Assembly (NCBI RefSeq): GCF_027942865.1
Contig: NC_134525.1
Coordinates: 2,886,994 to 2,950,993 of the forward strand
DNA length: 64,000 bases
DNA from: Odontesthes bonariensis
Taxonomy: Eukaryota; Chordata; Actinopteri; Atheriniformes; Atherinopsidae
Direction of reading: 5' to 3'
Under the pieces are notes generated by a model. It was not told where the DNA came from. It saw only the letters and a list, made by a program, of their open reading frames with translations, and did no database searches. Numbering within the stretch: the stretch's first letter is position 1; each line of letters begins with the position of its first letter. This document shows positions 1-64,000 of the stretch, piece by piece. The position numbers were made by a program, and so were the translations under genes.

Positions 1-380
1 ATTTTTTTATATTTTCAAACTGTTTTTTAAATAGTTTTTTATATTTTCAAACCGTTTTTTACATTTTTAAACAGTTTTTTTAATTGTTTTTTACATTTGT
101 AAATTGTTTTTACATTTTTAAAATTGTTTTTACATTTTTAAAATTGTTTTTTACATTTTTAAATTGTTTTCTTTACATTTTTAAACTGTTTTTTAAATTG
201 TTTTTTACATTTTTAAACTGTTTTTTTTAAATTGTTTTTTTACATTTGTAAATCGTTTTTTACATTTTTAAACATTTTTAAATTGTTTTTTACATTTTTA
301 AACTGTTTTTTACATTTTTAAACTGTTTTTTTTACATTTTTAAACTGTTTTTAAATAGTTTTTTAAATTCTTAGATTGTT
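1..380. repeat. AT-rich tandem repeat, unit about 20 bp
   Basis: Degenerate copies of a unit like GTTTTTTACATTTTTAAACT run from the left edge to about 380. It lies in the riok3 intron downstream of exon 5. No coding signal is visible in it. Bases 381-667 contain a LINE-like tail (GATCAATAAAGTATCTATCT near 460) and otherwise nothing recognised. Confidence 0.85.
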
Positions 381-667
381 TTTAAAGTGTTTATAATTGT
401 ATAAACATTTTTATTGCTTTATTATGTCTTGCTACTGGATGCTTGAATTTCTTTCGGGATCAATAAAGTATCTATCTAATAAACTCGGTAAAGAGATGCG
501 CGTAAAATGTGATCAAACTGCTGAAAGATCAATAAGACGTGTGGCAGACTCCTGGAGGTTAAAGCTGAGCACGGCTTCCCGTTTGGTGGAATATTCTCGC
601 CGTTTTCAGATGTTTATACATAAACACGGGTTTTGGGGAACGTGCTGCAGCTGAACGAGCGCCTTAC

Positions 668-777
668 GTTGTCCATGCGCGCCGTGTTCTTGCGGCCGCA
701 GGTCACCTCGTCGTGTTTGGTGGTGATGTTTTTGCCCTTCCCGGTGAAGCCCTTCCTGGGCGTGGTCTGAGGTTTCA
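668..777 (-). CDS. riok3: riok3 exon 5
   Basis: 110 nt. Acceptor TTCAG, donor GTAAGG. A split Val codon joins exon 4 to this exon. Encodes KPQTTPRKGFTGKGKNITTK followed by HDEVTCGRKNTARMDN, the conserved N-terminal block before the kinase domain. Ends in phase 0. Confidence 0.92.
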
Positions 778-3700
778 CTGAATCATCACACACACACACA
801 CACAGCGTTAGAGTTCATTAGGAGGTTAGACGGCAGAGATGGGACCAAGTCACACATGTGCAAGTCTCAAGTAATTTTTTCTTGGTCAAGTCACCTTATT
901 ATTGCAATTTTACCTGCAGAATCTGATCTTAATAAAGTGAAAACACAAAGATATAAGTAACTGTCAGTAAACGTCATTGGCCAATGTGTCCAACCTGTCC
1001 ACCCCGTATCATATCAAGCTAACGTTAGCTAACTACCGACTAGGCTAACAGGATAATATTAGCTAATTTGACGAGCACTTACTGGTCAGAATGGATCTTC
1101 AGATGATGAACAAAGTTGGAAGTTGTCGTCTGGCTGTCTGAGATGTTGATGCCGCATGTCTTGCACTGAGCTGTTCGTCTTTTGCCGTCAAAACGGTAAT
1201 TACGAAAGCCGAAGACAATGGCTGTGTTCCAAACCGCATACTACTCCTACTACTCCTACTAACTTTTTGAGTTAGTAAGCGAGTTTGAGTAAGCGAGAAG
1301 TTCCAGGATGCGTACTAGATTCTCTGAAATGTTGGGTATGCATCATGAGGTCACTACTCATACTCAAACTACCCAAGATGCAACGTAACGTGACGTCGCC
1401 GATCATCATTTCCTGTCAAAACGGCAGTTTCAAGCTAGCTACAACGAGGGTAGGTTCACTTCCTGTTTTCAAAACAAAAGCACCAATTGTATGGTAATGG
1501 CTTTCCCTATGATAAAAGGCAACGGGTATTTTATTTTGTGAAAATAACCGGAATTGCGTTAGCTCACTGCGGCTAGCTTTAGTAGCGCCGAATTCGTGGG
1601 AACAAAATTGTAAACAGCCGGTATTTTGTCAGGTTTTCAACACGTTGGGGATCTAAACGACTACTTTCTCACCTGAAAATGTTTCAAATGTTGCTAAAGT
1701 TTACAGAGTTTAGAGCTTAAGAGAAATCAGCTTCAGGCCGGCTGATTTCAGCTCGGGCAGGAGCGAAATGCATTGTGGGTAAACACTCTGCATACTGTCT
1801 GATCGATCAGTATGTAGTATGGAAGTATGCGGTTTCGAACACAGTCTATGACTCTCGGTCCCGCTGACATGTTGATGCATATCTGATATGAGTTTAATAA
1901 ACACTAAGGTACGTAGAGAGGGCATGGCTGATTGACAGGGTAGGGATCCAATCATGACGCCATTCTCAGCCTGCGCTCCTACCGGGTAATCCATATTATT
2001 TTTTAAATTAATTTATCAATTTTAAATTCAAACTGAAAACATGAACTGAATAACACTCAAGTCATTTAAGTCATCGTGTCTCAAGTCAAGTGCTGAGTCT
2101 AACTTCCAAGTCCGAGTCGAGTCTCAAGTCTTTTATTTTTATTTTTTAAGTCATCAAAACAGTGACTCGAGTCCCCGTCTCTGGTAAACAGGAATGTTTC
2201 GAGCAACAGAAACAGCGTTACCGGCTCTGTAGGGGTCGTGTCTCGTGTCCTGCCAGTCCACCTCGTCCTCGGAGCTGTCGCTGTCCTCATAAGGATGGAC
2301 CATCCGGTAGTTCTCAAAGGAGATGGACACTGGACAGAAAAACAAACACAAACTGTCACGTCTTTTTAAAAAAAAAGCTCACGATTACTTCAACAAATGA
2401 CTCCAAACACACCTGAAAACTATGATCCCCGACCTCAAAGTAAACATTAAGGGGGGGCGGGGGGTCCACATCTGTTTTTAGATGCATCACGATGCGAACG
2501 TGGACGATTCTGACAGTCAAAACTTCTTTGTGGAAATTGATGACCTAAGGTTGCACAGTTAGCTGTGTAAAACCAGCCGGTGGAACACGTTTCTCTGCCC
2601 GAGGCCGCTGAGTGTTTCCAGGCAGGAGGGATGTGCGTTTGTCTGGTTTGGAGAAGCTAACTGGTGGAGAAGCTAACTGATGGAGGAGCTAACTGATGGA
2701 GAAGCTAACTGATGGAGGAGCTAACTGATGGAGAAGCTAACTGTTGGAGGAGCTAACTGATGGAGGAGCTAACTGTTGGAGGAGCTAACTGTTGGAGAAG
2801 CTAACTGATGGAGGAGCTAACTGATGGAGGAGCTAACTGTTGGAGAAGCTAACTGATGGAGGAGCTAACTGATGGAGAAGCTAACTGTTGGAGAAGCTAA
2901 CTGATGGAGAAGCTAACTGATGGAGGAGCTAACTGTTGGAGAAGCTAACTGATGGAGAAGCTAACTGTTGGAGGAGCTAACTGTTGGAGAAGCTAACTGA
3001 TGGAGAAGCTAACTGATGGAGGAGCTAACTGTTGGAGAAGCTAACTGTTGGAGGAGCTAACTGTTGGAGAAGCTAACTGATGGAGAAGCTAACTGTTGGA
3101 GAAGCTAACTGATGGAGAAGCTAACTGGGGACTGGATAGTGTAGTGGTAAGATTGCCACCTTTAGTGTTGGTGACCTGGGTTCAAATCCCCCTGCATGAA
3201 AGGTACTACATCCAGTAGGGATCCTTAGGGGGCTAAGACCCCCTTACTTAGTATCCTACCTGTAAGTCGCCTTGGATAAAAGCGTCTGCCAAATGCGTAA
3301 ACCAGTGTTAATTTCGTCAACCTGGACGTTAACGCCCCTTTTTCCCGTGACGACGACGCACAAAATTGCTTCCAGAAAATAAAAATATGACGAGAATAAA
3401 AAATTATTTTCGTTAACGAGACTAAGACAAGACAAAATTTACAAGCCATGGACGAATGGACATTAAAAAATGTAATTGTTTGTAATTCATTTGTAATTGT
3501 TAATATAAGTGTTTCTTGAACTTCATAGAAGATTACGCGCTGTTGCCCTGTTTGTCCCTGCACGGCGCCTGTCCAGTTCAGTTGAGTTTAGGCCCTTCCC
3601 ATGTTAAGTAACGTAGCCCGTAGCTAGCTATAACTTAACCGTAGCAAGTTCAACTTTGCAGTCCAGTCATGGCGTCGGGCTCGGATACCAGTATACGGTT

Positions 3701-6700
3701 TGTTGGAGCTGGGCAGTGTGATATATATGTAAAAAATGAGAATCAGTGTGTGGAGAAGTTCTATTCTGCACAGTGTTATATAAATAAAATAGAGAAAAAG
3801 AGAAGCAGTGTGCGGAGAAGGTTTATTATGTTCTATTTATTCTATAGTTCTATAGTATATGTTCTATAGTTCTATTCTGCACAGTGTTGACTAAAATGAC
3901 TAAACATGACTAAGACTAAATTAAAAAAAGCTGACAAAATTAACACCGGCGTAAACACAACATAACATAATGCTAACTGCCGCGGGTGAAGGTGCTCGGT
4001 GCGTCAGCCTGCTGGGGTTCTACCTTTGCTGTCGCCGTTGAACTTCTTCTCTTCGCGGCGGAGCTGACTGTCAAACTCGCGGTCGAACTGCATCTGCAGC
4101 ATCTGGGCAAGCATCAGATCGCTGGTCGTGTCCGGACCTTCGTCCGACAGAAGCAGGTCGGCTCCGGGACTGAAGGAAAGGAATGACACCGCGGCTTAAA
4201 CCCAGTAATGATCCGTCAGGCTCAGGTATATGAAGCTATAAAGCCGTCTGTAGTAACAACTCTCTTCCACTAGATGGCACCTACTGAAAAGATGTCAACT
4301 GTTTTTTTGTTTTGTTTTTAACAATGTTTATTGATATTTGAAATTGATAAATGAAGTATTCTACACCTCGTTCTTCCCTCTAACAGGATGAAGTTAGACA
4401 CATGATTTTCTGCTTTTTAGATCATTAACAGGAAACTTTTAAGCATCCTTTGCTCTGCAGAACAAGCCGTGTTCTGGATTTTCTTCTTTTTGTCACAAAC
4501 ATTACGGCTTTGCTGCAGATAGAAGCTTTAATGAGCTTTAATGAGACATTTTAGAACTTTAAGGCGAGACACGGCTGGGAAAAAACAGGCATTTTTCAGG
4601 CAGTGGTCAATTTTGAGATTTTGGGCCAGTCTACTCCTTCAACATGTGTTCTTTCTACCTGCTATAAAGAAAATATTGAAGACATAAATTAAAATGTTTA
4701 TTTTATTACATTTTGTTCACTCGCTGCAGTGCGTTTCGCCCGACTTTACCAAAAAGTTAGCATTCCAACGCGCCGTGCCGAGCTTCGTCTATTTACTGAA
4801 GTCTGTCATGACCGGAAAGCTCTGAGTCTCCTGCACAATGATATGAAACCAAATAACGACACTTCCTTTCTATCAGTAACCAATCAGGAATGTCTAAAGG
4901 CGGATTTATAGCTAATGACCAAATCTCATTGGCTGCTGCTCGTTTCTGCTAACGTGATTCGCTCAGACTCGTCACGTGGTGGACTCTGACGCTCTGAAAA
5001 TGCCCCAAAACATCACAAATTAAGCAACAATTGCACTTTGCAAGATGCAATAAAAGAAAATCTATCAGATGAGCTGATGAAGCATCGGGGAGCAGCACAC
5101 CTGACCTTAAACTGTCGTTAGGAAACCGAGGGGAGTTAAAGGCTGGTCATACATGTCGATCTTTTATTGTATTGTATTGAGCTTGTATTCTTTATTAATA
5201 AGATTATTTTATTCTATATTAGTATTACTAAGGCCCTGAGCATTTATTCTGTTTTTGAGCAATTGTTTCTAATACAAATGTATTGAATTCCCCTATTTAA
5301 ATCTTTAAATGCCGTTTTCTCAAATTCATTTTTTTGTATTTTTCCAGTATCAATATCTCAGCCTATGGAGCACCTACTAACACCAAACTTTCCAGTTATA
5401 CACTTAGCAGTATTCTGAAGATATTTACAGAAGGATTTGTTGATAAATCATTCCTGGCCTGATTTATGTGACATTATAATAAATTAATATGTCGAAAATT
5501 GATGTTTTTTAGGCTATGGACAGTATATTTTGATTTCCTAGGAAATGAAAGCAGATATCCTGAAATGCCTCTGTAATTTTCTTTACATTTTGTGTAGTGT
5601 CTCGCCTTAAAGCTGAATATTGTCTGAAACCTTTGAAGGAAAAACAAAAGCTGCAGCGAGGACTCACTCTGAAAGTGCCGGGAGGACGTTGTTCTCCTCG
5701 TCCAGCTGCCGGGCCAGCTCCTCACTCATCACTTCGGTCAGAGAGCAGGCCGGAGGCGCCGGGGCCACCGAACCCCACGGGCTCTGCAGAACAAGCAATT
5801 AAACTCGGATGAACCACGTTGTGTCACACCAGTCCTTGGTTGCTGCGGTAAATGCATTTAAAGTCACTTCCTGTGAGGCAGACACATCAGGATGACCTTC
5901 GTGTTGCCACATCTGTCCTCATCTGGACGTAAGTAAAACAACCTCACATGATAAATCACACCGTCTCTAAGTCAGAGACCAGCTGCTGCCCGACATGACC
6001 AACAAACACTTATTTCTACAGTTTATTTTGATGGATAAACTAGTGGGAAATAAAAATATCTAATGCTTTAGTACCTATAAGTGATTCATATCACTTTATA
6101 AACACATTCTGTAGTTACTTTGATTCAATAAGAATTTTTATTTAGCCGTAAAGCAGCAGAGAGGCGTGTGGTTGAAGTCCTCACGCATCATAAATGGGTT
6201 GGGATGCTGTTTCTGAAGCTGGGCAGCACCTGAGCTGATGATGTCACAGGTGAACTCTGAACACGCTGACAAAGCTCAGTTGAGCAAAGTACCAAAAATC
6301 ACTCCGGCAAGAACAGAAAACAGGTTAAAAACACGTTTCTTCATCACACACGAGGCGGAGTGAAAGCTGTGCTTCTGAAATATTCAAACAAACTCACAAC
6401 TTTAAATTTTAGATTCTCATTTTTAACTTCTACTGAAAAATCTGACTGACAAGACATTTCCTGGAACTAAGAACAGCTTCATATCTACTTTTACAGACTT
6501 AAAGGTTCGGAATATCTGTTCCGCCTCCTTTGGGTCCCCAGTCTTCATCACTTCGATGTCCAGTTGTGTCAAATGTCGTCTTATCGCTCAGCTGTGTCGA
6601 TATGAAAGCCGGCGAGGCCATCTTGGATAACGGCTAACGTTAACAGCTAACCACGACGACACCCTCAGCTGCTAGAACATAAACAAAAGGTGGAGATAAA

Positions 6701-6758
6701 AGCCCAGCCAGGGCCTTCTTACCTTTGGTATCTCCGCTGTGACTCCTGTTTGATCCAT
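668..6758 (-). CDS. riok3: riok3, RIO kinase 3 (5' part, exons 1-5)
   Basis: RIO kinase 3 is an atypical cytosolic serine kinase/ATPase of late pre-40S ribosome maturation; the mammalian protein is also reported to modulate MDA5 signalling. Five minus-strand exons are visible: 6723-6758, 5668-5783, 4024-4169, 2222-2329 and 668-777. Phases run 0, 2, 1, 1, 0 and together encode 172 residues. The start MDQTGVTAEIPK is short. It is followed by MSEELARQLDEE, then the conserved TSDLMLAQMLQM and LRREEKKFNGDSK, then VHPYEDSDSSEDEVDW, and finally KHDEV.CGRKNTARM. These match my memory of vertebrate RIOK3 in order and spacing. All introns are GT-AG. The RIO kinase domain itself is not in the window; the gene continues past the left edge. 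Introns carry several transposons, including one 38 bp from exon 4. Identity is confident; only the exact 5' UTR is uncertain. Confidence 0.95.
834..2183. mobile_element. hAT-like non-autonomous TIR element, interrupted by a second MITE
   Basis: The left end CAGAGATGGGACCAAGTCA and the right end (reverse complement CAGAGACGGGGACTCGAGTC) form imperfect terminal inverted repeats rich in AAGTC motifs. Flanking octamers TTAGACGG and GTAAACAG match at 5 of 8 positions, which could be an old 8-bp target duplication. A second element (1221-1845) is nested inside. Together they fill almost all of riok3 intron 4. No transposase ORF is visible. Confidence 0.7.
1221..1845. mobile_element. GCTGTGTTC-TIR MITE, compact copy
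   Basis: 625-bp element with terminal inverted repeats GCTGTGTTCCAAACCGCAT and ATGCGGTTTCGAACACAG. The interior includes GCATTGTGGGTAAACACTC and, next to the right TIR, only three AGTATGN heptamers. It is the unexpanded relative of the much larger copy at 46284-51500 and of the fragment at 61971-62186. The superfamily is not certain. Confidence 0.85.
2222..2329 (-). CDS. riok3: riok3 exon 4
   Basis: 108 nt. Acceptor CCAG, donor GTAACG, phase 1 on both sides. Encodes VSISFENYRMVHPYED then SDSSEDEVDWQDTRHDPYRA, among the most conserved N-terminal segments of RIOK3. The acidic Ser/Glu/Asp run is typical of the family. Confidence 0.93.
2651..3127. repeat. 16-bp minisatellite (GAGAAGCTAACTGATG)n
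   Basis: About 30 copies with GAGGAG/GAGAAG and GATG/GTTG variants, in riok3 intron 3. The GCTAACTG part of the unit is the same octamer that flanks the adjacent SINE, so the array abuts the SINE target site. Confidence 0.9.
3128..3971 (+). mobile_element. tRNA-derived SINE, split by a MITE
   Basis: A tRNA-like head has an A-box region around GTAGTGGTAAGA and an exact B-box GGTTCAAATCC at 3179-3189. It is followed by the common fish SINE tail segment GTCGCCTTGGATAAAAGCGT. The octamer GCTAACTG flanks it at 3120-3127 and 3972-3979 as a target duplication. The SINE body is 3128-3302 and resumes at 3957-3971 after an inserted MITE. Not a functional tRNA gene: no acceptor stem closes. Confidence 0.8.
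3303..3948. mobile_element. hAT-like MITE inserted in the SINE tail
   Basis: TIRs CAGTGTTAATTTCGTCAAC and (reverse complement of the right end) CGGTGTTAATTTTGTCAGC. The exact 8-bp target duplication GCGTAAAC lies at 3295-3302 and 3949-3956. The 8-bp duplication and end sequence fit the hAT superfamily. A short plus-strand ORF at 3669-3869 has no recognised domain. Confidence 0.85.
4024..4169 (-). CDS. riok3: riok3 exon 3
   Basis: 146 nt. Acceptor CTTCAG, donor GTAGAA. A split Asp codon joins exon 2 to this exon. Encodes PGADLLLSDEGPDTTSDLML then AQMLQMQFDREFDSQLRREE and KKFNGDSK, a near-invariant RIOK3 block. Confidence 0.94.
4190..5340. other. riok3 intron 2, unassigned
   Basis: About 1.15 kb with scattered low-complexity AT-rich sequence. 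No exon, RNA gene or clearly bounded element was recognised here. Confidence 0.5.
5347..5596 (-). repeat. dispersed repeat (family shared with 44290-44800)
   Basis: Contains ATCTCAGCCTATGGAGCACC, CACTTAGCAGTATTCTGAAG and GATTTCCTAGGAAATGAAAG. This is the reverse complement of the segment around 44540-44795. A partial third copy is at 53310-53600. The element class is unknown. Confidence 0.75.
5668..5783 (-). CDS. riok3: riok3 exon 2
   Basis: 116 nt. Acceptor TCTGCAG, donor GTGAGT. Encodes SPWGSVAPAPPACSLTEV then MSEELARQLDEENNVLPALS and ends with a split codon (phase 2). The MSEELARQL motif matches the vertebrate RIOK3 N-terminus. Confidence 0.92.
5784..6722 (-). other. riok3: riok3 intron 1
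   Basis: About 940 bp bounded by donor GTAAGA and acceptor TCTGCAG. No repeats or additional exons were recognised. Confidence 0.7.
6723..6758 (-). CDS. riok3: riok3 exon 1 (coding part)
   Basis: ATG at 6758-6756. Encodes MDQTGVTAEIPK and ends at an AAG followed by GTAAGAAGG, phase 0. The short first coding exon followed by SPWG parallels the mammalian first exon, which also ends just before a conserved PW. The start is supported by phase agreement with exon 2. Confidence 0.85.
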
Positions 6759-7090
6759 AACTGCAATATCGATCGGTCGCTTGTTTCTTTCGGGATTGAA
6801 TGGTGGCTAGCTGCTGAGCTAACGTTAGCAAGATTCGGGGAAGATTTGGTGAGAAAAACGACACGAAAAATAAAGCGTCACGCAACGTGACACGTACAGA
6901 AAACTGTCAGGTAAACTTTAGTCACTGTAAAATATATTTTACAAGTCGGAGACAAGAGTTTTTTTGTTTTTTTTACATAAACTGACGGTTGAGACGAGAT
7001 AAGAGAGCTGCCACAGAGCGGAGGAGTTTCCCAGCACAGTGAACCGGAAATACGTCATAGGTTTAAATAGACAACTTCCGCTAAGACAAT
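6759..7090 (-). promoter_or_regulatory. riok3: probable riok3 5' UTR and promoter region
   Basis: Sequence immediately upstream of the riok3 start, less AT-rich than its surroundings and free of recognisable repeats. No unambiguous TATA box. The assignment rests on position only. Confidence 0.4.
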
Positions 7091-7289
7091 AAAAGCCTAA
7101 AAGTTACCGGAAGGGTTTCAATAAAATAAAGATATACTGTTGGCGTATAATGGAGGATAGTAAATTAAATCGACAGAAAATAAATAATTATAATAAAGGA
7201 GAAACTGTACAATCAAAAGTGCCATCCACTCTTTATTTTCTTCTTCTTTAATGTGAATTTTAGCTTTTTTTCCTCCATCATACCTTAAA

Positions 7290-7640
7290 GATCTCACAGT
7301 TGGATATTTTCCAAACAGAGCTCTTTGCTCTCAGACTGCAGGTTTACTTGAGGTTCCCAGTGTTTCTAAAAGTAGAATGAGAGGCAGAGCCTTCAGTTAT
7401 CAGGCCCCTCTCTGTGGAACCAGCTGCCAGTTTGGCTTCAGGAAGCAGACACCCTCTCTCTACCTTAAAACTTTCCTTTCTGATAAAGCTTATAGTTAGG
7501 GATGGCACAGGTGATCCTGAAACATCCCATAGTTAAGCTGCTATAGGCCCAGACTGCTGGGGGAGCTCTGAATAAATTTGATTTGATTGGACTCTACCTT
7601 TTGTTGTGAATTGGTGCGATATAAATAAAAATGAATTGAA
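7290..7640 (+). mobile_element. LINE 3'-end remnant
   Basis: Frameshifted translation resembles the C-terminal reverse-transcriptase ORF end of fish L2/CR1-like LINEs (a run reading RPLSVEPAASL in place of the usual PLLWNQLP type motif). It is followed by a typical GAATAAATTTGATTTGATTG style tail. Degenerate, no intact ORF. Bases 7641-7852 show nothing further. Confidence 0.6.
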
Positions 7641-7949
7641 CTGAATATTAAAAACGGTCTGAAAGTGGGTGCAAGGTCATTTTTATTTACAGATGAACAG
7701 ATGATAAAGATGCAACAGAATACATTTAATCCAAACACAGAAGAAAAATAAAAGTGAGTAAAAACATTCAGCATCGATATAAATTCCCACAGCCTGAAAA
7801 AGTAAAATCGCTTGGACAAAATGTAACCTCCCGCGTCTTTGAAGCGCATACAACAACAGAGCTCACAGAATAATAACTGATCATCTGAAGCTAAATCTTT
7901 CTGAGACGGAGGAAAGAAAACTGGACTCATTTCTCTGTGATGAAGCTGT

Positions 7950-7955
7950 TTTATT
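7950..7955 (-). terminator. candidate poly(A) signal AATAAA for TRIM A
   Basis: AATAAA on the minus strand in a block (TTCAATAAAACAGCTTCATC) conserved in all three units (also 15199-15204 and 21263-21268). If used, the TRIM A 3' UTR would include the whole minisatellite and the LINE tail. An alternative AATAAA lies at about 8098-8103 within the LINE tail. Confidence 0.4.
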
Positions 7956-8086
7956 GAAGGAAGTCAAAAGGACAAATATTTCCTGCTCTGAACATGAACT
8001 CTGGACTTTGTGCTGTTACAGGAAAACTGCCTCAGTTAGACCCTCATATCAGTTTGACATTTTCTCCATCAGATTCCACAGAAACA

Positions 8087-8265
8087 AATCAAATCAAATT
8101 TATTTGTAGCACATTTCATGTTCAAAACAATTCAAAGTACTTCACATAAAATAAAAGCATTGCAGCAGGGAGTGGAAGAAGCATTAAAAATACATAAAAG
8201 AATATAAAGAGAAACAAATAAAATTATTTAAATGAATTTAAAAACAAGCAACAGTCCAGATAAAT
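8087..8265 (-). mobile_element. LINE 3' tail (same family as 32105-32770)
   Basis: Reverse-complement match to the end of the LINE at 32640-32765, including ATGTGCTA..AATAAATTTGATTTG and CACTCCCTGCTGCAATGC. The sense orientation is the same as TRIM A transcription. Copies also at 15340-15500 and 21400-21575. Confidence 0.75.
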
Positions 8266-8566
8266 TCAGAAAATAATCCAGATTATTTTCCCATTTCCAA
8301 AGTGATGAGATCTGAAAAGAGTCTGTGATAAAGGAAGGTCTGCTGATTCCTCTGCTGGGCTCCATGAAGTGGAAGAGAAACAACAACATACAGACACATC
8401 AGCACCAGGATCCGACTGATGTTTAGAGCTCAGAGAAGTTTAGATTTTCATGTGGAGAAATATTTCTGTGAATCAAACTTCTCATCAGCAGTGATATCCT
8501 CCATGGCTGCACAGACACAGGAAACAGCAGCAACTAAACAGCAGAGCAGCAGAGACATCACAGCAG

Positions 8567-10100
8567 CCAGCTGTCAGCAACAAGCTGTCAGCAACCAGCT
8601 GTCAGCAACCAGCTGTCAGCAACCAGCTGTCAGCAACAAGCTGTCAGCAACCAGCTGTCAGCAACCAGCTGTCAGCAACAAGCTGTCAGCAACTAGCTGT
8701 CAGCAACAAGCTGTCAACAACCAGCTGTCAGCAACCAGCTGTCAGCAACCAGCTGTCAGCAACCAGCTGTCAGCAACAAGCTGTCAGCAACAAGCTGTAA
8801 GCAACCAGCTGTCAGCAACCAGCTGTCAGCAACCAGCTGTAAGCAACCAGCTGTCAGCAACCAGCTGTCAGCAACCAGCTGTCAGCAACAAGCTGTCAGC
8901 AACCAGCTGTCAGCAACAAGCTGTCAGCAACCAGCTGTCAGCAACCAGCTGTCAGCAACAAGCTGTCAGCAACCAGCTGTCAGCAACCAGCTGTCAGCAA
9001 CAAGCTGTCAGCAACCAGCTGTCAGCAACCAGCTGTCGGCAACCAGCTGTCGGCAACCAGCTGTCAGCAACAAGCTGTCAGCAACCAGCTGTCAGCAACC
9101 AGCTGTCAGCAACAAGCTGTCAGCAACAAGCTGTCAGCAACCAGCTGTCAGCAACCAGCTGTCAGCAACCAGCTGTCAGCAACAAGCTGTCAGCAACCAG
9201 CTGTCAGCAACAAGCTGTCAGCAACCAGCTGTCAGCAACCAGCTGACAGCAACCAGCTGTCAGCAACAAGCTGTCGGCAACCAGCTGTCAGCAACAAGCT
9301 GTCAGCAACAAGCTGTCTGCAACAAGCTGTCTGCAACAAGCTGTCAGCAACCAGCTGTCAGCAACAAGCTGTCAGCAACAAGCTGTCAGCAACCAGCTGT
9401 CAGCAACCAGCTGACAGCAACCAGCTGTCAGCAACAAGCTGTCGGCAACCAGCTGTCAGCAACAAGCTGTCGGCAACCAGCTGTCAGCAACCAGCTGTCA
9501 GCAACCAGCTGTCAGCAACCAGCTGTCGGCAACCAGCTGTCAGCAACAAGCTGTCGGCAACCAGCTGTCAGCAACAAGCTGTCAGCAACAAGCTGTCTGC
9601 AACAAGCTGTCAGCAACCAGCTGTCAGCAACCAGCTGTCGGCAACCAGCTGTCAGCAACAAGCTGTCGGCAACCAGCTGTCAGCAACAAGCTGTCAGCAA
9701 CAAGCTGTCAGCAACAAGCTGTCTGCAACAAGCTGTCAGCAACCAGCTGTCTGCAACAAGCTGTCTGCAACAAGCTGTCTGCAACAAGCTGTCAGCAACC
9801 AGCTGTCAGCAACCAGCTGTCGGCAACCAGCTGTCAGCAACCAGCTGTCAGCAACCAGCTGTCTGCAACAAGCTGTCTGCAACAAGCTGTCTGCAACAAG
9901 CTGTCTGCAACAAGCTGTCAGCAACCAGCTGTCGGCAACCAGCTGTCAGCAACCAGCTGTCAGCAACAAGCTGTCAGCAACCAGCTGTCAGCAACCAGCT
10001 GTCAGCAACAAGCTGTCAGCAACAAGCTGTCAGCAACCAGTTGTCAGCAACCAGCTGTCGGCAACCAGCTGTCAGCAACCAGCTGTCAGCAACCAGCTGA
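8567..10100. repeat. 14-bp minisatellite A, unit CTGTCAGCAACMAG
   Basis: About 110 units in near-perfect 14-bp register, each with a C or A at one position and occasional G/T variants (CTGTCGGCAAC, CTGTCTGCAAC). Each unit has an AGCTGT core, and CAGCTG forms an E-box when the variable base is C. On the TRIM-sense strand it reads GTTGCTGACAGCTG. The array begins 17 bp beyond the TRIM A stop codon. Because 14 is not a multiple of 3 but the unit lacks stops, it generates long spurious ORFs (for example 8419-9246). Confidence 0.95.
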
Positions 10101-10116
10101 CTAAACACACTTCACT

Positions 10117-11805
10117 TTACACAAACTCTGCTGAGTCTCCAGGAGAAAAAGAATAAAGCCAGATCCCAGCACAGAGCGGCTGAGTGAATGTGGTCTGGAC
10201 TCTGTGGAGGAGAGTCATGGTTCCAGAGACGCTGTAGAAGGACAGAATACCTGCTCTGTGATCCAGGTACACTCCCACTCTGGAGGCCCGAGGAACAGAG
10301 ATGGAGGTAAAGATCTTGTTGTGCCTAAATGAATAACTGTTTGAGTAACAATATAATGCCCAAGATTTGTCATTAGATCCAAATACACATTCATTCCCAC
10401 CTCCTGCTCTGCTGATGTTCTTGTATGCGACTGCTACAGCAACATTTCCTCCTCTCATCTCCATCTCCCAGTAACAACGTCCAGTCAGACTCTCTCTGCT
10501 CAGGACCTGACACCTGTCAGTGAATCTGTCTGGATGATCAGAATAAGACTGAAGTTGTTCCATAAATGTCACTTTTCTGTTCCCCTCTGACAGTAACAGC
10601 TTTCTGTGGGCTGTGTTTGGATCCAGTGTGATTTCACATGAATATCTTAAGAATCCAGCTCTGCTCTCAGGTTCTGGTTCTGGTTCTGGTTCTGGCTGTG
10701 GCAGTAAAACATCCACTTCAGCGGCTCTCAGTGAGATGTTGGCCCATTCCTCTCTCAGGATGTCCTGTAGTTTATCTCTGAGCTCTGACACAGCTGCTGT
10801 CACATCCTCAAAGTGCCTCAGAGGACGGATCTGGATGCTGGATGAGTGTGTAGCCCCCCTGAGTGCTGCCACTGAGGGGCAGCTGTGCAGAAACTGGCTG
10901 TGATCCTCTGTGTGTGAGAGCTGCTGCAGCTCAGCATCTTTCCTCTTCAGCTCAGTGATCTCCTGCTCCAGCTTCTCCTGAAGCTCTTTGACTCGCCTCC
11001 CTTCGGCTTCCTGCTGGGATCTGATCTGCTGCTTCACATCAGAGCTTCTTTTCTGGAGGAGACGGATCAGCTGGCTGAAGATCTTCTGGCTGTGCTCCTC
11101 TGTTTTATCAGCAGACCGATGGATGGCCTCCAGCTCCTGCTGAAGCAGCTTCACATCTTTCTCTGCGTCCTGGATTCTCTGCTGGATCTGCTGCCGACTC
11201 CCCTCCAGCTCTCTCTGCCTCTCAGTCCTTTCTGCTGCAGCTGACACTGTGTCGTGGCCTTTATGTTCATCCATTAAGCAGAGATAACAGATGCACTTCT
11301 GATCAGTACGGCAGAAAATCTTCATCACCTCATCGTGATCAGAGCAGATGTTCTCCTGGAGCTTCTTGGAGGGCTCCACCAGCTTGTGTTTCCTGAGTGG
11401 AGCTGAATCATAATGAGGCTGAAGGTGTTCCTCACAGTAAGAGGCCAGGCAGGATAAACAGGACTTGGTGGCTTTCAGCTTCCTCCCAGAGCAGACATCA
11501 CAGGCCACATCTTCAGCTCCAGCATAGCAGTGATCAGCAGGAGCAGCACGGAGTCCAGTCTTCTTCAGCTGCTCCACTAAATCAGCTAACATGGTGCTTT
11601 TCCCCAGGACAGGCCTCGGTGTGAAGGTTTTCCTGCACTGAGGGCAGCTGTGTATCCCCTTCTGATCCTCTGCATCCCAGTGGCCTTTAACACAGCTCCT
11701 GCAGTAGCTGTGTCCACAGGGAATAGTCACCGGATCCTTCAGCAGATCCAGGCAGATCGAACAGGAGAAGCTTTCTTGGTCCAGCTGAACTCCTTTCTGC
11801 GCCAT
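10117..11805 (-). CDS. TRIM A, fish TRIM16-like / finTRIM-type E3 ubiquitin ligase
   Basis: Intronless 562-residue tripartite-motif protein, probably a cytoplasmic E3 ubiquitin ligase of the expanded teleost TRIM repertoire. RING C3HC4 at residues 15-57 (C15, C18, C30, H32, C35, C38, C54, C57). A B-box1-like zinc module spans about 102-131. B-box2 at 154-184 has C154, H157, C165, D168, C173, C176, H181 and H184. A coiled coil runs from about 187 to 310, followed by a Pro-Glu dipeptide linker near 375-385 and a PRY-SPRY domain to the end. The start MAQKGVQL is shared by all three copies. The end (..DSAEFV) is slightly shorter than the usual fish form as I remember it, consistent with an old terminal frameshift common to A and B. 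RING to coiled coil is nearly identical to TRIM B; the SPRY is more divergent. Immune function and substrate are inferred from family only. Confidence 0.92.
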   Translation of the reverse strand: MAQKGVQLDQESFSCSICLDLLKDPVTIPCGHSYCRSCVKGHWDAEDQKGIHSCPQCRKTFTPRPVLGKSTMLADLVEQLKKTGLRAAPADHCYAGAEDVACDVCSGRKLKATKSCLSCLASYCEEHLQPHYDSAPLRKHKLVEPSKKLQENICSDHDEVMKIFCRTDQKCICYLCLMDEHKGHDTVSAAAERTERQRELEGSRQQIQQRIQDAEKDVKLLQQELEAIHRSADKTEEHSQKIFSQLIRLLQKRSSDVKQQIRSQQEAEGRRVKELQEKLEQEITELKRKDAELQQLSHTEDHSQFLHSCPSVAALRGATHSSSIQIRPLRHFEDVTAAVSELRDKLQDILREEWANISLRAAEVDVLLPQPEPEPEPEPESRAGFLRYSCEITLDPNTAHRKLLLSEGNRKVTFMEQLQSYSDHPDRFTDRCQVLSRESLTGRCYWEMEMRGGNVAVAVAYKNISRAGGGNECVFGSNDKSWALYCYSNSYSFRHNKIFTSISVPRASRVGVYLDHRAGILSFYSVSGTMTLLHRVQTTFTQPLCAGIWLYSFSPGDSAEFV

Positions 11806-11971
11806 TTCTCCTCTCAGATCAGCGACTGACTGAGTCTCACTTCCTGAAAGCTGAAACTTATCTGAGCTCTGAGCTATAAATCACGTGTCTGTGCAGAGAA
11901 CAGAGCCGGTCGGTTCACATTCTGTTGGTTACACCCATCATGAGCTGCAGATCTGAAGGGGAGGGAACAAG
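11806..11971 (-). promoter_or_regulatory. TRIM A proximal 5' flank
   Basis: Conserved with the TRIM B flank (18009-18170). It contains GAAAGCTGAAACTT where TRIM B has GAAAACTGAAACTT; the latter includes an IRF-type AANNGAAA core. A CACGTG-like TCACGTG motif and a GAGCTATAAATC stretch lie about 70-80 bp upstream of the ATG. No functional evidence. Confidence 0.35.
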
Positions 11972-12257
11972 GGCCGTTTCTCAATACCCAAGTACGCTCA
12001 TTGTGCATTTGGAACAGAAGCGTCATCATCGCTCGTGCCGCACTGCTTTCTGGGATAGCAAGCTGTCTGAAGTCTACACAAGTCACCACAGAAGCAAACT
12101 CGATAAAATGGGCGGAGCCAGCACACATCGGGGAATGTGGAGCGTTCTTGTCTAGGTGCGTACTTTGAATTGGAACAGTACTTGGTCCTTCAGTGATGAC
12201 GTTTCAGAAGTACATGAGTACGCAAGTACAGACAAGTACACATACTGAGAAACGGCC
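11972..12257. mobile_element. 286-bp MITE upstream of TRIM A
   Basis: TIRs GGCCGTTTCTCA and TGAGAAACGGCC are flanked by AAG on both sides. Unit C has the uninterrupted target (CAACAAGGAGACATGTGGG at about 23423), so the insertion boundaries and 3-bp duplication are read directly. Class not certain; a 3-bp duplication is compatible with PIF/Harbinger-like elements. Confidence 0.85.
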
Positions 12258-12375
12258 AAGGAGACATGTGGGCGGAGCAGGAAGTGTGTCGAAGCTGTTT
12301 CACAGCAGTCTTCATGGTTAAAACACGGGTCCATTCTTCTTTTAATCACTTTGGAGAGAAACTTCACTTTCACAG

Positions 12376-12609
12376 TGACTCATGATGCTAACTCAACTAA
12401 CTATCTAATCAACTAACTATCTAACCCAACTAACTCTATAACCAACTAATTATCTAACCCAACTAACTCTCTAACCCAACTAACTCTCTAAACCAACTAA
12501 TTGTCTAACCCAACTAGCTCTCTAACCAACTTACTCTCTAACTCAACTAACTCTCTAACCCAACTAACTCTATAACCCACCAAACGATCTAACCAACTAA
12601 CCCTCTAAC

Positions 12610-12666
<57 letters not shown>

Positions 12667-13033
12667 CCAACGAACTCTCTACCCGACTAACTCTCTAACT
12701 CAACTAACCATCTAACCCAACTAAATCTAAAACAAACTAACTCTCTACCCCAACTAACTCTCTAACCCACTAACTTTTTAACCCAAATAAATCTCTAACC
12801 AACTAACTATATAACCAAACAAACTCTCTACCCAACTAATTTTCTAACTCAACTATCTAACCAACTAACTGACCAACCAACTACCTCGCTAACCAACAAA
12901 CCCAACTATCTAACCAACTAACTCTCTAACCCCACTAACTCTCTAACCATCTAACTTTCTAGCCCAACTAAATATCTAACCCAACTAATTATCTAACCAA
13001 CTAACTATCTAACCCAACTAACCCAATTAGCTA
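12376..13033. repeat. (CTAACTMWCTAACCCAA)n degenerate repeat
   Basis: Same CTAACT-based repeat as in cyb5a intron 4 (26440-29000), with a pure (CTAA)n core at about 12610-12665. It is followed at 13034-13150 by a (GT)n tract. It is the flank of the orphan cyb5a exon 3 copy. Confidence 0.9.
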
Positions 13034-13150
13034 ATGGCGTGTGTGTGCATGCCTGCGTGTGTGCCTGTGTTTGTGTGTGTGTGTACGTCTGTGTTTGTGT
13101 GTGCGTGTGTATTTATGTGTGTGTGTGTGTGTGTATGTGCGTGTGTGTGA

Positions 13151-13350
13151 GACGTGACATCACTTCACGACATCCTACATTTCCCACAATGCACCTGACC
13201 GTTTTCCATCATTCTGAGTCACCTGCTTCACTCACCTCAGGTTTGGCGATCTTGTCCTGGTCGTCCTGCAGACAGACACACACTGTTCATCATTACGCTC
13301 ACACCGAGTGTGTCGGCACTGATATTTAATTTGAACACACACACTTTAAA
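13151..13350 (-). pseudogene. orphan duplicate of cyb5a exon 3 and flanks
   Basis: About 200 bp nearly identical to 29190-29365. Exon copy at 13236-13265 keeps acceptor CTGCAG, an open 10-codon frame (DDQDKIAKPE, one Ser to Ala change from the true exon) and donor GTGAGT. Exon 4, which should follow about 120 bp away, is missing: the (GT)n tract joins directly to GAGACGTGACATCAC. No copies of exons 1, 2 or 5 are nearby, so it is a non-functional fragment. Confidence 0.85.
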
Positions 13351-13545
13351 ACACACGTTAAAAACACACACACTTTGAACACACACACTTTAAAACACAC
13401 ACACACACGTTAAACATACACACACACTTTAAAACACACACGTTAAGCACACGCACACGTTAAACACACACACACACTTTAAAACACACACACACACGTT
13501 AAAAACACACACACTTTAAAAAACACATGTTAAACACACACACAC
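13330..13545. repeat. (CA)n interspersed with TTTAAA/GTTAAA
   Basis: Same compound repeat as cyb5a intron 2 (29365-31740), extending the duplicated cyb5a-derived block. The related tract 19516-19750 precedes unit C. Confidence 0.85.
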
Positions 13546-13928
13546 ACATTCTCGTACTTAATGCAGAGTAAGGACCGAGTAAAACCACTCACAAAGTGAG
13601 GACCAGTATTTCTAGTTCACTTAAAAACAAACAAAATGTCATTCCAGACACTCGGTGGCATAGTGATACGATACACTGCTTCAGATTTTAAGAGGCACAA
13701 AAGATTCAGAAAAAGATTTTAATCTGTGTTAAACTTTAGGGGTGAAAAATTGACACTTTGGACATTCTGAGGTCCTACTGAGAAAATTAGAGGATAGCAT
13801 CTATATAACCTGAGGAGGTCATCGAGAGGGAAACAAAGTGAGGACCGGCCAAAATGTCCTGACTATGTAAAAATGACCTCACTATGTTGGTTAAAAACTA
13901 GAGTTAGTCCTCACTCAACAGTAAGTGC

Positions 13929-14034
<106 letters not shown>

Positions 14035-14129
14035 TCGTTAGCCCAGTAGCATGCTCACTAAGCAGTTGTTGTGTTGTCCTGTGGTTTAAGGTCATCTGTA
14101 TCCACAGCTGTATTATATGAGATTGCTGC

Positions 14130-14700
14130 TGCTTGTGCTTTTTTGTTTGTTTGGTTGTGTGTTTGTTCTCTGCTTGTTTGGTTGTTTGTGTGTTTGTTTT
14201 CTACTTGTTTGTGTGTTTATACTCTATTTGTTTGTTTGTTTGTTTATACTCTGTTTGTTTGTGTGTTTGTACTCTGCTTGTTTGTGTGTTTGTGTGTTTG
14301 TTCTCTACTTGTTTGTGTGTTTATATTCTGCTTGTTTGTTTGTTTGTTTTTTGTTTTTTTTGTGTGTTTTTACTCTGCTTGTTTGTTCTCTGCTTGTTTG
14401 TTTGTGTGTTTGTGTGTTTGTTTATTCTCTGCTTGTTTGTTCGTGTGTTTGTTTGTTTGTTTATTCTCTGCTTGTTTGTGTGTTTGTTTTCTGCTTGTTT
14501 GTTTGTTCTCTGTTTGTTTGTGTTTGTTCTATGCTTGTTTGTTTGTGTGTTTGTTTGTTTGTTTGTTTATTCTCTGCTTGTTTGTTTGTTCTCTGTTTGT
14601 TTGTTTGTGTGTTTGTTCTCTGCTTGTTTGTTTGTTTGTGTGTTTGTTCTCTGCTTTTTTGTTTGTTTGTTTGTGTGTTTGTTCTCGGCTTGTCTGCTTA
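14130..14700. repeat. (GTTTGTTTGTGT..TTCTCTGCTT)n array
   Basis: Degenerate tandem array of TTTG/TGTG runs alternating with TTCTCTGCTT. All three plus-strand frames stay open, giving Cys/Leu/Val/Phe-rich false ORFs. Copy in unit C at 20310-20755. The array ends in both at CTGCTTACAGGTGCTCCTGG. Confidence 0.9.
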
Positions 14701-15778
14701 CAGGTGCTCCTGGTGCCTCTCAGGGTGGATTCCCCACAAAAGCCGTGGATTGTACAGGTGAAGCAGCTGGTTGTCTGATTTTTCATTGTTTTTTATGTTT
14801 GTCTCTTCATGTTTCTGTTCCTTTTTTTTCTTTCCTTTTTTGTCTTCTTCGCTCTCCCTCTCTCTCTGTCCCCCGGTCCGGTTGGGCACTATTATCATAT
14901 CATGTTAAATATTGTAACAAAAATAAATAAATAAAAATGAGGAGTTGATGGGCATCAAGGGGAGCTTTACATTCATAAAGCTTCCCTTGGCATAGCAAAT
15001 GTGTTTGTTATTCAGATTACAATTCTGCTGCCATAATGCTGGACAGGACAACGGGGTTAAAAAAAGAAATCTTGATTAAACCATGACAGAAATGTCAGAA
15101 CAGCAGAGCTCACAGAATAATAACTGATCATCTGAAGCTAAATCTTTCTGAGAGACGGAGGGAAGAAAACTGGACTCATTTCTCTGTGATGAAGCTGTTT
15201 TATTGAAGGAAGTCAAAAGGACAAATATTTCCTGCTCTGAACATGAACTCTGGACTTTGTGCTGTCACAGGAAAACTGCCTCAGTTAGACCCGCATATCA
15301 GTTTGACATTTTCTCCATCAGATTCCACAGAAACAAATCAAATCAAATCAAATCAAATTTATTTATAAAAGCATTGCAGCAGGGAGTGGAAGAAGCATTA
15401 AAAATACATAGAAGAATATAAAGAGAAACAAATAAAATGATTTAAATGAATTTAAAAACAAGCAACAGTCCAGATAAATTCAGAAAGTAATCCAGATTAT
15501 TTCCCCATTTCCAAAGTGATGAGATCTGAAAAGAGTCTGTGATAAAGGAAGGTCTGCTGATTCCTCTGTTGGGCTCCATGAAGTGGAAGAGAAACAACAA
15601 CATACAGACACATCAGCACCAGGATCCGACTGATGTTTAGAGCTCAGAGAAGTTTAGATTTTCATGTGGAGAAATATTTCTGTGAATCAAACTCCTCATC
15701 AGCAGTGATATCCTCCATGGCTGCACAGACACAGGAAACAGCAGCAACTAAACAGCAGAGCAGCAGAGACATCACAGC

Positions 15779-16316
15779 AACCAGCTGTCAGCAACCAGCT
15801 GTCAGCAACCAGCTGTCAGCAACCAGCTGTCAGCAACAGGCTGTCAGCAACAAGCTGTCAGCAACAAGCTGTCAGCAACAAGCTGTCAGCAACAAGCTGT
15901 CAGCAACCAGCTGTCAGCAACAAGCTGTCAGCAACCAGCTGTCAGCAACAAGCTGTCAGCAACAAGCTGTCAGCAACAAGCTGTCAGCAACCAGCTGTCA
16001 GCAACCAGCTGTCAGCAACCAGCTGTCAGCAACAAGCTGTCAGCAACCAGCTGTCAGCAACAAGCTGTCAGCAACCAGCTGTCAGCAACCAGCTGTCAGC
16101 AACTAGCTGTCAGCAACAAGCTGTCAGCAACCAGCTGTCAGCAACCAGTTGTCAGCAACCAGCTGTCAGCAACCAGCTGTCAGCAACCAGCTGTCAGCAA
16201 CAAGCTGTCAGCAACAAGCTGTCAGCAACCAGCTGTCAGCAACCAGTTGTCAGCAACCAGCTGTCAGCAACCAGCTGTCAGCAACCAGCTGTCAGCTACA
16301 AGCTGTCAGCAACAAG
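15779..16316. repeat. 14-bp minisatellite B
   Basis: About 38 units of CTGTCAGCAACMAG, the same family as 8567-10100 but much shorter and with fewer CGGC/CTGC variants. Begins 25 bp beyond the TRIM B stop. Confidence 0.95.
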
Positions 16317-16340
16317 CAGACTAAATACATTTATTTCACT

Positions 16341-18008
16341 TTACACAAACTCTGCTGAGTCTCCAGGAGAAAAAGAATAAATCCTGATCCCAGCACAGAG
16401 CGGCTGAGTGAATGTGGTCTGGACTCTGTGGAGGAGAGTCATGGTTCCAGAGACGCTGTAGAAGGACAGAATACCTGCTCTGTGATCCAGGTACACTCCC
16501 ACTCTGGAGGACCAAGGACCTGAGATGGAGGTTTCTATGTTGTTGTACCTAAATGAATAACTGTTTGGGTAACAATCTAATGCCCAAGATTTGTCATTAG
16601 ATCCAAATACACATTCAGTTACACTTCCTGCTCTGCTGATGTTCTTGTATGCGACTGCTACAGCAACTCCTCCTCTCATCTCCACCTCCCAGTAACAACG
16701 TCCAGTCAGACTCTCTCTGCTCAGGACCTGAGAACAGTCAGTGAATCTGTCTGGATGAGCAGAATAAGACTGAAGTTGTTTCATTAATGTCACTTTTCTG
16801 CTCCCCTCTGACAGTAACAGCTCTCTGTGTGCTGTGTTTGGATCCAGTGTGATTTTACATGAATATTTTAAGAATCCAGCTCTGCTCGTTGGTTCTGGCT
16901 GTGGCAGTAAAACATCCACTTCAGCGACTCTCAGTGAGATGTTGGCCCATTCCTCTCTCAGGATGTCCTGTAGTTTATCTCTGAGCTCTGACACAGCTGC
17001 TGTCACATCCTCAAAGTGCCTCAGAGGACGGATCTGGATGCTGGATGAGTGTGTAGCCCCCCTGAGTGCTGCCACTGAGGGGCAGCTGTGCAGAAACTGG
17101 CTGTGATCCTCTGTGTGTGAGAGCTGCTGCAGCTCAGCATCTTTCCTCTTCAGCTCAGTGATCTCCTGCTCCAGCTTCTCCTGAAGCTCTTTGACTCGCC
17201 TCCCTTCGGCTTCCTGCTGGGATCTGATCTGCTGCTTCACATCAGAGCTTCTTTTCTGGAGGAGACGGATCAGCTGGCTGAAGATCTTCTGGCTGTGCTC
17301 CTCTGTTTTATCAGCAGAGCGATGGATGGCCTCCAGCTCCTGCTGAAGCAGCTTCACATCTTTCTCTGCGTCCTGGATTCTCTGCTGGATCTGCTGCCGA
17401 CTCCCCTCCAGCTCTCTCTGCCTCTCAGTCCTTTCTGCTGCAGCTGACACTGTGTCGTGGCCTTTATGTTCATCCATTAAGCAGAGATAACAGATGCACT
17501 TCTGATCCGTACGGCAGAAAATCTTCATCACCTCATCGTGATCAGAGCAGATGTTCTCCTGGAGCATCTTGGAGGGCTCCACCAGCTTGTGTTTCCTGAG
17601 TGGAGCTGAATCATAATGAGGCTGAAGGTGTTCCTCACAGTAAGAGGCCAGGCAGGATAAACAGGACTTGGCGGCTTTCAGCTTCCTCCCAGAGCAGACA
17701 TCACAGGCCACATCTTCAGCTCCAGCATAGCAGTGATCAGCAGGAGCAGCACGGAGTCCAGTCTTCTTCAGCTGCTCCACTAAATCAGCTAACAGGGTGC
17801 TTTTCTCCAGGACAGGCCTCGGTGTGAAGGTTTTCCTGCACTGAGGGCAGCTGTGGATCCCCTTATGATCCTCTGCATCCCAGTGGCCTTTAATACAGCT
17901 CCTGCAGTAGCTGTGTCCACAGGGAATAGTCACCGGATCCTTCAGCAGATCCAGGCAGATCGAACAGGAGAAGCTTTCTCGGTCCAGCTGAACTCCTTTC
18001 TGCGCCAT
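16341..18008 (-). CDS. TRIM B, fish TRIM16-like / finTRIM-type E3 ubiquitin ligase
   Basis: Intronless 555-residue paralogue of TRIM A. All RING ligands (C15 to C57), the first zinc module and B-box2 (C154 to H184) are intact. There is a long coiled coil and a full PRY-SPRY. It differs from TRIM A at only a handful of sites in the first 370 residues, but at many sites in the SPRY (for example YNNIETSISGPWSS against HNKIFTSISVPRAS) and lacks the expanded Pro-Glu linker. It shares the ..DSAEFV end with A. The flank keeps AACTGAAAC at 18052-18060, an IRF-type core. Probable E3 ligase; target and inducibility are inferred from the family. Confidence 0.92.
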   Translation of the reverse strand: MAQKGVQLDRESFSCSICLDLLKDPVTIPCGHSYCRSCIKGHWDAEDHKGIHSCPQCRKTFTPRPVLEKSTLLADLVEQLKKTGLRAAPADHCYAGAEDVACDVCSGRKLKAAKSCLSCLASYCEEHLQPHYDSAPLRKHKLVEPSKMLQENICSDHDEVMKIFCRTDQKCICYLCLMDEHKGHDTVSAAAERTERQRELEGSRQQIQQRIQDAEKDVKLLQQELEAIHRSADKTEEHSQKIFSQLIRLLQKRSSDVKQQIRSQQEAEGRRVKELQEKLEQEITELKRKDAELQQLSHTEDHSQFLHSCPSVAALRGATHSSSIQIRPLRHFEDVTAAVSELRDKLQDILREEWANISLRVAEVDVLLPQPEPTSRAGFLKYSCKITLDPNTAHRELLLSEGSRKVTLMKQLQSYSAHPDRFTDCSQVLSRESLTGRCYWEVEMRGGVAVAVAYKNISRAGSVTECVFGSNDKSWALDCYPNSYSFRYNNIETSISGPWSSRVGVYLDHRAGILSFYSVSGTMTLLHRVQTTFTQPLCAGIRIYSFSPGDSAEFV

Positions 18009-18400
18009 TTCTCCTCTCAGATCAGCGACTCAGTGAGTTTCACTTCCTGAAAACTGAAACTTATCTGAGCTCTGAGCTATAAATCACGTGTCTGTGCAGA
18101 GAACAGAGCCGGTTGGTTCACTTCCTGTTGGTTACACCCATCGTGAGCTGCAGATCTAAAGGGGAGGGAACCAGGAAACATGTGGGCCGAGCGGAGCTGC
18201 TGTGGGCAGAGCAGGAAGTGTGTCGAAGCTGTTTCTTCTTTTAATCCCTTTGCAAAGAAACTGAGCTTCACTTTCACAATGACTCATGATGTTAAAGCTC
18301 CAGTTCCCCGTCAGCTTCTTTCCTCACAGAACTTTAAGTAAAGCAGACGAGCTTCTCCTGAAATGATGGAATCAGCTGCTGCACATGAATCCAACATGTT

Positions 18401-18850
18401 GCTGCTTTGGATGCTAAACTGCACTCGACATGAATGCAGCAGAGTTTTGAGCCTGAAAGATCAGGAAGAACCTTTAGAAACACTTTGTCCCTCTGATTAA
18501 TATCATCCTTTTACTTTGGTGTTGATGCTCTGAGTGAAAGCACATTCTTAACATGAACTTGTAGGTTTTCCTGCTGAGAACGAAGATTAAAATCATATCC
18601 TGAGCAAACACACGTCAAGCCAAATGTATATTTATATGAAGGCTGATTTCATATCACATCAGCTTCAAACTGAGCTGATGAGACGGTTTCAGGATGTTTT
18701 CTTCTGAAACTTCTCTAAAGGAGCTCAGAAACTGCATTTAACTGAAATATCAGACAGATGATAGAAGCTCTCACTGACCTGAGCACTAAATTTATTATTA
18801 TGGGTGCCAATACTGAAGGCCTTAGACACACATATTACTCTTGTGTATAC
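18401..18850. other. intergenic, unassigned
   Basis: 5' flank of unit B beyond the part shared with unit C. No coding or repeat structure recognised. Confidence 0.5.
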
Positions 18851-18851
18851 T

Positions 18852-19515
18852 TAAAGGTGCCATGGCATGAAAATAAATGAAGGCTTTTAAATATTTTCAT
18901 AGGCTGTAGTGGTCCCCTAATACTGTATCTGAGTTTTTTCCCCCAAAAATTCTGCCTTGGTGCAGAATTACAGCCAGTCCCAAAAATGAGCTTTCCTTAG
19001 GATCCTCAGAACGAGCTGTTTAGGGTCTGCAGCTTTAAATGCAAATTAGGAGGAGAAAGGCGGGGCAAAGATTGCTCTGGTTTGCAAAGATGCACGTAGC
19101 GCTTATCATTTCAATCAGGGGAAAGGGAGATATCGTGCGCGCCATAACACCAACAGCAGAATGGCTATCAAAACAACAAATAAGTACACAACACTGGCGT
19201 TACAGTAAATGAGGTGTCCACTCGCATACCTCATGCTATTTACCGTTACATTAGCGACAGTGACTGAGCTATTAGCTGCAGAGCTGCAGAGCTAACAACA
19301 CAGACAGACTGGCCGTTTTGACTATGGAACCATGAATGAATCATTATCCTGATGAAATGCACTGAATTTGCGGATTCATTGTTCTTCAGGAAGCTTGAAG
19401 TAGGGGGTTTTGGTCTAAAATGAGCGAGCTAACCATCTCATGGGCATGCAAACACCTCCCACAGCCCAGTTGGCAGAGATGAGTGATTGCAGATGCTATT
19501 AGCTGCATAGCTAAC
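18852..19515. repeat. dispersed repeat, begins GGTGCCATGGCATGAAAAT
   Basis: The sequence start and internal GTGGTCCCCTAATACTGTAT resemble a dispersed repeat common in teleost genomes. Ends could not be defined. No ORF. A possible TE remnant, not classified. Confidence 0.45.
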
Positions 19516-19553
19516 GATACAAACCCCACGTTAAACACAAACACACACACGTT

Positions 19554-19589
<36 letters not shown>

Positions 19590-19750
19590 TAAAACACACT
19601 TTAAAACACACTTTAAAAGAAACACACACGTTAAACACACACACTTTAAAACACACACACACACGTTAAACAAACACACATTTTAAAATACACACACCTT
19701 AAAACACACACTATAAAACACACACACTATAAAACACACATACACACATT
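19516..19750. repeat. (CA)n with TTTAAA/GTTAAA spacers
   Basis: Compound repeat matching those at 13330-13545 and 29365-31740, directly before unit C. Confidence 0.85.
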
Positions 19751-20112
19751 CTCGTACTTAATGCAGAGTAAGGACCGAGTAAAACCACTCACAAAGTGAG
19801 GACCAGTATTTCTAGTTCACTTAGAAACAAACAAAGTGTCATTCCAGGCACTCGGTGGCATCGTGATCAGATACACTGCTTCAGATTTTGAGAAGCACAA
19901 AAGATTCAGAAAAATAATTTAATCTGTTTTAAACTTTAGGGGTGAAAAATTGACACTTTGGACATTCTGAGGTCCTACTGAGAAAATTAGAGGATAGCAT
20001 CTATATAACCTGAGGAGGTCATCTAGAGGGAAACAAAGTGAGGACCGGCCAAAATGTCCTCACTATGTTGGTTAAAAACTAGAGTTAGTCCTCACTCAAC
20101 AGTAAGTGCAAG

Positions 20113-20190
<78 letters not shown>

Positions 20191-21856
20191 TACACACACA
20201 TTCATTAGCCCAGTAGCATGCTCACTGATCAGTTGTTGTGTTGTCCTGTGGTTTAAGGTCATCTGTATCCACAGCTGTATTATATGAGATTGCTGCTGCT
20301 TGTGCTTTTTTGTTTGTTTGTTTGTGTGTTTGTTCTCTGCTTGCTTGTTTGTTTGTTTGTTTGTTTATTCTTTGTTTGTTTGTGTGTTTGTACTCTGCTT
20401 GTTTGTTTGTTTGTGTGTTTTTTATCTGCTTGTTTGTTTGTTTATTCTTTGCTTGTTTGTGTGTTTGTACTCTGCTTGTTTGTTTGTTTGTGTGTTTGTT
20501 CTCTGCTTGTTTGTGTGTTTGTTTGTGTGTTTGTTTGTTCTCTGCTTGTTTGTTTGTGTGTTTGTTCTCTGTTTGTTTGTTTGTTTGTGCGTTTGTTCTC
20601 TTTTTGTTTGTTTGTTCTCTGCTTGTTTGTTTGTTTGTTTGTTTGTTCTCTGCTTGTTTGTTTGTGTGTTTGTTCTCTGCTTGTCTGTTTGTGTGTTTGT
20701 TCTCTTCTTGTTTGTTTGTTTGTCTGTTTGTGTGTTTGTTCTCTGCTTGTCTGCTTACAGGTGCTCCTGGTGCCTCTCAGGCTGGATTCCCCACAAAAGC
20801 CGTGGATTGACTTCAGTTTTGTTTTTACAGGTGTAGCAGCTGGTTGTCTGATTTTTCATTGTTTTTTATGTTTGTCTCTTCATGTTTCTGTTCCTTTTTT
20901 TTCCTTCTTCGCTCTCCCTCTCTCTCTGTCCCCCGGTCCGGTTCAGCACTATCACATCATGTTAAGTATTGTAACAAAAATAAATAAATAAAAATGAGCA
21001 GTTGATGGGCATCAAGGGGAGCTTTACATTCATAAAGCTTCCCTTGGCAAAGCAAATGTGTTTGTTATTAACGGTATTCAGATTACAATTCTGCTGCCAT
21101 AATGCTGGACAAGGACAAGGGGTTAAAAAAAAGAAATCTTTTTTAACCATGACAGAAATGTCAGAACAACAGAGCTCAGAGAATAATAACTGATCATCTG
21201 AAGCTAAATCTTTCTGAGATGGAGGAAAGAAAACTGGACTCATTTCTCTGTGATGAAGCTGTTTTATTGAAGTCAAAAGGACAAATATTTCCTGCTCTGA
21301 ACATGAACTCTGGACTTTGTGCTGTTACAGGAAAACTGCCTCAGTTAGACCCTCATATCAGTTTGACATTTTCTCCATCAGATTCCACAGAAACAAATCA
21401 AATCAAATTTATTTGTAGCACATTTCATATACAAAACAATTCAAAGTGCTTCACATAAAATAAAAGCATTGCAGCAGGGAGTGGAAGCATTAAAAATACA
21501 TAAAAGAATATAAAGAGAAACAAATAAAATGTATTTAAAAACAAGCAACAGTCCAGATAAATTCAGATATTAATCCAGATTATTTCCCATTTCCAAAGTG
21601 ATGAGATCTGAAAAGAGTCTGTGATAAAGGAAGGTCTGCTGATTCCTCTGTTGGGCTCCATGAAGTGGAAGAGAAACAACAACATACAGACACATCAGCA
21701 CCAGGATCCGACTGATGTTTAGAGCTCAGAGAAGTTTAGATTTTCATGTGGAGAAATATTTCTGTGAATCAAACTCCTCATCAGCAGTGATATCCTCCAT
21801 GGCTGCACAGACACAGGAAACAGCAGCAACTTAACAGCAGAGCAGCAGAGACATCA

Positions 21857-22388
21857 CAGCAACCAGCTGTCAGCAACCAGCTGTCAGCAACCAGCTGTCA
21901 GCAACCAGCTGTCAGCAACAAGCTGTCAGCAACAAGCTGTCAGCAACCAGCTGTCAGCAACCAGCTGTCAGCAACAAGCTGTCAGCAACCAGCTGTCAGC
22001 AACCAGCTGTCAGCAACCAGCTGTCAACAACCAGCTGTCAGCAACAAGCTGTCAGCAACAAGCTGTCAACAACAAGCTGTCAGCAACAAGCTGTCAGCAA
22101 CCAGCTGTCAGCAACAATCTGTCAGCAACCAGCTGTCAGCAACCAGCGGTCAGCAACCAGCTGTCAGCAACCAGCTGTCAGCAACTAGCTGTCAGCAACA
22201 AGCTGTCAGCAACAAGCTGTCAGCAACCAGCTGTCAGCAACCAGCTGTCAGCAACCAGCTGTCAGCAACAAGCTGTCAGCAACAAGCTGTCAGCAACAAG
22301 CTGTCAGCAACCAGCTGTCAGCAACCAGCTGTCAGCAACAAGCTGTCAGCAACAAGCTGTCAGCAACCAGCTGTCAGCAACCAGCTGA
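21857..22388. repeat. 14-bp minisatellite C
   Basis: About 38 units of CTGTCAGCAACMAG. Begins 20 bp beyond the residual TRIM C stop. Confidence 0.95.
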
Positions 22389-22408
22389 CTAAATACATTT
22401 ATTTCACT

Positions 22409-23087
22409 TTACACAAACTCTGCTGAGGCTCCATTATAAAGCCAGATCCCAGCACAGAGCGGCTGAGTGAATGTGGTCTGGACTCTGTGGAGGAGAGTCA
22501 TGGTTCCAGAGACGCTGTAGAAGGACAGAATACCTGCTCTGTGATCCAGGTACACTCCCACTCTGGAGGCCCGAGGAACTGAGATGGAGGTAAAGATCTT
22601 GTTGTGCCTAAATGAATAACTGTTTGAGTAACAATATAATGCCCAAGATTTGTCATTAGATCCAAATACACACTCATTCCCACCTCCTGCTCTGCTGATG
22701 TTCTTGTATGAAATCCAGTGTGATTTCACATGAATATCTTAAGAATCCAGCTCTGCTCTCAGGTTCTGGTTCTTGTTCTGGTTGTGGCAGTAGAACAGCT
22801 CCAGCATAGCAGTGATCAGCAGGAGCAGCACGGAGTCCAGTCTTCTTCAGCTGCTCCACTAAATCAGCTAACATGGTGCTTTTCTCCAGGACAGGCCTCG
22901 GTGTGAAGGTTTTCCTGCACTGAGGGCAGCTGTGGATCCCCTTCTGATCCTCTCCATCCCAGTGGCCTTTAACACAGCTCATGCAGTAGCTGTGTCCACA
23001 GGGAATAGTCACCGGATCCTTCAGCAGATCCAGGCAGATCGAACAGGAGAAGCTTTCTCGGTCCAGCTGAACTCCTTTCTGAGCCAT
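22409..23087 (-). pseudogene. TRIM C, doubly deleted TRIM pseudogene
   Basis: Starts like its siblings ([15 protein letters not shown]) with a complete RING set. The first internal deletion, near 22797, removes everything from just after DHCYAGA to VLLPQPE, that is both B-boxes and the coiled coil. A second deletion near 22710 removes the PRY and the start of SPRY and shifts frame. The upstream ORF then ends at 22674 (137 residues: RING plus linker). The SPRY tail continues in another frame at 22409-22729 and resembles TRIM A rather than B; it also lacks the SFSPGD segment near the end. A RING-only product is conceivable, but I call it a pseudogene. Confidence 0.88.
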
Positions 23088-23675
23088 TTCTCCTCTCAGA
23101 TCAGCGACTGAGCCGTCTGTGTTCCTGTTATAAAGGCCTCCTCACAGCTGGTACTCTGAACACTTTGGACTTTAACATGTGTCATCAGGCTCTAATCTTT
23201 CCAGGAGGAGGAGAAACTTGAGATAATATCCATTAAGTAATAAAAACTGGGTGGTTTTATTCATCATAAACACATAAAAAGCTCAAAGTCCAGCTTATTG
23301 TGTCGTTTGGATCTGATATCAGAGAATGAACTGATGAACTTTTTTGAGATGATTAACAGGACAGAGAACAGAGCCGGTGGGTTCCCCTCCTGTTGGTTAC
23401 ACCCATCTTCAGCTGCAGATCTGAAGGGGACGCAACAAGGAGACATGTGGGCAGAGCAGGAAGTGTGTCGAAGCTGTGTCACAGCAGTCTTCATGGTTAA
23501 AACACGGGTCCATTCTTCTTTTAATCCCTTTGGAGAGAAACTTCACTTTCACAGTGACTCATGATGTTAAAGCTCCAGTTCCCCGTCAGCTTCTTTCCTC
23601 ACAGAACTTTAAGTAAAGCAGACGAGCTTCTCCTGAAATGATGGAATCAGCTGCTGCACATGAATCCAACATGTT

Positions 23676-24480
23676 GCCGGATGCACCGATCCGCTTTTTT
23701 CACCTCCGATACAGAAAAACGGCAGAATTATGGTAACAAACGGTAAGTTTCCTCGTGTGGAACAGACTGGGATCATTCTTTGTGTGCAAGACAGCATCAG
23801 ACTGTTTTTTAAAAAACAAATAAACGGATATAAATGTACTGAATTACTTATTTATCTAATAATTCTGCACCAGTAAAACCATGAAAATATAACAAGTGTA
23901 ACTGGTTCAGTCAGTCAAAATCCAACGTAAAATAAAATAAATATTAAATAATAAAGGAGCTGAAATTGAGAAAAAAACAATAGCTTCATTAGCTTGGTTT
24001 GTAGACTTTAAAAATAAATAGCAATCAGCTCTTTCTATAGTTTAGTGCAAATGAAACATCCGTTACAGAACAATAGCTTCTCCAGCTCAGGCTTAAGCTT
24101 CCCCTGGCAAAGCAAGTGTGATGCGAAATGATGGAATTAGCTGTGTAAAGTGTGGTCGCAGCATTTAGGGAACGTTACCAGGATCTGTAATCTGTGTGCA
24201 GTGCGTCCACAGTGTGGCGCACTTTTCATCCCATGAAGCCGTCGACCTCTGCCTCAGATCAAACTGGAGCAGCGGCACACCTTCAACCTCAGATACAGAT
24301 TATCGCTGAGCAGCAGAATCTTTATTTTTCTGACATGGCTTTTTAAAATGACTTCCACCAACAGAGGTCACAGGTTGGAGCTGAAGAGCGCCGTCTCCTG
24401 CAAACGGGAGGACAGTTTCCCAGGTCACATGATCTGATGTGACCGCCTAAAAACAGACATTTCTGACAGCAATCAGGACA
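23676..24480. other. intergenic between TRIM C and cyb5a
   Basis: No coding signal. A short AAGCTTCCCCTGGCAAAGCAAG motif at about 24108 recalls the AAGCTTCCCTTGGCAAAGCA motif of units B and C, so part may be repeat-derived. Confidence 0.5.
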
Positions 24481-24489
24481 AAAGCAGAG

Positions 24490-25459
24490 AGGACGAGTTA
24501 ATCACTTTTATTGCATTAAAAAGCAGTCAGACTGGCTCTGTTTACTGGTTCTGGACCTGCAGGAGATCCTTGACATCATCACATGAGCTGCACGCGTCAG
24601 ACGGTCCTTGAAAAGGCACTTTTAGTTGGTGCTGCAGCACGTAGAGGTTCACGGTTTAACTGAAGTTTGATTCCCTGCACACTGAGCACCACCTCAGGGA
24701 GGAATGACAAGAAAAATCAGCCCTAATTCTCTCCTCATCACTGAAGAGACGATCGGATGGAAATGTTATACTTTACTGAGCTCTCTGTTTTCCTGTGAAT
24801 TAATGAATAATTTCAGCACTGTGGGCTTGAAGATTAAAGAGCAGACGTCGTGCTTTAACGGAACACCTTCCGTTTTTATTAAACTGCTGCAGATATCTGA
24901 AGTTTGACTGGACAGAAGCAGCTTTAGCTGTTTTAAACTACGTGGTCTGGTCAGGTGTCCATCTTCCCTTCACATTTCAACTTCACGCTGAGATCAGCAG
25001 CATCGAGGAAAACAGACAAACACGAGTGACGGATGTGAGCTTTCTGCAGTGGGACGAGCTAGCTGCGGACTGCACCTTTAAACCCGTTTACATTCAGGTA
25101 CGAGGATACAAAAAGACACAAAAAATTATACATCCAGTGCATCTGTGCAAGATTCAGATCATAAAGATTCAATTCAACATCAGTATTTCAAAATGCCGTA
25201 CATAAATTACTTCATTATCGTAATGCGATCTGATTGGTTGGTTAAACGGGAAGAAATGAATTCTGGGAGTTTCAGGACTGACGGCGAGGCAGCGTAGAGT
25301 CGGAGATCTGGAACAGATCGAGTGTTTAATGTCGGGAGGTCGTTGGTCCGCAGCAGCTGCTCGTCTGCTCTAGAAACGCCGCTCTACGCCGGGAGGAGCC
25401 ACAGCATCGATGCACCGCTGTCACCTGGTGATGACATCACATCTGCGTGTCTGATGATG
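24490..25459 (-). other. cyb5a: probable cyb5a 3' UTR
   Basis: About 970 bp of non-repetitive sequence directly after the cyb5a stop. AATAAA on the minus strand at 24512-24507 (GCAATAAAAGTG) is a candidate poly(A) signal; an earlier AATAAA is near 24880. The end is inferred. Confidence 0.5.
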
Positions 25460-25544
25460 TCACTCGCGTTCTGTGGTGTAGATGCGGTATATCAGCGTGA
25501 CGATGGCGGCTGCAAGTGCAGGGATCACCAAGTTGGTCCACCAG
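25460..25544 (-). CDS. cyb5a: cyb5a exon 5 (membrane anchor and stop)
   Basis: 85 nt. Acceptor CTTCCAG, split Ser codon, then [20 protein letters not shown] and IYTTERE before TGA at 25462-25460. A hydrophobic helix of about 17 residues flanked by WW and basic/polar residues is the ER tail anchor. Confidence 0.95.
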
Positions 25545-25566
25545 CTGGAAGACAGAGCAACATAGT

Positions 25567-25603
<37 letters not shown>

Positions 25604-25628
25604 GATTGACTAACTGATTGACTAACTG

Positions 25629-25679
<51 letters not shown>

Positions 25680-25891
25680 GACTAATTAACTGACTGATTG
25701 ACTAACTAACTGACTAATTAACTGACTGACTGACTAACTAACTGACTGATTGACTAACTGATTGACTAACTAACTGACTAACTAACTAACTAACTGACTG
25801 ATTGACTCACTGATTGACTAACTGACTGACTAACTAACTAACTGACTGGCTGACTAATTGACGAACTAACTAACTGACTGATTGACTAACT

Positions 25892-25950
<59 letters not shown>

Positions 25951-26467
25951 TGGACTGACTGACGAATTAACTAACTGACTGACTGACTGACTAACTAACT
26001 AACTAACTAACTGATTGACTGACTGTCAGTCTGTTGATTTACGTGACAGAAAACTCTAATCAGAAAACAAACTAATCAGAGAACCGTCACAGTATGTAGT
26101 TATAACGTTAACTGTATACTTGATTAACTAACTAGATTAGCAGGCGATAACTAAAAGCTAAACATTCTGTTAGATCCCTAACTGATGACCAAATAAAACA
26201 AATAGCATGTTAACCTACTGGTATAGAAACGCAGACAAGTAGTTAACGACGTAACAGACTATTTATCAACCCATTTATCCACCCAGGTTAGCCATAAACT
26301 GGTTAAATGTAATCATAAATAATCAGAATGCTAACTTGACAGAAAAAACTAACCAAGCTAAAACAACCAAACATCCAGTTACATCATGATCTGGAACAAA
26401 GAGACAGCTCGTTAAGTATTCTACTCACTACTAACTATCGCTAGTTAACCAACTAACTATCTAACCC

Positions 26468-26509
<42 letters not shown>

Positions 26510-29074
26510 CTGACCAACTTACTGACTAACCCAACTAACTATCTAACCCAGCTAAGTATCTAACCGAACTAACTATCTAACCAACTAACTCTCGAACCAA
26601 CTATCTGATCAACTGACTAATCCAACTAACTCTCTAACCAACTGACTGACTAACCCAGCTAACTCTCTAACCCAACTAACCCTCTAACAAACTAACTATC
26701 TAACCCACCTAACTCTCTAACCAACTAACTCTCTAACCAACTGACTGACCTAACTTACTATCTAACCCAACTGAATATCTAACCAACTAACTATCTAACC
26801 CAGCTAATTATCTAACCAAGCTAACTATCTAACCCAACTATCTAACCAAGATAACTCTCTAACCAACGGACTGACTAACCTAACTGACTATCTAACCCAA
26901 CTAACTATCTAACCCAGCAAACTATGTAACCCAACTAACTATCTAACTCAACTAACTCTCTAACAACTAACCCTCTAATCAACTAACTCTCTAACCCAGC
27001 TAACTATCCAACGCAACTAACTATCTAACCCAGCTAACTCTCTAACCAACTGACTGACCTAACTGACTATCTAACCCAACTAACTATCAAACTCAACTAA
27101 ATCTCTAACCAACTAACCCTCTAATCAACTAACTCTCTAACCCAACTAACTATCTAACCAACTATCTATCTGACCAACTAACTCTCTAACCCAACTAACT
27201 CTCTAACTTAACTACCTCTCTAACCAACTAACTATCTGACCAACTAACTCTCTAACCCAACTAACTCTCTAACCAACTAACTATCTAACCCAACTAACTA
27301 TCAAACCAACTATCTATCTAACCAACTGACTTACCTAACTAACTAACCCAACTAAATATCTAACCAACTATCTAACCAAACTAACTATCTAACCCAACTA
27401 ACTATCTAACAACTATCTATCTGACCAAATAACTCTCTAGCCCAACTAACTCTCTAACCCAACTAACTATCTAACCAACTAACTATCTAACAACTATCTA
27501 TCTGACCAACTAACTCTCTAACCCAACTAACTCTCTAACCCAACTAACTATCTAACCAACTAACTATCTAACTCTCTAACCAACTAACTATTTAACCAAC
27601 TAACTCTCTAATCAACTAACCATCTAACCCAAATAACTCTAACCAACTACCTCTCTAACCAACTAACTCTCGAACCAACTAAATATCTGACCAACTAACT
27701 GACTAATCCAACTGACTGACTAACCTAACTAACTATGTAACCCTACTAACTATCTAACCAACTAACTCTCGAACCAACTAACTATCTGATCAACTGACTA
27801 ATCCAACGAACTCTCTAACCAACTGACTGACTAACCTAACTAACTATCTAACCCAACTAACTATCTAACCAACTAGATATCTAACCCAACTAACTCTCTA
27901 ACCAACTGACTGACTAACCGAACTATCTAACCCAACTAAATATCTAACCAACTAACTATCTAACCCAGCTAACTCTCTAACCCAACTAACCCTCCAACAA
28001 ACTATGTAACCCAACTATCTAACTCAACTAACTCTCTAACCCAACTAACTATCCAACCCAGCTAACTATCTAACCCAACTAACTATCTAACCCAGCTAAC
28101 TCTCTAACCAATGGACTGACTAACCTAACTGACTATCTAACCCAACTAACTATCTAACCCAACTAACTATCTGACCAACTAACTCTCTAACCAACTAACC
28201 CTCTAATCAACTTACTCTCTAACCCAACTAACTCTCTAACCCAACTAACTATCTAACCCAACTAACTATCTAACCCAACTAACTATCTAACCAACTATCT
28301 ATCTGACCAACTAACTCTCTAACCCAACTAACTGACTAACCTAACTATCTAACCCAACTAACTCTCTAACCAACTAACTCTCTAACCCAACTGACTGACT
28401 AACCTAACTATCTAACCCAACTAACTCTCAAACCAACTAACTATCTAACCCAACTAACTTTCTAACCAACTGACTGACTAACCTAACTATCCAACCCAAC
28501 TAACTCTCTAACCAACTGACTGACTAACCTAACTATCTAACCCAACTAAATATCTAACCAACTAACTATCTATCTAACTCTCTAACCAACTAACTATCTA
28601 ACCAACTAACTCTCTAACCCAAATAACTCTAACCAACTACCTCTAACCAACTAACTCTCTAACCCAACTAACTCTCTAACCAACTGACTGACTAACCTAA
28701 CTATCTAACCCAACTAAATATCTAACCAACTAACTATCTATCTAACTCTCTAACCAACTAACTCTCTAACCCAACTAACTCTCTAACCAACTAACTATAT
28801 GACCAACTAACCATCTAACCCAACTAACTCTCTAACCAACTACCTCTCTAACCAACTAACTCTCGAACCAACTAACTATCTAACCCAACTAACTCTCTGA
28901 CCAACTGACTATCTAACTAACTAACCCTCTAATCAACTAACTATCTGACCAACTAACTCTCGAACCAACTAACTATATACCCAACTAACCATCTAACATC
29001 CACTGATGTCGGAGTAGTGATGAAGCAGAAGAGTTTCACTTTAATGGTAAAAAAAGGTTAAAACCAGGTGTGTA

Positions 29075-29115
<41 letters not shown>

Positions 29116-30098
29116 ACCTGCTCTCCTCCATCACAGTGGTCACCAGAGTTTCCTGTAAAACAAACGCACATGATGAGACTCAACAGAGAGACGTGACATC
29201 ACTTCACGACATCCTACATTTCCCACAATGCACCTGACCGTTTTCCATCATTCTGAGTCACCTGCTTCACTCACCTCAGGTTTGGAGATCTTGTCCTGGT
29301 CGTCCTGCAGACAGACACACACTGTTCATCATTACGCTCACACCGAGTGTGTCGGCACTGATATTTACTTTGAACACACACACTTTAAAACACACACACA
29401 CACACACTATAAAACACACACACTTTAAAACACACACACACACACACATTAAACACACACACACACTTTAAAACACACACACACACACACACACTTTAAA
29501 ACACACACACACACACTTTAAAACACACACACTTTAAAACACACACACACACACACATTAAACACACACACACACTTTAAAACACACACACACACATTAA
29601 ACACACACACACACTTTAAAACACACACACACACACACACTTTAAAACACACACACACACACTTTGAACACACACACTATAAGAAACACACACACACACA
29701 CACACACACACTTTGAACACACACACTATAAAACACACACACATGTTAAAGACACACACTTTGAACACACAAACACACACACACACGTTGAAAACACACA
29801 CACACACACTTTGAAAACACACACAGTTTGAACACACAAACACTTTGAACACACACTTTGAACACACACACACACACACTATAACACACACACTTTAAAC
29901 ACACACACACTATAACACACACACACTATAACACACACACACGTTGAACACACACACACACACACTATAACACACACACACTTTAAAACATACACACACA
30001 CACTTTAAAACACACACACACACACAGTTTATAACACACATACATACATGCTGAACACACACACTATAAAACACACACACGTTAAACACACACACTTT

Positions 30099-30151
<53 letters not shown>

Positions 30152-30677
30152 ACGCTTTGAACACACACACACAGTTTGAACACACACACACACATGCTGA
30201 ACACACACACTTTGAACACACACACACAGTTTGAACACACACACACACACACATGCTGAACACACACAGTATAAAACACACACTTTAAAACACACACACG
30301 TTCAACACACACACTTTGAACACACACACTATAAAACACACACTTTAAAACACACACACGTTAAACACACACACTTTGAACACACACACACATGCTGAAC
30401 ACACACACTTTAAAACACACACACGTTAAATACACACACTATAAAACACACACTTTAAAACACACACACGTTAGACACACACACTTTGAACACACACACA
30501 CACGTTGAACACACACACACTTTGAACACACAAAAAAACCACACGCACACACGTTGAACACACACACACACTTTAAAACACACACACACTATAACACACA
30601 CACACACACACACACACACTATAACACACACACACACATGTTGAACACACACACACTTTAAAACACACACACACACT

Positions 30678-30708
<31 letters not shown>

Positions 30709-30770
30709 TATAACACACACACACACATGTTGAACACACACACACACACTTTAAAACACACACACACACT

Positions 30771-30805
<35 letters not shown>

Positions 30806-31097
30806 TAACACACACACACACATGTTGAACACACACACACACACTTTAAAACACACACACACACACACACTATAACACACACACACACACGTTAAACACA
30901 CACACACACACACACACTTTGAACACACAAAAAAAACACACGCACAGACGTTGAACACACACACACACTTTAAAACACACACACACACATTATAACACAC
31001 ACACACACACACACATGTTGAACACACACACACACTTTAAAACACACACACACTATAACACACACACACACACATGTTGAACACACACACACACTTT

Positions 31098-31128
<31 letters not shown>

Positions 31129-31905
31129 TATAACACACACACACACACACTATAACACACACACACGCTTTGAACACACACACACGTTGAACACACACAC
31201 ACTTTGAACACACACACTTTGAACACACACACACACTTTGAAAACACACACTTTGAACACACACACACACTTTGAACACACACACACACACACGCTTTGA
31301 ACACACACACACGTTGAACACACACACACTTTGAACACACACACTTTGAACACACACACACACTTTGAAAACACACACTTTGAACACACACACACACGTT
31401 TAACACGCACACGCTTTGAACACACACACACGTTGAACACACACACACTTTGAACACACACACTTTGAACACACACACACACTTTGAAAACACACACTTT
31501 GAACACACACACACACGTTTAACACGCACACGCTTTGAACACACACACACGTTGAACACACACACACTTTGAACACACACACTTTGAACACACACACACA
31601 CTTTGAAAACACACACTTTGAACACACACACACACGTTTAACACGCACACGCTTTGAACACACACACACTTTGAACACACACACGCTTTGAACACACACA
31701 CACTTTGAAAACACAAAAAAAAACACACACTATAACACACACGCACGGACTGACCGGGTGCACCTCTCCGATCACCATGCTGCTCGCCATCTCTCTGGCA
31801 TCGCTGGAATGTCCCACGTCCTCGAAGCTCTCGGTGGCGTTCCCCCCCGCCTGCTCCCTGAGCACCTCCTCTCCTCCGGGGTGCTGCCGCCACACACACA
31901 CACAC

Positions 31906-31983
<78 letters not shown>

Positions 31984-34900
31984 CCTTTATGGCGTCCTGA
32001 CGGCACCAACCTCCCACAGACGCTCACATGTCACGCCCATGGGAGGTTTTAGTTTGGTGTTTTATGTCTTAATCATGTCTTAGTTTTTAAGTCCAAGTTT
32101 AGACCAGGAGAAACTCATCCATGCACTCATCTCCAGTAGACTCCATCACTGTAACGCTCTTTAAACTGGACTTCCCAAAAAGAGCATTAAACATCTGCAG
32201 CTCATCCAGAACGCTGCTGCTGGAGTTTTAACCCGGACTAAGAGATCTGAACACATCACAGCAGCTTTAAAGTCTTTACTCTGGCTTCCAGTCCGTCACA
32301 GAATAGATTTTAAAAGCCTGCTGATGGTTTCCAATCTGTGATCTGTTCAGAGAATATAAAGCCAGCAGAGCTCTTAGATCCAAGGACTCAGGTCAGCTGG
32401 TCCAGTCCAGAGTCCAGACTAAACATGGAGAAGCAGCATTTAGCTGTTATGCTGCAAACAAGTGGAACAAACTGCCAGTGGAGATTAAACTTTCACCAAA
32501 TGGAGACATTTTTAAATCCAGGTTAAAAACATTTCTGTTCTCATGTGTCTATGCATGAAATCTGCACGCTATCTTTGAACTTATCTGGACTGTTGCTTGT
32601 TTTTAAATTAATTTAAATGATTTTATTTGTTTCTCTTTATATTCTTTTATGTATTTTTAATGCTTCTTCCACTCCCTGCTGCAATGCTTTTATTTTATGT
32701 GAAGCACTTTGAATTGTTTGTACATGAAATGTGCTATATAAATAAATTTGATTTGATTTGACGATTTGATTTGATTTAGTTTTTAGTTTAGCCATGTTTT
32801 CCCCGTAGTTTCTGTTGCTTTGCCATCACCTTAGTCATGTATTTTTATTATTAGTTAGTAGTAGTAGTAGTAGTAGTATTTTTACTAGAATTGGTATTAT
32901 TATTGTTGTTGTTAATACAATCATTGTAAATATTTTTTTTAAATTTGAGCTACTTGACTAATTTGAATTTCCCCCACTGGGGGATGAATAAAGTATCGTT
33001 TTGCATGAAAGTCAGACCTCGCATCGCTTGGCTGGTGTTTGCTGCTCGGTCTGCACAGCAGGCAGTGATATCAAGGGAGGCAAAAATAGCGCCAAGCGAT
33101 GCGAGGTCTGACTTTTTCATGCAAAACGATTTTGTGATGCAAATGTATTACTCTTTTGAACGCATATTGTTCTGAGAAGCAAAACGCTTTATTTTTTAAA
33201 CCCCAGCCAACTAGCCGGACTACCTTCATCAGCACCAAAACGAGGCTGGAACTCTGCTCACAGGACGCAGCAGGGGGTAAGAAGATGTTCAGAAATGATG
33301 CTGCTGATATGGGATGTTACACAGCTTCATGTCTAAAGAGGCGAACTGTCCCTTTAAGTATGTATCCATGCTATGTCAAGTCTTTTGTTTTTGTTTTGTC
33401 GCAATTATTATTCAAGTACTTATTCCACAGTTTAAGTTTTCTGATATCCGGCTCAGCCGCGTCTTTTGTTTGAACTTTGTTTCTCGTGAATAAATCCAAG
33501 TTGTGCCTTTTTACATCTGAGTCCGCATCCGTGTCCCCCCACCCCCACCCCCACCTGACATTACAGATGTTTGGGGGTAACTAATCCACGTCTTTATTTC
33601 CAACTGTCCTGCTTCTCCGTGTCCCTGATTAAGACCGATCCCAGCGTCCTGGCAGTGACTCATAGTAACACATTAAAACAAGCCGTTCACCTCTGCACAG
33701 CTGCCAAGAAACAGCTGGATTCAGGCAGCTTATTGGGTCTAAAGGTTTTAATCTGATCGGTAACATATCAACAAGCCGTTCACCTCTGCACAGCCTGAAC
33801 AATCCTTCTGACTGAAGCCACGGCTCCAAAGTCCAAACAGAGTGTTCTTCTTTGTGTGTTAGAGGTTCCTCCGTGTGCACGAGTGAAAAACTCAGTTCAC
33901 CAACTGAACTACTAACCAGAAAAGCTGCAAAGCATTCAGATTTAACTAACTAAGCTGTAGCCTTTAAGCATACTTCCACTTTACAGCCCAAGCAGCTTAC
34001 CAGCTGCCTCATTTCCAACCAGTTAGACGCGCCAGCAAAACTACCCCGAACACAAAGCCGGTGAGATAAATAACTAATTACTATCACAACCAGCTCTCTA
34101 ACTAACCAGCAGCAGCCAGGAAACAACTAGTCTTATTTGTTACTATGAAACGACCGAATATTTACAGCTAAAGAACAAAGACAACTTAAATGGCTAATTG
34201 ACCCACCTGGGAACTAAATACTGCCACAAAGATTTATCACTCCTCAGAGACTAGTTAAACTGGTTACATAAGTAACTAGCACGTCTGCTCACAGAAAAAG
34301 ACGCATTTTGAGTTATTAAACCAACTAAATGGACTTAGCACCAATTCAAGACAATTCAAGGAAAACAATAGAGCGTGGACGAGGCGAAGGTGGGGAGAAA
34401 AACTTGCTTATAACAGAACCAGGAAGGGCGGCCATCGGCCTCCATCCAGCCCCGGAACACAGAAACGAGCCCCTTTGTTGGCCCGTTTCTAAAAGTAAGC
34501 AGCTCATAATAGATGAAATGCTCTCAGTGGGGACCAGAGGTGGGTAGTAACGAGTTACATTTACTTGAGTAAGTTTTTTGAAAACATTATACTTCCAGGA
34601 GTAGTTTTAAATCTCTATACTTTTTACTTTTCCTTGAGTAGATGTGTGCAGCAGAAACTGTCCTCTTACTCCGCTACATTAGGCTACAATGAGCAGGTTA
34701 CTTCTCTTCTTTATTCTGACAGAGAGAGAGACTTCCGCCAAAGGCTCTACCACCTGACTGTGTTCCACCAATCAGACGCAGCCGTGCAGTCTGGTCACGT
34801 GACCGTACTCAATCTCAGCGGCGGGACGGGTTAGCTTTAGCATTAGCAGTCGTAGCAAACAAACAAAGAAACAGATGAAAGATGTCAGAACCAACGGTGG

Positions 34901-36475
34901 GAAATGAAGACGCAGACGAGGCCTCATACTGAAAGCATGTTTACCTTACAAAGAGTGAGAAACAGCAGCTACATTATGTGTCTTCTGCGTCAACCAAAAC
35001 AAACGCACATTTCAGCAGAAACTCAACATCTAACTTGAGGAAACATGTAGCGCTAAGTTTCCTAAACTCGTTTTTCCCCCCATGGATAGGTGAATGTTTG
35101 TTTTTTAGGTTACATATGGGTTACATATGTTTTAAACATTTCCTAAGTCTCTTTTATTCTTTATTGAAGTTCTTGAATTTACCTGGATTATTTTAATTTA
35201 AGCTATTTTGTAATTAATTAATTCATTTTAATTTATTTTATCAATTGGATGAACTCTAATTGGCCTAAAGATGATTATTTAGTATTTTTGTCTGTCTGAT
35301 TGAATGCTTGTGTTAACAAATAAATCAGACGTTACTCAACAGTTACTCAGTACTCGAGTAGTTTTTTCACCTCTTACTCAAGTAATTATCTGGATGACTA
35401 CTTTTTACTTTTACTGGAGTCATATTATTCTAAAGTAACGGTACTTTTGGCTGCTGTACCCACCTCTGGTGCGTTTATGTTCTGCAGTTATATGCCCGGG
35501 CTTTTATGACTTATTACACTGATATTAAACGTGTTGCTTTATAACTACGTGTAGCATTTCGTTATGAGGAGATATTACAGACATTTCCTTTAATTAAAAA
35601 GGCATAAAGTGTCTCCTTTAAGCTACAGAGTCATTGTTGTGTTTGATTTGCTTAAATCAATGCCAGCAGTAAAAAAAAACAAAAACTGAGCCTTTTGAAG
35701 TTAGAGTAACGTCTGAATTTCCTGCCGTTTGTGGCTGTTTTCCCCTACATTTATTAACGGTTACGGGTGTTTTAATATTTTAATATCAGCATGTGTGAAC
35801 CCAGCGCTGTTCACAAATACCATTCAGTATAAATATCGTTTAGAAACAGTGCTTTTAAACCAAAGTTTGGTGATATTAGGACATCGGTTTGCAGGAAAAT
35901 GAGCCAAACTCTGTGATCTGTCCTCTGCAGAAACTCAGAAAAACATCCGAGGGACGTTTAAAGCCATGCAAATCCTCTTTGGTCTAACAGAGACCACACC
36001 TGCAGTGAATTTCCTCAGGTTGCATTTGCTCATTTTTACACCTGAAACACTTTTTACCTGATGTTTTAAGTTTCAGCAGGGGGCCCGGGCCCCGCAGACC
36101 TGAAATCTCCAGTGACGCCCCTGGTCTCAACTCAAACTGTGGATTTTCCTCCAGATTTTAAGCCCCAAAAAGGTTCACATTTAAAGCAGCGAACAACGCA
36201 AACACTTTCAGGATGTTTCCTACTGAATAAAACAGCTGTTTGGTTGTTTTTACCTGCTGGATTTCCCTGTTTTTTTGGCTGATTTCCTCTTTCAGGTTGC
36301 TGTAATAAATAAAGAAGCAGAAAAAAAAGCCCCTCACCTCCTCCAGAAACTTGGTGACATCGTAGACTTTGTTGTGGATGATGATCCAGGTAGATTTGAA
36401 GGAGTTCTGCTCCTCTATCTCTGACAGTCTGTAGTATTTCACTCCGGCGGGGCTCTGCTCCCCTTTTTCACCCAT
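25460..36475 (-). CDS. cyb5a: cyb5a, microsomal cytochrome b5 (complete)
   Basis: Five minus-strand exons: 36338-36475, 31755-31883, 29275-29304, 29118-29152 and 25460-25544. They total 417 nt, giving 138 residues. Cytochrome b5 is the small haem protein that passes electrons from NADH-cytochrome b5 reductase or P450 reductase to fatty-acid desaturases, P450s and other ER enzymes. Exon 2 holds both axial haem ligands, His47 in HPGG and His71 in VGHS. Exon 5 encodes the C-terminal anchor ([22 protein letters not shown], about 112-133) followed by the short lumenal TTERE tail, typical of the ER tail-anchored A form. Exon phases are 0, 0, 0, 2. Length is close to the mammalian 134. Introns 2 and 4 consist largely of microsatellites, and exon 2 has a very unusual acceptor tract. 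Identity is firm. Confidence 0.96.
25562..26030. repeat. (CTAA)n / CTGACTGATTGA repeat
   Basis: Pure CTAA tracts mixed with CTGA and ATTG variants, beginning 18 bp from cyb5a exon 5 inside intron 4. Bases 26031-26439 are non-repetitive intron with a few CTAAC motifs. Confidence 0.92.
26440..29000. repeat. 2.5-kb CTAACT-based satellite in cyb5a intron 4
   Basis: Degenerate 15-17-bp units such as CCAACTAACTATCTAACC and CCAACTAACTCTCTAA. Same family as 12376-13033, supporting duplication of this intron next to TRIM A. Confidence 0.93.
29069..29115. repeat. (GT)n directly after the cyb5a exon 4 donor
   Basis: On the cyb5a sense strand this is (CA)n beginning within the donor (GTGCACACAC). A CA-rich element next to a weak donor. 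Confidence 0.95.
29118..29152 (-). CDS. cyb5a: cyb5a exon 4
   Basis: 35 nt. Acceptor TTTTACAG, donor GTGCAC. Encodes [11 protein letters not shown] and the first two bases of the next Ser codon. This is the hinge between haem domain and membrane anchor; phase 0 in, phase 2 out. Confidence 0.92.
29275..29304 (-). CDS. cyb5a: cyb5a exon 3
   Basis: 30-nt in-frame exon, acceptor CTGCAG, donor GTGAGT. Encodes [10 protein letters not shown], corresponding to the segment after GEVHP in the b5 fold. A nearly identical orphan copy is at 13236-13265. Confidence 0.93.
29365..31740. repeat. 2.4-kb compound (CA)n array with TTTAAA, TTTGAA, GTTGAA and TATAA spacers
   Basis: CA runs of 6-40 bp separated by short AT-rich spacers fill cyb5a intron 2 almost completely. 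Higher-order repetition of about 115 bp occurs at 31180-31640. Minus-strand ORFs rich in Cys and Val in this interval are artefacts. Confidence 0.95.
31755..31883 (-). CDS. cyb5a: cyb5a exon 2 (haem-ligand exon)
   Basis: 129 nt, phase 0 on both sides. Begins [14 protein letters not shown] and continues [13 protein letters not shown] to GEVHP. Both haem-ligand histidines are encoded here. Donor GTCAGT; the acceptor GGCGGCAG is preceded on the sense strand by (TG)n rather than pyrimidines. Confidence 0.94.
31890..31981. repeat. (CA)n adjacent to the cyb5a exon 2 acceptor
   Basis: About 46 CA units with a single G. On the cyb5a sense strand it is a (TG)n tract ending 7 bases before the exon 2 acceptor AG cluster. 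Confidence 0.97.
32105..32770 (+). mobile_element. L2-like LINE 3' remnant
   Basis: Frame-broken translation includes [23 protein letters not shown] type reverse-transcriptase C-terminal features, then [19 protein letters not shown]-like text split by a frameshift. It ends in GTGCTATATAAATAAATTTG and a TTTGATTTGA tail. Sits in cyb5a intron 1. The same tail occurs in all three TRIM units. Confidence 0.75.
32997..33128. repeat. long inverted repeat (36/38-bp arms, about 58-bp loop)
   Basis: Left arm 32997-33032 and right arm 33091-33128 are reverse complements apart from two extra bases in the right arm; the core is GTCAGACCTCGCATCGCTTG. In cyb5a intron 1. Possibly a very small MITE; it would form a strong RNA hairpin if transcribed. 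Confidence 0.85.
33129..34534 (-). other. cyb5a intron 1, unassigned part
   Basis: No exon recognised. A short AAGCCGTTCACCTCTGCACA motif occurs twice (about 33680 and 33773). Otherwise no structure. Confidence 0.5.
34535..35468. mobile_element. hAT-like TIR element (CAGAGGTGGGTA ends)
   Basis: Left end CAGAGGTGGGTAGTAACGAG and right end (reverse complement) CAGAGGTGGGTACAGCAG. Subterminal TTACTTGAGTAA-type motifs occur at both ends. Flanking octamers do not match convincingly. No transposase. In cyb5a intron 1. Confidence 0.75.
36076..36125. repeat. short hAT-type end fragment
   Basis: GGGGGCCCGGGCCCCGCAGA followed by CCAGTGACGCCCCTG looks like a degraded terminal fragment of a CAGGGGCG-type hAT element. 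Too short to classify firmly. Confidence 0.4.
36338..36475 (-). CDS. cyb5a: cyb5a exon 1
   Basis: 138 nt, 46 codons. Starts [20 protein letters not shown], continues [18 protein letters not shown] and ends at donor GTGAGG in phase 0. The YYRLSEIEE and [12 protein letters not shown] blocks are diagnostic of cytochrome b5. Confidence 0.96.
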
Positions 36476-36690
36476 TTGTGTCGCTGGAGAGTCGGGCAGT
36501 GTGGCAGCAGCTCGGCCTGTGAGGGCTTATGTAATCCCAGGGAGTGCGTCCGGACCGTGACTCCGCACAAACTCCCCGACATTTAACCCAGAAACTGTCC
36601 CAAACGAGTTTCAGCGCTGTGAGCTCATCACTGGGACAGTTACCGGGACGACCGCGAGCTTCCGCTTTCCGCCTTCAAAATAAAACCCTA
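36476..36690 (-). promoter_or_regulatory. cyb5a: probable cyb5a 5' UTR/promoter
   Basis: GC-richer sequence upstream of the ATG with several CpGs (CGGACCG, CCGGGACGACCGCG, TTTCCGCC). No clear TATA box. Assignment by position and composition. Confidence 0.45.
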
Positions 36691-36719
36691 AAACAAGCTG
36701 CATAACATCAATATTATTG

Positions 36720-37150
36720 GTTCTATTTAGAACTAGAAAAAATTATGAAGATATTTTGATGGGTGCCAATCTACTGCCCGCCCTATCAACAAACCCTTTA
36801 GTTCAGTTGAAGTTGAGAGTCTCCTGTCACATAAAAACTTTGAATGAGGCCTCCAAAATAGGGCAGTTTTTGGCATTTTTGGCTCGTTAAGTGCTTTTCA
36901 ATCGATTTTCCCATTGAATTTGTGGTCTCTGCGAGGCCAAAAATTCATAACACATGTCTGCTGAAGACAGTTATGTCATTTTTTATCAAGGTCCTGTTTA
37001 AAATACAGCTTTTATGGCATTTTTAAAATGCATTTTGGGGCTCGTTAAGTGCTTTTCAATCGATTTTCCCATTGAATTTTTGGAAGAAGAAGCATTTTAC
37101 ATCTTTATCTCTAAATGTCTGTCATTACAACCCAAATAGCAGACACTTTT
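36720..37150. repeat. intergenic with a short direct repeat
   Basis: GGCTCGTTAAGTGCTTTTCA and the following 25 bases occur at about 36882 and again at about 37039, a partial tandem duplication about 157 bp apart. No gene. Confidence 0.6.
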
Positions 37151-38160
37151 GGATTCAATTCAATTCAATTCAGTTTATTTATATAGCGCTAAATACAACA
37201 AATGTCATCTCAAGGCACTTAAATAATAAAGTCCAATTCAAGCCAATTGGAATTCAATTCATTGTAATCAAAATTATTTTCAAACCTGAAAATAGGAAAT
37301 TTATTAGGAAAATTATCATTTTTAGTATAGGTTTTAGAAAATTATAGTATTATAGTTAGGAAAATTATTTCCTAACTATAAGCTTTATTAAAAAGGAAAG
37401 TTTTAAAGGGGAACTCCGGTATTTTCAACATTAAGCCTCTTTTCTGAGTCGTCTGCAATGTTTTAGAACCCCCCTCACCGCTTTTTTGATGTTTACTGCT
37501 GTCTCCGGTATTTGCCTAATTTTGATTCTTCTCAACCTGCTTCAGAACGGCAAGTCATGTGCATGTCTACAAAGGTCCGTAAAAGCACAATAAACGTCCG
37601 TTTTCAAAATCATCAACTCACCGGAGTGGTTACTGGTGTGCACTGGTAATCCATATCAAATTTCGTGGCGAAAAGTTGCTTCTGTCGTGTTTTATTTGGC
37701 AGCTCGTTCATGCTCGCACTATTTTCTTAGCGGTGGCGGAGTAATATCAACGAACATCCAGTACAAAATGTCAAATAAAACACGACAGAAGCAACTTTTC
37801 ACCACTTTTCATTCATATAGAGCCAATTCAAAAACAATTTAAAAGTGGAAAGGGTGTCTGCTTGCCGGACATTTACTGGCAGCTGGTTCCACAGAGAGGG
37901 GCCTGAAAAGTGTCCCAAAGAAAATGCATATTTGGTCCATTTGTGGGGGAGTTTAAGAGTCTTTTTAGACCAGATGTGAGCCATAAGAGGACTGCAGATG
38001 TGAGAAATTTTTGGGACAAAAATCCTTTGATATCTTTCAAATGATGCATCCTCAAACACAGGTCGAGAGTGATAGGAAGTAACAGCAGAAAGCCCTAATA
38101 AACTTTTGTGAATGTTTACTTTGTTTGAAGATACTGTCACAGAAGCGTGAGACCAGGGGC
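37151..38160 (-). mobile_element. LINE remnant interrupted by a second repeat
   Basis: A minus-strand ORF at 37799-38140 contains FSGPSLWNQLPVNVRQADTL, typical of the C-terminal end of fish LINE reverse transcriptases. Tail-like TTTATTTATATAGCGC sequence is at about 37175. The intervening 37404-37810 block is a separate repeat carrying an inverted pair at 37665-37701/37769-37805. Confidence 0.65.
37665..37805. repeat. 37-bp inverted repeat
   Basis: GTGGCGAAAAGTTGCTTCTG onward pairs with the reverse complement ending CAGAAGCAACTTTTCACCAC; arms are 37 bp with two mismatches and a 67-bp loop. Confidence 0.85.
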
Positions 38161-40150
38161 AAATTTCAACATGGAGCTCATAGGTTTTGATTTAATATCT
38201 TACAGATAATACATGCTTAACAGATGCAGGTTGAATGTTATGTGATTGTTTAGCACAGAAAACCTTCAATGAATGAAAAAAAAATTGATCTTTGGCCGAA
38301 AGTCATTCCCAAAACCACCCCATATAAAGTACGTGTATGGCAGATTTTTCAGTCTGTTTTTTAATTCAGCTGCAGCCAATTATTTGAATCCCATGGCCAA
38401 TTATTGAGCTTTTATTTAATTATTTTTATCTAATTATTATTATTATTTAATTATTGTCCTTTATAAAAAAGCATTATCAAATCAGCACCAGACAAATTTC
38501 TGGTTTTAAACTCTTTATTTTGTTCTGTTTTGGATCGTTTCATTCAGTAATCTAAGCTTCTTTTTTATTATTTTTTTTATTTTGAAGGAATATATCCCCA
38601 CTTCCGGTTAGGTCATATTTTTACGTGTTCGCTTCACAGAGCCTCAGAGAGGCTGGAATCGCCAATGATTCCGCCTTCACATGATCCTCGGGCTGCCATT
38701 GGCCGTAAGCTTCCTGCCTATAGCTGGGAGACTCTCTGATTGGCTCCCTTTCCCTGTCAATCATCGGCGAGGACGTTGAGGCGAGGACGAGGCTAAAGTT
38801 CACTGAAGTTCAACTTGTTTTCAAGGAAACCACCTTCTCACGCAAGGAGTGGATTATCTCACGCATCTCACGTAATGAGTGTTTTATGACCCAGTGGATG
38901 CATTTCAGCGGGCAGTCCGAGGTCCTGTTTTCATTTCAACTTCCTGTCGACTCCTACAACTTGTTGAAAGTTGACAGAAATGGGCTTTTAGGGCACAAAA
39001 ATGTTGTTTTTAACTGCCGCTTTTCTCCGGCGGGAAAACCGCTCTGCGTCAAAGATCGTCTATTTGGGCACTTTGTCACTCTCCGCGGCATAAAATAAGC
39101 ACTTACTGTGATTAGCATAATAAAGCAGGTTAATGATTACACATTAAGATAAAGGGATATCTAAATATATAGCTGCTTTTTCAAAGTCAGTTTTGCCCCA
39201 CACAGTATCCAGAAATCGAAAATACTTATTAATCAGGAGCATTTGGCTAAATTAGGAGGAGTGGGAGCTCCTCTCCCCTCCTCACCCATCTTTGGTAAGC
39301 GGGTCTGTTTTTGACATTTTAAAGTTTACTTTGAGAGCTAATCTATTTTCTTTTATAGATAATACATTTAATAACAAATAGATATCCAGTAGAACACAAA
39401 TATCAATCAAATATAATGCGAATGAGTTCAATATTTAGATACTAATATCAATTTAAAGAACTGTTTTAGCTAATTTTTGTCGTTAGCTAACAGTTTGGCT
39501 GCTGCTAGCTTATTGTTTGGTAACAAAAAGTTAGCTTTGGGGGTTTGAAGAGATTAAAACAGGTGAGTTCGACTGAATTAATCATTCATTTTGATTTTTA
39601 CCAACATTAATGCTTTTATTATTAGTGTGTAAGTTGTTAAATAGATTTGTGATGATGTTGAGAGCTTTTTTTTTAACCTGTTTTCACTGATTTTCGTGAT
39701 AATTGAGCAGGACAAATCAGGAAATTTATACCTGTAAAAACAATGTCACAAACTGATTTTTTTTAAAGCTAAGATATAACCTTCTGAAGCAGTTAATGTG
39801 GCTCTGAAACAGGCACAAGCTCACCTGCGATAAAAGGGTCTTTAGTGTTGTTTTTCTCAGGTTTATTGCCAAATATCACATATACAAAGGAAAAAAGTGA
39901 GCGTTTGATTTTCGAAATTTGTGTGCAACCGTCGTCTAAATGCTCAAATGTGGGCTCCACATGTTTCAGAAAGTTTTATTACATCAGCAAACTGAGCATT
40001 TATGACCCGATTCTGCCCTTTTTCAGTGTATCTCCATCAAAGTCAGTTCCCAGCTGAATTCATACACGGGAAACACAACATAAGTCGGGTTTCCGTTGCA
40101 GTTGTTGTGTCTGAAAATAAAAAAAGAAACTATATTCTGACATTTAAAAA
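38161..40150. other. intergenic between cyb5a and the C18orf63 homologue
   Basis: AT-rich, no coding exon recognised. 38600-38880 is CpG-richer (GGCGAGGACGTTGAGGCGAG), and in any transcript this would be upstream of the plus-strand gene. Promoter position not determined. Confidence 0.4.
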
Positions 40151-40233
40151 CTTGAGAAAAGGTGTTTGACTTCCTGAAACAGTTCTCTGCTGATGTTAGA
40201 GCAGGTTATTCTCTGTGTTCGGATGAGTTTAGG

Positions 40234-63626
<23,393 letters not shown>

Positions 63627-63793
63627 GTCAGGACACAGACTGAGCCTCCTTCCTCCTGCTTTTCCCTCCTCATCCTCCTGCTGACCACGTACGGTGGCCC
63701 TGAGGTTCAAAACACCCGAACAGCATGTCAGGAAACACCCAAACGGGAACAATGAAGCCTCAGTGCAGTCAGTGTAAAGTATGACATCTGTAA

Positions 63794-64000
63794 CCTGCTC
63801 TATCGCCATGGTAACAGATGCTGAACGCCTCGGGTTCAGATCCAAAGGGCTCCATCTTTTCTCAGAGATCGGTTCTGGCTCTCTTTAGCCTGCTCTATCA
63901 CCATGGTAACCGATGCTGAACGCCTCAGGTGCAGATGAACTTAAGCGACCGAAGGGTTCTGGCTCTCTTTAGCCCGCTCGATCAAACGGCGGCATTTCGG
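63794..64000. repeat. imperfect tandem repeat, about 85-95 bp unit
   Basis: CCTGCTCTATCGCCATGGTA at 63794 recurs at 63889 (one change) and a third unit starts at 63972 and runs off the window edge. GGTTCTGGCTCTCTTTAGCC ends each unit. Confidence 0.85.

Follow-up and report, generated by a model that had tools for sequence, protein, structure and literature searches.

An adenine-free (TG)46 tract in place of the pyrimidine tract and usual branch-point zone at the acceptor of cyb5a exon 2 in a fish genome

We identified a (TG)46 microsatellite ending 7 nt upstream of cyb5a exon 2, within a stretch of 100 nt (31886-31985, minus strand) that contains no adenine, in the analysed window, i.e. the whole 64,000-nt stretch of DNA on contig C25 of a fish genome (945 Mb searched). 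Exon 2 is probably mainly included in the mRNA, by way of a branch point at the upstream margin of the tract (about -104) and with the UG tract taking over from a pyrimidine tract, while skipping of exon 2 appears as the lesser possibility. The site represents a natural test of a minimal vertebrate acceptor placed before an exon that is indispensable to the protein, its minimal features being a last intronic stretch with under half pyrimidines, 100 nt without A and 99 nt without AG.

The exons 1-5 of cyb5a, when joined, result in an intact 138-aa frame, and the gene possesses the Cyt-b5 domain, the two haem histidines and the C-terminal anchor (Table 1). An interpretation as a pseudogene was rejected on the grounds of the intact frame and the clean exon boundaries. 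Exon 2 and the human protein are 77% identical across 44 positions, and from this match we take the gene to be cyb5a. Searching the genome with the Cyt-b5 profile yielded 11 matches (17 candidates scored), of which two are the cyb5a exons, two belong to a cyb5b-like paralogue and the remaining seven are other b5-domain matches, the names other than cyb5a being assigned by reading fragments. No second cyb5a was found among these 11 matches, so exon 2 is needed for haem binding and, given the intact frame, heavy skipping would remove the haem-binding product. The cyb5b-like paralogue has an ordinary acceptor at the equivalent intron position (read by eye), so the TG tract is not required for this exon as such. 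Regarding the donors, that of exon 4 matches 6 of 9 consensus bases compared to 7, 7 and 8 for the other cyb5a donors; the donor of exon 2 carries a C at +3 (GTCAGT), yet reaches 7 of 9 consensus bases, the same as exon 1. In PMC9014596, an alternative-start transcript of CYB5A is reported that skips exon 1, not exon 2. Introns 2 and 4 consist mostly of tandem arrays, of approximately 2.3 kb in intron 2 and of 2.5 kb in intron 4 (26446-28997, 17-bp TAAC-type unit, 159 copies, 77% match), and intron 1 contains perfect inverted repeats at 32995-33130 with 25-nt and 16-nt arms being 58 and 104 nt apart.

Table 1. Features of the cyb5a locus, in positions of the window.
Feature	Position	Strand	Method or remark
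Exon 1, coding part, 46 codons (MGEK...FLEE), donor GAG/GTGAGG	36338..36475	minus	
Intron 1	31884..36337	minus	
Interspersed repeat DNA	32025..32180	minus	genome copy search
Predicted 16-bp hairpin, arms 32048-32033 and 32023-32008	32008..32048	minus	
Nearest adenines upstream of the exon 2 acceptor	31986..31999	minus	
(TG)46 tract, interrupted once by a C in place of T at 31910 (-27)	31891..31982	minus	TRF
GCGGCAG, end of intron 1, acceptor AG at 31885-31884	31884..31890	minus	
Exon 2, 129 nt, phase 0/0, donor CCG/GTCAGT	31755..31883	minus	Pfam Cyt-b5, E 1.3e-10
GU-rich minisatellite (sense) in intron 2, starting ~40 nt past the exon 2 donor	29396..31715	minus	TRF
Exon 3, 30 nt	29275..29304	minus	
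Exon 4, 35 nt, weak donor CAG/GTGCAC	29118..29152	minus	
(CA)18 from +4 of intron 4	29079..29114	minus	complementary to (TG)46
Coding part of exon 5 with the membrane anchor, ending in the stop at 25460	25460..25544	minus	

A sequence-only reading of this DNA had described about 46 TG units before exon 2, an acceptor AG at 31885-31884 and the next sense adenine upstream only at 31986, which is borne out by the sequence and by TRF (31891-31982, period 2, 46.0 copies, 97% match). Repeat and length thus stand in that description, which omitted the single T-to-C change dividing the tract into 36 and 9 perfect TG units on either side of the C at 31910; moreover, the bases following the repeat are GCGGCAG, the first G of the GGCGGCAG given there being part of the repeat. 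The length of exon 2, its phase and its two haem ligands (His47 and His71) were found as described within the intact frame, and translation of the joined remaining exons confirmed that omission of exon 2 stays in frame, leaving 95 aa. Also the claimed absence of an ordinary pyrimidine tract holds, as only 9 of the 20 positions from -23 to -4 are pyrimidines, compared to 10/20, 13/20 and 14/20 for exons 3, 4 and 5; judged by this count alone, the acceptor of exon 3 is hardly better. Between the acceptor AG and the preceding AG lie 99 nt, the threshold for the class of exons with distant branch points being about 100 nt. With independent bases, 9e-11 A-free runs of 100 nt are expected on the minus strand, showing the run to be no accident of composition. 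The whole window contains six A-free runs of at least 100 nt on both strands, which makes the cyb5a run remarkable for its location, not for existing. There are five TG/CA tracts of at least 18 units in the window, and at this tract density a gene with four acceptors is expected to have a tract that ends no more than 10 nt from one of them approximately 0.0016 times. This is rare for a single gene, but if 20,000 genes are assumed it would add up to tens of such cases, a rough figure derived from one repeat-rich window.

The unusually distant branch point claimed in the sequence-only reading follows on condition that the branch base is an A. The best formal candidate is A31987 in CATAAAG at -104, having a U two bases before, and a weaker one is 31998 in CCGTCAGG at -115. 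A consensus branch site with an adjacent pyrimidine tract was not found at the upstream end of the zone, both candidates being followed by the TG repeat. Use of upstream acceptors, i.e. the AGs ending at 31997 and 31985, was considered and rejected, as it would retain 113 and 101 nt, respectively, and shift the frame. A distant branch point would be unneeded if the lone C at 31910, or a U, acted as branch base at an ordinary distance. Non-A branch points do occur in human introns, and the sole interruption of the tract is precisely a C at -27 with a U two bases before; however, C branches are uncommon, the chance of one change among 92 positions landing at -18 to -45 amounts to 0.30, and the tracts at two further TG-tract acceptors of the genome described below (L095 and L103) also bear T-to-C changes, at different distances. 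We regard this possibility as quite unlikely.

Further upstream, intron 1 contains interspersed repeat DNA, of which the part from 32180 to 32101 is 98-99% identical to 39 other copies (40 scored of 1500 candidates, self included) and the part from 32098 onward is 78-96% identical to 39 other copies (40 scored of 96, self included). The matches of the copies from 32098 stop between 32047 and 32025, the furthest ending approximately 142 nt upstream of exon 2. Upstream of the TG tract a hairpin is predicted, folding of the 119-nt stretch giving -37.9 kcal/mol (z -3.60, one of 200 shuffles being as good). Its left arm lies inside the repeat DNA in the furthest-reaching copies and its right arm is matched by no scored copy. 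In this predicted fold, the two AGs with their ends at 32023 and 32011 would be masked. For fission yeast, structures shortening the distance between branch point and acceptor were predicted and in part tested, as stated in the excerpt of PMC9508853.

In the reading that we consider probable, inclusion of exon 2 from a branch point at the upstream edge, a TG microsatellite would have grown across the last 100 nt of intron 1, displacing both the pyrimidine tract and the zone in which a branch point usually lies, with cyb5a still working and exon 2 still being defined and mostly included. The U2 snRNP would select one of the adenines bordering the tract on its upstream side, A31987 being the likeliest, and the role of the pyrimidine tract may be filled by UG-binding proteins such as CELF, PUF60 or proteins of the U2AF kind, or the tract might itself act as a fish-type GU enhancer. 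In the second step, the acceptor would then be reached as the first AG downstream, the tract itself being free of AG. What we infer here are the branch point, the proteins involved and the level of inclusion. The presence of TG-tract acceptors before other coding exons of the genome (described below) and the intact gene without a second cyb5a among the Cyt-b5 matches argue for inclusion. The good conservation of exon 2, as judged by its identity to the human protein and by its Pfam Cyt-b5 match, points the same way, as does the resemblance of the AG-free 99 nt with a group of adenines at the upstream edge to the predicted distant-branch-point exons described in the excerpt of PMC1431707. The cyb5a site resembles these exons in its AG-free 99 nt, a length right at the threshold, and in the candidate branch A at the upstream end, and differs from them in lacking a good branch consensus and a pyrimidine tract beside the candidate. 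Arguing against inclusion, CATAAAG is a poor branch sequence, the AG at 31986-31985 lies within 2 nt of the candidate branch A and must be bypassed, and the C at +3 of the exon 2 donor is a further point on this side, as are the AC partner looked for and not found in intron 1, the Pfam scores below the curated cut-offs for two of the three comparison exons and the ordinary acceptor of the cyb5b-like paralogue. The same excerpt (PMC1431707) reports alternative splicing to be commoner in human exons with a large AG-free zone, the excess of cassette exons being significant from an AG-free zone of 100 nt, and cassette exons making up 32.5% on average at zones of at least 150 nt versus 19.8% overall; some skipping of exon 2 would thus be no surprise. 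Partial skipping depending on TG length is possible and need not be the main outcome. The (TG)46 tract is long enough for pUG quadruplexes, for which 12 G are needed according to the excerpt of PMC12962679, and these might compact the tract.

Substantial skipping would result if TDP-43, perhaps together with CELF proteins, coated the UG tract and blocked U2AF/SF1, with skipping rising with TG length and yielding a 95-aa membrane-anchored peptide unable to bind haem. The presence of (TG)46 without a T tract, the frame-preserving length of exon 2, the GU-rich DNA also located downstream of its donor and two TDP-43_N loci encoded in the genome (E 4.2e-29 and 1.4e-28) are consistent with this, as is the exon silencing by CUGBP2 from UGUGU motifs around branch sites reported in the excerpt of PMC2715136. 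The known system is CFTR exon 9, for which the excerpt of PMC12171016 describes TDP-43 acting on (TG)12T5 together with hnRNP A1. Both sites have a TG repeat directly upstream of an exon holding an essential part of the protein, and the 46 units of cyb5a exceed the approximately 12 UG units upstream of the AG that mark the CFTR type. In contrast to CFTR exon 9, cyb5a has GCGGC instead of a (T)n between the repeat and the AG, its TG units are approximately four times those of the (TG)12 in the excerpt of PMC12171016, and skipping is for it a predicted outcome, in an otherwise intact gene. In addition, CFTR exon 9 requires an hnRNP A1 silencer (PMC12171016, excerpt), heavy skipping would abolish the haem-binding product as no second cyb5a was found, and comparable TG acceptors precede other coding exons of the genome. 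We regard TDP-43 repression as a rather unlikely explanation.

Fish possess AC/GT-bridged, U2AF2-independent introns in which GU and AC tracts at the intron ends form a working class (Lin et al. 2016, as cited in the excerpts of PMC7404189 and PMC12962679), making inclusion of exon 2 through a UG tract unsurprising. Intron 1 could itself belong to this class, its 3' GU tract being paired to a 5' AC tract. The GU tract at its 3' end and the occurrence of the class in fish (PMC7404189 and PMC12962679, excerpts) would fit, but the defining AC partner in the same intron was looked for across intron 1 and not found: there is no sense (CA) tract of at least 8 perfect units in intron 1 (31884-36337), and the best duplex window of intron 1 reaches only -47.9 kcal/mol and lies 2.8 kb from the 5' end. 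As this search of intron 1 revealed no AC partner, the known bridged arrangement is absent, and membership of intron 1 in this class is extremely improbable. The arrangement encountered instead is a putative cross-intron version embracing exons 2-4. The cyb5a site resembles the bridged fish introns of the excerpts (PMC7404189, PMC12962679) in having a long 3' GU tract instead of a pyrimidine tract, and differs from them in that the strong AC partner sits at the exon 4 donor, in another intron. The cyb5a site resembles a further known system, the GT-repeat enhancers, in having GU repeats beside an exon in a fish intron. GT repeats are reported to be intronic splicing enhancers in fish (Yeo et al. 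2004). In distinction to these enhancers, the cyb5a repeat overlies the core acceptor signals themselves.

The cross-intron partner is found at the start of intron 4, which opens with GTG(CA)18 (29079-29117, minus strand), overlying the donor of the 35-nt exon 4 and thereby rendering this donor weak. A scan in 80-nt windows with a step of 20, covering the transcript between 36475 and exon 5, showed (CA)18 to be the best duplex partner of (UG)46, at -106.9 kcal/mol versus -49.1 kcal/mol for the best non-overlapping window. Seen from the side of the CA tract, the GU sequence of intron 2 at 30155-30076 is nearly equal (-91.0 versus -94.6). Complementary tracts at the exon 2 acceptor and the exon 4 donor could favour back-splicing of exons 2-4, which amount to 194 nt and are not a multiple of 3. 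Pairing of (UG)46 with (CA)18 would bring the two splice sites together; the predicted products are a circular RNA spanning exons 2-4 (194 nt) and an exon 1-5 product with a shifted frame, both made at the expense of full-length mRNA. That pairing of flanking introns promotes back-splicing is described in the excerpts of PMC12404201 and PMC7075436, and (CA)18 both begins at +4 of a weak donor and is the best tract partner in the scanned transcript; against this, the GU tracts of intron 2 are closer to the CA tract and would compete at nearly equal energy, and some CA or TG tract near some splice site is expected in a gene so rich in repeats. We consider this outcome very doubtful. There is also a very slim chance that (UG)46 and (CA)18, overwriting splice sites of different introns, constitute a back-splicing switch producing a circular RNA of the haem-binding exons, with the output of cytochrome b5 being lowered by repeat length. 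Among the papers listed in our literature search, none described circular RNAs with GT/AC repeats in the flanking introns.

Full inclusion of exon 2 would mean that a UG tract suffices in place of both the pyrimidine tract and the branch zone even when the AC partner known from the fish class is lacking. Partial skipping or back-splicing would instead make the length of the repeat a natural dial on cytochrome b5.

Comparable acceptors were searched for in the genome with the pattern (TG)10 N0-12 CAG N105-135 GTRAGT. The matches listed comprise at least 44 distinct places, one being a repeat cluster; 23 places were retrieved, 21 of which were read by script and one (L102) by hand, giving 22, with L096 left out. 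Three of the 22 places are supported as TG-tract acceptors before coding exons (L085, L095 and L103), their inclusion being predicted from sequence alone. L085 has a (TG)18CAG acceptor with 38 A-free bases, and its exon of 38 aa aligns over its entire length with a second locus (76%) and also with a third (35%), the peptide having no match in Pfam, NCBIfam or PDB. In L095 the A-free run is 78 bases and the AG-free zone 99 nt long, and the exon that follows is C1-like (Pfam C1_1, E 0.0055, below the curated cut-off). In L103 (C4:42694774-42694920, minus strand), (TG)36-CGTGTGT-CAG, with an A-free run of 80 bases and an AG-free zone of 110 nt, precedes a putative CD20-like exon (Pfam E 0.00082, below the curated cut-off), and this acceptor is the closest sibling of the cyb5a site found among the 22 places read. 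NCBIfam gave no match for three peptides, and PDB searches with single exon peptides gave none or one match at chance level. The remaining 19 of the 22 places have no convincing family match, either on testing or for want of an open or submitted frame, an open frame alone being weak evidence at the exon length sampled; the matches to Pfam obtained with the peptides from L098 and L102 seem to be due to chance. The fn3 profile matches, many of which lie in just two stretches of a single contig, were left out of the exon sample. Several of 16 exon heads resemble known protein exons by eye; these are too short to test and were left uncounted.

With 100 A-free bases, cyb5a exceeds all 22 places read, the largest of which has 80. 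The tract of L086 measures 92 nt and its AG-free zone 110 nt, although an A adjoins its CAG and no frame is open there, so the tract length and the AG-free zone of cyb5a are not unique. The cyb5a site is real and extreme, yet belongs to a known kind of site. In the raw genome counts, the TG pattern has 240 forward and 62 reverse matches versus 39 and 160 for the reversed pattern, and its (CA)10 version 295 and 76 versus 76 and 357, one orientation in each pair counting shifted starts of a single tract multiply; an excess of TG over CA at acceptor-like places is not seen in these counts.

Repeats are abundant also elsewhere in the window. A duplicated segment of approximately 3 kb is present at 13334-16500 and 19540-22559 (85-94% identity in three pieces, compared up to 16500), each duplicate containing a long CA repeat (13934-14033 and 20115-20186), and within the second duplicate 38 copies of the 14-bp unit CAGCAACCAGCTGT are found at 21857-22387 with 95% match. 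An (AAGA)28 repeat at 42373-42485 (99% match) results in a 132-nt A-free run on the minus strand.
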